DNA of 64,000 nt. Origin: Pseudomonadota bacterium. Its GTDB lineage: Bacteria; Pseudomonadota; Gammaproteobacteria; Steroidobacterales; Steroidobacteraceae. Under the pieces are notes generated by a model. It was not told the DNA's origin and did no database searches. It saw nothing but the letters and a program-made list of their open reading frames with translations. Positions 1-64,000 of the stretch are shown here, piece after piece. Numbering within the stretch: the first letter of the stretch is position 1; each line of letters starts with the position of its first letter. The translations under genes were made by a program, and so were the position numbers. Where the stretch lies: assembly GCA_018241505.1 (NCBI GenBank), contig JAFEDS010000002.1, forward strand, positions 1-64,000, written 5' to 3'.

Positions 1-183
1 CCCAACATCATGAAGGCCAAGAAAAAGCCGCTGGAGACGCTCCCACTGAACACGCTGGGCGTAGAAGCGAAGCAGCAGCTCAAACTCGTGAAATTTGAAC
101 CTCCGGCGCAGCGCCAGAAAGGCGTGCGCGTCAAAGACGCCGGGGAGTTGGTCGAAGCATTGAAGAAGAAGGGGTTGCTCTGA
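1..183 (+). CDS. etfB: Electron transfer flavoprotein subunit beta, C-terminal part (partial)
   Basis: The open frame enters from the left edge and ends at TGA 181-183, giving the last 60 residues. The stretch reads like the C-terminus of EtfB: it starts NIMKAKKKPLE, has a Lys-rich segment and ends in a helix ELVEALKKKGLL. EtfB binds AMP and pairs with EtfA to carry electrons from acyl-CoA dehydrogenases to ETF-ubiquinone oxidoreductase. Its stop overlaps the start of etfA (TGATG), so the two are translationally coupled. The assignment rests on the C-terminal motif and on the etfA neighbour. Confidence 0.88.
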   Translation, partial: PNIMKAKKKPLETLPLNTLGVEAKQQLKLVKFEPPAQRQKGVRVKDAGELVEALKKKGLL

Positions 184-1127
184 TGGCCGCCAAGATTCTC
201 ATCGTTGCCGAGCACGATGGCGCGAAGCTCAATACTAGCACGGCAAAGTCAGTTGCCTGCGCGCGCGGCATTCAAGGCGCCGAAATCATCGTAGCGGTGT
301 TTGCGGCGAAGCCGGATGCGGTGGCCGCCCAGGCCGCCCAATTAGCCGGTGTGACGAAAGTGGTCACCGTGGAAAACGCGGCTAACGAACACGCCCTTGC
401 AGCAGTCCTTGCCCCTCAGGTCGTAGCGCTGGCGAAGGACGCGACTCACGTGTTTGCCGCGTCCACCACCTTCGGGAAGGACCTGATGCCGCGTGTAGCC
501 GCTCTGCTGGGCACGGCGCAAATCAGTGACATCATGGCTGTCGAAAGCGCTAATCGATTCCGGCGCCCGATCTATGCGGGCAATGCGATCGTGACGGTCG
601 AGACCGACCCTGCCTCCAAGATCGTCGGCACCGTTCGCAGCGCGTCGTTCGAAGCTGCACCGGCGGGCGGCTCGGCTCCTGTCGAAAAGGCATCACTCAA
701 CGTTGAGCTGCCCACCCATACGCGCTTCATTTCCGTATCGGCTGCCAAAAGCGACCGCCCGGACTTGCAGACGGCATCGAAGGTGGTATCCGGCGGACGC
801 GCCCTTGGCAGTGCCGATGGCTTCAAGATCCTGTATTCGCTCGCTGACAAGATTGGCGCTGCTGTGGGTGCTTCTCGAGCGGCGGTGGACGCAGGTTATG
901 CGCCGAACGAGCTGCAGGTGGGACAGACCGGGAAGATCATCGCGCCGGAGCTGTACGTGGCCATCGGAATCTCCGGTGCCATTCAGCATCTGACGGGTAT
1001 CAAGGACGCCCGCACGATTGTGGCCATCAACAAGGACGGTGAGGCGCCCATTTTCGAGGTCGCGGACATCGGCCTCGTGGGTGATCTGTTCCAGATCGTG
1101 CCCGAGCTGGAAAAGCTGATTGGCTGA
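183..1127 (+). CDS. etfA: Electron transfer flavoprotein subunit alpha
   Basis: This 314-residue protein has the usual EtfA length. The N-terminal half (about 1-185) is the Rossmann-like ETF domain. The C-terminal half carries the FAD-binding ETF-alpha signature, seen in LYSLADKIGAAVGASRAAVD, in the following GQTGKIIAPELYVAIGISGA, and in HLTGIKDARTIVAINKD. It should transfer electrons from acyl-CoA dehydrogenases to the quinone pool; one such dehydrogenase, for isovaleryl-CoA, lies at 54583-55746. The ATG overlaps the etfB stop. The frame ends 45 bp before a convergent gene, with a hairpin between them. Confidence 0.96.
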   Translation: MAAKILIVAEHDGAKLNTSTAKSVACARGIQGAEIIVAVFAAKPDAVAAQAAQLAGVTKVVTVENAANEHALAAVLAPQVVALAKDATHVFAASTTFGKDLMPRVAALLGTAQISDIMAVESANRFRRPIYAGNAIVTVETDPASKIVGTVRSASFEAAPAGGSAPVEKASLNVELPTHTRFISVSAAKSDRPDLQTASKVVSGGRALGSADGFKILYSLADKIGAAVGASRAAVDAGYAPNELQVGQTGKIIAPELYVAIGISGAIQHLTGIKDARTIVAINKDGEAPIFEVADIGLVGDLFQIVPELEKLIG

Positions 1128-1137
1128 CGCCAAGGCC

Positions 1138-1165
1138 TGCCGGTTGCGAGAGGCCGCGACCGGCA
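1138..1165. terminator. Hairpin between convergent etfA and the MDR oxidoreductase gene
   Basis: TGCCGGTTGCG (1138-1148) pairs with CGCGACCGGCA (1155-1165), an 11-bp stem with one G-U pair and a 6-nt loop. It lies between two convergent stop codons, so a bidirectional terminator is the simplest reading. No T-tract follows on either strand, which weakens the call. Confidence 0.5.
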
Positions 1166-1172
1166 GAGCACG

Positions 1173-2138
1173 TTACAGGTGCTCTGGCGCTACGCGAACG
1201 AGCACCTTTCCGAAACCTTCTCCGCGCATGAGGCGGCCATACGCCTCGGGCGCGGCGGCCAGCCCCTCGGACATGTCCTCGCGATAACGAAACAACCCCG
1301 CCCGGATCCAACTTCCAACCACTCGCTGGAGCTCCGGCAGGCGCTGCAGGTGATCCTGCACAAAGATACCGCGCACGCTCGCTCGGGAATTCAGCACATG
1401 AATGAACGACAGTCCGGTGCTGTAGGCTTCACTCGGGCCACCGAGAATGACACGGGCGTGCGGAGCGAGGCATTCAAACGCGCGCGCCAAACCTTCGCCA
1501 CCGACGGTGTCGAAATAAACATCTACTCCGTCAGGACAGGCATCGTGAATGTGCGCGTCCGGGTCTGTTGAACAGATGCACGCGGCGAAGCCGAGCTGAC
1601 CGACCGCGTACTCACACTTTTCGCGTGAGCTCGCAATTCCAACCGCGCGGGCACCGACGATCCGGGCCGCCTGGCCGACCGTGCAGCCCACCGGGCCGGT
1701 TGGATCCGACACCAGCACCGTTTCGCCCGGCCGTGGCTCGCCCAGGTAGATGAGCCCGCTGTAACCCAGCAATCCGGGCAGTCCCAAAACACCCAGATAC
1801 GCGGAAACAGGCGCACTGTTGGCATCCAATCGCCGCACGCCCTGCCCGCTCGACAACGCAAATTGCTGCCAACCGTTGCGGACCACAACAAACTCACCCG
1901 GTCGATGCTCCGGGTGCCGCGACTCGAGGACTTGCGCAACCGTCTCCCCGCCAACCACGTCGCCTGGATTCAGGCTAACGGTGGGATCGATCGACAGATA
2001 CAGCGTACGGGATAGAAACTGACCGGGTCCCGGTGTGGGAACCGCGGTCGTATCCGCACCAAAGCTCTCCGGCACGGCCCATCCGGCCGGCCGGAGCGCG
2101 CAGAGGATACGGTGATTGCGGTCGCCGGCGTCGTGCAT
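1173..2138 (-). CDS. Zinc-independent MDR-family NADP-dependent oxidoreductase (CurA/leukotriene B4 dehydrogenase-like)
   Basis: The 321-residue protein looks like a medium-chain dehydrogenase/reductase of the prostaglandin reductase/CurA branch. An N-terminal GroES-like domain (about 1-125) carries SRTLYLSIDPT and lacks zinc ligands. A Rossmann domain follows, with VSDPTGPVGCTVGQAARIVG as nucleotide-binding loop and YFDTVGGEGLARAFECLAPH after it. Such enzymes reduce the double bond of alpha,beta-unsaturated carbonyls with NADPH; the substrate here is unknown. The gene lies 26 bp downstream of the peroxiredoxin gene on the same strand. The ribosome-binding site before ATG 2138 is weak, so the start is less certain than the function class. 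Confidence 0.82.
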   Translation of the reverse strand: MHDAGDRNHRILCALRPAGWAVPESFGADTTAVPTPGPGQFLSRTLYLSIDPTVSLNPGDVVGGETVAQVLESRHPEHRPGEFVVVRNGWQQFALSSGQGVRRLDANSAPVSAYLGVLGLPGLLGYSGLIYLGEPRPGETVLVSDPTGPVGCTVGQAARIVGARAVGIASSREKCEYAVGQLGFAACICSTDPDAHIHDACPDGVDVYFDTVGGEGLARAFECLAPHARVILGGPSEAYSTGLSFIHVLNSRASVRGIFVQDHLQRLPELQRVVGSWIRAGLFRYREDMSEGLAAAPEAYGRLMRGEGFGKVLVRVAPEHL

Positions 2139-2164
2139 GACTCAAACTGCGCCGCAGTGGCCAG

Positions 2165-2647
2165 TTAGATCTGGCTGAGAACGTGCTCCGCTGAGGACAC
2201 CTTGAACTGTCCCTTTTCCTCGATATCAACCTGCTTGGCAACGCCGTCCTGCACGACGATGGCGAAGCGCTGGCCGCGCGTGCCCATGCCAAAGCCGCTG
2301 GCATCGAGCTCGAGCCCGAGCGCCTTGGCGTAGTCGCCATTGCCGTCCGCCAGCATCAGGACCTTGTCGCCGACATTGGAAGACTTGCCCCACGCGTTCA
2401 TGACGAACACGTCATTGACCGCCATGCAGGCAATCGTGTCCACACCTTTGGCGCGAATCTGATCGGCCAACTGCACAAATCCCGGCAGATGCTTGGCATC
2501 ACACGTCGGGGTGAAAGCGCCGGGAACGGAGAACAGAACGACCTTCTTTCCCTTGAACAACTCGTCCGTAGTCACGTCCTTGGGCCCGTCTTTGGACATC
2601 GTCTTGAGCTTACCCGCGGGCATGCGGTCGCCGGCCTTGATTGCCAT
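2165..2647 (-). CDS. Peroxiredoxin, Prx5/hybrid-type thioredoxin-fold peroxidase
   Basis: The chosen start (ATG 2647) gives 160 residues, normal for Prx5-type atypical 2-Cys peroxiredoxins. The peroxidatic motif VPGAFTPTCD places the catalytic Cys at position 49, preceded by the conserved Pro and Thr. The conserved Arg lies in FGMGTRGQRFAIVV. The protein reduces hydroperoxides in the cytoplasm, typically with glutathione/glutaredoxin or thioredoxin. The Shine-Dalgarno AGGAGA is 8 nt before this ATG; upstream in-frame ATGs exist, but the nearest sits directly against the AGGAG and is less suitable. The gene follows the TPR gene with a hairpin between them. Confidence 0.92.
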   Translation of the reverse strand: MAIKAGDRMPAGKLKTMSKDGPKDVTTDELFKGKKVVLFSVPGAFTPTCDAKHLPGFVQLADQIRAKGVDTIACMAVNDVFVMNAWGKSSNVGDKVLMLADGNGDYAKALGLELDASGFGMGTRGQRFAIVVQDGVAKQVDIEEKGQFKVSSAEHVLSQI

Positions 2648-2687
2648 GATCAGCATCTCCTGAAAAAACACTAGCGGTTAATGCGGA

Positions 2688-2720
2688 AAGAGGCCGGGAA
2701 GATTACTCCTCCGGCCTCTT
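2688..2720 (-). terminator. Hairpin downstream of the TPR gene
   Basis: AAGAGGCCGG (2688-2697) and CCGGCCTCTT (2711-2720) form a perfect 10-bp stem with a 13-nt loop. It lies between the TPR gene stop and the peroxiredoxin start, both on the minus strand. Read on the minus strand the stem runs into a short T-rich arm (CCTCTTTCC) rather than a full T-tract. It may end or attenuate the tonB-exb transcript. Confidence 0.5.
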
Positions 2721-2772
2721 CTTCGTGAACGTCTTGCGAACGCTTTCAGGTCCGCAAGATCGGGTTCCCTCG

Positions 2773-4065
2773 TTACGCCTGTTTGGCGTGCAGGGCCCAC
2801 AGCTCGGCGATGCGCTCCAGGTTCGCGTCACCCTTGACCGACTTGAAGGACTTCACAGCGTCGTCCTTCTTACCGGTCTTTAGCTGAGCGATACCCAGCA
2901 GGAGCTTCGCTTCGGCTTCGTTGCGCAAGCCGCCCTTCGCCACGCCCTTGCTGAGGTGATCGAGCGCCTTGTCGTACTGCTCGTAGCCGAGATAGGCCAA
3001 TCCCAGGCCGACATTCTTGTCGCCGGTGGAACCGCTGTTGGCATCCTGTTCGACCTTGCCCAGGGTCGCCTGGTCAGCGGCCGCAGCCTTCTTGGCAGAC
3101 TCCAGCAGACGCTGGTTCTTGTCCTTGGTGCGAGCGTCCGTGAACACATTCTTAGCCAGTCCCTTTTCGAGAACGTGCTGAGCCTCACCGGGATTACCCT
3201 GCTCAATAGCAAGCTGGGCCATTTCGGTGTAGTCCGTGGGGTCCTTCAACACATCCAGCTCGTACATCAGGCGGTAGACCTGGAGGGTGTTGCGGTCGCC
3301 GAGGTTCGGGGCGCTACGCACCGAATACAGCAGGTTCTGCCAGTACTCAGGCTTCGGGTGATACTCGACCAGGCGCTCCAGCTCCCTGGTCGTGCACTCG
3401 GAGTCGTTGAGCTTCACGCAGGCGCTGAGCGCAAGCTGCAGCGGCTCATCCTTGGGCGTCCCGCCGGCCTTGAGGGTCTGTGCGATCTGGTCGTCATAGA
3501 ACTTGAGAGTGCCCTTGTAGTCACCCTTCAGATAGTACGACTGTCCGACGAGGGTCTTCATCTCGTCATCGGCAAAGCCACCCTTGATGGCGCGGTTGCC
3601 GTACTCAATCGCCTTGTCGTAGTTCTTGAGCTGGTAGTTCATCTGCGCCACGGCCTTGATACGGCCCGGCAGTTCCTTCTCATCCAGAAAGCCGTCGTTG
3701 ATCTCGGCTTCGAACGCCTTGGAGGCTTCCGCGTAGTTGTTGGTCTTGGCGTAAGCGACACCCTCCAGCTCATTGATGATGTGCTGGTCGTAAGGGGTCT
3801 TCTTCGCATTACCCTCCGCTTCCTTCAGCTTGACGAGCGCGTCGGAATACTTCTTCGCCTGCAGCGCGTCGTTGGCCGCCTTCAGGGTCGGCGCCAGGTC
3901 CCTGCTGACCTTGTTCTTGCTGTCCTTTTCCTTGTCAGCCGCCAGCGCGGGATGGCCGGAGAGCAGCGCCGAGGCGCCTATCACGGCAACACCCATCACC
4001 AGGGCGCGTGCCACCAGGGAGCGATTTGCCAGAGACTTTGTCGAGAGGCTTTTTACTTTCATCAT
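2773..4065 (-). CDS. Exported tetratricopeptide-repeat protein of the TonB/Exb operon
   Basis: This 430-residue protein has an N-terminal signal-like segment (hydrophobic core LVMGVAVIGASALLSG, then HPALAADKE as a likely cleavage region near residue 43). The rest is a helical solenoid of TPR-like units, for example DALVKLKEAEGNAKKTPYD and LAYLGYEQYDKALDHLSKGV. It should act in the periplasm as a scaffold. The gene is last in the tonB-exbB-exbD-exbD series, 7 nt after the second exbD, so it is probably co-translated and serves the same energised transport machine. An exact partner cannot be read from the sequence. Two adjacent ATG codons open the frame; either could be used. Confidence 0.82.
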   Translation of the reverse strand: MMKVKSLSTKSLANRSLVARALVMGVAVIGASALLSGHPALAADKEKDSKNKVSRDLAPTLKAANDALQAKKYSDALVKLKEAEGNAKKTPYDQHIINELEGVAYAKTNNYAEASKAFEAEINDGFLDEKELPGRIKAVAQMNYQLKNYDKAIEYGNRAIKGGFADDEMKTLVGQSYYLKGDYKGTLKFYDDQIAQTLKAGGTPKDEPLQLALSACVKLNDSECTTRELERLVEYHPKPEYWQNLLYSVRSAPNLGDRNTLQVYRLMYELDVLKDPTDYTEMAQLAIEQGNPGEAQHVLEKGLAKNVFTDARTKDKNQRLLESAKKAAAADQATLGKVEQDANSGSTGDKNVGLGLAYLGYEQYDKALDHLSKGVAKGGLRNEAEAKLLLGIAQLKTGKKDDAVKSFKSVKGDANLERIAELWALHAKQA

Positions 4066-4072
4066 TCGCCTG

Positions 4073-4495
4073 TTAATCGTGGAACTCGGAAGTGTTCACA
4101 AACCCGATCTTCTTCATACGATTGCGCTGGGCCGAGGCCAGTACCTTCGCGACGTAGTCGTACTTCGCACGACGATCGGGGCGCAGGTGAATCTCCGGCT
4201 GCACGTCCTTCTTGGCTTCCTCGTTGAAGTAGCCTTCGAGCTGACCCAGGTTCTGCACCACTGTGCCGTTCCAGACCACAGTGCCGTCGAAATCGATCTC
4301 GAGGTCGATCACCTCGGGACGCTGATCCGGCGGCGGCGGGTTGTTGTTCTGGGGCATGTCGAGCTTCACCGCGTGCGTCATGATGGGCAGCGACACGATC
4401 AGGGTCACCAGAAGCACCAACATCACGTCGATCAACGGCGTGGTGTTGATGTCGCACATAACTGCACCGGAGGCGGTGCCTACACTCATTGCCAT
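4073..4495 (-). CDS. exbD: ExbD/TolR family biopolymer transport protein (second copy)
   Basis: This 140-residue protein has the ExbD layout: a short cytoplasmic N-terminus, one membrane segment and a periplasmic domain. The segment INTTPLIDVMLVLLVTLIV contains the conserved proton-carrying Asp. The periplasmic part ends with a fold similar to the neighbour's (PEIHLRPDRRAKYDYVAKVL). ExbD works with ExbB to turn proton motive force into movement of TonB. It follows another exbD by 24 nt, so the operon encodes two non-identical ExbD subunits. An insertion NNNPPPPDQRPEV distinguishes this copy. It is followed 7 nt later by the TPR gene. Confidence 0.92.
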   Translation of the reverse strand: MAMSVGTASGAVMCDINTTPLIDVMLVLLVTLIVSLPIMTHAVKLDMPQNNNPPPPDQRPEVIDLEIDFDGTVVWNGTVVQNLGQLEGYFNEEAKKDVQPEIHLRPDRRAKYDYVAKVLASAQRNRMKKIGFVNTSEFHD

Positions 4496-4519
4496 GTTCT
4501 ATTTCTCCTGGAGGCGGTT

Positions 4520-4960
4520 CTACTGCGGTGAGCGGCCCAGGCCGCGGTCAGGCTCCGTGAGGAACCCCACCTTGACGATGCCGCCGCGCTGAATTGCGTA
4601 CAGCACGCGTCCCACCGCCTCGAACTTCGCATCCTTGTCGGCACGAATGTGTACTTCGGGCTGCGGCTTGATGACCGCGGAAGCCTTGATGTTGGCAAGC
4701 AGATCCTCCTTGTTGGGCATCCGCCTGTCGTTCCAGTAAATGTTGCCTTCCTTGTCGACCGCTACCGTGATGTTTTCCGGCTTGGTCTGCGTCGGAATGT
4801 TGACTGCCTTCGGCAGCTCGACCTTCACGGTCTTGTTGATGACGGGAATGGTGATGAGGAAGATGATGAGCAGCACCAACATGACGTCCACGAGGGGCGT
4901 CGTGTTGATATTGCTCATTACGGAATTTTCTTCCCCGGAATTGCCGACCTGCATTGCCAT
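4520..4960 (-). CDS. exbD: ExbD/TolR family biopolymer transport protein (first copy)
   Basis: A 146-residue ExbD-type subunit. The membrane segment reads INTTPLVDVMLVLLIIFLI, with the conserved Asp that carries protons. The periplasmic domain includes KPQPEVHIRADKDAKFEAVG, which is closely related in pattern to the adjacent second copy. The protein should form the stator channel with ExbB in the inner membrane and energise TonB-dependent outer-membrane receptors. The gene lies 74 nt downstream of exbB and 24 nt upstream of the second exbD. Its C-terminus, DRGLGRSPQ, is longer than in the partner. Confidence 0.93.
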   Translation of the reverse strand: MAMQVGNSGEENSVMSNINTTPLVDVMLVLLIIFLITIPVINKTVKVELPKAVNIPTQTKPENITVAVDKEGNIYWNDRRMPNKEDLLANIKASAVIKPQPEVHIRADKDAKFEAVGRVLYAIQRGGIVKVGFLTEPDRGLGRSPQ

Positions 4961-5034
4961 GGAGCGAAATCCTCAAAAAGCTTTCCGGTGACCCCATCGC
5001 TGGCGCGCACCGGAAAGCGGTGTGACTCGAATGC

Positions 5035-5778
5035 TTACTTCCGGATCGCTGCTGCAGGGGCTGCGGCCGGACGGGCACCACCGGATTCACTGGCGCCGAC
5101 GCGGGCACCGCTCACCAGGTAGGCATGCAGATCACTCGCGAAGTTCCGCAGGGCGTCCTGGATGAGCTTGTTGCGGCCCAGCAGCCAGTTGTAGCCCATG
5201 ACCGCGGGAACGGCGACGAACAGACCGATGGCGGTCATGATCAGCGCCTCACCGACGGGACCCGCGACCTTGTCGATGCTCGCCTGGCCGGCGATACCGA
5301 TGCCGACGAGGGCCTGCAGAATGCCCCAGACGGTGCCGAACAGACCGACGAACGGAGCAACGGAACCGACGGTCGCCAGGAGGCCCAGGCCCGCGTTCAG
5401 CTTGCTGTTCACCTGGTCGACGGCGCGTTGCAGCGACATGGTGATCCACTCGTGCAGATCGATCCGGTCCGTCAGGCGCCCGTCATGGTGCGAAGCGGCA
5501 CGCAGGCCGTCCTCGGCAACCAGGCGGAAGTCATCGCCCTTCTTCAGGCGCTCCACGCCGTCCTTGATGGAGGGGGCGGTCCAGAACTGCTTTTCAGCAA
5601 CCCGGGCCGACTGCTTGAGCTTGCGCTGATCCCACAGCTTCGTGAGGATCACATACCACGAAGCAAGAGACATGATAATCAGAAGAATGAGTACGGAGCG
5701 GGTTACGAGACCGCCCGTTGCCCAGAGTGCTTCCAGGCCATACGGATTGTCGGTGGTGACGGGGGCTGTGTTTTCCAT
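5035..5778 (-). CDS. exbB: MotA/TolQ/ExbB proton channel family protein
   Basis: This 247-residue protein has an N-terminal membrane helix (about residues 24-45, LVTRSVLILLIIMSLASWYV), a cytoplasmic region, then two helices containing LLATVGSVAPFVGLFGTVWG and EALIMTAIGLFVAVPAVMGY. These are the typical ExbB proton-channel helices with their conserved Thr and Pro residues. It should form the pentameric core around ExbD and drive TonB. An AGGA ribosome-binding site stands 5-6 nt before ATG 5778. The gene lies 52 nt downstream of tonB. TolQ is an alternative name, but the tonB neighbour favours ExbB. Confidence 0.94.
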   Translation of the reverse strand: MENTAPVTTDNPYGLEALWATGGLVTRSVLILLIIMSLASWYVILTKLWDQRKLKQSARVAEKQFWTAPSIKDGVERLKKGDDFRLVAEDGLRAASHHDGRLTDRIDLHEWITMSLQRAVDQVNSKLNAGLGLLATVGSVAPFVGLFGTVWGILQALVGIGIAGQASIDKVAGPVGEALIMTAIGLFVAVPAVMGYNWLLGRNKLIQDALRNFASDLHAYLVSGARVGASESGGARPAAAPAAAIRK

Positions 5779-5830
5779 AGTTTCCTCGAATCACGAAAAG
5801 CCGGGCAGAGCCCGGCATCTAATAGTCGTT

Positions 5831-6475
5831 TTAGTTTCTGAGCTGGAACTTGATGCGGAATCCAAAGCAGCTGGCGATCGGATTGCCGTCCTCGGTCGCA
5901 GGCTTATAACGCCCGCTGGCGGCCTTTGCCAGTTTCAATGCGCCTTCATCGAGCCGTGAGATGCCGGAGGTCTGTTCAATCTTCGGCTCCTCGGTCAGCT
6001 TGCCCTTCGTGTCAGTGCAGACATGCACTGTCGCCGTGCCCGATTCTCCGAGGCGCGCCGACGCCGACGGATAGTAATCGTCGGTCGACGGGAAGTTCTT
6101 ACCCGGTCCGCCCGAAACGCGCACCGGCTGGTGGGTCGGGGCGGGTGGCGGCGGAGGTGCCACAACGGGCCTGTTGGTCGTGTCCTGGATCGCGGTCGAC
6201 TGGGTTTCAACCGGCATGTCGATCTGTACATCCGGCGGTGGAACCTCGACGGGGGGGCGTTCCATCTGCGGCGGTGGCGGTGGCGGTGGCTGGTCCTGCT
6301 GCTTGACCTCGTCGATGACGGCGGTCTGCAGGGGTGGGGCCACCAGCTCAATCGCCCGTTGGGCAAGTCCTGTGGCGAGAGCCCAGACAATGAAGACGTG
6401 GAGGCCGAGGATCCCGACTACGACGATCGTTCGGCGCGTGAAGAAATTTGTGTCTTGTACGTAAGATGATGCCAT
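5831..6475 (-). CDS. tonB: TonB family energy transducer
   Basis: This 214-residue protein has a short N-terminus, one membrane anchor (VVVGILGLHVFIVWALA) with a His at position 26 matching the functionally important His of TonB anchors, then a Pro-rich periplasmic spacer with runs such as PPPPPPPQMERPP. The C-terminal TonB domain (about 120-214) contains GESGTATVHVCTDTKGKL and ends FGFRIKFQLRN. It links the ExbBD motor to outer-membrane receptors. It is the first gene of the operon; the usual Ser in the anchor is replaced by Gly. The ribosome-binding site before ATG 6475 is weak. Confidence 0.93.
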   Translation of the reverse strand: MASSYVQDTNFFTRRTIVVVGILGLHVFIVWALATGLAQRAIELVAPPLQTAVIDEVKQQDQPPPPPPPQMERPPVEVPPPDVQIDMPVETQSTAIQDTTNRPVVAPPPPPAPTHQPVRVSGGPGKNFPSTDDYYPSASARLGESGTATVHVCTDTKGKLTEEPKIEQTSGISRLDEGALKLAKAASGRYKPATEDGNPIASCFGFRIKFQLRN

Positions 6476-6796
6476 GAGTTGATGCGGCGTCGCTGTTACA
6501 TTCCCAAATGTTCAGGTCCAAACCGAGCAGCGCAAAGTAGCTGGCTTTCTTGCGCCCTGCAAGGTGTCGGACCCGGCCCCGAGCATGACGGCCATTCCGC
6601 CGACGTGCTCATTCATACATTTAAAACGGATGCGCGTGGCCTCTTGGGCTGACGCACGCTCGATTTTAATATCCCCTCGAGTGCTTCGATGATTGCGACG
6701 TGCGCTTGCAGATCGACGACACGGCGCGCCGTGCGCGTCAACGAATTCCGGCCCAACTCTAACCTCTGCCCACTGCACTGACAACTCCGCCTAAGC
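6476..6796. other. Intergenic region between ilvD and tonB
   Basis: No convincing gene is seen in these 321 nt; the longest frame (minus, about 90 residues) is Arg/Ala-rich and resembles nothing I know. The region must hold the promoter of the tonB-exb operon on the minus strand. A perfect 14-nt palindrome CACGGCGCGCCGTG occupies 6720-6733 and could be a binding site or part of an ilvD terminator. I cannot place a confident -35/-10 pair. Confidence 0.5.
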
Positions 6797-8494
6797 TCAA
6801 GAATTCCCACGTGGCGCGGTCACCGCCCCCGTGGCGGCACTGCCCACCAGAAACGCGTATTTTGCCAAGACCCCGGCCGTCGCATACGGCTTGCGCGGTT
6901 TCCATGCCGCCCGCCTCCGCCGTAGTTCCGCCGCAGATATTTCGGCATGGATCGTGCGTTTCACCGCGTCTATGGTCACGACATCGCCGTTGCGCAGCAG
7001 CCCAATGGGTCCACCCACCGCGGCCTCAGGGGAGATATGTCCAACCACGAAGCCGTGGCTGCCTCCCGAGAACCGGCCGTCAGTGATCAGCGCCACTTTA
7101 TCCCCTAATCCGCGGCCCATGATGGCCCCGGTCGGACTCAGCATTTCGCGCATTCCAGGGCCCCCTTTGGGTCCCTCCTGCCTTATCACCACGACATCCC
7201 CGGCACGTACAGTGCCAGCGAGGATGGCCTCGGTAGCCCGTTCTTCCCCTTCGAAGACTCGTGCCCTACCGCTGAAACTCAGTCCTTCCTTGCCCGTGAT
7301 CTTGGCGACCGCGCCCTCCGGCGCTACGTTCCCGTACAGAATAACGAGATGGCTATCCTTCTTCAGCGGATCGGATAGCGGCCGCACGATTTCCTGCCCA
7401 GCAAGATACATGCCCGTGTTGGCGAGATTCTGCGCCATTGTCCGGCCGGTCACGGTCAGACAATCGCCGTGCAGAAGACCCGCTTCCAGCAGCATTTTCA
7501 TCAAGGGTTGGATGCCGCCGATCGCTATCAACTCCGACATCAGGTAACGGCCGCTGGGCCTGACATCGGCCAGCACCGGCACCCGTTTGCCGATCCGCGT
7601 GAAATCATCCAACGTGAGTTTCACTTGGGCATCGTTGGCGATTGCCAGCAGGTGCAGTACGGCGTTGGTTGAGCCGCCGAGCGCTATCACCACGCTGATT
7701 GCGTTCTCGAATGCCTTGCGAGTCAGTATGTCGCGCGGCCGGATCCCTTCCTTGACCAGGTGTACGACTGCTTCACCGGCGCGCCTGCTGTCAGCGCGCT
7801 TGTCGTCACTCACCGCCTCCTGCGCGGAGCTGCCTGGCAACGAAAGGCCGAGCGCCTCCAGCGCCGAGGCCATCGTGTTGGCCGTGTACATGCCACCGCA
7901 ACTGCCGGGCCCGGGAATCGCGGTCCGCTCCACTTCCTGCAATTGTTCGTCGGAAATCTTGCCGGCAGCACGCGCGCCGACCGCTTCAAACACCGAGACG
8001 ATGTCGCGCCGCTGGCCACCCGGACGGATCGTGCCACCGTAGACAAAGACGGAAGGACGGTTGAGACGCGCCATCGCCATCGCACAGCCCGGCATGTTCT
8101 TGTCGCAGCCGCCGATGGCTACGAAACCATCGAAGCCTTCGGCTCCGACCACTGTTTCGATCGAGTCGGCGATCACTTCGCGCGACACGAGCGAGTAACG
8201 CATGCCGGGCGATCCCATCGAGATACCGTCCGACACGGTGATGGTGTTGAAGAGAACGCCCTTGCCGCCGCCGGCATCCGCTCCGCTGACAGCCTCGCGG
8301 GCGAGCTCGGCGATATGCATGTTGCAAGGGGTGAGGTTGGCCCACGTGGAGGCAATGCCGATCTGCGGCTTGGCGAAATCCGCATCCTGGAAACCCACTG
8401 CACGCAACATGGCGCGCGACGGAGCCTGCTTGATTCCATCCACTACGAGCCGCGAGCTGGCCCGTGCGTCCACCTGTTTCTTTTTCGAAGCCAT
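6797..8494 (-). CDS. ilvD: Dihydroxy-acid dehydratase
   Basis: A 565-residue enzyme of normal length for the short-type IlvD/Edd family. It dehydrates 2,3-dihydroxy-isovalerate and 2,3-dihydroxy-3-methylvalerate to the 2-oxo acids of the Val/Ile/Leu pathway. Iron-sulfur ligands are visible at Cys57 (NLTPCNMH), Cys130 ([10 protein letters not shown]) and Cys199 ([15 protein letters not shown]), which suggests a [2Fe-2S] type enzyme. The C-terminal signature SDGRFSGG appears as [20 protein letters not shown]. It lies apart from, but close to, the ilvC-leu operon on the opposite strand. A GGGGAAGG ribosome-binding site precedes ATG 8494. Confidence 0.97.
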
Positions 8495-8635
8495 TAATCG
8501 AGAACCTTCCCCGTCCCTTAAAGCTTAAAGTATTTTCATCCCCATTGGCCACCCCAAGCGTACTACGGATTGGCGTTGAGTTTGGATCCCGATGGGGGAT
8601 GCGCCGCATTATGCCCGTGCGGCAACCGACAAATT

Positions 8636-10087
8636 TCAGGGAAGCCCTGAGTCAACGCGCGAACGGATGAGTCGGTACAGAGCGCGAATACACTGTGCCT
8701 CCGCGCCAACAGGCCGTCCGGGCCGATCCTTTGCGTTCCAGGCGTAAAGATCGATGTGCAGCCACGCGGGCGAGGCCGTCACGAAGCGCTTGAGGAACAG
8801 AGCACCGATGATCGAGCCGGCAAACGGCGCGCTGGAGACATTGCCGAGATCGGCAATCTTGCTCGTGAGCTCGTCGTCGTAGCCGGACCACAACGGCAGT
8901 GGCCAAATCGGATCGGCCTCATCCTCGGCGCTGCCGCGCAGAGCCGTCAGCAGACTCTCGTCGGTTGAAAATGCCGCCGGAATCTCGGGCCCGAGCGCCA
9001 CACGCGCAGCGCCGGTCAATGTTGCCATGTCAATCAGCAGCTCCGGCTGCTCAACATCCGCTTCGGCGAGCGCATCCGCCAGCACCAACCGTCCTTCCGC
9101 GTCCGTGTTGCCAATCTCGACCGTCAGTCCCTTTTTGGAACGCAACACATCGCCGGGTCGGTAAGAATTTCCATCCACGCTGTTTTCCACGGCGGGAATC
9201 AGGACGCGCAGTTGCACGCGCGCTTCGAGCTGCATGAGCATCTGCGCCAGTCCCAATGTGCAGGCGGCACCACCCATATCCTTTTTCATGAGCAGCATGC
9301 CCGACGAGGGTTTGATGTCCAATCCTCCGGTGTCGAAGCACACGCCTTTTCCAACGAGCGTGACTTTGCGTGCGCTGGGGTCACCCCAACGCAAATCAAT
9401 GAGCCGCGGTTGCCGGGGACTGCCCTGACCGACACCCTGGATCAGATGAAAATCGCGGGCGCGCAACTCGTCGCCCATGATGACGCTGCTGCGCGCACCA
9501 AAGCGGGCTGCGAGGTCAGTGGCGGCGGAGGCCAGTTCCCCGGGACCCATGTCGTTGGCAGGTGTGTTGATCAGATCGCGAGCGAACGAGCTGCCTGAGG
9601 CCGCGGCCTCGGCGTAGGCGCGATCCGCTTCCCGCGGCACCACCAGCACCGCGCGCTGCGCGGCCGGCTGTATGGAGCGATATCGCGTCATGCGATACGC
9701 ACCGATCAACCACCCGGTCAACAGGTGCGTGGCAGCATCGCTGCGCAGCTCATTTGCAACGTAGTAGCTGTACGCGGGCAACCGGTCCGACAGCCCAGCG
9801 ACATTCCAGAGCTTCAACTCTCCAACTGACCGCAGCGCTCCCAGTCCCACGACCGCGCCGCCTACACCGCCATCGGCATTGGGATACGCGAGTGCCCGAT
9901 GCTTCTCCGCCTGGAAGGCATGCGCGCGGACCCAGTTCGCCACGGGAGCCGATTGCTGGCTCAACCAGCGCGGAAGTTCGGACTCCGTGAGGAACCACAA
10001 CGGCAGGCTGCCTGCTTCAGTTGTCGTCAAAAGTAGTTCTTCCATGAGGCCGCAGCTTACCAATTGCGTTGACAACCCAGCACTCAT
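8636..10087 (-). CDS. Leucyl aminopeptidase family protein (peptidase M17)
   Basis: The C-terminal catalytic domain is clearly M17: VGKGVCFDTGGLDIKPSSGM supplies the first metal ligand and a catalytic Lys, DMGGAA follows, and NTDAEGRLVLADALAEAD is the family signature. It should be a cytosolic di-metal aminopeptidase removing N-terminal residues. Two starts are possible: ATG 10087 has AGGA at a short spacing and gives 483 residues; ATG 10045 gives a more typical length and begins MEELLLTTTEAG but has no clear ribosome-binding site. The upstream start would overlap the divergent ilv promoter. The N-terminal domain is shorter than in E. coli PepA, as in the PepB-like or 460-residue branch. Confidence 0.92.
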   Translation of the reverse strand: MSAGLSTQLVSCGLMEELLLTTTEAGSLPLWFLTESELPRWLSQQSAPVANWVRAHAFQAEKHRALAYPNADGGVGGAVVGLGALRSVGELKLWNVAGLSDRLPAYSYYVANELRSDAATHLLTGWLIGAYRMTRYRSIQPAAQRAVLVVPREADRAYAEAAASGSSFARDLINTPANDMGPGELASAATDLAARFGARSSVIMGDELRARDFHLIQGVGQGSPRQPRLIDLRWGDPSARKVTLVGKGVCFDTGGLDIKPSSGMLLMKKDMGGAACTLGLAQMLMQLEARVQLRVLIPAVENSVDGNSYRPGDVLRSKKGLTVEIGNTDAEGRLVLADALAEADVEQPELLIDMATLTGAARVALGPEIPAAFSTDESLLTALRGSAEDEADPIWPLPLWSGYDDELTSKIADLGNVSSAPFAGSIIGALFLKRFVTASPAWLHIDLYAWNAKDRPGRPVGAEAQCIRALYRLIRSRVDSGLP

Positions 10088-10098
10088 TGTGATCCTAT
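10069..10098 (+). promoter_or_regulatory. Candidate sigma-70 promoter of the ilv-leu leader
   Basis: A perfect -35 box TTGACA (10069-10074) is followed after 18 nt by TCCTAT (10093-10098), a weak -10 box. Transcription would start near 10105, about 40 nt before the leader-peptide ATG. The site overlaps the 5' end of the divergent aminopeptidase gene. Seen by eye only. Confidence 0.45.
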
Positions 10099-10146
10099 CG
10101 GGCAACATATTTCTTTCGCTTTTGCAGCGCACCCGCACGAGTCTCC

Positions 10147-10239
10147 ATGGCTCCCACGACAATCGGCATCGGCCTCGTACTTGTCGGACTTCCGCTCCTT
10201 CTTAGGAGCGCAAGGTGCGGGGCACTCGCGCACGCCTGA
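10147..10239 (+). CDS. ilv-leu operon leader peptide (transcription attenuator peptide)
   Basis: A 30-codon frame starts at ATG 10147 and ends at TGA 10237-10239. It begins [19 protein letters not shown]; codons 6-19 hold two Ile, two Val and six Leu, that is 10 of 14 branched-chain codons, including three Leu codons in a row (10195-10203). The tail RCGALAHA is reminiscent of the Cys-Gly-Ala end of the enterobacterial IlvL peptide. A stalled ribosome on these codons would report shortage of Leu, Val or Ile. The frame sits between a candidate promoter and a strong terminator in front of ilvC, exactly where an attenuator peptide belongs. No strong ribosome-binding site is visible. Confidence 0.85.
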
Positions 10240-10282
10240 CAAACACCGGGCACGAGCGAGCAAGACACCAAAAACCCCGCAC
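10215..10282 (+). promoter_or_regulatory. Antiterminator pairing of the ilv-leu attenuator
   Basis: GTGCGGGG (10215-10222), inside the end of the leader-peptide frame, is the exact complement of CCCCGCAC (10275-10282), which is also the 5' arm of the terminator. The two pairings exclude each other. A ribosome stalled on the Leu codons at 10195-10203 would leave 10215-10222 free to form the antiterminator, while a ribosome reaching the stop at 10239 would cover it. This is the classical attenuation logic, inferred from base pairing only. Confidence 0.75.
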
Positions 10283-10310
10283 CGGCCGAGAGCCGATGCG
10301 GGGTTTTTTT
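10271..10310 (+). terminator. Intrinsic terminator/attenuator before ilvC
   Basis: AAAACCCCGCA (10271-10281) pairs with TGCGGGGTTTT (10297-10307), with an inner CGGC/GCCG pairing in the loop, and seven T residues run from 10304 to 10310. It is a textbook intrinsic terminator placed 43 nt upstream of the ilvC ATG on the same strand, after the leader peptide, so it should attenuate the operon rather than end another gene. Confidence 0.9.
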
Positions 10311-10352
10311 ACGTTTGGCACATCTGGCCACCGGCCACTTTGGAGAGGATCG

Positions 10353-11348
10353 ATGAAGCTGTATTCGCAGAAAGACGTCGACAAGAAAGCGCTGAAGGGT
10401 GCACGCATCGCCGTGCTCGGATATGGGAGTCAGGGCCGTGCGCATGCACTGAACCTGAGCGACAGCGGTTTCGATGTCGTCGTAGGCGTCCGCAAGGGCG
10501 GATTGGGTTGGAAGAAGGCGAAGAAGGAAGGCCTCGCCGTCGCCGAGCCGATTGACGCTGTCGCCAACGCCGACCTGGTTGCGATGCTCGTACCCGACAT
10601 GGCACAAAAGTCCGTCTATGAGAGCGTAGAAAAGAGCCTCAAGAAAGGTGCGACGCTGCTGTTCGCGCACGGCTTCAACGTCCACTTCAAGCAGATCAAG
10701 CCGCGTAAGGATCTGGACGTGTCATTGATCGCCCCAAAGGGTCCCGGCGATCTCGTCCGCCGCCAATACCAGCAGGGACGCGGCGTGCCGTGTCTGATTG
10801 CTGTTGCCCAGGATGCAACCGGTAAAGCCCATGCAAAGGCGCTCGCGTACGCTCACGGAATCGGTGGCACGCGCGGCGGCGTTCTCGACACGACCTTTGC
10901 CGAGGAAACGGAGACGGATCTGTTCGGCGAACAGGCCGTGCTGTGCGGTGGCGCCACCGAGCTGGTGGTGAAGGGCTTCGAGACACTGGTGGAAGCTGGC
11001 TATCAGCCGGAAGTCGCCTACTACGAGTGCATGCATGAGCTGAAGCTGATCGTGGACCTGCTCCACGAAGGCGGCCTCACAAAAATGCACGAGTTCATTA
11101 GCGAGACCGCCAAGTACGGCGACCTCACTCGGGGCCCGCGGGTCGTGACCGACCGCACCAAGAAGGAAATGCGCAAGATTCTCAAGGAAGTGCAGACCGG
11201 CAAATTCGCCAGGCAGTGGATTGAGGAGAACGCGAGCGGCCGCAAGGGCTACGACAAGCTGCTGAAGCAGGATACGAACCGCCAGATCGAGAAGGTCGGC
11301 GCCGAGCTGCGTGCCCGCATGCCCTGGCTGAACGATCGGCGCGCGTAA
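10353..11348 (+). CDS. ilvC: Ketol-acid reductoisomerase (NADP+)
   Basis: From ATG 10353, with GGAGAGG a few bases upstream, the product has 331 residues, the class I length. It begins [20 protein letters not shown] and shows the Rossmann motif [13 protein letters not shown]. The C-terminal knotted domain has the catalytic cluster ([18 protein letters not shown], then [15 protein letters not shown]). The enzyme rearranges and reduces acetolactate and acetohydroxybutyrate on the way to Val, Leu and Ile. It is the first structural gene after the attenuator. Upstream in-frame starts would read through the terminator and are rejected. The acetolactate synthase genes, often found between ilvC and leuA, are absent here. 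Confidence 0.97.
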
Positions 11349-11394
11349 CACGGAGCGTTGAGACGGACAAGGATCGTCCACTAAGGAGAAGGCT

Positions 11395-12960
11395 ATGGTT
11401 ACCCATCCAGACCGGGTTTTGATATTTGACACCACCTTGCGTGACGGCGAGCAATCGCCGGGCTGCAGCATGACCCAACCTGAGAAGTTGCGTGTTGCGC
11501 GCGCGCTTGCGGATCTCGGTGTGGATGTCATCGAGGCCGGATTCCCCGCGGCCTCGCGGGGGGACTGGGAATCGGTCAATGCGGTGGCGCGCGAGGTGCA
11601 GGGTTCGATCATCTGCGGTCTCGCGCGCTGCAACCGGGAGGACATCCAGCTCGCGGCGAAAGCCCTGCGCCCTGCTCCCCAACACCGCATTCACGTGTTC
11701 CTGGCGACCAGCGCCATCCACCGGCAGTACAAGCTCAACATGGCCCAGGAGGAAATTCTCCGCACGGCCATCGAGGGCGTGAAGCTGGCGCGCGAGTTGT
11801 GTGAAGACGTGGAATTCTCACCCGAGGATGCGTCCCGCACCGAGTTGGAGTTCCTGGCCCAGGTGGTGGAGTCCGCCATCGAGGCCGGAGCCAGCACCGT
11901 GAATATTCCGGATACCGTGGGGTACACCGTCCCGGATGAGTTTGCCGAGCTGTTCCGCTACTTGCGCAAGAACGTGCGCGGTATCGACAAAATCCGGCTG
12001 TCCGTACACTGTCACGACGATCTGGGAATGGCCGTGGCCAACAGCCTGACGGCGGTCGTGGCGGGAGCCCGCCAGATCGAGTGCACCATCAACGGGATCG
12101 GCGAGCGCGCCGGCAATTGCTCGCTCGAGGAAGTGGTCATGGCATTGAAGACCCGTGAGGCGTTCTTCAATGTGCGCACGCGGATTCAGACCACCCGCCT
12201 CTACCCCACGTCGCGGTTGGTCTCCAGCATAACCGGCATGCCCATCCCGCGTAACAAGGCGGTGGTGGGCGAGAATGCCTTTGCCCATGAGGCGGGCATT
12301 CATCAGCACGGCATGATGAAACATCACTCAACGTACGAGATCCTTCGTCCGGAGGACGTGGGGCTGTCACGCAGTCACCTGGTACTCGGTAAGCACAGCG
12401 GCCGTCACGCCTTCCGCGATCGGGTGAAGGAGCTGGGCTTCGAGCTCGACGAGCTGGAATTCAATCGGGTGTTCGAGGAATTCAAGGCGCTCGCCGACAA
12501 GAAGAAAGAGCTGTTCGACGGCGATATCGAGGCTCTGGTGCTGCGCGCGGAAGGCACGGCCAGCGGGCCCTGGAGCCTGTTGGATCTGAAAACCATCGCC
12601 GACAGCAAGTCACCCGCTGCCGCCACCGTCCGCCTGCAGCACGCGGATGGCCGGACCGTCGAGCGGGACGCGGCAGGCGATGGCCCGGTGGATGCGGCCT
12701 TCAAGGCCATTGAAGCCGCCACGGGAGTCAATCTCATGCTGCGGAAGTTCGAAGTGCGCGGCGTCTCCGAAGGCGAAGATGCGCAAGGTGAAGCGGTCAT
12801 CTACGTTGAATACAACCAACGCAGCTATCGCGGCTCGAGTGTCAGCACCAACATCGTCGAGTCCAGCACCAAGGCGTTTCTCGAAGTAATCAATCGCATC
12901 GAAGTATCACAGACGGGCATGCGGACCGGTGCGGCACGTGTCGCTCAGGAAGCTGTTTAG
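11395..12960 (+). CDS. leuA: 2-isopropylmalate synthase
   Basis: The 521-residue product has the HMGL-like TIM barrel with the opening motif FDTTLRDGEQSPGCSM, then NIPDTVGYTVPDEFAELFRY and the second signature HCHDDLGMAVANSL with metal-binding His residues. The C-terminal LeuA dimer domain (about 390-521), ending near RGSSVSTNIVESS, is the leucine-feedback domain. It condenses acetyl-CoA with 2-oxoisovalerate, the first step of leucine synthesis. AAGGAGAAG precedes ATG 11395. It follows ilvC by 46 nt and leuC by 15 nt, all in one operon. Confidence 0.97.
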   Translation: MVTHPDRVLIFDTTLRDGEQSPGCSMTQPEKLRVARALADLGVDVIEAGFPAASRGDWESVNAVAREVQGSIICGLARCNREDIQLAAKALRPAPQHRIHVFLATSAIHRQYKLNMAQEEILRTAIEGVKLARELCEDVEFSPEDASRTELEFLAQVVESAIEAGASTVNIPDTVGYTVPDEFAELFRYLRKNVRGIDKIRLSVHCHDDLGMAVANSLTAVVAGARQIECTINGIGERAGNCSLEEVVMALKTREAFFNVRTRIQTTRLYPTSRLVSSITGMPIPRNKAVVGENAFAHEAGIHQHGMMKHHSTYEILRPEDVGLSRSHLVLGKHSGRHAFRDRVKELGFELDELEFNRVFEEFKALADKKKELFDGDIEALVLRAEGTASGPWSLLDLKTIADSKSPAAATVRLQHADGRTVERDAAGDGPVDAAFKAIEAATGVNLMLRKFEVRGVSEGEDAQGEAVIYVEYNQRSYRGSSVSTNIVESSTKAFLEVINRIEVSQTGMRTGAARVAQEAV

Positions 12961-12975
12961 AGGGTGAGGCAGACC

Positions 12976-14385
12976 ATGGCTAAGACTCCACAGACGATGT
13001 TCGAGAAGGTCTGGCGTCAACACGAGGTGCTTGCCGAAACGGCCGACACTCCCGCCGTGTTGTACATCGACCTGCACTTGATCCACGAAGTCACTTCGCC
13101 ACAGGCGTTTGCGGTCCTTCGTCAGCGCGGCCTGCCCGTGCGGCGGCTGGATCGCACGCTGGCCACCATGGATCACTCGACGCCGACCCGCACCGAACAG
13201 ATCTTCGGGGGCGCTCCCATCTCGATCGAATCGGCAGCAAAGCAGGTTCGCGAGCTCGAGAACAACTGTGCGCAGTTTGGGGTCGAGCTACTGGGTCTGC
13301 GACACGACCAGCGTGGCATCGTGCACATCATTGGGCCCGAGCTGGGCATCACCCAGCCGGGCAAGACGGTGGTCTGCGGCGACAGTCATACGAGTACCCA
13401 CGGCGCTTTAGGGGCCTTGGCATTTGGTATCGGCACGACAGAAGTCGGTCACGTCCTGGCAACCCAGTGCCTGTTGCAGCGTAAGCCGCGGACCTTGGCG
13501 TTGAACGTGTCGGGGCGCTTGCGGCCGGGAGTAACAGCCAAGGACCTGATCCTCGCGATCATCGGCAAGATCGGTGTCGGCGGCGGGACGGGCTATGTCA
13601 TCGAGTACCGTGGCGAGACCATTCGGGGTCTCGACATGGACGAGCGCATGACCATTTGCAACATGTCGATTGAAGCCGGGGCGCGCGCGGGCATGATTGC
13701 CCCCGACGAGACGACTTATCGGTATCTCGCCGGCCGGCCTCGGGCGCCGCAAGGCGAAGCTTGGGAGCGCGCGGTCGAGCAATGGCGCCAACTGCCGACC
13801 GACGGCGGCGCGAAGTTCGACAGGGAGATCGACATCGCGGCTGACGCTCTCGAACCCATGATCACGTACGGCACGAACCCGGGCATGGTCATTCCAATCA
13901 GCTCATCGATTCCCACACGCGCGAACGATGCCGTGTTCAGCAAGTCGCTTGCGTACATGGGTTTCGAGGCGGGTGCGCCAATCAAGGATCAACCAGTCAA
14001 CGTGGTGTTTGTCGGTAGTTGCACCAACGGCCGCATCTCGGACCTGCGAAGTGCCGCCAATGTGCTGCGCGGACGAAAAGTCGCCAAGGGCGTTCAGATG
14101 CTCGTCATTCCCGGGTCACAGCAGGTGAAGAAGGAAGCGGAAGCCGAAGGACTCCACCAGGTCTTCATTGAGGCGGGAGCGGAATGGCGTGAGTCCGGGT
14201 GCTCGATGTGCCTCGGAATGAATGGCGACCTCGTGCCGAAGGGGCAGTATTCGGTGAGTACGAGTAATCGCAATTTTGAGGGTCGCCAGGGTATCGGTGC
14301 GCGGACGCTGCTCGCGAGTCCTTTGACTGCGGCCGCGAGTGCGGTTCGCGGCCGTGTAACCGATCCACGGGAGTTGCTGTCATGA
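12976..14385 (+). CDS. leuC: 3-isopropylmalate dehydratase large subunit
   Basis: The 469-residue product matches LeuC in length and motifs: [19 protein letters not shown], the aconitase [4Fe-4S] ligands in [19 protein letters not shown] and [10 protein letters not shown], and [20 protein letters not shown]. With LeuD it isomerises 2-isopropylmalate to 3-isopropylmalate in the cytoplasm. ATG 12976 is chosen because [13 protein letters not shown] is the conserved opening; an in-frame GTG 12 nt upstream lacks support. The stop overlaps leuD by ATGA, so LeuC and LeuD are translationally coupled. Confidence 0.97.
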
Positions 14386-14960
14386 AGCCGGTACAGACTT
14401 TTTCATCGCGGACGGTGGTCATGCCGTCGAGCAACATCGATACCGACCAGATCATCCCGGCGCGCTTTCTCACTACTACGACCCGCGAAGGCTTGGGCCG
14501 CTCGCTGTTTGCCGACTGGCGTTATGACGCGCAGGGCACGCCGAAGGCCGATTTCGTCCTGAATCGCCCCGAGGCGCGCGGCTGCGGCATTCTGGTGGCC
14601 GGTCGCAACTTCGGCTGCGGCTCATCGCGGGAGCATGCGCCCTGGGCCTTGTTGGATCATGGCTTCCAGGCAGTGATCAGCACCGAAATTGCCGACATTT
14701 TCCGCAACAACTCCTTGAAGAACGGCTTCCTGCCCATTGTGGTCGATCAGGCCACCAGCGACTGGCTGCTTGCCAATCCGGGCGTGGAAGTCAGCGTCAA
14801 CGTCGAGGACACGAGCCTCACGCTTCCCAATGGCACGCGCGTGAAGTTTCCTCTGGAGGCGTTCTCGCGCTATTGCCTGCTGAACGGCGTGGATGAGCTC
14901 GGCTTCCTGTTGGATCGTGGCGCGCAGATTGAAGCGTACGAGCGGCAACGACAGATATGA
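14382..14960 (+). CDS. leuD: 3-isopropylmalate dehydratase small subunit
   Basis: This 192-residue protein is the swivelling domain partner of LeuC. It contains [15 protein letters not shown] near residue 20 and the substrate loop [20 protein letters not shown], both hallmarks of LeuD. It overlaps leuC at the start and leuB at the end by 4 nt each (ATGA), typical of tightly coupled operon genes making complex partners. Confidence 0.97.
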
Positions 14961-16024
14961 AGGCACAGATTGCTGTTCTGGAGGGCGATGGCATCGGACC
15001 TGAGGTCGTTGCCGAGGGACTGCGGTGTCTACACGGCATCGGTAGCGCCTTTGGGCATGAGTTTGCAGCTACGCCCTTCGCATTTGGCGGCGCGGCGATT
15101 GATGCCACCGGGGACCCCCTCCCCGCCGACACACTGAAAGGGTGTCTCGAAGCCGATGCCGTTCTGCTCGGCGCCATTGGCGGGCCGAAATGGTCGGCGC
15201 CGGATGCGAAAGTGCGCCCGGAACAAGGACTGCTGCGACTTCGAAAAGAGTTGGGCGTGTACGCCAATCTTCGGCCCGTGAAGCTCCACCCTTGCCTGGT
15301 GGGCGCGTCTACCTTGAAGCCGGAAGTGTTGGCCAGCGTCGATCTCGTCTTCGTTCGCGAGCTCACCGGTGGAATCTATTTCGGCGAAAAACGCCGGGAC
15401 GCGAACGTCGCGGTCGATGTTTGCACTTACTCGGTAGCGGAAGTTGAGCGCATCACTCGCGTTGCGGCGCGACTCGCGCGGCAGCGCCGTCGCAAGCTCA
15501 CTTCTATCGATAAGTCGAATGTTCTCGAGACTTCGCGGTTGTGGCGTGAGGTGACGAGCCGGGTGATGAAGTCGGAGTTCGCGGATGTTGCGCTCGACCA
15601 CGTGTTGGTAGATGCCGCGGCCATGCATTTGATTCGCCGCCCGAGCGACTTCGACGTGCTCGTGACGGAGAACATGTTTGGGGACATCCTGACGGATGAA
15701 GCCTCAATGTTGGCTGGATCGTTGGGACTGCTGCCCTCCGCTTCGCTCGGGGATGCCAAGCGCGGCCTGTACGAGCCGATTCACGGCTCGGCGCCCGATA
15801 TTGCCGGCCGGGGAATCGCCAACCCCGTCGGGACGATTCTGAGCTTGGCGCTGCTGCTGCGGCATTCGCTGGAGTTGGTGAAGGAGGCGGATGCCCTGGA
15901 GGCGGCTGTTGGGCGCGCCCTGGAGAGCGGGGCTCGGACGCCTGATATTGCCGCCAAGGGCGAGAAGACGGTCAGCACCCGAGCGATGGGTGATGCTGTG
16001 CTCGCGGAGTTGAAGCGGGGCTAG
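14957..16024 (+). CDS. leuB: 3-isopropylmalate dehydrogenase
   Basis: A 355-residue NAD-dependent beta-decarboxylating dehydrogenase. The opening [17 protein letters not shown], the mid-protein [12 protein letters not shown] and the metal-site signature [20 protein letters not shown] identify LeuB within the isocitrate/isopropylmalate family. It oxidises and decarboxylates 3-isopropylmalate to 2-oxoisocaproate. It is the last gene of the ilvC-leuACDB operon and ends 175 nt before the convergent metB gene; a perfect 9-bp stem lies between them. Confidence 0.97.
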
Positions 16025-16149
16025 GCCGCATGGTGGCGGCGGAGCGGCGCTCACCGGGGACGCGCTGGGCGTGCGCAGGCTGCTGGTGGACCGGTCCCAC
16101 GCGGCGCCATAACAAGCGTCTGGCGAGCGCCCCACGGGCGACGGCGCCA

Positions 16150-16183
16150 GGCGCGTCACCGACGGATGGCCAGATGACGCGCC
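16150..16183. terminator. Hairpin between convergent leuB and metB
   Basis: GGCGCGTCA (16150-16158) and TGACGCGCC (16175-16183) form a perfect 9-bp stem with a 16-nt loop. It lies between two convergent operons and ends 16 nt before the metB stop. No T-tract is seen, so this may be a bidirectional, possibly Rho-assisted, terminator. Confidence 0.45.
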
Positions 16184-16199
16184 CTACTTCGCTTTCGCG

Positions 16200-17393
16200 T
16201 CAGCCGTTGGCGGCCTTTGGCACGGACTCCAACGCCCGTGCCACACGGTCGAGGCCAGCGGCCAGATCCCGCTGCAGGTCTTCCAGCGCCTCAATACCCA
16301 CTGACAGACGGATCAACCCATCCGCCAATCCAGCCTTCTGCCTTGCCACCGGATCCATCGCGGCATGTGTCATCGTGGCGGGATGGGCGACCAGGCTTTC
16401 AACGCCACCGAGTGACTCGGCCAACGAGAAGCACTGCAGATCGCACACAAACTCTCTGACGGCGTCATGGCCGCCTTCCAATTCGAGCGTCACGATCGCG
16501 CCATAGCCGCGCTGCTGGCGACGTGCGATCTCATGGCCCGGATGGCTGGGCAATCCCGGGTAGTAGACTTTCTTGACGTTCGGCTGTTGCTGCAGCCATT
16601 GCGCCAAAGCCAAGGAATTGCGTCCGTGGTGATCGAGCCGCGCATGCAGCGTTCGCAAACCCCGCAGGGTCATGAAGCTGTCAAACGGCGCACCGGTCAC
16701 GCCGAGGCAGTTCGCCCACCAGACCAACTGTTCATGAAGCGCCTTGTCTTTCGCTACAACCGCGCCGCCGACCACGTCGCTGTGACCGTTCAGGTACTTC
16801 GTCGTGGAATGGAGCACGAGATCGGCTCCCAGTGAAAGCGGTAGCTGCCAGGCGGGCGACAGAAAGGTGTTGTCGACAACGACAATCGCGCCTGCGGCAC
16901 GACCCCACGCTGCGAACTTCTCAATGTCAGTGATTCGCAGAAGCGGGTTGCTCGGCGTCTCGATCCACAGCAGGTTGGTCGGCTTTGAGAGCGCAGCGCG
17001 CACTGCCACCTCGTCACCAAAGTTGATGAACTCGACCTGCCGCTCGCCACGCTTCCGCCACGCTTCAAACAGGCGATAAGTGCCACCGTAACAGTCGTGT
17101 GGCGCAATGATGCGTCCGCCGGCGGGAATCAAGTAGCCGACCAGAGTGATCGCGGCCATTCCGGTGGCCGTAACGACTCCACCAACACCCCCTTCCAACT
17201 CAGCGATGGCTGAGCCAAGCAGGTCGCGCGTCGGATTTCCCGAGCGGGTGTAGTCGTAGCTGCGTTTCTCGCCGAAGCACTTAAATGCAAACGTCGAGGT
17301 CAGGTGAAGCGGCGGCACTACGGCGCCGGTGGATTCATCACATTCCAGGCCTGCACGAACGGTCTGGGTAATCTGGCTGGGGCGGTTGCTCAC
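16200..17393 (-). CDS. metB: Cystathionine gamma-synthase / O-succinylhomoserine sulfhydrylase-type PLP enzyme
   Basis: A 397-residue member of the Cys/Met metabolism PLP family. The Schiff-base Lys is K199 in HSTTKYLNGHSDVVGGA, and YTRSGNPTRDLL contributes to the cofactor pocket. These enzymes replace the acyl group of O-acylhomoserine with cysteine (MetB) or sulfide (MetZ/MetY). The sequence alone does not separate the two outcomes. It overlaps metX by 4 nt (ATGA), so acyl-donor synthesis and use are coupled. Both genes lie under the SAM riboswitch upstream. Confidence 0.9.
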   Translation of the reverse strand: MSNRPSQITQTVRAGLECDESTGAVVPPLHLTSTFAFKCFGEKRSYDYTRSGNPTRDLLGSAIAELEGGVGGVVTATGMAAITLVGYLIPAGGRIIAPHDCYGGTYRLFEAWRKRGERQVEFINFGDEVAVRAALSKPTNLLWIETPSNPLLRITDIEKFAAWGRAAGAIVVVDNTFLSPAWQLPLSLGADLVLHSTTKYLNGHSDVVGGAVVAKDKALHEQLVWWANCLGVTGAPFDSFMTLRGLRTLHARLDHHGRNSLALAQWLQQQPNVKKVYYPGLPSHPGHEIARRQQRGYGAIVTLELEGGHDAVREFVCDLQCFSLAESLGGVESLVAHPATMTHAAMDPVARQKAGLADGLIRLSVGIEALEDLQRDLAAGLDRVARALESVPKAANG

Positions 17394-18466
17394 GGAACAC
17401 TCTCCAGCGCCACAGCAAATATACGGCGCAATTGTTCAGTCTCCTTCAGGAAGGCATCGTGGCCGAAAATCGAGGAAATCTCGTGCAGCCGGGCAACCGG
17501 CAGACGCGCAACCATGGCGCGAATGTCGCCCAGCGGCACCAATTGATCCTCGCGGACCGCGACGGCCGTCGTCGGTACGAAGATACGAGCCGTGTCCACG
17601 CGATGCAGGTCAATGGACTCGGACAAACACAAAAACGCTTCGGGGCGGTAGCGCGACGCATAGTCGCTTCCGCGCGCGAACAGGTAACTCTCCACGGGGA
17701 AGACGAAACGATCGCTATCCAACACCGGCTCGCCATTGAAGCGAGCTGAGAATTCCTCCGTGCTGCGATACGTCGACATGGCGAGCGCGCGCGCGAGTTG
17801 CACGCCCTCTTTCGGGCGGCCACAGTCAACAGCAAACCGCAGGATCTGCCGCTGCACACTGCGCCAGGCGGTTGCCATCGGATGAGCACGATCGGCAGCG
17901 CCGATGATCAGGAGGTGGCTGACACGCTCCGGATGCAACTCTCCGAAGGCCAACGCAACCATCCCGCCGTACGACCCGCCAGCGATCGCATGCAGGGCCT
18001 TGATCCCGAGGTGATCAATGACCCGCAGCAGTACGCCTGCCTGGTCGTAGCTGGAAACGCTGGGGAATGTTTCGCCGGACGCAGGGCCGGTGGTTTCACC
18101 GCTGCCGCCCAGGTAGTCGAAGCTGAGAATTCGGTATTGATTGATGTCGAGGGGCCGCTCGGCACCCGCAATCTGCGGCCACCACTCCTGGCGCGGATCG
18201 TCAGCCAAACAAACATGACGGCCTCCGGAGATGCCGCCCATCGCACACACCACCGGAGCGGTCGCAGGGCCTACGAGCCGCCACGCGATCTGGATGTTGG
18301 CGAGTTTGCCGCCGTGATAGAGCTGAATCTCTCCGGGCACCTCGAGGATACCTTCGCGAACGGTCATGTCGGTGGCGAGCGCGACGAGAGAATTTGCCGC
18401 GGGCACAACGGCAGAAGACACGCTGTGTCGCTGCGTGACAGGCAAAGATTCCAGTGTGGCGTTCAT
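17390..18466 (-). CDS. metX: Homoserine O-acyltransferase, MetX alpha/beta-hydrolase type
   Basis: The 358-residue product has the MetX alpha/beta-hydrolase fold: oxyanion region NQYRILSFDYLGGSGETTGP, nucleophile Ser in IAGGSYGGMVALAFGELHP, and Asp/His of the triad in VREDQLVPLGD and SSIFGHDAFLKE. It activates homoserine with acetyl-CoA or succinyl-CoA. In Xanthomonas-type bacteria such proteins are often succinyltransferases; I cannot decide from sequence. ATG 18466 is preferred to the TTG one codon earlier because GGAG stands 6 nt upstream. That ribosome-binding site is buried in a hairpin, which suggests translational control by the riboswitch. Confidence 0.92.
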   Translation of the reverse strand: MNATLESLPVTQRHSVSSAVVPAANSLVALATDMTVREGILEVPGEIQLYHGGKLANIQIAWRLVGPATAPVVCAMGGISGGRHVCLADDPRQEWWPQIAGAERPLDINQYRILSFDYLGGSGETTGPASGETFPSVSSYDQAGVLLRVIDHLGIKALHAIAGGSYGGMVALAFGELHPERVSHLLIIGAADRAHPMATAWRSVQRQILRFAVDCGRPKEGVQLARALAMSTYRSTEEFSARFNGEPVLDSDRFVFPVESYLFARGSDYASRYRPEAFLCLSESIDLHRVDTARIFVPTTAVAVREDQLVPLGDIRAMVARLPVARLHEISSIFGHDAFLKETEQLRRIFAVALESVP

Positions 18467-18471
18467 CAAAA

Positions 18472-18516
18472 GCTCCGCAAAAACTCAGGCTCGGTCTCAC
18501 CGGCCTCCTGCGGAGC
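18472..18516 (-). promoter_or_regulatory. Hairpin sequestering the metX ribosome-binding site
   Basis: On the minus strand GCTCCGCA (plus 18509-18516) pairs with TGCGGAGC (plus 18472-18479); the second arm contains the GGAG of metX. An inner AGGC...GCCT and GGT...ACC pairing stabilises the loop. When formed it would hide the ribosome-binding site, so it is a likely expression platform of the riboswitch. A short run of T after the stem also allows a weak terminator reading. Confidence 0.6.
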
Positions 18517-18604
18517 GCCCACCTGTTACGGCGGGTTGTCTACGTCCTACCCCGACTGCCAGGACGGCAGCCAAAGCTACGTAAACCGCTCATCTGTCGA
18601 CCCC

Positions 18605-18716
18605 GCCCCGACGACCTTTCGGTCAGCGGTGGAGCCGCAGGAGTTGGCACCTTTCCAGGGTGGTTGAGCCTGGCGGTTGCCCCGACGTCTAAGGGCCTTA
18701 TCCCTCGGTCGGTCTC
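18605..18716 (-). promoter_or_regulatory. SAM-I (S-box)-like riboswitch aptamer upstream of metX-metB
   Basis: Read on the minus strand, the conserved S-box elements appear in order: a P1 arm (CGACC, pairing with GGTCG at the 3' end), GAGGGA, then GGGGCAACC, a variable stem, and GGTGCCAACTCCTGCGG, followed by CCGAAAGG. These are the core nucleotides of the SAM-I/SAM-IV fold. It lies 140 nt upstream of a methionine-synthesis operon, the expected target. Binding S-adenosylmethionine should switch off metX. The SAM-I versus SAM-IV subtype needs a covariance search. Confidence 0.82.
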
Positions 18717-18786
18717 GATGAGTAAATGTAGTGTATTGCGGGGCTTACGGATGCGTCAAGGCGTACGGGGCGAGCTGGAACAGGGT

Positions 18787-19743
18787 TCACGTCCCCGTGG
18801 GCCCAATCGCTGTCTTGTGGGCGACCCGCCGGAACGTCTGTGGCGGATGGCCGAACTTGCGGATGAATGCCCGCCGCATCCGCTCGGGATCGGCGAAGCC
18901 GGTTTCCCTCGCGACCACGTCGATGGCGTGCCGGCTCTCCTCAACCAGCGACTTGGCCGCCTCCACCCGGAGGCTCTCAATCGCCTTGGCAGGCGATTGC
19001 CCGGTTTCCGCCCGGAACGTCCGGCTGAACTGCCGCGAGCTCAAGTTGGCCACTTCGGCCAGCTCCCCCACCGACAATGACTTGCGCAGATTGCGCTTGG
19101 CATAATCCAACGCGAGCTGAATCCGATCTGATTTCGATTCCAGCGGCAACATCGCCGAGAACTGCGACTGTCCACCGGTCCTCCGGTGATACACCACCAT
19201 TTTCTGCGCGACGGCCTTGGAGACCTCGAATCCCAGGTCCGCCTCCACCATGGCCAGCGAGAGATCGATACACGCGGTCATTCCCGCGGAAGTCCAGACG
19301 TTTCCGTCGTTGATAAAAATACGGTCCTCTTCAACTCTGACAGCGGGATACTTTCGCTGCAGCGTGCGGGCGCCTGCCCAATGGGTCGTCGCACGGCGCC
19401 CATTCAACAATCCACCGGCCGCCAGAATAAAAGCACCGGTACAAATACTGGCAATGCGGCGCGAAGCAGCCGCGGCTTCGACGACCAACCTGACCAACCC
19501 ATCCGAGGCAGGTGCAACGGCCATATCGCCGGCGACAATCACCGTGTCGAATGCCGGGTCGCCGAGCTGACGCGTCTGCACTTCGATTCCGGATGACGAA
19601 ACAACATGACCGCCGTGTTCGGAATAGAGCCCGACCTCATAAACGGGCCGGCTCGCGAGCCCATTGGCGACCTCGAACACACTGGCGGCAGCCAGGTCGA
19701 GGATCTGGAAGCCCGGGAAGGCAACGAGACCCAGACGCTTCAT
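18787..19743 (-). CDS. GlxA family transcriptional regulator (DJ-1/PfpI domain plus AraC helix-turn-helix)
   Basis: This 318-residue protein has an N-terminal DJ-1/PfpI-like domain (about 1-185), with SICTGAFILAAGGLLNGRRA holding the nucleophile-elbow Cys, followed by a C-terminal AraC-type DNA-binding domain (about 215-310) with two helix-turn-helix units: LSVGELAEVANLSSRQFSRT and VVARETGFADPERMRRAFIR. GlxA-type proteins usually control a small neighbouring enzyme gene. The gene is divergent from an SDR with 103 nt between the start codons, so that SDR is the probable target. No operator could be recognised in the gap. Confidence 0.9.
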   Translation of the reverse strand: MKRLGLVAFPGFQILDLAAASVFEVANGLASRPVYEVGLYSEHGGHVVSSSGIEVQTRQLGDPAFDTVIVAGDMAVAPASDGLVRLVVEAAAASRRIASICTGAFILAAGGLLNGRRATTHWAGARTLQRKYPAVRVEEDRIFINDGNVWTSAGMTACIDLSLAMVEADLGFEVSKAVAQKMVVYHRRTGGQSQFSAMLPLESKSDRIQLALDYAKRNLRKSLSVGELAEVANLSSRQFSRTFRAETGQSPAKAIESLRVEAAKSLVEESRHAIDVVARETGFADPERMRRAFIRKFGHPPQTFRRVAHKTAIGPTGT

Positions 19744-19846
19744 TATGTTAATCCCCTTATGTCTTGAAACGTGGGTAATACGTCATTCGGGACACACGGT
19801 AGGCGCCCAGACTGGCCTCAGTCAAGCGCTACCAGGGGAGACCCAT

Positions 19847-20650
19847 ATGAATAGTCCACAAACCCAGGGCACTGCCCTGATCACCGGAGGCTCATCCGGC
19901 ATCGGCTCAGTCTACGCTGACCGCCTCGCCCGCCGGGGTTACGACTTGGTTTTGGCAGGCCGCGATCCCCAGAGGCTGGAGGCCCTGGCGGCCAAGCTAC
20001 GCGCCGCGGGCCGCAAGGTCAGTACCCTGGCTGGCGATCTGACTGACCGCGACGACGTCAAGGCAATCGAGCAACGGGTGCTCACAGACACGTCAATCAC
20101 CTTGTTCCTCAACAACGCCGGCCAGGCGGTCCTTACCCCGTTGGTGGAATCGGACGCCGACAAGTTGGATCACATGCTCGAGGTGAATGTCATGGCATTC
20201 ACGCGGCTCGCTGTCGCGGCCGCCAAAGCATTCAACCAGCGTGGGCGTGGAACCCTCATCAACATTTCATCCGCGGTCGCGCTGGCGCCGGACATGCTGA
20301 ATGGCGTCTACAACGCATCGAAGGCGTATGAGCTGAGTTTCACCCAGGCGCTGCAGATCGAGCTTGCCGGCAAGGGTGTGCAGATCCAGGCGGTGTTGCC
20401 GGGTGCCGTGGCGACCGAAATATGGGCGCGCGGTGGACGCCCGGTGGAGCAATTGCCGCAGGAGATCGTGATGCCCGTTGAGTCCGCTGTCGATGCGGCG
20501 CTGGCGGGACTCGATCAGGGTGAGCCGGTGACGATTCTGTCGTTGCCGGACATTGGCAATTGGGATGCGTTTGTGGCGGCCAGGAAGGTGCTGCGGCCGA
20601 ATCTGTCGCGGGCGCGACCGGCTGAGCGGTACTCAGTGAACACCCACTAG
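19847..20650 (+). CDS. SDR family NAD(P)-dependent oxidoreductase
   Basis: From ATG 19847 (GGGGAG 7 nt upstream) the product has 267 residues. The cofactor motif is ALITGGSSGIGSVYADRLA near the N-terminus; FLNNAGQAVLTP supplies the NNAG motif; catalytic Ser and YxxxK appear in INISSAVALAP and YNASKAYELS. It belongs to the classical short-chain dehydrogenases; its substrate is unknown. It is divergent from a GlxA-type regulator that probably controls it. Longer upstream frames would extend through the regulator's start region and are not supported. Confidence 0.9.
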   Translation: MNSPQTQGTALITGGSSGIGSVYADRLARRGYDLVLAGRDPQRLEALAAKLRAAGRKVSTLAGDLTDRDDVKAIEQRVLTDTSITLFLNNAGQAVLTPLVESDADKLDHMLEVNVMAFTRLAVAAAKAFNQRGRGTLINISSAVALAPDMLNGVYNASKAYELSFTQALQIELAGKGVQIQAVLPGAVATEIWARGGRPVEQLPQEIVMPVESAVDAALAGLDQGEPVTILSLPDIGNWDAFVAARKVLRPNLSRARPAERYSVNTH

Positions 20651-20679
20651 CTTCGTGGCAGCGAACCCCTGACTCGTGC

Positions 20680-20701
20680 GTGGCCCCTCCCGGGGGGCCA
20701 C
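20680..20701 (+). terminator. Hairpin downstream of the SDR gene
   Basis: GTGGCCCC (20680-20687) pairs with GGGGCCAC (20694-20701), loop TCCCGG. It lies 29 nt after the SDR stop and before the his regulatory region. Only a short TTTT follows (from 20713), so termination strength is uncertain. Confidence 0.5.
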
Positions 20702-20743
20702 CCTGCCCCCCATTTTCGTTCTGTCCTGCCGTGCTCCAATATG

Positions 20744-20771
20744 CTAATGTGATAGCGCGCTAGTACATTAG
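20744..20771. promoter_or_regulatory. 28-bp palindromic operator in front of the his operon
   Basis: CTAATGT (20744-20750) and ACATTAG (20765-20771) flank a perfect inner palindrome TAGCGCGCTA (20753-20762); the whole site is symmetric apart from the GA/GT linkers. It ends 6 nt before the regulator's ATG and includes part of the AGGA ribosome-binding site, so bound repressor would block the operon's transcription start region. The CTA/TAG elements recall TrpR-family operators. The adjacent TrpR-like gene is the obvious ligand. Confidence 0.75.
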
Positions 20772-20777
20772 GACACC

Positions 20778-21101
20778 ATGAAAAGCCACCGCAACGTCAC
20801 CCCCCGCCAGGAGGCGCTCGCCGAGCGCAACCTCTACACGGCCCTGGCAGCACTGCACTCACCCGAGGAATGCCGCGCTTTCCTGCGGGATTTATGCACG
20901 CCGGCGGAAATTCAGGCCATGGCGGACCGGTGGAGCGTGGTCGAACACCTGCAACGCGAGCTTCCCTATCGGGAAATCCATCGACTGACCGGGGTCAGCG
21001 TAACGACCATCGGCCGGGTGGCCCGATTTCTGGCCAGTGGTAACGGCGGCTACGAAGTGGCCGCGAAACGATTGACTAAAGGGGCATCTCGCCATGGATG
21101 A
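20778..21101 (+). CDS. TrpR/YerC-YecD family regulator of the his operon
   Basis: The 107-residue all-helical protein has the TrpR-like fold: LHSPEECRAFLRDLCTPAEI, then a helix-turn-helix in LPYREIHRLTGVSVTTIGRV. Members of this YerC/YecD branch are small DNA-binding proteins; in Xanthomonadales a TrpR-family protein has been proposed as histidine-synthesis repressor (HisR). Its position as first gene of the his operon, the 8-nt overlap with hisG and the palindrome at 20744-20771 all support autoregulation and control of the whole operon. Ligand identity (histidine or other) is not visible from sequence. Confidence 0.88.
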   Translation: MKSHRNVTPRQEALAERNLYTALAALHSPEECRAFLRDLCTPAEIQAMADRWSVVEHLQRELPYREIHRLTGVSVTTIGRVARFLASGNGGYEVAAKRLTKGASRHG

Positions 21102-21990
21102 ATTGCGTCTGAAGCTGGCGGTCCAGAAATCGGGCCGCCTCACCGACCCTTCCCTCGACATTCTGTTCCGCTGCGGCCTGAAACTGTCGCGCGGCAAAGA
21201 TCAGCTCATGGGTTATGGCGAGAACATGCCGCTGGACGTGTTGTTCGTCCGTGACGACGACATCCCGGATCTCGTTCAGGAGGATGTCTGCGACCTCGGC
21301 CTGGTCGGCCTCAATGTGCTCGAGGAGAAGCGCCTCGAGTTGCGTGAGCGTGGGCAGGCCGCCCGCTTCCAACAGATCCGCACGCTCGATTTCGGCCGCT
21401 GCCGCCTGTCGCTCGCGGTTCCCGAGGGCGTGTCATTTGAAGGATCGAGCTCGCTTCGCGGCAAACGCATTGCGACGACTTATCCATTCCTGCTGCAGCG
21501 GTATCTTCGCGAGCGTGACATTTCAGCCGACATCGTGACTCTGTCCGGGGCGGTAGAGATTGCGCCACGACTGGGGCGCGCGGACCTCATTTGCGACCTG
21601 GTGTCGACGGGCTCCACCCTGCAGGCGAACCACCTGCGCGAGGTCGAGACCGTGATGGAGAGCCATGCGGTCATCATTCGCACCCCGTTGACACTGCCAC
21701 CCGAGAAGGACGAATGGGTCGAGCGGCTGATGATGCGCATCGATGGCGTGCAGCAGGTCAAGGAGAGCAAGTACATCATGTTGCATGCGCCGCGATCGGC
21801 ATTGCCCGAGATCCGCCGTCTGCTGCCTGGAAGTGAATCGCCCACGATCATTCCCCTGGAAGGCTCAACCGAGAAAGTCGCCATCCATGCGGTGTGCCGC
21901 GAGAACGTGTTCTGGGAAACTCTCGAGAGCCTCAAGAAGGCCGGCGCCAGCGCGCTGCTGGTGCTGCCCGTCGAAAAGATGCTGGCATGA
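21094..21990 (+). CDS. hisG: ATP phosphoribosyltransferase, long form
   Basis: The 298-residue product is the long, hexameric HisG with a C-terminal regulatory ACT-like domain (about 225-298, PTIIPLEGSTEKVAIHAVCR). The catalytic part has LKLAVQKSGRLTDPSLDIL at the N-terminus and the PRPP loop ADLICDLVSTGSTLQANHL. It starts histidine synthesis by joining PRPP and ATP, and is feedback inhibited by histidine. The start overlaps the regulator gene by 8 nt and the stop overlaps hisD (ATGATG). Confidence 0.97.
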   Translation: MDELRLKLAVQKSGRLTDPSLDILFRCGLKLSRGKDQLMGYGENMPLDVLFVRDDDIPDLVQEDVCDLGLVGLNVLEEKRLELRERGQAARFQQIRTLDFGRCRLSLAVPEGVSFEGSSSLRGKRIATTYPFLLQRYLRERDISADIVTLSGAVEIAPRLGRADLICDLVSTGSTLQANHLREVETVMESHAVIIRTPLTLPPEKDEWVERLMMRIDGVQQVKESKYIMLHAPRSALPEIRRLLPGSESPTIIPLEGSTEKVAIHAVCRENVFWETLESLKKAGASALLVLPVEKMLA

Positions 21991-23306
21991 TGCGCATTCT
22001 GGAATGGGACCAACTCTCGGCGACCGATCGCGACGCGGCGTTGGCACGGCCCACTCAGGAATCGCGCGCGGACATTGCCGCTGTCGCGGCCGAAGTGGTC
22101 GATACAGTTCGTCGTAGCGGCGATGCGGCTCTCTATTCATACACCGAACGATTCGATTCCGTTCGTCTCGAGGGTCTGGCAGTCACGGCAGCGGAATTTT
22201 CGCAGGCCCGGCAGTCGCTCACGTCAAAGCAACACGCCGCACTGGAAGCCGCGATCGCCAACGTTCAGCAGTTTCACTCGCGCCAGCTTCCACAACCGCT
22301 CTCTCTGGAAACGACTCCTGGAGTGCGTTGCGAACGGATCGTTCGACCCATTTCAACGGTGGGCTTGTATGTTCCGGCCGGGTCAGCGCCCCTGCCCTCC
22401 GCAGTTGTCATGTTGGCGGTCCCTGCCCGGATCGCAGGATGCCCGAACCGCATACTCTGCACACCACCCGCCCGCAATGGAAAAGCAAACCCTGCTGTGG
22501 TGGTCGCGGCTGAACTGTGCGGCATAGAGACTGTTTTCAAAGTGGGTGGCGCACAAGCCATTGCTGCGCTCGCCTACGGCACGCAATCCATTCCCAAGGC
22601 CGACAAGATTTTTGGACCCGGTAATGCCTATGTGACCGCCGCGAAGCAACGGGTTGCCAGCGACCCGGCCGGTGCGGCCTGTGACATGCCGGCGGGACCC
22701 TCCGAGGTGATGGTCGTGGCCGATGCCCATGCCAGTGCGGAGTTTGTGGCGTCGGATCTTCTGGCCCAGGCGGAGCACGACACCCAGGCACAGGCAATCC
22801 TGGTCACTCCGTCACGGCAGTTGGCCGAAGCAGTCAGTGCCGAGGTCGACAAACAGGCGCAGTTGCTGTCGCGGCGGGCGATTTTGCGGGAGTCACTGGC
22901 AACGAGTCGTTGCATCGTGGTGCGAGACGTCGCGGCAGCGATCGAAGTTGCGAATCGGTATGCGGCGGAGCACCTGATTCTCGAGGTTGACGAGCCACGG
23001 CAGTGGCTGCCCCGCATCCAGAATGCCGGCTCCGTCTTCCTCGGTGCCTGGTCGCCCGAGCCGATGGGCGACTACTGTTCCGGCACGAACCACGTGCTGC
23101 CAACCTATGGTTATGCACGCGCCTACAGCGGACTGTCCGTGCTGGATTTCGTCAAGGGCATCACGGTTCAGGAGCTGTCACCGATCGGGCTGCGTGGATT
23201 GGGACCGGTCGCTGTTGAGTTGGCAATGCTCGAGGGACTCGATGCCCACGCCAGCGCGGTCAGCCGCCGGCTCGACGTCCTGAATGAGGCGGGAGCAACG
23301 TCGTGA
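21987..23306 (+). CDS. hisD: Histidinol dehydrogenase
   Basis: With ATG 21987 (overlapping the hisG stop) the product has 439 residues and begins MMRILEWDQL; the next codon is also ATG. The zinc site and active centre are visible in SDLLAQAEHDTQAQAILVT and in the family segment GPSEVMVVADAHASAEFVAS. It oxidises histidinol twice to histidine. A longer frame starting near 21894 would lie inside hisG and is rejected. The stop overlaps the GTG start of hisC. Confidence 0.97.
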   Translation: MMRILEWDQLSATDRDAALARPTQESRADIAAVAAEVVDTVRRSGDAALYSYTERFDSVRLEGLAVTAAEFSQARQSLTSKQHAALEAAIANVQQFHSRQLPQPLSLETTPGVRCERIVRPISTVGLYVPAGSAPLPSAVVMLAVPARIAGCPNRILCTPPARNGKANPAVVVAAELCGIETVFKVGGAQAIAALAYGTQSIPKADKIFGPGNAYVTAAKQRVASDPAGAACDMPAGPSEVMVVADAHASAEFVASDLLAQAEHDTQAQAILVTPSRQLAEAVSAEVDKQAQLLSRRAILRESLATSRCIVVRDVAAAIEVANRYAAEHLILEVDEPRQWLPRIQNAGSVFLGAWSPEPMGDYCSGTNHVLPTYGYARAYSGLSVLDFVKGITVQELSPIGLRGLGPVAVELAMLEGLDAHASAVSRRLDVLNEAGATS

Positions 23307-24358
23307 CCTGGGTTACACAACTGGCACGACCTGACATCGTTGCGCTCAAAGCATACGAGCATGCCTCGTGGGAGCCGGAGCTGGAGCGCTTGCATGCCAA
23401 CGAGCTTCCGTGGCGATCCCTCGCCGACGGGTCCTCGGCCGGGTTGAATCGCTATCCGGAGCCACAACCGCGTGCGCTCGTTCAGCGTCTTGCCGCCCTT
23501 TACGATGTGCCTGCCAGCTCGGTTCTCGTGGGCCGCGGCAGCGACGAAGCCATTGACCTGCTCGTCCGCGGCTTCTGCCGGGCGGGCCAGGACAGTGTCA
23601 TCATCTGTCCACCCACGTTCGGAATGTACTCGGTCTCCGCCCGGATCCAGGGCGCAAATGTGGTCACCGTGCCTTTGCAGGCGGATGCTGGCTTTGCGCT
23701 CGACACACAGGCGGTACTCGAAAAATGTACACCCGATGTCAAGCTCGTATTCCTCTGCTCGCCCAATAACCCCACCGGCAACCTGTTGAGCGAAGACGAC
23801 ATCGTCAACCTGACACGGCGCCTGGAAGGTCGGGCCGTGGTGGTGGTCGATGAGGCCTACCTGGAGTTTTCCGGCGCCCAGAGCCTGGCGCGAAGAGTTG
23901 CCGAATTGCCGCAACTCGCGGTTCTGCGCACATTGTCCAAAGCCTACGCACTGGCTGGCGCCCGCTGCGGCACTCTGATAGCCGATCCCGAAGTAATCGC
24001 GTTGCTGCGGAAAGTGATTCCCCCGTACGCCATTGCGCAGCTCTCCATGGAAGCTGTGTTGAATGTGCTCGATCCAAGCCAGTTAGCCGTCTCTAAAGCA
24101 CGACTCACGACCATTGTTGCAGAACGCGACAGAATGCTGGCGGCGATTGCGAAATTGCCTAATGTCACCCGGGTCTGGCCGAGCGCATCCAACTTCGTAT
24201 TGGTCGAGTTCGCCGATGTGCCACTCGCTCTCGCCCGCTCGCGCGGTGCCCGTTTGCTCATAAGAGATGCCCGAGGGTACCCGGGTCTGGGCCGGTGCCT
24301 ACGGATTACGATCGGATCTCCTGAGCAGAACGACCGGCTCCTGGAGGCGCTCCGATGA
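23303..24358 (+). CDS. hisC: Histidinol-phosphate aminotransferase
   Basis: A 351-residue fold-type I PLP aminotransferase starting at GTG 23303 (overlap GTGA with the hisD stop). The Schiff-base Lys is K213 in RTLSKAYALAGARCG; FLCSPNNPTGNLLSE and VVVDEAYLEFS hold the cofactor-binding Asn and Asp. It transaminates imidazole-acetol phosphate to histidinol phosphate. Its stop overlaps hisB by 4 nt. Confidence 0.95.
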   Translation: MTWVTQLARPDIVALKAYEHASWEPELERLHANELPWRSLADGSSAGLNRYPEPQPRALVQRLAALYDVPASSVLVGRGSDEAIDLLVRGFCRAGQDSVIICPPTFGMYSVSARIQGANVVTVPLQADAGFALDTQAVLEKCTPDVKLVFLCSPNNPTGNLLSEDDIVNLTRRLEGRAVVVVDEAYLEFSGAQSLARRVAELPQLAVLRTLSKAYALAGARCGTLIADPEVIALLRKVIPPYAIAQLSMEAVLNVLDPSQLAVSKARLTTIVAERDRMLAAIAKLPNVTRVWPSASNFVLVEFADVPLALARSRGARLLIRDARGYPGLGRCLRITIGSPEQNDRLLEALR

Positions 24359-25422
24359 GCTCGCCGATTTTGTTGGTCGATCGCGACGGCACCTTGATTG
24401 AGGAACCGCCCGATCGCCAGGTTGACTCACTGAGAAAGGTCCGCTTCATGCCGGGTGTATTCGCGGCCCTCGCGGAATTGAAGCGGCGCGGCTTCCGGCT
24501 GGCGATGATTACCAATCAGGATGGTCTGGGCACGCCGTCGTTTCCTCGGGCGGCCTTCGAGGAATCTCACCATTTCGTTCTGGCCGCCTTCGCGTCGCAG
24601 GGAATCCACTTCGACCCTGTTTTCATCTGCCCGCATTTTCCGGCGGATGGATGCGATTGCCGTAAGCCCAAAACAGGGCTGGTACGCGAATTTCTGCGCG
24701 ACGCCGACCTCGACCTCGTCAACAGCGCGGTGATTGGCGATCGCGACACAGACCTGGAGCTCGCGCGTAACCTCGGCGTACGGGGATTGCGGGTGCTGCG
24801 AAACGGAAGCGACACGGAAACTTGGCCGGGAATCGTCGCTGCACTGACTTCGCGTAGTGCCGAAGTCGATCGCCGCACCAAGGAGACTCAGATCAATGTC
24901 CGCGTAGGACTGGATGCAACCTCCCCCATTCAGGTGGCTACGGGAATTGGATTTTTTGATCACATGCTGGAGCAATTGGCCAAGCATGGTGGCTTTGCGC
25001 TCGAATTGAACTGCCAAGGCGACCTGCGGATCGACGAACATCACACAGTTGAGGACTGCGCGCTCGCACTCGGCGATGCGTTACGTCGAGCGCTCGGTAA
25101 CAAGGTCGGTATCGCTCGCTACGGATTTCTGTTGCCCATGGATGAGGCAGAAGCGAAGGTCGCCATTGATCTATCAGGGCGTGCCTACGCTGTATTCGAA
25201 GGCCGATTTGGGCGCGAGCAGGTCGGTGGACTGCCCACTGAGCTGGTGCCCCACTTTTTTCATTCTTTAGCGGAGACGCTGGGCGCCGCCGTGCACGTGA
25301 GTGTCACAGGCGAGAACACCCATCACATGATAGAGGCGTCCTTTAAAGGCGTCGGACGAGCGTTGCGTCAGGCGTTTCGACGCGAAAGCAATGAGCTTCC
25401 AACGACGAAAGGTGTGTTGTAG
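24355..25422 (+). CDS. hisB: Bifunctional histidinol-phosphatase/imidazoleglycerol-phosphate dehydratase
   Basis: The 355-residue fusion has an N-terminal HAD phosphatase (about 1-165) with the DxDGT motif in LLVDRDGTLIEEP (Asp9, Asp11) and a Cys/His cluster FICPHFPADGCDCRKPKTGL typical of HisB-N. The C-terminal IGP dehydratase (about 168-355) shows both metal motifs, DEHHTVEDCALALGDAL and ENTHHMIEASFKG. The fused form is typical of gammaproteobacteria. The TAG stop shares one base with the GTG start of hisH. Confidence 0.97.
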   Translation: MSSPILLVDRDGTLIEEPPDRQVDSLRKVRFMPGVFAALAELKRRGFRLAMITNQDGLGTPSFPRAAFEESHHFVLAAFASQGIHFDPVFICPHFPADGCDCRKPKTGLVREFLRDADLDLVNSAVIGDRDTDLELARNLGVRGLRVLRNGSDTETWPGIVAALTSRSAEVDRRTKETQINVRVGLDATSPIQVATGIGFFDHMLEQLAKHGGFALELNCQGDLRIDEHHTVEDCALALGDALRRALGNKVGIARYGFLLPMDEAEAKVAIDLSGRAYAVFEGRFGREQVGGLPTELVPHFFHSLAETLGAAVHVSVTGENTHHMIEASFKGVGRALRQAFRRESNELPTTKGVL

Positions 25423-26015
25423 TGGACGCCGTCATCATCGACAGTGGCGGCGCGAATCTCGCCTCTTTGCAGTTCGCATTTGAACGCCTCGGGGCCAAGA
25501 CTGAGGTGTCGGCTGACGCCGCTGCAATCCGTTCCGCTCCGCGGGTTATATTGCCGGGCGTCGGATCTGCGGGCGACGCCATGGCACGTCTACGCAGTAA
25601 TGACGTTGCGCGTTTGTTGCCTACGTTGACGCAACCTGTACTGGGAATCTGTCTTGGTATGCAGCTCCTATTTCAGAACTCGGAGGAAGGCAACACCGAG
25701 TGCCTGGGAATCCTTCCTACGTCCGTGCGACGTCTCGAACCGAAGGGCGGCCAGCCTGTGCCACACATGGGTTGGAATCAACTTGCTTTGGTGCGTGAGG
25801 ATCCCCTGCTCGAGGGAATTGTACCAAATGACTACGTGTATTTCGTACACAGCTTCGCGGCGCCGGTGTCGGACGTGACTTTGGCCAGCGCGGACTACGG
25901 TGTGGCCCTGTCGGCCATCGTCCGTCGTGGGAATTTTTGGGGAACTCAGTTTCACCCGGAGCGATCCGCCCAGGTAGGTGCCCGAGTGCTTGCCAACTTC
26001 CTGAGACTGGCCTGA
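25422..26015 (+). CDS. hisH: Imidazole glycerol phosphate synthase, glutaminase subunit
   Basis: A 197-residue class I glutamine amidotransferase. The nucleophile is Cys77 in PVLGICLGMQLLF, with His178 and Glu180 in GTQFHPERSAQVG completing the triad. It makes ammonia for HisF. The start is GTG 25422, overlapping hisB's stop by one base; the opening MDAVIIDSGGANLASLQFAF is the conserved N-terminus. HisA lies between hisH and hisF, the standard order. Confidence 0.96.
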   Translation: MDAVIIDSGGANLASLQFAFERLGAKTEVSADAAAIRSAPRVILPGVGSAGDAMARLRSNDVARLLPTLTQPVLGICLGMQLLFQNSEEGNTECLGILPTSVRRLEPKGGQPVPHMGWNQLALVREDPLLEGIVPNDYVYFVHSFAAPVSDVTLASADYGVALSAIVRRGNFWGTQFHPERSAQVGARVLANFLRLA

Positions 26016-26027
26016 GGCCTTCCGACC

Positions 26028-26804
26028 ATGTTGCTGATTCCTGCAATCGATCTCCGCAAGGGCCGCATCGTCAGGCTATTCCAAGGCAACTTCGATGCCG
26101 AGACGCGGTATGAGTACCAGCCTCATGAGCTGCTGTTGCGGTATCGGGGGCTAGGTGCGACTTGGCTGCACGTGGTCGATCTGGATGGCGCTAAGGATGG
26201 TGCACTCTCTAACCGGTCGATCATCGTCGCCCTTGCTTCGCAAACGGACGTGCGACTTCAAGTCGGTGGCGGCATAAGGAGCTCCGCCACTATCGATGAC
26301 TTATTTAACCAAGGCGTCAGTCGCGTGGTCATCGGAAGTACAGCCGTCGAGCGTCCTGACGAAGTCAACGAATGGCTCGTTCGCTATGGCCCGGAGCGAG
26401 TGTGTCTCGCATTCGACGTCAAGCTCGACGATGGCAGTGTGCCTCGTGTACGCACGCGAGGTTGGACGGAAGGTACTGCGCTGAGTTTGTGGGACGCCAT
26501 CGCGCGCTTTCCTGCCGATCGCCTCAAACACGTTCTATGTACCGATATCGCACGCGACGGGGCCCTGACGGGACCCAATGTCGATTTGTACCGCGAGGGC
26601 GCGACGCGATTCCCTTACCTGCAGTGGCAAGCGTCAGGGGGTGTACGCAACGCGTCCGATTTGGCGGCACTAGCTGAGACTGGCGTTGCAGGCGCCGTGA
26701 GCGGCAAAGCCTTACTCGAAGAGAGAATCACTTCTCAGGAGCTGCGACCATTCTTGCAAGACGCATCATCCCCTGTCTCGATGTCCGCGACGGCCAGGTC
26801 GTAA
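26028..26804 (+). CDS. hisA: ProFAR isomerase (1-(5-phosphoribosyl)-5-[(phosphoribosylamino)methylideneamino]imidazole-4-carboxamide isomerase)
   Basis: The 258-residue TIM barrel shows the paired HisA catalytic acids: Asp8 in [17 protein letters not shown] and Asp130 in [11 protein letters not shown]. The phosphate-binding loops VGGGIRS and [13 protein letters not shown] are in place. It opens the ProFAR ring (Amadori rearrangement). Its last 55 nt, encoding [14 protein letters not shown] at the end, overlap the start of hisF in another frame, a longer overlap than elsewhere in the operon. Confidence 0.96.
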
Positions 26805-27601
26805 AAGGCGTCCGCTTCCGCGACCTCAAGGTCGTGGGCGACATCATGGAGTTGGCGGCGCGCTACCGCGATGAGGGCGCGGACGAACTCGTGTTCTACG
26901 ACATCACTGCCAGCCCACAGGGCCGATCGGTGGATCGTGAGTGGGTGAATCGCGTCGCGCAGGTGCTCGACATTCCATTTTGTATCGCGGGAGGAATCCG
27001 CTCCGTCCAGGACGCGGAGGAAATCCTGAATGCGGGTGCTGAGAAAGTTTCGGTCAATTCACCGGCGTTGGCGAACCCGCCTCTCATTGACGCGCTCAGC
27101 GCTCGATTCGGCGCGCAATGTGTCGTGGTTGGAATCGACAGTCAATTCACCACGGCCGGCTACCGTGCGTACCAGAACAGCGGGGACGCCAAGCGTGCTC
27201 AAGAATCAGGGCGCGACGTTCTTGAGTGGGTGCGAGAGGTTCAGGACCGGGGGGCCGGTGAGATTGTGCTCAACTGCATGGGGAGTGATGGCGTCCGTAA
27301 GGGCTATGACATCGAGCAGTTGCGGAAGGTGCGGGATATTTGTCGAGTGCCGCTAGTAGCGTCGGGGGGTGCGGGCACTGTTGAGCATTTTCGCGATGTG
27401 TTCGCGCACGCACACGTCGACGCTGCGCTGGCCGCGAGCGTGTTTCACAGTGGGGCGATTGTTATTTCGGAGTTGAAGCGCAAGTTGCGGGGAGCGGGGA
27501 TTGAGGTGCGGCCGGCGGGTGCGGGGCACGCGGTTGGCGCCACGGTTGGTCCAGGCGCGGGGTCATCGGCCGCGGTGCCGACCAACGGAGCGGGCTCATG
27601 A
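26750..27601 (+). CDS. hisF: Imidazole glycerol phosphate synthase, cyclase subunit, with an ATT start codon
   Basis: The conserved HisF N-terminus [19 protein letters not shown] is encoded directly after ATT 26750, and the frame from the preceding stop (26677) to that point has no ATG, GTG, TTG or CTG. AGGAG (26737-26741) stands 8 nt before the ATT. With this start the catalytic residues fall on the canonical numbers, Asp11 (CLDV) and Asp130 (VVVGID). The first ordinary start, GTG 26834, would delete 28 residues including Asp11. The product (283 residues) is about 25-30 longer than usual, with a Gly/Ala/Pro-rich tail after EVRPAGAG. HisF cyclises PRFAR with ammonia from HisH. Confidence 0.9.
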
Positions 27602-28248
27602 ACGCCGGCACTCCGCTTCGCCTCGCGGATATCGACAGCCTCGACTTCACCAAGTCCGACGGCGGTCTGTTGCCCGCGGTGGTTCAGCACGCCGATACCG
27701 GGGCGGTGCTGATGGTCGGTTATATGAACCGTCAGGCCTTACGCGAAACAATGTCTCGCCAGCACGTTGTCTTCTTCAGCCGGAGCAAGCAGCGCTTGTG
27801 GGAGAAAGGCGAAACTTCAGGTCACTTTCTCGAGCTCGACCAGATTCGCACCGACTGCGATCGGGACGCGCTGTTGGTTACGGCGCGGCCACTTGGGCCC
27901 GTCTGTCACGAAGGGACCGCAACCTGCTTCGGCGATGAGTGCATCACGAAAGGCGAGCGGCTGGCATTTCTCTCGATGCTCGAAGGCGTCATCGAGAAAC
28001 GTATCGTGCAGAGCCCGCAAGGCAGCTACACCGCCCGCCTGTTCGCTGAAGGCCCTAAGCGAATTGCGCAGAAGGTCGGTGAAGAAGGCCTCGAGGTGGC
28101 GCTGGCCGCTGTTGCGGAGACTAATGACAAAGTGGTGTCGGAATCGGCGGACCTCATTTTCCACTTGCTCGTGCTTTTGCGCAGCCGAGGGCTGTCATTT
28201 GAGAGCGTGATCGCCGAGCTACAATCGCGGCATGCCACTAAGCCGTAA
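27598..28248 (+). CDS. hisI: Bifunctional phosphoribosyl-AMP cyclohydrolase/phosphoribosyl-ATP pyrophosphatase
   Basis: The 216-residue HisIE fusion has the PRA-CH domain (about 1-118) with metal/zinc Cys residues in [11 protein letters not shown] and [15 protein letters not shown], and the PRA-PH domain (about 120-216) with [20 protein letters not shown] and [13 protein letters not shown]. It catalyses steps two and three of histidine synthesis. It starts in an ATGA overlap with hisF and closes the operon; the next 240 nt are noncoding. Confidence 0.96.
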
Positions 28249-28336
28249 GCAACATGCGGTGATTCGCAACGGCGAATTCGACGTTGCAATTCGAGCGTAG
28301 CCACAGACGCATTACAACGCACGGTCCGACGCAAAA

Positions 28337-28381
28337 GTCAACAAATAATTGTTGACTCAGCACGCGAGCGCGTCCTAACAT
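28337..28381 (+). promoter_or_regulatory. Candidate promoter with overlapping inverted repeat for the NYN gene
   Basis: GTCAACAA (28337-28344) and TTGTTGAC (28349-28356) form a perfect 8-bp inverted repeat with a 4-nt centre. The right arm merges with a -35 box TTGACT (28352-28357), and TAACAT (28376-28381) lies 18 nt downstream as a -10 box. A repressor on the repeat would cover the -35. The rest of the 28249-28485 gap holds no gene. Confidence 0.45.
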
Positions 28382-28420
28382 CCTTCCCGCAGGCCGCCAC
28401 ATCCGTAGGGCGGGTACAAA

Positions 28421-28459
28421 AAACCCACCACCCAAGGAATTCTTGACGTGGTGGGGTTT
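28421..28459. terminator. Bidirectional hairpin between the his operon and the NYN gene
   Basis: AAACCCACCAC (28421-28431) pairs with GTGGTGGGGTTT (28448-28459), one G bulged. On the plus strand only TTTGTTC follows; on the minus strand six T residues follow, so the structure is stronger in that direction. On the plus strand it could end his transcripts or attenuate the downstream NYN gene, since it lies after the candidate promoter. Confidence 0.6.
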
Positions 28460-28485
28460 GTTCAAATCTCATTTCATCCTCTTCT

Positions 28486-29117
28486 ATGAAAAAGGTCGCA
28501 ATCCTTATTGATGGGGAGTTTTTCTCCATTGCACTTCGCCACGAACTGCGCCAGCAGCACAGACCGACGGCCGCGAAGACTTATCAGCATGCCCGTGGGT
28601 AGCAGATCCCACAACCGAGGAAATATGGCGGATCTTCTATTACGATTCACACTCCTCCACTGCTCGCGCTTGGCATCCGGTCACGCGAGAGCTAATCAAC
28701 CTCGCCAATAGCGGCTCCGCGAGAGCTCGCACTCAATTCTTGAATGAGTTGGGCCAGATGAACCTGGTTGCGCTTCGCTGCGGACAGACTCGCTCCCGAG
28801 GGTGGCATTTGTCTGAAGCGTATTTGCGTCAGTTGACGCACGGTGAATTGCGGCGTCCGAAAGCGGAGGACTATGAGTTACGCTTCGAACAAAAAGGTGT
28901 TGATATGCGCATCGGCATCGATGTCGCAACACTGGCGCTCAATCGCCACGTGGACCGAATCATCGTCGCAACCAACGACACCGACCTCATCCCAGCCCTC
29001 AAGCTCGCGAGACGCTCTGGTATCCAGGTGGTCATCGCCCAAATCGGATCCTTTAACCTCCACCGCGACCTCGTGGAGGACGCAGACTTCAGGCGCCACT
29101 ATCCTGTCGCCGCCTAG
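28486..29117 (+). pseudogene. NYN domain (LabA/DUF88-like) protein gene with a frameshift
   Basis: ATG 28486 opens a frame MKKVAILIDGEFFSIALRH that matches the start of NYN/PIN-like putative RNases, but it ends at TAG 28600-28602 after QHARG. The rest of the protein continues one base back, from GTA 28599 (VADPTTEEIWRIFYYDS...) to the stop at 29117, with the conserved NDTDLIPALKLARRSGIQVV segment. Joined, the two parts give about 210 residues, the normal length, with acidic residues of the active site (IDGEF, GIDVAT, TNDTD) kept. No classical slippery heptamer is present at the junction, so a single-base indel or a sequencing error is the simplest explanation. Confidence 0.8.
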
Positions 29118-29176
29118 GTTGAAAATAGCTCCCATGGTGTGTTGTGAGAATCACCGCCACCTTGTAGATTGCAAAC

Positions 29177-29614
29177 ATGACTCTCAAACGAATGGACAAC
29201 GTAGGAATTGTCGTCGACGACCTCGACGCGACGATCGTCTTCTTTCGTGAGCTCGGCCTCGATCTCGAGGGACGGGCAATGGTCGAGGGAGAATGGGCTG
29301 GACGTGTCACTGGACTCGATGATCAGCGCGTCGAGATTGCCATGATGCGCACGCCGGACGGGCACGGCCGACTCGAGCTCTCCCGGTTTCTCTCGCCGCC
29401 TGCCGTCGCGGATCACCGGAACGCTCCAGTGAACGCCCTGGGCTACCTACGCGTCATGTTCGCCGTGGACGACATCGACGAAACGCTCGAGCGGCTTCGC
29501 AAGCGCGGCGCGCAGCTCGTGGGGGAAGTTGTTCAGTATCAGGACGCGTATCGGCTTTGCTACATCCGCGGCCCTGGAGGCATTCTCATCGGACTCGCTC
29601 AAGAGCTCAAATGA
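29177..29614 (+). CDS. VOC family (glyoxalase/bleomycin resistance-like) protein
   Basis: This 145-residue protein folds as a vicinal oxygen chelate domain: MDNVGIVVDDLDATIVFFRE at the N-terminus, and the second half with GYLRVMFAVDDIDETLERLR and YIRGPGGILIGLAQEL. A metal-binding pattern of His/Glu residues is only partly recognisable, so the reaction is unknown. It stands alone, 59 nt after the NYN gene. I see no strong ribosome-binding site before ATG 29177. Confidence 0.85.
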   Translation: MTLKRMDNVGIVVDDLDATIVFFRELGLDLEGRAMVEGEWAGRVTGLDDQRVEIAMMRTPDGHGRLELSRFLSPPAVADHRNAPVNALGYLRVMFAVDDIDETLERLRKRGAQLVGEVVQYQDAYRLCYIRGPGGILIGLAQELK

Positions 29615-29645
29615 GGATCGGCAAGCTCGAGCGCTTGTTGGCGCT

Positions 29646-30185
29646 CTAGCGAGGCGATAGCGCGTTGGCTTTTTGTTCCGCCGAGGCGGCCTCTTCGTTG
29701 CGCCGTCTGGAGCGGAGCGAGTCGGCGATGAGCCGCCACGCAGACGCTTGCGCCTGTGCATCGCCGGCGGCAAGCGCTAACGCCTTGTGACCCATGGCGT
29801 CCGCCTGGCTGTAGTCACCCGCGGTGTAGCGAACGCGGCCGAGCTCAATCCACAGTAGTGGATTGTCCGGCTCGATGCGCATCGCGCGTTCAATGGTCGC
29901 GGCGGCGAGACCGAAGTCTCCTCCGGTCATCTGCTTATGTGACTGCGCGACCAGCGCCGTCGAGGCGGGGCCCAGACGATATTGCTTTGGCGCCGGACGC
30001 GCTGGCGCTTCCGCCGGAGGTGGAGGCACGTTAGGCGTTGAAGGCGCGGGTTGCGCGGTGCCTGGAGCGTTGGGATTCGCGGGCGTCGCGGACGGAGGCG
30101 TCGAGAAATCGGGCGGCGGTTCGCGTAGTGACGAACACGCGGCGAGCACGACCATCGCGGCAACCAACAGTGAATTTCGAATCAG
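29646..30185 (-). CDS. TPR-containing lipoprotein downstream of PBP1B
   Basis: The protein carries a lipobox (VVLAAC, then SSLREPPP) and so should be lipid-anchored in the periplasm. A Pro/Ala-rich linker follows, then TPR-like helices such as MTGGDFGLAAATIERAMRIE and LWIELGRVRYTAGDYSQADA. The start is uncertain. TTG 30167 gives a signal peptide without positive charge; CTG 30185, with AGGGG 8 nt upstream, adds IRNSLL with an Arg and is preferred here (179 residues). The gene lies 52 nt downstream of mrcB on the same strand, so a role with that peptidoglycan synthase is plausible but unproven. Confidence 0.72.
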   Translation of the reverse strand: MIRNSLLVAAMVVLAACSSLREPPPDFSTPPSATPANPNAPGTAQPAPSTPNVPPPPAEAPARPAPKQYRLGPASTALVAQSHKQMTGGDFGLAAATIERAMRIEPDNPLLWIELGRVRYTAGDYSQADAMGHKALALAAGDAQAQASAWRLIADSLRSRRRNEEAASAEQKANALSPR

Positions 30186-30236
30186 AATCGTGTCCCCTGT
30201 ACGTCACCCGACGGCCGCATCGGGTGCTATGTAATC

Positions 30237-32534
30237 TCAATGCACGAGATCGCGCAACCACTCCCCCGCGCGCTTGACGATTTCCCCAATCCCTTTGCTC
30301 TCGTCATTCTTCGCGACACATTGGGGCGCGAGGGGAATCTGTGTTCCGACCGGCACCGCAATGGGGGCCGAGTCATTCGAAGCGCAACCGGCCTCCACCT
30401 GCAGACCCGTCGGAAAATCGATCCAGGTTTCTGCAAGCGACTCCGGCATCGGAGCATTCCATGACGAGGTGCCGAGCCCGGCCATGAGCCGCGCCCACAC
30501 GGGCAGAGCGCCGGAGGAACCGGTGAAGCCGGTGGGCATGTTTCCGTCGTAGCCAACCCAGACCACGACCACATTCGAGCCGGAGAATCCGGCGAACCAG
30601 TTGTCGCGATATTCGGAGGATGTGCCGGACTTACCGGCCACCACAAGGTTCGCCGGCAGCACGGACTTAGCCGGCTTGCCGGTGCCGCGTACCATCACCT
30701 GCTCCATCATCCGGTCGACCTGGTAGATGTTCTCAGGTGTTGCGACCGACGTGACATCGAGCGGGAATGCCCGGATCTTCTTGCCGTCGTCACTGATGAC
30801 GGCACGCACAGCACGCAGCGATGTCCTGAAGCCACCGTTCGCCAGGCCGTTGTACATCTGTGCGACTTCGAGCGGCGTCGCATCGACCGTACCGAGCAAC
30901 ATTGACGGGACGATTGAAGGCGCACGAGGCAATCCGAAACGCTGCAGTGTCTCTGCAATCTTCGGCAACCCAACATCCATGCCGACATTGATGGTGGCCA
31001 GATTCAACGACTCTGCCAGGGCACGCACCACCGGGACCGGCCCGTTCGCTGTTTTGTTGAAATTCTCGGGCTCCCAGTATTTGCCATTCATCAACTTGAT
31101 GCTGACCGGTGCGTCCTGCACGATCGTCGCCGCGTTGTAGCGACCTGTCTCCAGGGCCGTAAGATAGATGAATGGCTTTACCAGCGACCCGATCTGGCGC
31201 CGGGCATCCAGGGCCCGGTTGAAACCGTCGTAGCCGACGTTGCGGCTGCCGACAATGGCAATGACATCGCCACTTTGTGACGAGGTGACCACGACAGCGC
31301 CTTCGAGCTTGGCGTCGGGATATTTGTGCGCGTGGTCCAACCGCTCCAACTCGCGCTCGAGAGCCCGCTCGGCCTGGTCCTGGGCACGCGGCTCGAGGCT
31401 CGTGTAGATCCGCAGGCCTTCCCGGGTCAGATCCTCGTTACGATAGTCGCGACGCAGCGTGCGCCGCACGAAATCCAGGTACGCGGGATAATAGGTTCCG
31501 CCGGGTTTGGGGGTAACTCCCAAGGGCTTGCGCATGGCAGCCTCTGCATCCGCCTGTTTGATCACTCCGCGTTCCACCATGAGGCGCAACACCAGATCGC
31601 GGCGGGTGCGCGCACGGTCGGGGTGGCGCCGCGGATCGTAGTAAGACGGGCCGCGAACAATGGACACCAGCAGGGCGACTTCCGACAGATCCAGCTCCGA
31701 AAGGGCCTTGCCGAAGTAGAACTGGCTGGCGAGCCCGAAGCCATGGATGGCACGGTCGCCATCCTGCCCGAGGAAGATCTCATTGATGTAGGCGTTCATG
31801 AGATCGGCCTTGCTGAAATGGGCTTCGAGCGCCACGGCCATGATCATTTCGCGGATCTTCCGACTTGCCGTCCGCCGCGAGTCGAGGAAGTAGTTTTTGA
31901 CGAGCTGTTGAGTGAGCGTGCTGCCGCCCTGTTCGATCTGGCCGGCGCGCACGTTAGTCCACATCGCACGCGCAATCCCGACCGGATCGACACCGTGATG
32001 ATGGTAGAAATTGCGATCTTCGACCGCCGCGAGCGCGGCCGGCAGGAGCGCCGGTACCTGCTGAGGTGTCACGATGATGCGATCTTCACCGTGAGTGGGG
32101 AAAATGCTGCCAATGAGCTCGGGCTCGAGACGGAAAATCGCTACGTCCTTGCCCGCGCTGTCGCGCAGCGACTCGATGCCCGCCCCGTTCAGGTTGATGG
32201 TCAGGATGGAGGCGGGACGGGCCTCATCGGCAAAGTTCGCGGGCCGCAGCGCCACATCGATGCGAGTGCCCTGCTCGCGATAACTGCCGGGATGCTCGAG
32301 GCGATCGACGCGCCGGTACTGGAGCCGCTGCAGCTCGTGCTCCACGTCCGCCTGTAACAACGGCAGACCCGCATAGAGCTCCTGGGGAGCCGCATAAATT
32401 TGGGCGGGCACCGTCCAGCGCCGCCCCTCGAACTGATGCGTGACATCCCTATCGATATAAATGTAGTACCCGACTGCCGCCAACACCACGATGGCGACCG
32501 CACCGAGCACGGTCCGCCAGAAAAACCTTCGCAA
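30237..32534 (-). CDS. mrcB: Penicillin-binding protein 1B, bifunctional transglycosylase/transpeptidase
   Basis: A 765-residue class A PBP. It has a membrane anchor near residues 8-27, a UB2H-like domain (about 50-135), the GT51 transglycosylase domain with the catalytic Glu172 in AAVEDRNFYHHHGVDPVG, and a transpeptidase domain with S450-x-x-K (IGSLVKPFIYL), SLN (LAESLNLATIN) and KSG (VAGKSGTSSEYRDNW). It builds peptidoglycan in the periplasm. The frame opens at TTG 32534; a CTG at 32549 with GGAG 8 nt upstream would add KRGKL and is a real alternative. It follows lysAC, which makes lysine and meso-diaminopimelate metabolism enzymes, by 11 nt. Confidence 0.95.
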   Translation of the reverse strand: MRRFFWRTVLGAVAIVVLAAVGYYIYIDRDVTHQFEGRRWTVPAQIYAAPQELYAGLPLLQADVEHELQRLQYRRVDRLEHPGSYREQGTRIDVALRPANFADEARPASILTINLNGAGIESLRDSAGKDVAIFRLEPELIGSIFPTHGEDRIIVTPQQVPALLPAALAAVEDRNFYHHHGVDPVGIARAMWTNVRAGQIEQGGSTLTQQLVKNYFLDSRRTASRKIREMIMAVALEAHFSKADLMNAYINEIFLGQDGDRAIHGFGLASQFYFGKALSELDLSEVALLVSIVRGPSYYDPRRHPDRARTRRDLVLRLMVERGVIKQADAEAAMRKPLGVTPKPGGTYYPAYLDFVRRTLRRDYRNEDLTREGLRIYTSLEPRAQDQAERALERELERLDHAHKYPDAKLEGAVVVTSSQSGDVIAIVGSRNVGYDGFNRALDARRQIGSLVKPFIYLTALETGRYNAATIVQDAPVSIKLMNGKYWEPENFNKTANGPVPVVRALAESLNLATINVGMDVGLPKIAETLQRFGLPRAPSIVPSMLLGTVDATPLEVAQMYNGLANGGFRTSLRAVRAVISDDGKKIRAFPLDVTSVATPENIYQVDRMMEQVMVRGTGKPAKSVLPANLVVAGKSGTSSEYRDNWFAGFSGSNVVVVWVGYDGNMPTGFTGSSGALPVWARLMAGLGTSSWNAPMPESLAETWIDFPTGLQVEAGCASNDSAPIAVPVGTQIPLAPQCVAKNDESKGIGEIVKRAGEWLRDLVH

Positions 32535-32545
32535 CTTGCCGCGCT

Positions 32546-35131
32546 TCAGAGGTACAGCTCCACCGCCGGGTCACGAAGATTGTAGTGCGAGCTCATGGCA
32601 AATCCATATGCCCCCGCGTTGGCAATCAGAAGTACATCACCCTCTTTGGTGGGCGCCAGCAGCCGGTCGTGGCCGAGCACATCGGCGCTCTCGCAGATCG
32701 GGCCTACCACATTGACCAACTCAGTCGGGTGCTCGTCCGCACGAGTGAAGTTCACAATCTCATGGAAGGCGCCGTACAGGGCCGGGCGAATCAACGAGTT
32801 CATGCCGGTGGCGACACCCACATAGCGAACTTCGCCTTTGGACTTCAACTGCGTCACGCGAGCCAGCAGCACGCCGGCGGATGCGACCAGGTACCGCCCG
32901 GGCTCCATCCAGAACTCGAGATTCGGATGCTCGGCGCGGACGGCCAACAACAAGGTGTCGAGCTTCTGCAAGTCGATGCCAGGCTGATCGCTGCGCTCCG
33001 GCACCCCGAGGCCGCCGCCAACGTCAATGACCTTTACGTCCGTGAAGTGTTGCGCAATGTCGGCCAGTTGGCGCGCCTGGTGCTCCCAGTTGGTGACATC
33101 GAATATGCCGCTGCCCACGTGGGCCTGCAGGCCGACGATGCGAACCCCGATTTCCTGAGAATGGCGCAGGAATTGTTTGAGCTCGGCTACCGGCACACCG
33201 AACTTCGAATGCGCGCCGGCCGTCCGAACGTGGTGATGATGGCCGCGCCCCACTCCGGTGTCGATGCGGGCGAAGATTTCACGATTGCGGAACAAGTCGG
33301 GCCAAGCGGTCAGTGCGTAGAGATTGTCGACCGTAACACGCACGCCGCGCTCAAACGCCCAGGCATACTCATCGCGGGGCGCGAAGTTCGGAGTGAAAAG
33401 AATTCTCGCCGGATCGAGACCCGGGAAGAGTTGCATGGCGCGCTCGACTTCGCCGCGCGAGACGCACTCCAGGTCCACACCTTCGGCATGGATCGTCTTC
33501 AGCACCTCGGGGCTCGAGTTGGCCTTCATCGAGTAGTGGACACGGCCCAATGACTTCATCGCACGCAATGAGCGTGCAGCCATCTTGATACTCTCGAGGT
33601 CGTAAACGAACGCTGAACCCCGATCGCCGAGGACTTGCAGGACCTGGGGCCGCTTCTGCCGCCACCAGGGGATCGTTCGTTCGCCGGCGTCCTTGGGCTT
33701 CACGAAAATCTGCTCCCACGTCGGTCCGAGCACCGGGTCACCCGGCACCGGGCGGATCAGCAGCTCGTGCAACTGCTCGACGAGCCGATCGCCCTGGTTC
33801 TCATCGACCACGAAGGTGAAATTCAGGTCATTGGCCGCCTGGCTGACCAGGTAGATTTTCTGCTCTTCAAAAAACTCGAAGGCATCGCCGAGCTGGTGGA
33901 GGATCGCGCGGATATTGCGTCCCACGAGGCTCACCGATGCACAGGGGCCGATCACCTGCACACGGCACAGTCGCGACAAGTCAGTCACGAGCGCACTGAG
34001 CAGAGTGTTGTCCAATGTGTTGGCGGCGGGATCGAGCGACACAGTGACGTTGGTTTCGGAAGTCGAAACGAGGTCGACCGACATGCCATGCGTCTTGAAA
34101 ACCTGGAAGGCATCCGCGAGGAAACCCACCTGGTGCCACATACCCGGGCTCTCCAGCGAGACCAGGGTGATGCCCTTTTTGGTGCACACCGCTTTGACCT
34201 GTGCACCGCCCTCGCCGCCTTCGGCACTCAGCACGGTGCCGAGCAGATCAGGCGCTTGCGTCGCGTACACATGGAGCGGAATCCGGTACTGCCGAGCCGG
34301 CAGAATGCAACGCGGATGCAGCACCTTTGCGCCGCTGGTCGCAATTTCCTGGGCCTCATCGTAGTGCAGGTTGCGCAGGAGGCGCGCAGTCGGGGTCGAG
34401 CGCGGATTGGCGCTGAACATACCGGGCACGTCCGTCCAGATCTCCAGGCGCTGTGCCCGAATTTTCGCGGCAAAGTACGCGCCCGACGTGTCCGAGCCAC
34501 CACGGCCCAACAACACAGTGTTGCCGTCGTCGTCGCTGGCGATGAAGCCTTGCGTGATGACCACGGGTGCCATCGAATCCAACCGCGCTTCGAGGGCGCC
34601 ATCCGGCCGGAAATCGCAAGTGGCCGACAGAATGCTCGACTTGGAGTTGGCGCCGCGCCGCTCTTCGGCCTTCAACATGACCCGGGCATCGGCCCAGTCA
34701 ACCTGGAGGCCCTGGCTGCGCAGAAAGCGCGACCCGAGCTCAGTTGCCATCAGCTCACCGGTCGACATCACGCGAGCGCGGGTGCGGTCGCTGACCTCAC
34801 CTACCAACGCAACACCGGCGGCAATGTGCCGGAGCTCCGCCAGGTAGCGCTCTACTTCGGGGCCGATGGGAATACCCAGCTCGTCAGCCAGGCGCGCATG
34901 ACGCTCTTCAATGGCGCGCATCTCCGATTCATGCTTTTGCGCGAGCGCTGCATCGAGCAGCTTTTCCAGGCGATCGGTGATGCCGGTAACGGCGGAGTGG
35001 ACAATCAACACGCGAGCGCCGGAATCGAGACGATCGCGAGCTACTTTGGCAATGTTGCGCCAGTTGGCGAGCGACGAAACGCTCGTGCCACCGAACTTGA
35101 GAACAATCCACGCTGAGGGCGTGCGCGTCAC
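32546..35131 (-). CDS. Bifunctional aspartate kinase/diaminopimelate decarboxylase
   Basis: The 861-residue fusion joins an aspartokinase (about 8-295, VLKFGGTSVSSLANWRN, then GRGGSDTSGAYFAAK), ACT regulatory domains (about 320-470) and a PLP-dependent diaminopimelate decarboxylase (about 490-861; Schiff-base Lys in VHYSMKANSSPEV, cofactor loop VIDVGGGLGVP, and CESADVLGHDRL). It covers the first and last steps of lysine synthesis. Such LysAC fusions are known in Xanthomonas and relatives. The start is GTG 35131 with GAGG upstream. It precedes mrcB by 11 nt, linking lysine/DAP metabolism to cell-wall synthesis. Confidence 0.95.
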   Translation of the reverse strand: MTRTPSAWIVLKFGGTSVSSLANWRNIAKVARDRLDSGARVLIVHSAVTGITDRLEKLLDAALAQKHESEMRAIEERHARLADELGIPIGPEVERYLAELRHIAAGVALVGEVSDRTRARVMSTGELMATELGSRFLRSQGLQVDWADARVMLKAEERRGANSKSSILSATCDFRPDGALEARLDSMAPVVITQGFIASDDDGNTVLLGRGGSDTSGAYFAAKIRAQRLEIWTDVPGMFSANPRSTPTARLLRNLHYDEAQEIATSGAKVLHPRCILPARQYRIPLHVYATQAPDLLGTVLSAEGGEGGAQVKAVCTKKGITLVSLESPGMWHQVGFLADAFQVFKTHGMSVDLVSTSETNVTVSLDPAANTLDNTLLSALVTDLSRLCRVQVIGPCASVSLVGRNIRAILHQLGDAFEFFEEQKIYLVSQAANDLNFTFVVDENQGDRLVEQLHELLIRPVPGDPVLGPTWEQIFVKPKDAGERTIPWWRQKRPQVLQVLGDRGSAFVYDLESIKMAARSLRAMKSLGRVHYSMKANSSPEVLKTIHAEGVDLECVSRGEVERAMQLFPGLDPARILFTPNFAPRDEYAWAFERGVRVTVDNLYALTAWPDLFRNREIFARIDTGVGRGHHHHVRTAGAHSKFGVPVAELKQFLRHSQEIGVRIVGLQAHVGSGIFDVTNWEHQARQLADIAQHFTDVKVIDVGGGLGVPERSDQPGIDLQKLDTLLLAVRAEHPNLEFWMEPGRYLVASAGVLLARVTQLKSKGEVRYVGVATGMNSLIRPALYGAFHEIVNFTRADEHPTELVNVVGPICESADVLGHDRLLAPTKEGDVLLIANAGAYGFAMSSHYNLRDPAVELYL

Positions 35132-35229
35132 TGACTCTTACCTCGCGGCGCACGCCACGGCGCCCATCGCCTGGACGCGCGCCTCATATGTTGACTTGCG
35201 TTTGGGGGCGGGCCTGCGGAAATTCGCGA

Positions 35230-35445
35230 CTAGAGCTCTTCGTCGAAGTCCAGCAGATCCTTCTCGAGCTTTTTATCCGCCAGCACTTCCTCGAGTTTGC
35301 TCCAGGCAGCCTTGCCCTTTTTGCCCTGGTTGCGCACCCGCTTATCGACCCTGTCCAGCAGCCGGTCGTAATCCGTGCCGTCTTCCGTGGGACCGCTCAG
35401 GAATTCATCGTCGAGATCGAAGCTCTCGTTGTCTCGTTCCGACAT
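35230..35445 (-). CDS. Small acidic protein, resembling the PA3496 family
   Basis: This 71-residue, highly charged protein begins MSERDNESFDLDDEFLSG and has a basic centre (RVDKRVRNQGKKGKAAW) and an acidic tail (KLEKDLLDFDEEL). The arrangement of an acidic N-terminus, a short helix and a KLEEVLADKKLEKDL segment recalls PA3496-type proteins, linked by annotation to envelope integrity; this is a weak resemblance. It has no signal peptide or membrane segment. It lies 98 nt upstream of lysAC in the same direction, with a possible promoter upstream. The coding call rests on composition and context. Confidence 0.6.
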   Translation of the reverse strand: MSERDNESFDLDDEFLSGPTEDGTDYDRLLDRVDKRVRNQGKKGKAAWSKLEEVLADKKLEKDLLDFDEEL

Positions 35446-35514
35446 TGCTCGGTGGCTAAATTTGTAAGTTTATCAATGACTAGCGCGGCGCATGCAAGCG
35501 CCGCAAGGCTGGGC

Positions 35515-35542
35515 ACTATAACGGATTGGGGGAGCCAAGCAA
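35515..35542 (-). promoter_or_regulatory. Candidate promoter upstream of the small acidic gene and lysAC
   Basis: On the minus strand TTGCTT (plus 35537-35542) and TATAGT (plus 35515-35520) are spaced by 16 nt. A perfect 7-bp hairpin GCGGCGC/GCGCCGC (plus 35485-35504) lies just downstream, at the start of the predicted transcript or as a terminator for the gene at 35545-36363. By-eye call. Confidence 0.35.
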
Positions 35543-35544
35543 CT

Positions 35545-36363
35545 TTAATTGCGACGACTTCCCTCGCGGACGACTATGGGGGCTCCGCGGCTCAAGCCCA
35601 AGCCCTCGGCGGCACTTTGTTCGGCCCGCGCAATTTCCAGGACACCAAAGGAATTCACCAGGGCCAGGTAGTCGCCGGGCTGGGCATCACCATAGGTGCG
35701 CAGTAGTGGGAACGTGTGGTTGCCTGCCTGCACCAGGGGTTGCCTGAACCGGCCGACCAGGGTGCCATCGATATTGCTGATGAGGTTACCAAAGTGATCG
35801 ATTGTGATGACGACCCCGGTGACCGCGCTCGATTCCACAGTGGGCTCATCGACCCAGGCCGGGACGATGGGTCCGGCAGGCGGGCCGAGATCGGCCGGCT
35901 GGCAGCGGCCCGCCGCGATTTCCGCGGCCAGGGGGGCAAAAATATCCCGTCCATGGAAGGTGGCGCTCGGCCGATGCAAGCCAAACCGGGCCAGTCTTTG
36001 TCCTTCCAGGCGGATCACCTCCGCATCCGGGTGCCGGGCGACCACGGGTGCCAGCAACCCATTGTCCGGCGCCAGGAAAACGTGGTCCTGCGCCGAAACG
36101 ATAACAATCTCCCGCGATGTCCCGACGCCAGGATCTACAACGGCGACATGGACGGTGCCGGGCGGGAAGTACCCGAACGCCCGCGCCAGCCAGAAGCCCG
36201 CCTCGGCCGGCCAATGGACCACGATCTCGTGGGTGAGATCGATAATTTTGGCGTCCGGAAATCGCGTGAGAATTACGCCTTTCATGACCCCGACGAACGG
36301 CCCCTGGTGTCCGAAGTCGGTGGTGATGGTGATAACGCCGGACGGCTTTCCTGAAATGGGCAT
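35545..36363 (-). CDS. SAM hydroxide adenosyltransferase/hydrolase (DUF62 family)
   Basis: A 272-residue member of the SAM-dependent chlorinase/fluorinase superfamily. The N-terminal domain shows TITTDFGHQGPFVGVMKG, VAVVDPGVGTSREIVIV and FLAPDNGLLAPV; FHGRDIFAPLAAEIAAG joins the domains; the C-terminal barrel ends IARAEQSAAEGLGL. Bacterial DUF62 members mostly split S-adenosylmethionine to adenosine and methionine using water; halide use requires active-site changes I cannot assess here. It stands alone on the minus strand between the small acidic gene and a divergent LysR gene, and its physiological role is unclear. Confidence 0.88.
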   Translation of the reverse strand: MPISGKPSGVITITTDFGHQGPFVGVMKGVILTRFPDAKIIDLTHEIVVHWPAEAGFWLARAFGYFPPGTVHVAVVDPGVGTSREIVIVSAQDHVFLAPDNGLLAPVVARHPDAEVIRLEGQRLARFGLHRPSATFHGRDIFAPLAAEIAAGRCQPADLGPPAGPIVPAWVDEPTVESSAVTGVVITIDHFGNLISNIDGTLVGRFRQPLVQAGNHTFPLLRTYGDAQPGDYLALVNSFGVLEIARAEQSAAEGLGLSRGAPIVVREGSRRN

Positions 36364-36485
36364 CGAATGAGGGTACCGCGCTCTTACGAAGCAATGCCAC
36401 AGTCACCCGCGTCAATACCCCGGAAGACATCTTGGTTGCCTCAGCGGTGAAAGGCCAAGCTCTACATTGAGGAGTTGGGTAAGCG

Positions 36486-37460
36486 ATGAGCGCATACGAG
36501 CGACTACCGTTGAATGCCTTGCGTGTTTTCGAGGCAGTGGCGACGCGTCTGAGTTTCGGCGAAGCGGCTGAAGCGTTGCATGTCACACCGGCCGCGGTCA
36601 GTCAGCAGATCAAAACCCTCGAAGACTACCTGCAGACACCGCTGTTCCGCCGCGACGGCCGCAAGGTGCAGCTCACGGCAGAAGGCGCAAGACTGCTGCC
36701 GGGAATCCGCCAAGGCCTCGATCAGCTCGAAGCCACCTTGCAGCACCTGCGCCAGGATCGGCAGTCGGGCAATATCAACATGAGCACGCTGGCCTCGTTC
36801 CTCGCTCGCTGGCTGAGCCCGCGACTGGGAGAGTTCCGCTCGCTGCATCCTGACATTGAATTGCGCATCCACACCTCCCCTGAGGCTGTGGACTTCGCGC
36901 GCACCGATTTTCATGCGGCGGTCCGCTTCGGGCTGGGTGGCTACGGGGATCTACATACGGAAAAGATCCTGGGCGACTGGTTGGTGGTCGTCGCGACGCC
37001 GGAAGTCATCGACAAGTATGGAATGCTGCCGAACAGGGGCGATCTGTCGCAGTACCCCCTGATCCATGGGGATGAGTTGGATTGGACCAACTGGTCGACG
37101 GGCGACACTCGCTCCATGAGAGCGCTGCGCGGCGCGTTTATTGACGAGCCTATCAGCATGCTGACGGCCTGCATGGCCGGAATGGGATACGCGCTGTCGC
37201 GGTGGACGATTGCGTACAGCGATCTGAAGGCGGGCCGGCTTGCAATCGCGAGTGAGCACATTCTGCCGCATCAGTTTACTTACTACTTTGTGTGCCCGAA
37301 GGACTACGCCACCTTCCCGAAGGTGGCGGCGCTGCGTGATTGGTTGTTGGTACAGGGGCGGGAATTTGAGCAGCCGCCACTGGCGGGGACGGGGGCGGGC
37401 CCGAAGCGGGCGGCGAAGGCCGCCACAGCCAAGGCGGCCTCAGCCAAGCGCAAGCCCTGA
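36486..37460 (+). CDS. LysR family transcriptional regulator (GcvA-like)
   Basis: The 324-residue protein has a winged helix-turn-helix (LPLNALRVFEAVATRLSFGE, then ALHVTPAAVSQQIKTLEDYL) and a periplasmic-binding-protein-like effector domain (about 95-300) with the GcvA-branch pattern (PRLGEFRSLHPDIELRIHTS; FHAAVRFGLGGYGDL). GAGGAG precedes ATG 36486. The C-terminus is Ala/Lys-rich (KRAAKAATAKAASAKRKP), which may be a disordered basic tail. It is convergent with the transaldolase gene, 3 nt apart, and its regulated genes are not evident. Confidence 0.9.
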   Translation: MSAYERLPLNALRVFEAVATRLSFGEAAEALHVTPAAVSQQIKTLEDYLQTPLFRRDGRKVQLTAEGARLLPGIRQGLDQLEATLQHLRQDRQSGNINMSTLASFLARWLSPRLGEFRSLHPDIELRIHTSPEAVDFARTDFHAAVRFGLGGYGDLHTEKILGDWLVVVATPEVIDKYGMLPNRGDLSQYPLIHGDELDWTNWSTGDTRSMRALRGAFIDEPISMLTACMAGMGYALSRWTIAYSDLKAGRLAIASEHILPHQFTYYFVCPKDYATFPKVAALRDWLLVQGREFEQPPLAGTGAGPKRAAKAATAKAASAKRKP

Positions 37461-37463
37461 GCG

Positions 37464-38576
37464 CTACTTGCCGCGGCGTTCTTCCAACCAGCCCTGCAAC
37501 TTGTCGAACGGCTCGACAAACTTGCGCACCGCCTCTTCCTCCAACTGCCGCGCGACCTCTTCCAGGTCGATGCCAAGCTTGTTGAGGCCATCCTGGATGC
37601 CCTGCCACTGTCCGAGGTGACGCTGCAGGCTCAACTGCGGCTTGCCGGTCTGCCGATAGGCATTGATCGTGTCGAGCGGCGCGGTATTGACCGTGTTGGG
37701 TCCGATCAACTCTTCCACGTACTTGATCGGGCTGTATGCCTTGTCCTTCGTGGAAGTCGACGCCCACAACAGGCGCTGTGGCCGCGCGCCCGCCTTGGCC
37801 AACGCCTGCCAACGCGGTGAGGCAATCAGTTCCTGGTAAATGGTGTAAGCGCGTGCGGCATTGGCAATTGCCGCCTGACCACGCAGTCCCTTTGCAGCCG
37901 CCTGTCCGGAGGCCGCGAGCTCATCCAGCTTCGGGTCCACATTGCTGTCGATGCGGCTGAGGAAGAAGCTGGCAACCGAAGCCACGCGATCGACCGGCTT
38001 CCTGGCGGCAACGCGCTGCTCCAGGCCCTCAATGTAGGCCAGCGCAACTGCGCGATAGCGCTCGGGCGAAAACAACAGTGTCACATTGACATTGATGCCG
38101 TCTGCAATGACCTGGCGAATGGCGCCGATTCCCGCCTCCGTGCCCGGAATCTTGATGAACGCATTCCCACGGTTGAGATTGCCCCAGAGCCGACGCGCAT
38201 CCTTGACGCTGCCTTCGGAGTCGAACGCCAGGTGCGGCGAGACCTCGAGACTCACGAAGCCATCTTTGCCCTCTTCCTTGTCATACAGGGGGCGAAACAG
38301 ATCCGCCGCCCGCTGCAGGTCATCGATGGCGAGGGCCTCGTAGATTTCCATGCTGCTTTTCACTTTGGGCAGCAGGTCCTTGATAGCCTGGGCATAGAGC
38401 GGATCGCCCGTGATGGAATGCGCCAGGATGGCGGGATTCGAGGTGACCCCCGCTACGCAATCATCCTTGATGAGCTTCGCCAGGCTGCCGTCATTGAGCA
38501 TTTTTTTGCCAATGTCGTCCAGCCAGATGCTTTGTCCGAGTTGGTGCAGTTGCACGAGGGGATTTGAGGTAGCCAC
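37464..38576 (-). CDS. tal: Transaldolase (long-type)
   Basis: From GTG 38576, preceded by AGGTGA, the product has 370 residues and begins MATSNPLVQLHQLGQSIWLD, the usual opening of the ~370-residue class. DDCVAGVTSNPAIL and the Schiff-base Lys in NAFIKIPGTEAGIGAIRQV (K142) are clear. It exchanges dihydroxyacetone units between sugar phosphates in the pentose phosphate pathway. A longer frame from GTG 38618 would overlap the phosphoketolase end by 14 nt and lacks a good ribosome-binding site. The gene is downstream of phosphoketolase in the same direction. Confidence 0.92.
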   Translation of the reverse strand: MATSNPLVQLHQLGQSIWLDDIGKKMLNDGSLAKLIKDDCVAGVTSNPAILAHSITGDPLYAQAIKDLLPKVKSSMEIYEALAIDDLQRAADLFRPLYDKEEGKDGFVSLEVSPHLAFDSEGSVKDARRLWGNLNRGNAFIKIPGTEAGIGAIRQVIADGINVNVTLLFSPERYRAVALAYIEGLEQRVAARKPVDRVASVASFFLSRIDSNVDPKLDELAASGQAAAKGLRGQAAIANAARAYTIYQELIASPRWQALAKAGARPQRLLWASTSTKDKAYSPIKYVEELIGPNTVNTAPLDTINAYRQTGKPQLSLQRHLGQWQGIQDGLNKLGIDLEEVARQLEEEAVRKFVEPFDKLQGWLEERRGK

Positions 38577-38604
38577 GGTTTTCACCTGTGATAATGGCAG
38601 AGGA

Positions 38605-41013
38605 TCAGTGTGCGCCACTTTCGTCGCGACTGTCCTGCCAGACCCAGTCGCGCACTTCAGGCATGTCTTCGCCCCGCTGGACGATGTACTGCTTGTGGTC
38701 GGTCAGCTTACCGCGCATCAGTTGCCGCAGGTAGGCGGCCCGATAGCCGAGCTTCGGAACACGGTCCACCACCTGCATGACCAGGTGGAACCGATCCAGA
38801 TCATTGCGCACCACCATATCGAAAGGGGTCGTCGTCGTGCCCTCTTCTTTATAGCCACGGACATGAATATTGCCGTGATTCGTACGCCGATACGTCAGCC
38901 GGTGGATCAGCCACGGATAGCCGTGAAAGGCGAAGACCACCGGCTTATCGGTGGTAAACAGCGCATCGAATTCGCCGCTGGTCAGCCCGTGTGGATGTTC
39001 CTCTCGCGGCTGCAGCGTCATCAGGTCAACAACATTCACGACACGCACCCGCAGATCCGGCGCGTGCTTGCGCAACAGACCGACCGCCGCGAGCGTCTCC
39101 ATCGTTGGAATATCGCCGGCACAGGCCATCACCACATCCGGCTCGCCATCCGTGTCACTGCTGGCCCATTCGAAAATGCCGATGCCGACGGCGCAATGCC
39201 GGTACGCGCTGTCGATATCGAGCCACTGCGGTTCCGGCTGCTTGCCGGCGACAATGACATTCACCAGGTTGCGACTGCGCAAGCACTGATCGGCAACACA
39301 GAGCAAGGTGTTGCCATCCGGCGGCAGATAGACACGTACCACGTCGGCCTTCTTGTTGCACACGACATCAATGAATCCCGGATCCTGATGCGAGAAGCCG
39401 TTGTGATCCTGCCGCCACACATGCGAGGTGAGCAGAATATTGAGCGAGGATACGCTGCGCCGCCAGGGAATCTTCCGGGAGGCCTCCAACCACTTGGCAT
39501 GCTGGTTGAACATCGAATCGACAATGTGGATGAAGGCTTCGTAGCAGTTGAACAGTCCATGCCGTCCCGTCAGCAGATAACCTTCCAGCCAACCCTGGCA
39601 CTGATGCTCGGACAACACCTCCATGACGCGGCCATCCGTCGCGAGATGACTGTCGTCGGGTTCCAACTCCGCCTCCCAGGTGCGCTGGGTGACTTCAAAC
39701 ACTCCATCCAGGCGATTGGAAGCCGTTTCGTCCGGCCCGAGCAGGCGAAAATTCCTCTGCGTGGAGTTGAGTTTGAACACATCCCGCAGGTACGCACCGA
39801 GCAGCCGGGTGGACTCGGCCACGTCCGCCCCGGGTCGTGTGACCTTCGTGGCGTATTTGCGCAGCTCCGGCAGATGCAGGTCCTGCAGCAGCAAGCCGCC
39901 ATTCGCGTGCGGCGTGGAGCCCATGCGGCGGGTGCCTTTTGGACTGGATTCCCGTACCAGCTCGACAGGCGCGCCCTTCTCGTCAAACAGCTCTTCGGGT
40001 TTATAACTGCGCAACCACTGTTCCAACATGCGCAGGTGCTCGGGATTGGTCGCAAGGCCTGCGAGCGGTACCTGATGGGCGCGCCACGTGCCTTCCACCT
40101 TCTGGCCATCGACCAGCTTCGGCCCAGTCCACCCTTTCGGACTCTGCAACACAATCATCGGCCAGCGTGGACGTGCGGCTTTCGCCCCTGTCTTGCGCGC
40201 CTCGCGCTGGATTTTGTCGATACGGTCGAATATCCGATCGAGCGTACCTGCCATCTGCCGGTGCATGTCCTCGGGCTCGTGGCCTTCAACAAAGAACGGC
40301 TCCCAGCCGTAACCCATCAACAGATTTTCGAGCTCCGTGCGCGGAATCCGCGCGAGGATTGTCGGGTTGGCAATCTTGTAGCCATTCAGATGCAGAATGG
40401 GCAGCACGACCCCGTCCCGCGCGGGGTTCAGGAACTTGTTGGAATGCCAGGCCGTGGCCAGCGGTCCGCTCTCCGCTTCCCCATCGCCGACAATGCACGC
40501 GACCACGAGATCGGGATTGTCAAAGGCCGCGCCAAACGCATGCGACAGCGAATAACCGAGCTCGCCACCTTCATTGATCGACCCCGGCACATCCGGCGCA
40601 CAGTGACTGGGAATCCCGCCCGGAAACGAGAACTGCTTGAACAGGCGCCGCATCCCATCAACATCCTGGCCGATGTCGGGGTACAGTTCGCTGTAGCTGC
40701 CCTCCAGATAGGTGTTGGCCACCAGGGCCGGTCCGCCGTGGCCGGGACCGATGATTGCGAGTACGTTGCGCTCACGAGCAACAATGATCCGGTTCAAATG
40801 CGCGTACAGGAAATTGATGCCCGGCGTCGTGCCCCAATGTCCCAGCAGCCGCGGTTTGATGTGCTCGAGCGTGAGCGGCTCGCGCAACAGCGGATTGTCG
40901 AGCAGATAGATCTGTCCCGCCGCCAGGTAATTGGCGGCTCGCCACCAGGCATGGATACGTTGCAGCTCGGCGGCGGACAATGGCGCGGATTGCGCTTTTG
41001 TGTCAGCGGACAT
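38605..41013 (-). CDS. xfp: Phosphoketolase (xylulose-5-phosphate/fructose-6-phosphate)
   Basis: ATG 41013, with GAGG upstream, gives 802 residues beginning [23 protein letters not shown] and family motifs are clear: [20 protein letters not shown], the TPP-binding [20 protein letters not shown], and [20 protein letters not shown]. It splits xylulose 5-phosphate or fructose 6-phosphate to acetyl phosphate and a triose or erythrose phosphate. The acetate kinase gene lies divergently 40 nt away, giving a direct route from acetyl phosphate to ATP and acetate. The upstream extension of the frame (to 41160) crosses the acetate kinase gene and is rejected. Confidence 0.96.
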
Positions 41014-41053
41014 CGTGTCCCTCATCTTTGGCGAATGCTCGAAAGGAAGCTTC

Positions 41054-42187
41054 GTGTGTAGCACAAAACATTCCAATACGTATTGTACGGTCCTGACGGT
41101 GAACAGCGGCAGCACCTCGGTAAAGCTCGCGGCATTCAGCGTCGGCGCCGGCACCGTCACACAGATTTCACACGAGCATCTCAGTGGCGAAAAGCTCGTG
41201 CCCCAGGAAGTTCTGTGCGGGTTTCTCGCCAGGCTGCCGAGCGCTCCGCAGGCAATCGCACATCGCGTCGTTCATGGCGGGCACCATTTCTCCGCGCCTG
41301 TCAGGATCGATGCCCAGGTCCTGCGCACAATCGGGGAGCTGTCAGAGCTGGCACCCCTTCATAATCCCAAGGCGCTCGAATGGATCGAGGCCGCGCGCGC
41401 GGTTGCCGGCGCCGATGTTGCGCAGGTTGCCGCATTCGACACTTCGTTCTTCACATCATTGCCGCGCGTTGCCGGTGAATATGCGCTCGCGCCGAAATTT
41501 GGCGTACAGCAGGATGTGCGCCGGTACGGTTTCCATGGATTGGCGCATCAGGCGCTGTGGCAGCGGTGGCTGCAATTGCGGCCAGAGCTGCCACGTGGCG
41601 GTAAGCTGATTACCTTGCAGCTAGGCGGTGGCGCCTCCATCACGGCAATCGATCGCGGTCAACCGCTGGACACCTCGATGGGATTCTCACCCCTTGAAGG
41701 CCTGGTCATGGGCACCCGGACCGGCGATGTCGACCCGGCGGTCGTTCCCCACCTGCAAGCACGCCTGGGGAAGACCTCCGAAGAGATCATTTCGCTGCTC
41801 AATAGGGAGTCCGGTGTCGCGGGACTGTCGGGAGGCGAGACGAACCTGGGGACGCTGGCGGCCGATCCGGACCCGCAGTCCCAGTTCACGGTCGATCTGT
41901 ATTGTTACCGGGCCCGCAAGTACATCGGTGCCTACCTTACCGTCCTGGGCGGGTGCGATGGTATCGTCTTTGGGGGCGGAGTCGGCGAACACGTTCCGGC
42001 GGTCCGACAGCGTATCGTGGCGGGTCTGGGCTGGGCCGGTATCGAGCTGGATGGGGCGGCGAATGATGCTGCGCGGGGACAGGAGGCCCGCATCGACTCG
42101 GCGCAGTTGCCTGTCAGGGTGCAGGTGATCCCCGTCGAAGAAGAAGGTGTTCTCGTGCGCGCGGCCGTGGAAATACTTGGGGTTTGA
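41054..42187 (+). CDS. ackA: Acetate kinase
   Basis: GTG 41054, with AAGGAAG 4 nt upstream, gives 377 residues starting (M)[20 protein letters not shown]. Acetokinase motifs follow: [61 protein letters not shown] and [13 protein letters not shown]. It interconverts acetyl phosphate plus ADP with acetate plus ATP. The protein is slightly short for the family (about 395-400). It is divergent from phosphoketolase with only 40 nt between start codons, so their promoters must lie within or beyond the facing genes. Confidence 0.94.
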
Positions 42188-42260
42188 GCCGTTACTACCT
42201 CGTGCGGGAACGATGCTTGCCTGCATAGATTCCGTTTACACGTTTACCAGGAGTGCCGAA

Positions 42261-42551
42261 ATGGTAGAGCTGAATGTTGGCAAACTGGCCGATGACCTGC
42301 AGTCCCTCGTCGGTGACGCCGAAGAGTTGTTGCGCGCCACGGCAGGGGTCGCCGGGGAAAAGGCGGCCGAGGCGCGCGAGCGCGCTGAGGAGTCCCTGCG
42401 TGCAGTGCGCAGCCGGCTGAAATCCGTTGAACGCGACCTGACGGGCCGGGCCCGAGTCGTCGGTGAGTATGTCGAAGACAACCCGTGGAAGGCGATTGCC
42501 GTCGTGGGCGGAGTCGCATTGGTGCTTGGGCTACTCATGGGACGGAAATGA
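42261..42551 (+). CDS. DUF883 (ElaB/YqjD family) membrane-anchored protein
   Basis: A 96-residue protein starting MVELNVGKLADDLQSLVGDA with a long amphipathic/coiled-coil helix rich in Ala, Glu and Arg (AGEKAAEARERAEESLRAVR) and a C-terminal membrane anchor (AIAVVGGVALVLGLLMGRK). This is the ElaB/YgaM/YqjD layout; YqjD is associated with inner membrane and ribosomes in E. coli. AGGAG precedes ATG 42261. The gene starts a three-gene operon with ATGA overlaps. Confidence 0.9.
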   Translation: MVELNVGKLADDLQSLVGDAEELLRATAGVAGEKAAEARERAEESLRAVRSRLKSVERDLTGRARVVGEYVEDNPWKAIAVVGGVALVLGLLMGRK

Positions 42552-42961
42552 CCGAAGAGCCCGCCAGCGATCACGCGGCAGAAGGCACTCCACCGGGCGG
42601 GCCCATCGGCGTCATCCGAGGCCTTTTTGTCAGTGTGCTCGAGGCAGCTCGGACACGGCTCGATCTCGCGGCGGTTGAAGCCGAGATCTTTCTACTGCGG
42701 ACGATCCAGATGTTGCTCTGGGCGTTCGCCGCAGTGGCGTGTGGGCTCCTGGCTTTGGCGTTTGTTGTGGTCGCGGTTGTTGCCGCGCTGTGGGACACCC
42801 ATCGGATGCTGGGGGTCCTGGGCGGCGCGGGACTGTTTTTGGTCCTCATGGGGCTGTTCGGCTACATCGCGAGCCGATCGTTCCGGTCGAAGCCGCACAT
42901 GCTGGCAGGAACGCTGGAGCAGCTCGAAACCGACCAACACCGGGTCAGTGGCGCACCATGA
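42548..42961 (+). CDS. Phage holin family/YqjE-like membrane protein
   Basis: A 137-residue protein with a polar N-terminus, an amphipathic segment (VLEAARTRLDLAAVEAEIFL) and two membrane helices (MLLWAFAAVACGLLALAF and VLGGAGLFLVLMGLFGYIA). The RLDLAAVEAE pattern is typical of YqjE-type proteins often labelled holin family. It overlaps the DUF883 gene by ATGA and is followed by a YqjK-like gene with another overlap, the same order as E. coli yqjD-yqjE-yqjK. Confidence 0.85.
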   Translation: MTEEPASDHAAEGTPPGGPIGVIRGLFVSVLEAARTRLDLAAVEAEIFLLRTIQMLLWAFAAVACGLLALAFVVVAVVAALWDTHRMLGVLGGAGLFLVLMGLFGYIASRSFRSKPHMLAGTLEQLETDQHRVSGAP

Positions 42962-43323
42962 GTACCCGGCTCGATGCATTGGAGGCGAGGCGCCAAGCGC
43001 TGCTCAACAAGTGCGAAGAGCAGCGGCTGGAGCTGGCCTATCGGGTCGCGCAGGTAACGCCGCGCGCTGCACTCACCGCCTGGAGTCAACGCAAGGCTGG
43101 CAAGGGCGGTAAGAGTGTGCTGCCCTGGATTGCGGGGGCGGCTGGCTTGTTGATGATGTTGTTTCGCAGGCGGCGTCGAGTCCGCGGTGGTGGTTTGCGT
43201 GGTGTGGGGTTGGTTACGACTTTGCTGGCGTTGACTACGCGGGCGACTACAATTTTGCGGGTGTTGGCGCAGCTTCGCGCGCTGTACGCGACGTATAAGG
43301 CAACGCGGCGGGCTGAGCGGTAA
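42958..43323 (+). CDS. YqjK-like protein
   Basis: A 121-residue protein beginning MSTRLDALEARRQALLNKCE, a coiled-coil start as in YqjK (which has an N-terminal helix with many Arg and Leu), then a hydrophobic segment VLPWIAGAAGLLMMLFRR and a basic C-terminus with GVGLVTTLLALTT. It is the third gene of the yqjD-yqjE-yqjK-like operon, starting in an ATGA overlap. Sequence similarity to YqjK is inferred mainly from position and overall build. Confidence 0.75.
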   Translation: MSTRLDALEARRQALLNKCEEQRLELAYRVAQVTPRAALTAWSQRKAGKGGKSVLPWIAGAAGLLMMLFRRRRRVRGGGLRGVGLVTTLLALTTRATTILRVLAQLRALYATYKATRRAER

Positions 43324-43341
43324 GAGGTTGGGCGGCGTCGG

Positions 43342-44694
43342 CTATTGGCTGTTTGGCACCGTCGGTACTGCGGGCGGAGCTAACGTCGGCTTCGGGACTG
43401 CCGTTGCCGCCGGGGGCGCGGTGCCGGCACCGGTGCCGGGGGCGAATACCGGTGCAAGGGTTTTCGTTGGTGGCTCTGATGTTGGTGCAGGCGCGTTCGG
43501 TACGGCGGCGCTGGCAGGCGGAGAGTTGACGGCCCCGGGCGCAACGCCAGCGTTAGGTGCGGCAGCGCTGGCCGGCAGCACCGCAGCGGGTGTGGACGAG
43601 TTGGCAACGCTTGGCGGCAGCACCGCAGCGGGTGTGGATGAGTTGGTAACGCTTGGCGGCAACGTGGCGCTGGTCGCCGCCGTTACGGCGGGCGCGGCGC
43701 CGTTTGGCGCTGCAGCACCATTTGGAGCAGGGGCGCCATTGGGTGTGGGTGCATCCGGGGCCGGGCTCAAATCCGCCTGCAGGCCCACCACTGCGGGAAT
43801 CCCGTTTGCGGCCTGCAGCGTCTCGCGCGCAAGGTCCCAATGAATCGCTGCCGTATCGGTCCCCACAGCCTTGTCCAACTGTTGGGACAGTAACTCCAGG
43901 TTCGGCTCGGTGGTCTGACCCTCGGCATCAACCGGCGGGTGGGCCTCGAGCAGCAGCTCGCCGTCGACATAAGCCACTTTTACCGGATCGTTGATCAGCC
44001 ACACTTTGGTGCCGACGGGCACGAGCGGAAACAGTGCGGCCACATCCTCCGGGTACATGCGAATACAACCGTGAGTGATGGCCATGCCCACGGCCATGGG
44101 ATTGTTGGTTCCGTGAAGCATGTAACTCCCGCCCCCGACCGCGAGTCTCATAGCGTAGTCACCGAGCGGATTGTCTGGACCGGCGGGGACTACTTTCGGC
44201 AGTGGGTCGCCGTTTGCAATGTGCTCCTTGCGTACTGACTCGGGCGGATACCAGGCCGGATGCTTCTGCTTGGAAATGACCCGGGTCTCGCCGAGCGGCG
44301 TGCTCCAGTCCATTTTGCCGATGCTCACCGGATAGGTAATGACAACCGGCTTTTCACCCTTTTTGGGCTTGGGAAAGTAGTAAAGGCGGTGCTCGGGCAG
44401 GTTGACGACAATGCCCTCATGCGGCCCGGGCGGCAGAATTCGCCGGCCGGGCAGGAGAATGTCGGTGCCCTCGCCCGGCAACCACATGTCCACATGTGGG
44501 TTCGCGCGGATGATTTCCTCGTAACCGAGGCTGTAGCGTCGCGCTATGTCGAGCAGCGTGTCCTGGTACGTGGACTTGATGCGCTCATCCGTGCCGAAAA
44601 CGGCCGAGCCATTTTCGGGCAATTCATACACGGTGGCGCCGACAGGCCCTGCCAGGCCGCCGAGCAACGCCGCAATCGCCATCCACCGCTTCAT
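43342..44694 (-). CDS. L,D-transpeptidase (YkuD/ErfK family) with LysM-like domain and long Pro/Ala-rich tail
   Basis: The 450-residue exported protein has a signal peptide (MKRWMAIAALLGGLAGPVGA), a LysM-like segment (about 38-82, TYQDTLLDIARRYSLGYEEI) and a YkuD domain (about 93-240) with HGTNNPMAVGMAITHGCIRM, so the catalytic Cys is C210. It should cross-link peptidoglycan or attach lipoproteins. From about residue 300 the tail is low-complexity Ala/Pro/Asn with a near-perfect 14-residue tandem repeat; the catalytic domain is complete without it. It is convergent with the yqjK-like gene, 18 nt apart. Confidence 0.92.
   Translation of the reverse strand: MKRWMAIAALLGGLAGPVGATVYELPENGSAVFGTDERIKSTYQDTLLDIARRYSLGYEEIIRANPHVDMWLPGEGTDILLPGRRILPPGPHEGIVVNLPEHRLYYFPKPKKGEKPVVITYPVSIGKMDWSTPLGETRVISKQKHPAWYPPESVRKEHIANGDPLPKVVPAGPDNPLGDYAMRLAVGGGSYMLHGTNNPMAVGMAITHGCIRMYPEDVAALFPLVPVGTKVWLINDPVKVAYVDGELLLEAHPPVDAEGQTTEPNLELLSQQLDKAVGTDTAAIHWDLARETLQAANGIPAVVGLQADLSPAPDAPTPNGAPAPNGAAAPNGAAPAVTAATSATLPPSVTNSSTPAAVLPPSVANSSTPAAVLPASAAAPNAGVAPGAVNSPPASAAVPNAPAPTSEPPTKTLAPVFAPGTGAGTAPPAATAVPKPTLAPPAVPTVPNSQ
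43574..43657. repeat. 42-bp tandem duplication inside the L,D-transpeptidase tail
   Basis: Two adjacent 42-nt units, 43574-43615 and 43616-43657, differ at two positions (both C to T). They encode a repeated 14-residue unit of the type LPPSVxNSSTPAAV. The low divergence suggests a recent duplication in a tail that tolerates length change. Confidence 0.9.
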
Positions 44695-44867
44695 GTCATT
44701 TCCACCAAAGCTACCTAAACTATTGAATATTAATAGATCCAGCCCACGGGCTCAATCCCGGGCGCGGGCTGCCCCACAGATGATGGGCACTGCACTTGCT
44801 GAGTACAAGCCTCGAGCACAAGCCGTCAATCCACAAACCCAACAAATGGAATTTCCGCGGAGCACGC

Positions 44868-45182
44868 ATGAACACTTCAGTCAAATGGGTCGCTGTGACG
44901 ACCATTGCCCTCTTCGCTTCGGGCTGCAGCGTATTCAAGGGCCAGAAAACCGCCGGGCAGTTTGTCGACGACTCGACGATTGCCACACGCGCGAAAGCCG
45001 CGCTCGTCAAAGACAGCACGGTCTCGGCAACGGACTTCAGTGTCAACGTCTATAAAGGGGAAGTCACTCTGACAGGCGTTGCAAAAAGTGAGTCGGAGGT
45101 GAGTCGCGCGATCGATGACATCAAGCGTGTTGACGGTGTGAAGAGCGTCAAGAATGCCACCCGTCTCGCCTCAGCGAATTAG
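44868..45182 (+). CDS. BON domain lipoprotein
   Basis: ATG 44868, with GGAG 6 nt upstream, gives 104 residues. A lipobox ends in FASGC (Cys20), so the mature protein is a periplasmic lipoprotein. One BON domain fills the rest: DDSTIATRAKAALVKDSTVS and VNVYKGEVTLTGVAKSESEV, then VDGVKSVKNATRL. BON domains bind phospholipids or other envelope components; related proteins (OsmY/DolP type) act in envelope stress. It stands alone before the glycosylase gene. The longer frame starting at 44796 is not supported. Confidence 0.9.
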   Translation: MNTSVKWVAVTTIALFASGCSVFKGQKTAGQFVDDSTIATRAKAALVKDSTVSATDFSVNVYKGEVTLTGVAKSESEVSRAIDDIKRVDGVKSVKNATRLASAN

Positions 45183-45236
45183 CCTGCCCGAGACACCAGA
45201 GACTTTTGAGGCCTGTGGCATGACAATTCATGCCAC

Positions 45237-45842
45237 ATGGCCAAAAAACTTTCCCGCTCCTTTTACGCTCGCGAGGACACACTTCTCGTCGCGCGCCAAT
45301 TACTGGGTCTACACCTCGTCCACGATGACGGAGTAACTAAGCGCATCGGTCGGATCGTCGAGACCGAGGCGTACATGGGCCCCGAAGACCTGGCCGCCCA
45401 CTCCTCCCGTGGGCGTACCAAACGCACTGAAGTCATGTTCGGGCCGCCCGGCCATGCTTACGTGTACTTCATATACGGCTTCTGGTACTGCATGAACATC
45501 GTGACGTCCCGAAAGGGCGTCCCGCACGCAGTGCTGCTGCGCGCACTCGAACCATTAGCCGGCATCACAGATAAAACCTGGGGACCCGGACTGCTGTGCC
45601 GGGCCATGGGGATTGATCGCACGCTGAATGGGACGGACCTGTGCGCTGGCCGCATGTGGCTGGAACGACCGCGAGAAAGCGCGCCGGTGAGCATCGGCGT
45701 GGGTCCGAGAATCGGTGTCGACTACGCCGGCCCCTGGGCTAAACGCCCGTGGCGCTTCTTCGACCGCGCTTCACCGTATGTTTCCACCGCCTCAGCGCGA
45801 CTTCGACGCGGTCGCAGTGATCCTTCGCTGCCGCTCGAGTGA
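45237..45842 (+). CDS. DNA-3-methyladenine glycosylase (AAG/Mpg family)
   Basis: The 201-residue product matches the bacterial AAG length. GRIVETEAYMGPEDLAAHSS holds the catalytic Glu and TEAY signature, GHAYVYFIYGFWYCMNIV is the conserved core strand and helix, and LLRALEPLAG follows. It removes alkylated or deaminated purines such as 3-methyladenine and hypoxanthine. The gene lies 54 nt after the BON lipoprotein. The start is ATG 45237; the ribosome-binding site is weak. Confidence 0.95.
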   Translation: MAKKLSRSFYAREDTLLVARQLLGLHLVHDDGVTKRIGRIVETEAYMGPEDLAAHSSRGRTKRTEVMFGPPGHAYVYFIYGFWYCMNIVTSRKGVPHAVLLRALEPLAGITDKTWGPGLLCRAMGIDRTLNGTDLCAGRMWLERPRESAPVSIGVGPRIGVDYAGPWAKRPWRFFDRASPYVSTASARLRRGRSDPSLPLE

Positions 45843-45875
45843 TAATGGGCGGATTCGTGTTAGTCAAGGAACGTC

Positions 45876-47315
45876 ATGAAGCCACAGTCCTTAGGAACGC
45901 TCATGCTCACTGCCGCACTCATGACGGCCTGCGCCGCGACGAGTGGCAAGGCGGGCAAATCCGACGAGTCGGCCCCGGCAGCAGCGAACCAGCCAGTCGC
46001 ACCTTCGGCGCTCTACCCGTCGACCTATCGTGTCCCGCAAAGCGCACCGACGCTCATACGCAACGCAACGGTACTAACCGGCACCGGAACGCGTCTGGAC
46101 AATGCAGATGTTCTGATCGTTGACGGCAAGATCCAGTCCGTCGGACAAAATCTGCAGGCACCGGCCGGAGGCCGGGTTATCGAGGGCAAAGGACACTGGG
46201 TCACCCCGGGGCTGATCGACGTTCACTCACACCTCGGTGTGTATCCGAGTCCCCAAGTGGAGGCGAACTCGGATGGTAATGAGGCGACCTCGCCCGCGAC
46301 CCCCAATGTCTGGGCGGAGCACTCCGTATGGCCACAAGACCCTGGCTTCCGCACCGCACTCGCCGGCGGCATCACGTCCCTGGAGATCCTGCCCGGCTCC
46401 GCGAATCTCATCGGTGGTCGCTCGGTCGTTCTGAAGAATGTCCCCAGTGTCACGTACCAGGGTATGAAGTTTCCCGGCGCGCCTCAGGGGATGAAAATGG
46501 CCTGCGGTGAAAATCCCAAGCGGGTTTACGGCGAGCGCAACACGTTCCCTTCCACACGGATGGGCAACGTCGCCGGATACCGCGAACAATGGGTACAGGC
46601 CCAGGAATATCTGCGCGATCAGCAGGAATTTGAGCAGAAGAAGGCGAAAGGCGACAAGGACGCCAAACCGCCGAAGCGCGATATCAAACTCGACACTCTC
46701 GCCGCAGTGCTGAAGGGCGACATTCTCGTGCAGATGCACTGCTATCGTGCCGATGAGATGGCCACCATTCTCGATATGTCGAAGGAGTTTGGTTACCACG
46801 TCGCGGCATTCCACCATGCCGTCGAGGCTTACAAGATCTCCGACCTGCTGGCCGAAAACGGCGTCTGCGCCGCCATGTGGGCGGATTGGTGGGGCTTCAA
46901 AATGGAAGCCTATGACGGCATCCCCGAAAATATTGCGTTCGTGGACGCAGCTCCCAACGGCTGTGCCATTGTCCATTCCGACTCCGAGGAAGGCATTCAA
47001 CGCCTCAACCAGGAAGCGGCGAAAGCCATTGCCTACGGACAACGAGCAGGCCTGAGCATACCGCCCGAGCGCGCCATCAAGTGGGTGACGTCCAATCCCG
47101 CCAAGGCGCTTGGCTTGCTCGACCGTGTGGGCACACTCGAAGCCGGCAAGATGGGGGATGTCGTGGTCTGGAACGGCAACCCTTTCAGCGTGTATGCGCT
47201 CGCCGACTTTGTATTCATAGATGGCGCCGTGCGCTACGACCGATCCAACCCCGCGCTCACGCCCCAATCTGACTTCACGCTGGGTCAACCGGCTGCCGCG
47301 GGGGTGTACCCATGA
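45876..47315 (+). CDS. Exported amidohydrolase, lipoprotein (catalytically complete partner)
   Basis: A 479-residue amidohydrolase with a lipobox (TAALMTACAATSGK, Cys near position 19), so probably a periplasmic lipoprotein. The metal-dependent core shows GLIDVHSHLG (His-x-His), MHCYRADEMATIL, VAAFHHAVEAYK and CAIVHSDSEEGIQRL, which together supply the expected His and Asp ligands. It resembles imidazolonepropionase-like/dipeptidase-type amidohydrolases; the substrate is unknown. An insertion rich in Lys (KKAKGDKDAKPPKRDIK) lies in the middle. It overlaps the next amidohydrolase by 4 nt (ATGA), so the two are made together. Confidence 0.88.
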   Translation: MKPQSLGTLMLTAALMTACAATSGKAGKSDESAPAAANQPVAPSALYPSTYRVPQSAPTLIRNATVLTGTGTRLDNADVLIVDGKIQSVGQNLQAPAGGRVIEGKGHWVTPGLIDVHSHLGVYPSPQVEANSDGNEATSPATPNVWAEHSVWPQDPGFRTALAGGITSLEILPGSANLIGGRSVVLKNVPSVTYQGMKFPGAPQGMKMACGENPKRVYGERNTFPSTRMGNVAGYREQWVQAQEYLRDQQEFEQKKAKGDKDAKPPKRDIKLDTLAAVLKGDILVQMHCYRADEMATILDMSKEFGYHVAAFHHAVEAYKISDLLAENGVCAAMWADWWGFKMEAYDGIPENIAFVDAAPNGCAIVHSDSEEGIQRLNQEAAKAIAYGQRAGLSIPPERAIKWVTSNPAKALGLLDRVGTLEAGKMGDVVVWNGNPFSVYALADFVFIDGAVRYDRSNPALTPQSDFTLGQPAAAGVYP

Positions 47316-48580
47316 AAATCATCAAGACTCTCCTTTGCGCTCTTTGCGTCACGACTGCTGTGCCGGCTGGCGCTGCATCCGTCCTCATCAAGAACGCAAC
47401 GGTTCATACAGCGAGCAGCGCCGGCGTGCTCGAACACACCGATGTGTTGATATCCGACGGCAAAGTGGCCGAGCTCGGCCACGGTCTGACGGCGCCCGCC
47501 GACGCGGAAGTCATCGATGCCGAGGGCAAGCCGGTGACGCCCGGTCTGTTCGGTGGTTTCAGCCACCTGGGAATCGAGGAGATCGGCCTCGAGTCCACGC
47601 AGGACGACTACTCGCTGAAACTCGGCTCCATGCGGCCGGAGTTCGATGTCAGCGCGGCGTTCAATCCGGACACCATCATTCTGGGTGTGGCACGCGTAGG
47701 GGGCATCACCTTCGCGGCGATTTCTCCGACCGCGGAGCCCGGCGGCAAAGGCGCCCCGGGGGGCACCATTATTGCGGGCCAGGGCGCGTTGACTCAGCTC
47801 GATGGAGTGCTCATCCCGAAGTCGCATGTGCTGTTGGTCGATCTGGGCGGCGATGCCAGCGCCTTGTCCGGCGGCAGCCGGGCGGCGCAATACATGTTGC
47901 TCGACCAGGCGATCAGCGAAGTGCGCGCACCGAAGACCCTGCTGCCCAACGATCAGCGGCTGCTGACACCGGCGGGCCGGCAAACGCTGCAGGAGTACCT
48001 CAACGGAGCGGGACCTGTGGTCTTTGATGCGGACCGCGCATCGGATATCCGCCAGGTCATTGCACTGGCAAAGCGGGAGAAGCTGCATGCGGTGATCAAG
48101 GGCGGTACGGAAGCATGGCGCGTGGCTGCGGAACTCGCGGCAGCGCATATCCCGGTGGTGTTGAATCCACTGCAGGATCTTCCGGAAAACTTCGACATCG
48201 TGGGGGCGACCCTGGAGAATGCCGCGAAACTCAATCGCGCCGGCGTCAAGATCGCGTTCAGTCTCGATGACCCGCAGCCCCACAACATCCGCAAAGTGCG
48301 CCAGGCAGCCGGGATCGCCGTGGCACACGGACTGCCGCCGGAGGCGGCTATTGCGGCCATGACCAGCAATCCGGCCGAGATTTTCGGCGTGGCGGCCCGC
48401 AATGGCAGCATCGCCCGCGGCCGGCCCGCGGACCTGGTGTTGTGGAGCGGCGATCCGCTGGAGGTCACTTCGCTGGCGCAGCGGGTATTCATAGAGGGTC
48501 AGTCGCAATCCATGCAGTCCCGGCAGACCCTGTTGCGCGACCGTTACCTGGAGAAGCTGCGGGCCAACATGGCCCGCTGA
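47312..48580 (+). CDS. Exported amidohydrolase-like protein lacking metal ligands
   Basis: A 422-residue amidohydrolase-fold protein with a signal peptide (MKIIKTLLCALCVTTAVPAG). The first metal motif reads GLFGGFSHLG instead of His-x-His, and the positions of later ligands show IKGGTEAWRVA and IPVVLNPLQ without His, though SLDDPQP keeps an Asp. It therefore looks catalytically altered or dead, and may be a structural or specificity partner of the complete enzyme encoded just upstream and overlapped by ATGA. Such tandem amidohydrolase pairs occur in Xanthomonas-type genomes; function of this one is unknown. Confidence 0.85.
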   Translation: MKIIKTLLCALCVTTAVPAGAASVLIKNATVHTASSAGVLEHTDVLISDGKVAELGHGLTAPADAEVIDAEGKPVTPGLFGGFSHLGIEEIGLESTQDDYSLKLGSMRPEFDVSAAFNPDTIILGVARVGGITFAAISPTAEPGGKGAPGGTIIAGQGALTQLDGVLIPKSHVLLVDLGGDASALSGGSRAAQYMLLDQAISEVRAPKTLLPNDQRLLTPAGRQTLQEYLNGAGPVVFDADRASDIRQVIALAKREKLHAVIKGGTEAWRVAAELAAAHIPVVLNPLQDLPENFDIVGATLENAAKLNRAGVKIAFSLDDPQPHNIRKVRQAAGIAVAHGLPPEAAIAAMTSNPAEIFGVAARNGSIARGRPADLVLWSGDPLEVTSLAQRVFIEGQSQSMQSRQTLLRDRYLEKLRANMAR

Positions 48581-48587
48581 GGGCTGA

Positions 48588-49280
48588 TTGAAAAGTTACA
48601 AGTACTATGACCTGATCCTCGGTGCGTATGTTTGCGTCCTGCTGTGCGCGAACATCATCGGACCGGCCAAAGCATCGACCGTGCACGTCCCCGTCATCGG
48701 GGACGTGACGTTCGGCGCGGGCGTGTTGTTTTTTCCGTTCTCTTATTTTTTCGGCGACATTCTCACGGAAGTGTATGGCTACGCCCGCGACCGCCGCGTG
48801 GTGTGGAGCGGCGTGGCGGCCCTGGTGTTTGCCTCCCTCATGGCCACGGTGATTGTCAAACTGCCGCCGGCCGAGTTCTGGAAAGCCAATCAACCGGCGG
48901 TGGAAACCATTTTCGGCAGTACCCCGCGGGTCGTATTCGGTTCGATCGTGGCTTTCTGGAGCGGCTCGCTCGTCAACAGCTACGTGTTGGCGAAAATGAA
49001 GATCCTGACCAACGGCCGCTGGCTGTGGACGCGCGTCATCGGCTCCACCCTGTGCGGAGAGTTGGTCGACTCCACACTTTTCTTCACCCTCGCGTTTTAC
49101 GGAGTATGGCCGACGCGGCAACTGCTCGGTGTCACCATTACCCAGTACTTGCTCAAGTCGGCGTGGGAAGTAATCATGACTCCGCTCACGTACAAAATAG
49201 TGGCGTTCCTCAAACGGGTGGAGCACGAGGACTACTATGATCGTGACACGAACTTCACGCCGTTTTCATTGAGGGCTTGA
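48588..49280 (+). CDS. Queuosine precursor transporter, YhhQ family
   Basis: This 230-residue protein has about six to seven membrane helices and the YhhQ signature: FFPFSYFFGDILTEVYGYAR near residues 48-67, VVWSGVAALVFASLMATVIV, and STLCGELVDSTLFFTLAF. YhhQ imports the queuosine precursors preQ0/preQ1. The start is TTG 48588, with GAGGG 4-5 nt upstream. It follows the amidohydrolase gene by 7 nt. It is convergent with the RAYT-like gene, with a strong hairpin between. Confidence 0.92.
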   Translation: MKSYKYYDLILGAYVCVLLCANIIGPAKASTVHVPVIGDVTFGAGVLFFPFSYFFGDILTEVYGYARDRRVVWSGVAALVFASLMATVIVKLPPAEFWKANQPAVETIFGSTPRVVFGSIVAFWSGSLVNSYVLAKMKILTNGRWLWTRVIGSTLCGELVDSTLFFTLAFYGVWPTRQLLGVTITQYLLKSAWEVIMTPLTYKIVAFLKRVEHEDYYDRDTNFTPFSLRA

Positions 49281-49288
49281 ATCGAGGT

Positions 49289-49318
49289 GTGCGCCGTCAG
49301 GCCGACCTGACGGCGCAC
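49289..49318. terminator. Perfect 12-bp hairpin between convergent yhhQ-like and RAYT-like genes
   Basis: GTGCGCCGTCAG (49289-49300) pairs perfectly with CTGACGGCGCAC (49307-49318) around a 6-nt loop. It lies 8 nt after the yhhQ stop and 12 nt before the RAYT-like stop, so it should end transcription in both directions. T runs are short. A REP-type palindrome was considered because of the RAYT neighbour, but no GTAG-like head is seen. Confidence 0.65.
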
Positions 49319-49330
49319 TTCATTGCCCTC

Positions 49331-50308
49331 TCAGCTACTCTGCGTTGTGCTCGTCGCTGCCGTCTGCGACGGCAACTGTCTCACGAGCGGTCCGGTGTCC
49401 TGCAGCGCTGTAAGATTGAACAGCTCGGGCCGCAAAGTCCGATACCGTTCGACAGCGACAAACAGGGTTGACGGATCACGCTGCAGGCGCCGGGCCACCT
49501 CCGCGAGTGTTGCTACTCCGCGCTCCGTCGCATACCACGTGATCAGCGCCCTCGCGAGCGCCAAACGCCGTTGTCGCGACCGGGAAAGCACCTCGCTTCT
49601 CTCCAGGCCCAACGTGCAGGTGACCGTATCGATGACCTGGTCGAGTGAGTATGTGCTGCGATACACGCGCATGTTGCGCGGGATCGCGGCCATGAACTCC
49701 CGATCGCCCAGCACTCGCGGATCGTCCGTCCCGCCATGCTCGAAGCTCTGGGTTTCGCCACTCGCCGGCGTTTCCAACATGAGCTGGTTGTAGGCAAAGC
49801 GCGCCTGCTCCGGTCTTTGCCCCAGCATCCGCAGCGCCACGCTGGTGGTGAGCCACGGTACGTTGGCGGTCCCCGCGTACGTGTGATGGCTGCTCAGTGC
49901 GTAATCGGCCGGCTCGCTCGCCTTGCCGGAACGGACCGGCAACGTATGAACGTGCCGGATGAGGCGCAAGAGGTAGACATCCGGATCGATCAGCAGAGCG
50001 TGGTAGCGCTGCTGGAACAGGTGCCCCAGCTCACCGGCACGCCGGTGCACGCGGCGCGCGTACTGGCTGCTCAGCCGTTGCATCAGGCGGCCGACGGGCA
50101 TATCAGAGATCTGCAGGACCAGATGGATCGCGTCTGTTTCCCAGCAGAATGCGTGCGCGCGCACGCGACATCTGACCAGCATCGTCGAGAGAAGTTTCTC
50201 GAACGTCGCGTAGTCGGCTTCTTCGGTAAAGATTGGTTGACGAGCGTTACTTCGTTGAACGACGTAGTAAACGCCCCCCGGTACGTGCAATCTGGATCGG
50301 CGTGACAT
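49331..50308 (-). CDS. RAYT-like transposase protein with C-terminal DnaA-like helix-turn-helix; HUH motif degenerate
   Basis: The N-terminal 150 residues follow the REP-associated tyrosine transposase (Y1, IS200-like) pattern: RLHVPGGVYYVVQRSN, then RLMQRLSSQYARRVHRRAGE and LGHLFQQRYHALLIDPD. The metal-binding HUH motif is broken: in place of the usual NHVHLL stretch it reads DAIHLVL (Ala60-Ile61-His62), and RYIHLNPVR is replaced by RHVHTLPVR. The C-terminal part (about 215-300) resembles the DnaA DNA-binding domain (LALARALITWYATERGVATL and LQRDPSTLFVAVERYRTL). It has a strong GGAGG ribosome-binding site and an open frame, so it is expressed-looking but probably not an active transposase. 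A DNA-binding role is plausible. Confidence 0.78.
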   Translation of the reverse strand: MSRRSRLHVPGGVYYVVQRSNARQPIFTEEADYATFEKLLSTMLVRCRVRAHAFCWETDAIHLVLQISDMPVGRLMQRLSSQYARRVHRRAGELGHLFQQRYHALLIDPDVYLLRLIRHVHTLPVRSGKASEPADYALSSHHTYAGTANVPWLTTSVALRMLGQRPEQARFAYNQLMLETPASGETQSFEHGGTDDPRVLGDREFMAAIPRNMRVYRSTYSLDQVIDTVTCTLGLERSEVLSRSRQRRLALARALITWYATERGVATLAEVARRLQRDPSTLFVAVERYRTLRPELFNLTALQDTGPLVRQLPSQTAATSTTQSS

Positions 50309-50914
50309 CCTTGCCTCCCCACTCCCATGTGCGATTCAAATGGCTTCCATGCTGGCCGCCGGTATGAGCTCCCTGCTCTACCCGCGGCCCCCTTGCTCAA
50401 CTTTCGCGATTACCGCGAACACCTCAGTTGGTCTCCATACCGACGAGTTGGTTCCATTGCATGACGTGTTTGTCATTCCGACCCGGTTGGATCTGACAAC
50501 TCGTGCTGCTCAATCTTTGAGCAGCGGATACCGGCCTCGATCCTGCAACATCACGCCAGCGCAGGCAAGCTCCGACGTGAGCGAACGCATAAATTTTTTG
50601 TGACGGCTGGAGCTGACGCGCGATATTCCAGTGCCGGACACAAACGTGCGAATGTGGCAGTTACTGTCACCCACCTAGGATCCCTGGAAGAACGTCCTGT
50701 TCAATCCAGGCACCGGGAGACGCTAGGTCCCTATCGTACGGACGAGCGGTCTGCACGTATTCCTTCGACACCATCCGATCGACAACGCTCACGCGGGAGA
50801 CAGTAACTGCCACACTAGTACTGCTGCACCACAGCGGAATATCTCACCCCGGAGCGAATTATTTTTTTCGGCGCGGCCTGGGGCGCGCTCAGTATAGATA
50901 TTTTCGCTACGGAC
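50309..50914. other. 606-nt intergenic region with an inverted-repeat element
   Basis: No convincing gene is found between the RAYT-like gene and the carboxylase operon. Visible structures are a 9-bp hairpin GCTGCTCAA/TTGAGCAGC (50505-50525), the small palindrome ATGAC...GTCAT near 50461-50476, and the inverted-repeat element at 50653-50814. An AT-rich patch AATTATTTTTTTC lies near 50858. The 35-codon minus-strand frame within the element is unlike known proteins. Confidence 0.6.
50653..50814. repeat. 162-bp element bounded by 16-bp perfect inverted repeats (MITE-like or IS remnant)
   Basis: TGTGGCAGTTACTGTC (50653-50668) is exactly repeated in inverted form at 50799-50814, and the next six bases inward agree at four (ACCCAC versus TCCCGC). 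The 130-nt interior has no clear gene, only a 35-codon minus-strand frame. No target-site duplication is obvious. The layout is that of a non-autonomous transposable element or the two ends of an internally deleted insertion sequence. Confidence 0.6.
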
Positions 50915-52882
50915 TCAATCGGCGGCGGCACTCAGCTCCAACAACGCGCTGCCCTCTGAAACCCGGTCCCCCGGTGCAAAATGGAGGGTTTGTACGGTTC
51001 CCGCATGAGGCGCCGTGATGGCGTGCTCCATCTTCATCGCCTCTATCACCATGAGCACTTCGCCGGCGGCAACGGCTTGCCCCTCCGCTACTTTCACCGC
51101 CACCACAACACCCGGCAGCGGCGTTGTGAGTCCCCCACCCGTGGTCGAGGCCGAAAACTCCTTCGAACGGGGGTCTTCGTGCAGAAAGTCATAGTGATTG
51201 CCATCTAGCCAGACATGCACATGTATCTCGTATACGTACACGCGCGCCTTCACACGCAAACCATCCAGGGTCGCCGCGATACTGCCATCCGTGCGCAACA
51301 CGTCAGCTACCGAAATGGACTCGGCATCGATTGCAACAGACAGTCGTTCCCGCTGTTGAGTTTCGATCCCGATCGCATGGTGTTGACCCCGCAACTGCAG
51401 TGACAGGGGCACGATGGCAGGCAGATTGGGCGTGAAACCGTCTACGGCCGCCCAGGGGTCGCTTTCCCCGGAGTTTGGACGAACCGCAAGGGCGGCGAAC
51501 ACCGCCGCACGGCGCTCAGCGGCGGCGTCCGCGGGGTCCGCGAATTGTTTGCCGAGGGATTCGAGGAAGGCGATGCTGTGCTCAACTCGAAGAAAGCCGG
51601 GCGACTGCAGGATCCGTGCGAGCCAGCGCTCATTGGTGCGCACTCCGGCGCAGTGAATCCGGTCCAAGGCGCCTGCGAGCCGGGCGGCGGCTTCGCTCCG
51701 GGTCGGCGCCCAGCAGATCACCTTGCCCAGTAATGAGTCATAACTCTCCGGCACCCGGTCGCCGGTTCCAAAGCCGGCGTCCACCCGCGCCATCTCGGGC
51801 GCGGGCCATTCCAGCAGCCGCAGATCGCCGGCGCTCGGCAGGAAATCGCGCTCCGGGTCCTCGGCGCAAATGCGCGCCTCGATGGCATGTCCGTTCAGGT
51901 TGATCTGCGCCTGCTCGAGCGGCAGGCGCTCACCGGAAGCCACTTTGAGTTGCCATTCGACCAGATCGAGTCCGGTCACCTGCTCCGTGACTGTGTGCTC
52001 CACCTGCAGCCGGGTGTTCATTTCCATGAAATAGAACTCGCGGCCGTCGAAAAGAAATTCGACCGTCCCCGCGCTGATATATCCGATCTCACGTGCTACC
52101 ACGATGGCGGCCGCCCGCAGTCGGGTGCGCAACTCGTCGGGAAGCGCCGGCGCGGGTGCTTCTTCAATCAGCTTCTGGTGACGGCGTTGAATGGAGCAAT
52201 CGCGATCGCCCAGATGCACATAGTTTCCGTGCGAGTCGGCGAAGATCTGCACTTCAACGTGCCGTGGCGCAGGTAGATATCGCTCGAGCAGCAGCGAGCC
52301 ATCGCCGAAGCCGCTTTCGGCCAGGCGTCGCGCGGCGGCAAGCGCCTCGGGGAGCTTCGCCTCATCGCGGACGATCCGCATGCCTTTGCCACCACCCCCA
52401 GCGGCCGGCTTGATGATCAACGGCATGCCCACACTGCGCGCCTGCGCCTGCAAGTGGGCCAGATCCTGATCGGCTCCCTCGTACCCGGGCAGTACCGGCA
52501 CACCTTTGGCCCGCATGCGTGCCTTGGCCACGATCTTCGAGCCCATTGCACCAATCGCCGCGGGCGGCGGACCCACAAAGATCAGCCCGGCATCGACACA
52601 TGCCTGCGCGAACGCGGCGTTTTCGGACAGGAAGCCGTATCCCGGATGAATGGCCTGAGCGTTTGTAGCGCGCGCGGCCTCGATTATCCTCGCTACGTTC
52701 AGGTAGCTTTCGCGGGGAGGGGCCGGACCGATCCAGACCGCCTCATCTGCTTCCCGGACGTGCCGCGCGGACGCATCGGCATCTGAGAAGACCGCGATTG
52801 TGCGAATCCCGAGGCGCCGGGCCGTACGGAAGATGCGGCAGGCGATTTCACCGCGGTTCGCGACCAATAAGCTTTCAATCAC
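50915..52882 (-). CDS. mccA: Methylcrotonyl-CoA carboxylase subunit alpha (biotin carboxylase + biotin carrier)
   Basis: A 655-residue biotin-dependent acyl-CoA carboxylase alpha subunit. The biotin carboxylase domain (about 1-450) shows LLVANRGEIACRIFRTARRL, the ATP-grasp loop KPAAGGGGKGMRIV and FMEMNTRLQVEHTVTEQVTG; a linker domain follows; the C-terminal carrier has the biotinylation motif VIEAMKMEHAI. With the carboxyltransferase encoded upstream it carboxylates 3-methylcrotonyl-CoA in leucine breakdown. The start is GTG 52882 with AGGAG 9 nt upstream. Geranyl-CoA or propionyl-CoA as substrate cannot be ruled out, but the neighbouring genes favour leucine catabolism. Confidence 0.92.
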   Translation of the reverse strand: MIESLLVANRGEIACRIFRTARRLGIRTIAVFSDADASARHVREADEAVWIGPAPPRESYLNVARIIEAARATNAQAIHPGYGFLSENAAFAQACVDAGLIFVGPPPAAIGAMGSKIVAKARMRAKGVPVLPGYEGADQDLAHLQAQARSVGMPLIIKPAAGGGGKGMRIVRDEAKLPEALAAARRLAESGFGDGSLLLERYLPAPRHVEVQIFADSHGNYVHLGDRDCSIQRRHQKLIEEAPAPALPDELRTRLRAAAIVVAREIGYISAGTVEFLFDGREFYFMEMNTRLQVEHTVTEQVTGLDLVEWQLKVASGERLPLEQAQINLNGHAIEARICAEDPERDFLPSAGDLRLLEWPAPEMARVDAGFGTGDRVPESYDSLLGKVICWAPTRSEAAARLAGALDRIHCAGVRTNERWLARILQSPGFLRVEHSIAFLESLGKQFADPADAAAERRAAVFAALAVRPNSGESDPWAAVDGFTPNLPAIVPLSLQLRGQHHAIGIETQQRERLSVAIDAESISVADVLRTDGSIAATLDGLRVKARVYVYEIHVHVWLDGNHYDFLHEDPRSKEFSASTTGGGLTTPLPGVVVAVKVAEGQAVAAGEVLMVIEAMKMEHAITAPHAGTVQTLHFAPGDRVSEGSALLELSAAAD

Positions 52883-52915
52883 GCACTGGACTCCTGGACT
52901 GGTACACCAGCTCGA

Positions 52916-54520
52916 CTACATCCGGAACACGCCATAGCGTGTGTCCTCGCCCGGTGCATGCCTCACGGCTGCCAGACTCAGTGCCAGAATCCGTCGTGTT
53001 TCGCCCGGATCGATGACCCCGTCGTCCCAGAGCCGCGCCGACGAATAATAGGGATGTCCCTGAGTTTCGTATTGCTGCCGGATCGGGTTCTTGAAGGCCT
53101 CTTCATCGGCCGCGGGCCAATCGACACCCTGCGCTTTCATCTGATCGCGCTTTACAGTGGCCAACACGCTCGCAGCCTGTTCGCCGCCCATCACGGAGAT
53201 GCGTGCGTTGGGCCATTGATACAGAAACCGCGGTGAGTAGGCACGGCCGCACATCGCATAGTTACCGGCCCCGTAACTTCCACCGATGATCACGCTCAAT
53301 TTCGGCACGTTCGCACAAGCAACGGCGGTTACCAACTTGGCGCCATCTTTGGCAATACCACCGGCTTCCGCACGCCGTCCCACCATGAAGCCGGTGATGT
53401 TCTGCAGGAACAACAGGGGCACGTGCGCTCGCGCGCACAGCTCAATGAAGTGAGCGCCCTTCAAAGCGCTTTCGGAGAACAGGATGCCATTGTTGGCCAG
53501 GATCCCGACCGGATAGCCGCCGATATGAGCAAATCCGCACACCAGCGTAGTGCCGTAGAGTTGTTTGAATTCGTCCAGCTCCGACGCATCGACCAGGCGC
53601 GCAATGACCTCGCGAACGTCGTATGGCTTGCGCAGGCTGGCCGGAACGACGCCATAGATCTCGGCGGGATCGTATTTCGGTTCTCTTGGCGCGACCGGCG
53701 GCTGGGTATCCAGGGGCGGGGCCAGCCTGGAAACGATTCGCCGTGCGATCGACAAGGCATGAGTGTCGTTTTCCGCATAGTGATCGCAAACACCGGACTC
53801 GCGGCAATGAACGTCCGCGCCGCCCAGTGACTCAGCATCGATGTCCTCCCCGGTTGCGGCTTTCACCAACGGCGGGCCACCGAGAAACACACGTCCCTGG
53901 TTCCTGACAATGACATTCTCATCCGACATCGCGGGAACATAGGCGCCACCGGCGGTGCAGGAGCCGTGTACGACGGCGATTTGCGCAATCCCTGCGCCGG
54001 ACAAGGTCGCCTGGTTGTAGAAGATGCGGCCGAAGTGATCCCGATCGGGGAACACTTCATCCTGCGCGGGCAGAAACGCGCCGCCGCTCTCGACGAGATA
54101 CACACACGGGAGGCGGTTGTCGCGTGCGATCTCCTGCGCGCGCAAATGCTTCTTCACTGTGATTGGACAGTAGGTACCGCCCTTGACGGTTGGATCGTTT
54201 GCAACGATCACGCACTCGCGACCGCTGACCCGGCCGATACCCGTCACGATGCCACCGGCGGCAATCTCGCCACCGTACATGCCGTGTGCCGCAAGCTGCG
54301 ACAACTCCAGGAACGGACTGCCGGTGTCCAACAGGACCCGGATCCGCTCCCGGGCCGTCAACTTGCCCGCCGCCTTGTGTTTCTTCAAGGCGGCCGCCGA
54401 ACCGCCCTGGGCCACCCGCCCGAGCTGGCGGCGCACATCGGCGGCCAGCTCGCTCATGGCCTGGTGGTTGGCGCGAAACTCTGCCGAATGCACATCGACG
54501 CGGGACGAAATTGCAGCCAT
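52916..54520 (-). CDS. mccB: Methylcrotonyl-CoA carboxylase subunit beta (carboxyltransferase)
   Basis: From ATG 54520 the product has 534 residues, the usual length. [19 protein letters not shown], then [20 protein letters not shown] and [20 protein letters not shown] are typical of methylcrotonyl-CoA carboxyltransferases, with [20 protein letters not shown] near the C-terminus. The in-frame TTG at 54550 would add ten residues and is less likely. The gene is 33 nt upstream of mccA and divergent from the isovaleryl-CoA dehydrogenase gene, the preceding enzyme of the pathway. Confidence 0.93.
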
Positions 54521-54540
54521 ACTTGCCACGATTGCCGGTT

Positions 54541-54565
54541 TGTCCGACAATCATACGATCGGACA
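54541..54565. promoter_or_regulatory. Inverted repeat in the divergent liu/mcc intergenic region
   Basis: TGTCCGA (54541-54547) and TCGGACA (54559-54565) form a perfect 7-bp inverted repeat with an 11-nt spacer, in the 62-nt gap between the divergent starts of mccB and the dehydrogenase gene. It could be the operator of a leucine-catabolism regulator; the GntR gene just downstream of the dehydrogenase is a candidate. It does not look like the usual FadR site. Confidence 0.5.
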
Positions 54566-54582
54566 CCAGGGTAAGCAAGCAC

Positions 54583-55746
54583 ATGGCCGCCACAGACTGT
54601 GATTTCGGATTGGATGAGAGCATCGAGGAAGTCCGCTCCCAGGTGCGGCGTTTCGCCACCGAGCGCATTGCGCCGCGCGCGGCGGAAATTGACCGCAGCA
54701 ATGAATTTCCGCGGGACCTGTGGCCCCTCCTGGGCGAACAGGGCCTGTTGGGCGTGACGGTCCCGGAGCGCTGGGGCGGCGCGGGCCTCGGTTACCTCGC
54801 ACACACGATCGCCATGGAAGAGATTTCGCGCGCCTCCGGATCCGTGGGCCTTTCCTATGGCGCGCATTCAAATCTGTGTGTGAATCAGCTACGCCTGAAC
54901 GGAACCGACGAACAGCGCGACAAGTACCTCCCGAAGCTGGTGAGCGGCGAACATGTGGGCGCGCTCGCGATGTCCGAGCCCGGATCGGGTTCGGATGTTG
55001 TATCGATGCAGTTGCGCGCCGAGCTGCGCGGCTCCCACTACGTGCTCAACGGCCGCAAGATGTGGATCACAAACGGTCCCGACGCGGACGTGTTTGTTGT
55101 GTATGCGAAGACCGATATCGCGGCCGGCCCGCGTGGCATCACTGCGTTTATTGTGGAGCGCGGCACCCCGGGATTCACCACCGCGCAGAAGCTCGACAAG
55201 CTGGGCATGCGCGGCTCGAGTACCTGTGAGCTGGTGTTTCAGGATTGCGCCGTACCGGCTGCGAACCTGTTGGGCAGCGAGAATCGCGGCACGGCTGTTC
55301 TGATGAGCGGCCTCGATTATGAGCGCGTGGTCCTGGCCGGGGGTCCCCTGGGTCTCATGGCCGCCGCCCTCGACCTGGTGCTGCCGTACGTACGCGAGCG
55401 CAAACAGTTCGGTCAGCCCATCGGCACCTTCGAGCTCATGCAGGCGAAAGTGGCGGATATGTATGCTTCGCTCAATGCGAGCCGTGCGTACGTCTACACG
55501 GTGGCACGAGCGTGCGACTCGAAAACGGTGAAACGACGCGACGCCGCCAGTTGCATTCTGTTTGCGGCGGAACACGCGACGCGAGCTGCGCTCGAAGCCA
55601 TCCAGTCGCTGGGTGGAAATGGCTACACGAACGACTATGCGGCCGGCCGCCTGCTGCGCGATGCGAAGCTCTATGAAATCGGAGCCGGCACACAGGAGAT
55701 TCGCCGCATGTTGATTGGCCGCGAGCTGTTTGAAGCGGGCGAGTAA
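54583..55746 (+). CDS. ivd: Isovaleryl-CoA dehydrogenase (acyl-CoA dehydrogenase family)
   Basis: ATG 54583 gives 387 residues, the family length. [20 protein letters not shown] and [20 protein letters not shown] are FAD-binding signature stretches, and [20 protein letters not shown] with [20 protein letters not shown] closes the C-terminal domain. The catalytic Glu position reads [14 protein letters not shown], the pattern of isovaleryl-CoA dehydrogenases. It passes electrons to ETF (genes at the left edge). It is divergent from mccB-mccA and followed 18 nt later by a GntR regulator. A longer frame from 54286 overlaps mccB and is rejected. Confidence 0.93.
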
Positions 55747-55764
55747 AGACTGAGCGATCCGCCG

Positions 55765-56505
55765 ATGAGCATGCCATTCGACCAGATCCAGATGGAACCG
55801 GCGTACCGCAAGGTGGCTGCGGCCATCAGTGGCCGCATTCTGGATCGTACATTGCGCGAAGGCGATCGCCTGCCGCCGGAAACGGAGCTGGCGCGCCAGT
55901 TCGGAGTGAACCGCTCGACGGTACGCGAAGCCTTGCGCGAGCTCGAAAGCAACGGGCTGGTCACGCGCCGCGCGGGCTCCAAGCTCATGAGCGTCACTCG
56001 ACCTCAGCACTTCGCAATCGCCGGTGCCGTCACGCGCGGACTGGTCATGCACGATGTCACGTTCCGCGAAGTATGGGAGGCGCTGACCCTCCTCGAGCCA
56101 CCGATCGCCGCGAGTGCGGCGACAGCACGTACCGCGGAGGACCTGGCACTGATCGATGCGTCCGCGGAACGATTTGCCTCCGATAATGCCGCCACCGAAA
56201 AGGCGGCTCACGGTGCCGCGGAGTTCTTCCGCAGCGTGGGAAGCGCCACTCACAACCAGGTTCTGATGCTTGCGCAGGAGCCGTTGTTACAATTACTCGA
56301 GCCTTCGCTGCGCGTCATGATCGACGATGTTCCCCAAGCGCGCTCCCGTATCATGACTGCACAACGCAAGATCAGCGAAGCGCTTCGCGCGCGCGCGACC
56401 GACGACGCGCGTTCGTGGATGGCCAGGCACATCCGCGATTTTCGCAAGGGATTTGAGATTGCCGGAATCGATCTGGAGCATCGGGTCACCGCCGAACCCG
56501 GTTGA
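55765..56505 (+). CDS. GntR family regulator, FadR/FCD type
   Basis: The 246-residue protein has an N-terminal winged helix (LREGDRLPPETELARQFGVN and STVREALRELESNGLVTRR) and a C-terminal FCD effector domain (about 90-235; LTLLEPPIAASAATARTAED, ARSRIMTAQRKISEALRARA). FadR-type proteins sense acyl-CoA or organic acids. It follows the dehydrogenase gene by 18 nt, so it probably controls the leucine-degradation genes on both sides, perhaps through the inverted repeat at 54541-54565. That link is inference. Confidence 0.9.
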   Translation: MSMPFDQIQMEPAYRKVAAAISGRILDRTLREGDRLPPETELARQFGVNRSTVREALRELESNGLVTRRAGSKLMSVTRPQHFAIAGAVTRGLVMHDVTFREVWEALTLLEPPIAASAATARTAEDLALIDASAERFASDNAATEKAAHGAAEFFRSVGSATHNQVLMLAQEPLLQLLEPSLRVMIDDVPQARSRIMTAQRKISEALRARATDDARSWMARHIRDFRKGFEIAGIDLEHRVTAEPG

Positions 56506-56546
56506 CTACAACCGCCACCAAGTGGGTACACCGGTCGCCACAAAGA

Positions 56547-56620
56547 AACGTGCGAGGTGTTGCCACCTCGCACGTTCCAACGTTGCGCAACGACGAGTGA
56601 GGGGGTCAACCGTCGTTGCG
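56547..56620. repeat. Two strong tandem hairpins in the 323-nt gap between convergent genes
   Basis: The first hairpin is a perfect 13-bp stem, AACGTGCGAGGTG (56547-56559) with CACCTCGCACGTT (56564-56576) and a 4-nt TTGC loop. The second is CGCAACGACG (56586-56595) with CGTCGTTGCG (56611-56620), a perfect 10-bp stem. They lie in the 56506-56828 gap between the GntR gene and a convergent gene; no gene is seen in the rest of that gap. They may be a bidirectional terminator or a small structured RNA. No T-tract follows. Confidence 0.6.
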
Positions 56621-56828
56621 AACGCGGCCTCGGTTGGGCACTAACAGCCGGAGTCTTCGTGCCCGGCGCGAGGCGCACCGCCAGGGGAAATAAAGCAAGC
56701 GGCATGCCAATCGCTTGCGGCCCCTGAATCGCGGCCAGAGGGTCGGGAACAGCGGCGGAACGCCGGTTCGCGCACGCATTCAGTGCAGAAACTCGCCTCG
56801 CGAGATAGCCAAGGGGCGAGCAGTCGTA

Positions 56829-57572
56829 CTAAGGCGTAACGGTGATCCAGTCCACCACACGTCCCGCCTGCTTGGTGAGCAGGCGCGCAAAGGGCGGTTG
56901 AAGCTGGTCCAACATTTCAGGGGGCGGCCGCTTCGGGTCCGCGGGCGCGACGTAATCCGCCCACTCGTCGGTGTAAGGTCCGCCCCACTCCCGCGCCTGA
57001 AGCTTCGCCCCGTCGGGCGTGATCCCGATCAGGAGCACCTGGGTCGCGTTGAAGAGTACCGGCCTGGCCTTGGGATCCCCGGTCACATACCCCCAGCCAC
57101 GCAAGTAGTCGGGCAGATCCTTCCGGTAGGAGCCCCCGGCCGCCTGCGCCGAGTTGTTGAGTGCCGGGGCCAGCACAATCAGGGCGTCCAACCGCTCTTG
57201 GCCCGCCAACTGTGCGAACTCGCGAGCCAACTCCTTCGGCAACCCCTTCGCCACGGAGTTGTCCACGAAATGCTCGTCCCGGTCGTGCATGAGGGCATCC
57301 GTGGGCCCTTCCGGCACTGGCACCAGTTCAAGCTGAGTCAGGCGCTGACTGACGGCATCGGCGAACATGGAATCGACCCGCCAGTTGACCGCGAGTGTCT
57401 TGAAGAAGCTTTCTGACAGGTTTTTGCTGGTGTGGAAGTGAGTTATTTCCGCATCCATCAGGTTGACGATACCGACGCGGGCACCCTTGTGCAGCATCAA
57501 CTGCGTCGGTTCCCTGGCCACGGCAAGACTGCTGGCCAGCAGCAGCCAGGCAGCGATCACCACCTTGTGCAT
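56829..57572 (-). CDS. Exported protein of unknown function
   Basis: ATG 57572 is chosen because GGGGGGACGC stands just upstream; it gives 247 residues. The N-terminus MHKVVIAAWLLLASSLAVAR is a signal peptide. The mature part begins EPTQLMLHKGARVGIVNLMD and has LARLLTKQAGRVVDWITVTP at its C-terminus. I recognise no known domain. It stands alone, divergent from the large histidine kinase gene 80 nt away, so a link to that kinase's signal is possible. A second start 33 nt upstream would extend the N-terminus. Confidence 0.8.
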   Translation of the reverse strand: MHKVVIAAWLLLASSLAVAREPTQLMLHKGARVGIVNLMDAEITHFHTSKNLSESFFKTLAVNWRVDSMFADAVSQRLTQLELVPVPEGPTDALMHDRDEHFVDNSVAKGLPKELAREFAQLAGQERLDALIVLAPALNNSAQAAGGSYRKDLPDYLRGWGYVTGDPKARPVLFNATQVLLIGITPDGAKLQAREWGGPYTDEWADYVAPADPKRPPPEMLDQLQPPFARLLTKQAGRVVDWITVTP

Positions 57573-57652
57573 GCGTCCCCCCACTCTTTGGTAGTTGACC
57601 GGCAAAGTCTACGTCGTGCGCTGCACTATAAAAAGCCCTGCCGCAGTGCAGC

Positions 57653-60600
57653 ATGTATTGCCCTGCCTCCCGACTGTTGTCGGTTTATGCTTCCGCCACT
57701 ACGCGGGACGCGAGGGCGGTTGAATTGCTTACTTCATCGCACACGTCCGCCGTCCATGGTGAGATGGCGGATCGTTTCAGGGAATTTGACTGGGCGTCGA
57801 CACCGCTTGGCCCGGTCGAACGCTGGCCCGAAAGCTGGCGCAACGCCGTCAACATCATCCTCGACTCGAGCTTTCCCACGGCGCTGGCGTTAGGTTCCGA
57901 GCTGATCTACTTCTACAACGATGCCTTCATACCGCTGGCGGGACCGTCACGGCATCCGCAGGGACTCGGGACCCCCGTGCCCCTGGCCTGGAAAGAGATC
58001 TGGCAACAGATTCTCGCGCAGCGCTTTGAATACGTACTGACCACCGGTCTGCCGACGTTCGAGGCCGACATGTTGTTGCCGCTCGAGCGCAGCGGCTATC
58101 TCGAGGAAACCTTCGTCACGTTTTCCTTCGCAGCCCTGCGCGATGCGCAAAACCAACCCAGCGGAATTTTCTGTACCGCCATCGAGACGACCGGCCGTGT
58201 GATTGCCGACCGCCAGCTCGAATGCCTGCGAGCCCTGGCATCGCAGGGGTCGTTGGCTGAAACCCCTGAAGCCGCGTGCCGGGCGGCGGTGGCAACTCTG
58301 GAAGCCAACCCGCGCGATGTGCCATTTGCACTGCTCTACCTCGTGGACAAGGGCGGCAAGCGCGCGCGCCTCGCAGCGACCGTCGGATTGGGCACGGTTG
58401 CGGATTCGATTCCGTCAGTCGTGAATCTCAACGACACAGCGGATCCCTGGAAACTCTCTGCGGTCGCCGCAACGCATGCGCCCGTGTCAATCAACTTGGT
58501 GCCGGGTCTCATTGCTCCGACGGAAATGCTTCCGCCGCAGACCGCGGTGGCGTTGCCGATCGCCAATCGCGGCGATTCGGCGCTCGCGGCCATTCTCATC
58601 GCAGGCGCCAATCCAATGCGGCCGCTGGAGGAATCGCGAGCTTTTCACAGCCTCATTGCCGGTCACCTGGAAACGGCCATTTCCAATGCCAGCGCCAAAC
58701 AGTTTGAGCGTGAGCGCGCGCAGGCACTGGCGGAGCTCGATCGCGCCAAAACCCTGTTCTTCAGCAATGTCAGCCACGAGCTGCGAACGCCCCTGACACT
58801 GCTGCTTGCGCCCCTGGACGAGGTCCTGTCACGCGACGGACTGAAAAACGCCGACCGCCAGTCGCTCGAGCTGGCCCGCCGGGGCGGCGCGCGCCTGCTC
58901 AAACTGGTGAATTCGCTTCTGGAGTTCTCCCGCATCGAAGCCGGCCGCATTGAGGCTTGCTACGAGCCGTTGGATCTCGCCGCGCTCACGACCGATCTGG
59001 CCAGCATGTTCCGTTCGGCTTTTGAGCGTGCGGGTGTCACCCTGACTATCGACTGCGAGCCCGCTCCCGAGCCGGTGTTTGTCGACAGGGACAAGTGGGA
59101 AAAGATTGTCCTCAACCTGGTCTCGAACGCGCTCAAGTTCACCTTCGCAGGCGAAGTGCGGGTAACGCAGCGGGTCGTGCACGATCACATCGAATTGCAA
59201 GTGCGCGATAGTGGGTGTGGTATCGCGGCCGAAGACCTGACACGGGTGTTTGAGCGGTTCTTCCGCGGTCGTGCCTCACAGTCACGTACTCACGAGGGAA
59301 CCGGTATCGGCCTGTCTCTCGTGCAGGAACTGGTGAAATTACACGCAGGAAGCATTACTGCGGCCAGCGAAATCGGCCAGGGCACGACCATGACGGTGCT
59401 GATTCCCCGTGGTAGCGCCCATCTCGATTCTGAACGGATCATCGCACCGCGTACGGCCGCACCTTCCCGCGCCGGACTGCATGCATTTGTGGAGGAGGCG
59501 TTGGGTTGGTTACCCGATGGGGAACTGGTCCGAACCGAGGTCGCGGACGCACATCCCGCCAACATCCTGGTTGTCGACGACAACGCGGACATGCGCGGAT
59601 ATCTGTGTCGCCTGCTGAATCAACGATGGACGGCGCGAGGCGCGCCAGACGGACTCACCGCGCTCGCAAGCATTCAACGCGAGCCGCCCGATCTCGTCAT
59701 CGCCGATGTAATGATGCCGCGACTCGACGGTTTCGGGTTGCTCCGGGCACTGCGCAGTGACGAGGCAACCTCGCAAGTACCCCTCATGCTGCTGTCCGCC
59801 CGCGCCGGCGAAGAAGCGGCCACTGAAGGCCTGCAGGCCGGCGCCGACGACTACATCATCAAGCCTTTTTCCGCTCGCGAGTTGCTCGCCAGGGTCGAGT
59901 CCCGGTTGAGCCAGGCGCGCCTGCGGGCGGCGGAACGCCAGGGGCGGGACGCCGCGGAAAAAGCCAACCAGGCACGCGATGAGTTCTTCGCCATGCTGTC
60001 GCATGAGTTACGCACGCCGTTGATGGCGGTGTTGGGTTGGACGGCACTGCTGCGGGGCCATCGATTGGGAACGGAAGACTCGTCCTACGCCATCGAAATC
60101 ATCGAGCGCAACGCGCGGACCCAGCGCCGCATGGTGGATGACCTGCTGGATGTCTCGCGGATCGTCACGGGTCGACTGCGACTCGACTCGCGGCCGATAC
60201 CTTCATTGGCGCCGCTACTCGCGATGGTTGTGGATTCCTTCCGTCCGGTTGCGCAGGCCAAGGGTCTTGCTGTGGTCACCATGTTGGAAAGCGATGCAGG
60301 CCCCCTGAAGGCCGATCCGGAACGCCTGCAACAGGTTGTCTGGAACCTGCTTTCAAACGCCATTCATTTCACTCCACCCGGAGGCGCGATCACCGTCGGA
60401 TGCGCACGCCAGGGTGCTCAGCTCGTCATCCACGTCCGTGACACTGGCCGAGGAATCAGCCCGGAGGCCGTTCCTCATATCTTCGAACGCTATTGGCAGG
60501 CAGCCACCGCACAACCCCGCCGCCAGGGGCTCGGCCTGGGTCTCGCCATCGCGCACAAACTCGTTGAATTGCATTCGGGAAAAATCGAAGCCGAAAGCGC

Positions 60601-61276
60601 CGGCGAGGGCCGTGGTTCGCTGTTTACCGTCACGCTTCCGGCCATCGCGGCCGATTGTGTCACTGAGTTTGAACCGTTGACCGCCGCCAGCCCTCGCATC
60701 CTCGACGCGGCAACGGCTACCGCCGAGCGTGACCCCGATGCGGCCATCAGCACATCACCGGCCCTGCACGTTCTTGGCATGACAACACCGAGGCGCAGTG
60801 CAAATTCCGATGACAATGATGCGTCACTGCGGATTCTGCTCGTGGAGGATCACGATGGAATAGCGCGGGCCTGCCAGCGACTCCTGGTCAGTCACGGCCA
60901 CGTGGTGATTCGTGCCGCCGGTGCGGCCAGTGCGCTCGCCGCCGCAGAGCGCGAGATATTTGATCTGTTCATCTGCGACATGCGCCTGCCGGATGGCAGC
61001 GGTCTCGACCTGTTGCCGAGACTTCGCTCGTGCTCGCACGGCGTATTGCAACGCAACATAACTCCCGCGATCGCCATCAGCGGGAGTGTCTATGACAGTG
61101 ATATTGCCAAGTGCCTGGCAGCGGGCTTCGCGGCGCACGTCGCCAAGCCCTTCGATGAAGACCGCTTGTTGGCCGTGATTGCGCAGGTAATGGCGACCGC
61201 GCCACCCGGTGCAGACAGGCGTGCCGCAGTTGGGATCGGGGGCGTCCCTGCCCCCGTCCCAGCTCGTCATCGGTGA
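57653..61276 (+). CDS. Double hybrid histidine kinase (PAS-like, GAF, two HisKA-HATPase modules, two receivers)
   Basis: The 1207-residue protein is soluble, with no membrane helices. In order: a PAS-like sensor (about 38-180, EFDWASTPLGPVERWPESWR), a GAF-like domain (about 190-345), HisKA with His375 (FFSNVSHELRTPL), HATPase (SNALKF; DSGCGIAAEDLTRVFERFF; THEGTGIGLSL), receiver 1 with Asp685 (DLVIADVMMPRLDG), a second HisKA with His784 (FFAMLSHELRTPL), a second HATPase (SNAIHF; QGLGLGLAIAHKL), and a C-terminal receiver with Asp1109 (DLFICDMRLPDGSG). No HPt domain is present. The start is uncertain: ATG 57653, TTG 57725 with GAGGG upstream, or ATG 57764. The next gene, on the opposite strand, is a FixJ-like regulator. 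Confidence 0.92.
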   Translation: MYCPASRLLSVYASATTRDARAVELLTSSHTSAVHGEMADRFREFDWASTPLGPVERWPESWRNAVNIILDSSFPTALALGSELIYFYNDAFIPLAGPSRHPQGLGTPVPLAWKEIWQQILAQRFEYVLTTGLPTFEADMLLPLERSGYLEETFVTFSFAALRDAQNQPSGIFCTAIETTGRVIADRQLECLRALASQGSLAETPEAACRAAVATLEANPRDVPFALLYLVDKGGKRARLAATVGLGTVADSIPSVVNLNDTADPWKLSAVAATHAPVSINLVPGLIAPTEMLPPQTAVALPIANRGDSALAAILIAGANPMRPLEESRAFHSLIAGHLETAISNASAKQFERERAQALAELDRAKTLFFSNVSHELRTPLTLLLAPLDEVLSRDGLKNADRQSLELARRGGARLLKLVNSLLEFSRIEAGRIEACYEPLDLAALTTDLASMFRSAFERAGVTLTIDCEPAPEPVFVDRDKWEKIVLNLVSNALKFTFAGEVRVTQRVVHDHIELQVRDSGCGIAAEDLTRVFERFFRGRASQSRTHEGTGIGLSLVQELVKLHAGSITAASEIGQGTTMTVLIPRGSAHLDSERIIAPRTAAPSRAGLHAFVEEALGWLPDGELVRTEVADAHPANILVVDDNADMRGYLCRLLNQRWTARGAPDGLTALASIQREPPDLVIADVMMPRLDGFGLLRALRSDEATSQVPLMLLSARAGEEAATEGLQAGADDYIIKPFSARELLARVESRLSQARLRAAERQGRDAAEKANQARDEFFAMLSHELRTPLMAVLGWTALLRGHRLGTEDSSYAIEIIERNARTQRRMVDDLLDVSRIVTGRLRLDSRPIPSLAPLLAMVVDSFRPVAQAKGLAVVTMLESDAGPLKADPERLQQVVWNLLSNAIHFTPPGGAITVGCARQGAQLVIHVRDTGRGISPEAVPHIFERYWQAATAQPRRQGLGLGLAIAHKLVELHSGKIEAESAGEGRGSLFTVTLPAIAADCVTEFEPLTAASPRILDAATATAERDPDAAISTSPALHVLGMTTPRRSANSDDNDASLRILLVEDHDGIARACQRLLVSHGHVVIRAAGAASALAAAEREIFDLFICDMRLPDGSGLDLLPRLRSCSHGVLQRNITPAIAISGSVYDSDIAKCLAAGFAAHVAKPFDEDRLLAVIAQVMATAPPGADRRAAVGIGGVPAPVPARHR

Positions 61277-61455
61277 TCCATAGAGCACCGCCGACTTGGA
61301 TTCACCATCGTTTTATGCGCGTCCATGGCGCATGACGGATCGATTGACGAGCACACCTCGAACTACACACTGGGCCGCTGCCACGCTGACCCGTGGCCAT
61401 CATGCCCGCATCAATAGCTCACACAATTGGCCCATGGTCCAATACGCGGGCTGAC

Positions 61456-62154
61456 TCAGCAGTTGCTGTGTTCTCGCTCTGGCTCGGAGCGGATGTTGGG
61501 ATTTACTCCGGGCTCGGACTGCGCGCGGGCAGGCCAGGCATCAACACCCGCCAGTGAGGCAAAATGGACCAAATCGACGACCGAGTGGGCGTTCATTTTT
61601 TTCATCATGCGCGAACGATGCACCTTGATGGTTTTCTCAACGATGCCGAGATCCGCCGCAATCTGCTTGTTGAGGCGCCCGGCCACCACCTTGTCAAACA
61701 CCTGCCGCTCGCGCGGTGTCAGCGAGTCGAGGCGTTCCGATACCGATTGCCGCGAGTTGAAACGCGCGCGCACGCCGACATCGACGCGCAATGCCTCGTC
61801 AACCGCCTTGAGCAGCTCGCGGTCATCGACCGGCTTGGTCAGGAAATTCACCGCGCCGGCTTTCATTGCCCGCACACTCTTGGAAATGTCGCCGTTTCCT
61901 GTCAGAAAGATGATGGGACGATGACAATTGGAAGAGCTCAGGTGCGCCTGCAGCTCGAGTCCGTTCAAACCAGGCATGGCCAGGTCGAGAATGATGCAGC
62001 CGGCGGACAGCCGGGCCTCACTATCCATCAGGAATTCGGCGGCGGAAGCGAACAGGCGCGTAGCGTGACCCGCAGAACGCAGCAGCCGCGAGAGTGCCTT
62101 GCGGACATCCGGATCGTCATCAACGATGTAGACAATGACGGGGATTGCACTCAC
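61456..62154 (-). CDS. FixJ/NarL-type response regulator
   Basis: A 232-residue regulator with a receiver domain (about 1-120; Asp57 in GCIILDLAMPGLNG, Lys107 in NFLTKPVDDREL) and a LuxR-type helix-turn-helix (about 145-205, LTPRERQVFDKVVAGRLNKQ and IVEKTIKVHRSRMMKKMNAH). This is the FixJ/TodT class. It overlaps by 4 nt (ATGA) the gene encoding only a HisKA-type kinase fragment, and converges with the large hybrid kinase gene. The partner kinase could be that hybrid kinase or the fragment; the sequence does not decide. Confidence 0.94.
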   Translation of the reverse strand: MSAIPVIVYIVDDDPDVRKALSRLLRSAGHATRLFASAAEFLMDSEARLSAGCIILDLAMPGLNGLELQAHLSSSNCHRPIIFLTGNGDISKSVRAMKAGAVNFLTKPVDDRELLKAVDEALRVDVGVRARFNSRQSVSERLDSLTPRERQVFDKVVAGRLNKQIAADLGIVEKTIKVHRSRMMKKMNAHSVVDLVHFASLAGVDAWPARAQSEPGVNPNIRSEPEREHSNC

Positions 62155-62405
62155 TCGGGACGCCCCTTCTCCTTCCGATCGTCGTCCGGGCGATCCTGCA
62201 ACAACATGGCGCCGATGCTGCGCACGATTCCTGCCGCGCGCTTATCATCAGTTATGATATCGCTGAGAATCTCCCGGAGCTCTTGCAGATCAACAGGATC
62301 GGCGGCAAGAAAACGCTGCGCCGCCTGTGCGTTGCTCAGGATGGCCGTCAACGGCTGGTTGAGCTCGTGAACCAGCGCCGCTAATACAGAAGGCGAGTCC
62401 GGCAC
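62151..62405 (-). CDS. Short histidine-kinase phosphoacceptor domain, without ATPase domain
   Basis: The 84-residue product contains a HisKA-like H-box (LAALVHELNQPLTAILSNAQ, His13) and the following helix (LREILSDIITDDKRAAGIVR) as in FixL-type kinases, then a charged end. It lacks any HATPase motif, and nothing recognisable precedes it upstream, so it is either a remnant of a deleted kinase or a standalone phosphotransfer domain. Its overlap with the FixJ-type gene by ATGA is preserved. The start is GTG 62405 with a weak ribosome-binding site. Confidence 0.7.
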   Translation of the reverse strand: MPDSPSVLAALVHELNQPLTAILSNAQAAQRFLAADPVDLQELREILSDIITDDKRAAGIVRSIGAMLLQDRPDDDRKEKGRPE

Positions 62406-62529
62406 GAAACACCACTTTCATCGGGCGGATGAGTCCGCCGTTCCTTGATATCGGGCGCATCTATCCCCGCGATGCACCAGTACCGATTGTGCAGCGGGGG
62501 TGCGTATGGCTCAAGAGGCGTGTGAGCCT

Positions 62530-63378
62530 TCAAACAAAAAAATCCGGTAACAGATCCTCCTCCCGTACGCCCTCGTAGCGATAGCGGGACAGGTCGGTCT
62601 GTCCCGCACTGCGCAAGACTTCATCGTCCACACAAAAGCGCCCGGTCATTTCGCGGCTGTTGGCGCTCAGAATAATGTGGGCCGCGTCTGCCACGATCTG
62701 CGGCTTGCGGACACGCCGACGCTCGTTGTTGTCATATTTTGCCAGGGCAATTCGCAATGCCGCCGTGTCGATGACCGTGCGTGGCCACAGAGCGTTTACA
62801 GCGATTCCTCGTGGACGTAACTCGCCGGCCAATCCGAGCACACACAGGCTCATGCCGTATTTCGCGATGGAATAGGCAACATGCGGCGCAAACCAGCGCT
62901 CTTCCATGTTGAGCGGCGGCGAGATCATGAGGATGTGGCCGTTCGCCGAGCGCGCAAGATGGGGCAAACACAACTTGGAGCAGAGGAACGTGCCGCGCGT
63001 GTTGATCTGGTGCATCAGATCGAAGCGCTTCATGTCGGTGTTTGGCGTCAGTGTCGGACTGATGGCGCTGGCGTTATTCACCAGAATGTCGATGCCACCG
63101 AAGGTTGCCACCGTCTGTGCCACGGCTTGGGCGACCTGCTCGTCATCACGGATATCAACTGCCAACGGCAGGGCCTTACCCCCCGCCGCTTCAATCTCGG
63201 CCGCGGCCGTGTAAATGGTGCCCGGCAGCTTCGGATGGGGTTCGGTGGTTTTGGCTGCGATTGCGATATTGGCACCGTCGGCCGCCGCACGCAGGGCGAT
63301 TGCGAGGCCGATCCCCCGACTGGCTCCCGTGATAAACAGCGTCCGCCCGGCCAATGAGGCGGCTCCAGACTGGCTCAT
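62530..63378 (-). CDS. SDR family oxidoreductase (HSDL2/AtuG-like)
   Basis: ATG 63378, preceded by the strong GAGGGAG, gives 282 residues. The cofactor loop is TLFITGASRGIGLAIALRAA; ILVNNASAISPT provides NNAS, and the active site has HVAYSIAKYGMSLC, i.e. YxxxK with upstream Ser (MISPPLNM). A segment KTTEPHPKLPGTIYTAAAEI after the nucleotide-binding loop is typical of hydroxysteroid-dehydrogenase-like 2 and citronellol-type SDRs. Substrate is unknown. It is divergent from the fpr gene with 129 nt between. Confidence 0.88.
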   Translation of the reverse strand: MSQSGAASLAGRTLFITGASRGIGLAIALRAAADGANIAIAAKTTEPHPKLPGTIYTAAAEIEAAGGKALPLAVDIRDDEQVAQAVAQTVATFGGIDILVNNASAISPTLTPNTDMKRFDLMHQINTRGTFLCSKLCLPHLARSANGHILMISPPLNMEERWFAPHVAYSIAKYGMSLCVLGLAGELRPRGIAVNALWPRTVIDTAALRIALAKYDNNERRRVRKPQIVADAAHIILSANSREMTGRFCVDDEVLRSAGQTDLSRYRYEGVREEDLLPDFFV

Positions 63379-63507
63379 GGCTGCACTCCCTCTTTTTGCA
63401 GGCATTTCCTATAACCAAAGAGAATTAGGGTAGGTCCCAGAAAGCCCCCAGATCGGTCACGGTCCGGTAACATTCTGCCTCATGGGAATAGCACAGGTGA
63501 CTTTATC

Positions 63508-64000
63508 TTGGCGGCGATAGGAACGGAGCGGGTCCTCAAGGTTCATCATTGGACGGACACACAATTCACGTTCACCACCACACGCGATTCGGCCCTCCGT
63601 TTCGAGAACGGACAGTTCGTGATGGTGGGATTGCAGGTCGATGACAGACCGCTGCTGCGCGCATACAGCATCGCGAGCGCGAACCACGAGGAACACCTGG
63701 AATTCCTGAGCATCAAGGTTCCTGACGGTCCCCTCACCTCCCGCCTGCAGCACATCCGCAAAGGTGACGCGGTCCTCATCAGCAAGAAGCCAACGGGCAC
63801 GTTGGTTCTGCACGACTTGAAGCCCGGCAAGCGTCTGTACCTGCTGAGCACCGGCACCGGTGCCGCTCCCTTCATGAGCGTCATCAAGGATCCGGAAGTG
63901 TACGAGCGCTTCGAGCATGTCGTTCTGGTTCACGGCGTCCGCTGGGTGCGCGAAAGCGCTGTTGTAAAACACAAGATCGAAGATCTCCGCGAACACGAGT
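63508..64000 (+). CDS. fpr: Ferredoxin--NADP+ reductase, N-terminal part (partial)
   Basis: TTG 63508, with AGGTGA 7 nt upstream, opens a frame that runs off the right edge after about 164 codons. It reads MAAIGTERVLKVHHWTDTQF and contains the FAD-binding motif RAYSIASANHEEHLEFLSIK and the NADP loop YLLSTGTGAAPFMSVIKDP, close to the bacterial Fpr pattern. An ATG 27 nt upstream (63481-63484 region) is out of frame. Fpr moves electrons between NADPH and ferredoxin/flavodoxin and is often linked to oxidative stress. The C-terminal third lies outside the window. Confidence 0.9.
   Translation, partial: MAAIGTERVLKVHHWTDTQFTFTTTRDSALRFENGQFVMVGLQVDDRPLLRAYSIASANHEEHLEFLSIKVPDGPLTSRLQHIRKGDAVLISKKPTGTLVLHDLKPGKRLYLLSTGTGAAPFMSVIKDPEVYERFEHVVLVHGVRWVRESAVVKHKIEDLREHE

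Follow-up and report, generated by a model that had tools for sequence, protein, structure and literature searches.

The hisF gene in much of a bacterial order appears to start at a conserved AUU or AUA codon that is shared with the end of hisA

In the his operon of the window, by which we mean the whole 64,000-nucleotide stretch of DNA that was analysed, hisF appears to start with ATT at position 26750, within the 3' end of the preceding gene, hisA. We consider the complete account, in which an AUU start codon is dual-coded with HisA and is aided by a Shine-Dalgarno sequence and by translation of hisA, to be about 90% likely; that ATT 26750 is itself the true start we doubt very little, judging from the sequence comparisons. 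Among the relatives examined, AUU or AUA is almost certainly a real, selected start codon of hisF in nine of the 15 family groups of this order in which hisF was read. The family of the genome is probably Steroidobacteraceae, according to the names in a species-level genome collection. The operon in the window comprises hisD, an aminotransferase gene that we took as hisC, hisB, hisH, hisA, hisF and hisIE. The features to which we refer are as follows.

25422..26015, plus strand: hisH, upstream neighbour (profile search)
26028..26804, plus strand: hisA, overlapping hisF (open reading frame and profile search)
26675..26677, plus strand: TGA, last in-frame stop codon 5' of hisF
26737..26741, plus strand: Shine-Dalgarno sequence AGGAG, within hisA codons, 8 nt 5' of ATT
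26748..26753, plus strand: HisA codons CCA TTC (Pro-Phe), which contain ATT out of frame
26750..26752, plus strand: putative hisF start codon ATT (frame reading, and ATT or ATA in 110 of 143 distinct loci)
26750..26804, plus strand: hisA/hisF overlap of 55 nt, with hisF in the -1 frame relative to hisA
26750..27601, plus strand: hisF, 283 residues and a stop codon (27599-27601), TIGR00735 score of 334.2 bits
26780..26782, plus strand: codon for Asp11
26834..26836, plus strand: GTG, first conventional in-frame start codon, residue 29, start at which loses Asp11
27598..28248, plus strand: hisIE, downstream neighbour, overlapping the hisF stop codon (open reading frame and profile search)

A first-pass annotation of this DNA had proposed ATT 26750 as the hisF start, on the grounds that no ATG, GTG, TTG or CTG lies between the in-frame stop and GTG 26834, and that the conserved HisF N-terminus begins directly at ATT, 8 nt downstream of AGGAG. 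Our reading of the frame bore out both observations: from TGA 26675-26677 to GTG 26834 none of the four conventional codons is present, although near-cognate ATC codons occur at residues 6 and 7. The same annotation had argued that counting from ATT gives the numbering Asp11 and Asp130, and that a start at GTG 26834 would remove the former. Both points held, since aspartate is found at residues 11 and 130, aligned with known HisF chains in an alignment of PDB sequences; we take these two to be the catalytic residues of HisF. When the two versions of the protein were scored against TIGR00735, which has a cut-off of 294.55 bits, only the one started at ATT reached it, with 334.2 bits over profile positions 2-254 of 254; the version started at GTG 26834 scored 283.2 bits over positions 29-254 and fell under the cut-off. 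At its other end, the predicted protein extends about 29 residues past the end of the HisF profile (27512-27598, plus strand), in a tail rich in Ala, Gly and Pro.

We then compared hisF 5' ends from two sources: a search of whole genomes, that of the window and those of its relatives, which gave a match in 76 of 99 genomes, the window's own included, and the best 80 of 532 loci from the species-level collection. The DNA of 46 of the genome matches was retrieved separately. L002 (G000:C4:78249-78998), a second HisF-like paralog with 41% identity and an ATG start, was left out, and loci identical over the 600 nt after codon 1 were merged, which reduced 157 loci to 143. Codon 1 was ATT in 98 of these distinct loci, ATA in 12, ATG in 25, GTG in five and another codon in three, proportions that describe relatives of this HisF, by similarity to which the loci were picked, and not bacteria at large. 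In none of the 143 was it ATC. The three loci with another codon (L144, L151 and L157), where hisA does not overlap, are included in the total. The first-pass annotation had also raised the question of whether ATT is conserved in related hisF genes; with ATT or ATA in 110 of the 143 loci, which is more than chance would give, the answer is yes, and the proposed start is strongly supported by the comparison with relatives. By family group, most of which consist of one to three genomes, ATT or ATA occurred in f1, f3, f4, f5, f6, f7, f11, f13 and f15, ATG or GTG in f2, f8, f12 and f16, and another codon in f9 and f14; the whole-genome search gave no hisF match in f10. The Rhodanobacteraceae rows had ATG or, once, GTG.

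To look beyond the order, we read 30 matches with DNA, the window included, from a class-wide search at a loosened E-value, which had given a match in 111 of 140 genomes. L161, from the same family, had ATT; L162-L165, which are E. coli-like with 54-66% identity, had ATG. The other 24 loci (L166-L189, 43-49% identity) encode HisF of a more remote type, in many cases longer by one N-terminal residue, and in none of them did ATT or ATA occupy the aligned position. Thus, in this small class-wide sample, no ATT or ATA start of hisF was found outside the order.

The choice of codon 1 follows the end of HisA. The second and third bases of the hisF start double as bases one and two of a HisA codon: where this codon is Phe (TTY) the start is ATT (98 loci), where it is Tyr (TAY) the start is ATA (12 loci), and in the 24 loci with TGN (Cys or Trp) in the overlap the start is ATG (19) or GTG (five). 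An ATC start would require Ser at this position of HisA. In E. coli K-12, HisA ends in Ala-Cys-Trp-Gln-Asn-Ala and its Cys codon, TGC, gives hisF an ATG; swapping TGC for TTC would give ATT. This dual coding of the hisF ATT with the hisA 3' end was absent from the first-pass annotation. By eye, an aromatic residue of HisA (Phe, Tyr or Trp) is retained in nine loci whose hisF ATG lies away from this codon (L042, L046, L048, L051, L053, L069, L099, L130 and L133), which suggests that HisA wants the aromatic residue for its own sake. Evidence to the contrary is that in 14 Rhodanobacteraceae-type rows HisA ends in Cys before the aromatic position, and that L155 likewise has no aromatic residue; the HisA end could not be read by script in L144 and L151. 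Dual coding with the end of hisA best explains, from the sequences, why ATT or ATA would be used rather than ATG. The hisF start may be held at AUU or AUA by an aromatic residue close to the HisA C-terminus, and the HisA codon is probably the main reason for these starts.

The first base of the start lies outside the Phe or Tyr codon and carries the mark of selection. It falls on the wobble position of the HisA codon before, and it is A in all 110 loci with TTY or TAY as the overlapping codon, compared with about 11 expected from the synonymous usage of the same hisA and hisF genes. Ten different amino acids occupy the preceding HisA position in these loci, each encoded by a codon ending in A, and at least 28 changes among them were counted on a quick LG+G4 tree with many weak branches and two flagged long-branch joins, on which such counts are minima. 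Similarly, the HisA codons that contain the Shine-Dalgarno sequence had G at the wobble base in 108 and 106 of the 110 loci, with 72 and 74 expected; because related loci are not independent, we give the wobble counts without a P value. AGGAG or GGAG was present at 8 nt in 96 of the 110 ATT/ATA loci. There is a background excess of A near starts, which at one codon further upstream amounts to 36 of 110 loci with 16 expected, but this general excess does not account for A in 110 of 110. The start region was also less paired than nearby control windows, with a mean unpaired probability of 0.48 vs 0.38, and exceeded them in 89 of 109 loci.

These features suggest how a weak codon could serve as a start. 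The usual initiator tRNA would decode AUU as fMet despite a mismatch at the third base, aided by a well-spaced AGGAG 8 nt upstream and in a region less paired than its surroundings. Ribosomes finishing hisA would cross the site, and translation of hisA may thereby help initiation at the weak codon. The start is assembled from two HisA codons, the A from the wobble base of one and the second and third bases from the next; Cys at the latter in E. coli yields ATG, and Phe or Tyr in much of the order yields ATT or ATA. In 60 of the 110 loci the hisA stop codon begins 16 nt after the first base of codon 1; the distance is 28 nt in 25 loci and 52 nt in 17, the window being among the last. Classical stop-start reinitiation requires short overlaps, according to passages of PMC10666635; the 52 nt of the window would be too long for it, and with that distance in 17 of 110 loci it is unlikely to be the general answer. 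The variable position of this stop (26766-26804, plus strand, and related loci) indicates that the HisA C-terminus has been lengthened inside the part of the overlap read in the hisF frame. A deletion through a short repeat was considered and dropped on finding that E. coli has the same overlap.

Could hisF instead start at a conventional codon elsewhere, either far upstream within hisA or downstream? ATG, GTG, TTG or CTG does lie upstream in the open frame of many relatives: of the 107 ATT/ATA loci in which an upstream stop can be seen, 78 have some conventional start codon within the open frame. CTG or TTG occurs at residue 2, 6 or 10 in 28 of 110 loci, and the others are at least 15 codons upstream. 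However, the remaining 29 of the 107, the window included, have no conventional codon between the stop and Asp11, which excludes such a start for them, and in L061 and L137 a single codon separates the in-frame stop from ATT. These 29 loci agree with the two sets of wobble counts in pointing to selection on the codon as a start. Downstream codons such as GTG 26834 lose Asp11 and leave the protein under the HisF cut-off. We therefore regard a conventional start as very improbable. Two marks of a near-cognate-start gene were found here, a full protein without a conventional start (in those 29 loci) and conservation beyond synonymous expectation. That HisF is made solely as part of a HisA-HisF fusion, through a -1 frameshift within the overlap, would fit the fact that hisF overlaps hisA in its -1 frame, but it is scarcely credible: among 110 loci, canonical slippery heptamers occurred in 15 across the examined stretch and in two in the overlap core, so that the conserved canonical heptamer by which a programmed -1 frameshift is recognised was not found, and frameshifting leaves the kept A and the Shine-Dalgarno sequence unexplained. 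An error of sequencing or assembly might be suspected in a genome of 46 contigs with 5.67% estimated contamination, yet ATT is present in 97 other distinct loci, including that of a named strain, Steroidobacter gossypii S1-65 (L056), and one in a genome assembled as a single contig (G087, L120). With ATT thus in 98 distinct loci, we ruled out sequencing error, the chance of which is practically nil.

A more serious alternative is that the near-cognate start has been kept for regulation, with HisF tuned by IF3 or by ribosome supply as infC is, and with the tie to HisA a by-product. The first-pass annotation had likewise suggested that a rare start codon could reduce the yield of HisF or make it respond to initiation-factor levels. 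The long conservation of the codon, though ATG is one base away, is consistent with this, as is the use of ATC or ATA by infC in the same clade. Taken as a positive control, infC of the same genome (L159, G000:C22:115239-115742, minus strand) has a candidate ATC start one codon after the thrS stop and no conventional start before the conserved region; 28 infC loci were taken and 22 read, and 18 of the 22 have only ATC or ATA before that region. The clade thus appears to use near-cognate starts in the expected places, and hisF would extend the list. In S. aureus, reporters with AUU or AUA reached about 10% of AUG and ccpN up to 30%, one of them depending on the medium, as given in passages of PMC13009471. 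Against regulation, the start tracks the HisA codon in overlapping loci and is ATG or GTG again where HisA has Cys or Trp. Furthermore, HisF acts in a complex with HisH, and a low level of HisF alone is hard to justify. We therefore prefer dual coding with HisA as the explanation of the codon, and consider it doubtful both that regulation is the reason for it and that the start additionally regulates HisF via IF3 or coupling. Only tentatively, then, might the hisF AUU/AUA be an anciently conserved point of control, through which histidine synthesis would depend on the supply of initiation factors or ribosomes and on translation of hisA; if it were, one amino-acid change in HisA would reset the translation of the next enzyme, HisF.

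Comparison with known systems places hisF among genes with a selected near-cognate start and a good Shine-Dalgarno sequence, as in infC, which starts with AUU in E. coli and with AUA in S. aureus. The product of infC is the very factor that selects against the infC start, and the gene is thereby autoregulated, according to passages of PMC9410913; in contrast, hisF encodes a biosynthetic enzyme and shares its start codon with the coding sequence of hisA. The pcnB gene of E. coli resembles hisF as an ordinary chromosomal gene with an AUU start (parts of PMC9410913 and PMC1780047), but its AUU is described there as limiting expression, and dual coding does not feature in that description. Likewise, S. 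aureus cvfC1 (AUU) and ccpN (AUA) have conserved starts with Shine-Dalgarno sequences; in the sections of PMC13009471 concerned they rely on extended Shine-Dalgarno motifs, whereas hisF has AGGAG or GGAG inside a gene overlap. The closest arrangement is that of hisA-hisF in E. coli K-12, with the same gene order, a 19-nt overlap, a Shine-Dalgarno sequence within hisA codons and the hisA TAA inside hisF codons 6-7, a stop distance shared by 60 of the 110 ATT/ATA loci. It differs in that its hisF starts with ATG, because HisA has a Cys codon (TGC) at this place.

AUU and AUA are known as start codons of few bacterial genes. In E. coli only infC and pcnB have an AUU start, according to PMC9410913, and AUU has been proposed as the lepA start in two species. 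Among the matches listed in searches of literature titles and abstract openings, with thin coverage of subscription journals and arXiv, none dealt with a near-cognate hisF start. The kind of start codon is already known; what seems new is its presence on a biosynthetic enzyme, where it would be fixed by dual coding with a neighbouring gene. Reportedly, a preprint on bacterial genes that prefer non-AUG starts might already list hisF. In our comparison, much of an order appears to keep AUU or AUA on such an enzyme, as a codon bound up with the sequence of the adjacent protein, and the occurrence of ATT, ATA, ATG and GTG at one site offers a natural series for separating start strength, gene overlap and protein constraint. 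Gene callers limited to ATG, GTG and TTG would therefore misplace the HisF start in these genomes, and in the window the first codon open to them loses Asp11.

Further downstream in the window, an NYN-domain gene (28486-29117, plus strand) is split across two frames, with the N-terminal half in one and the C-terminal half, which matches PF01936 positions 71-136 of 145, in the other; it may represent a frameshift, a broken gene or an error.
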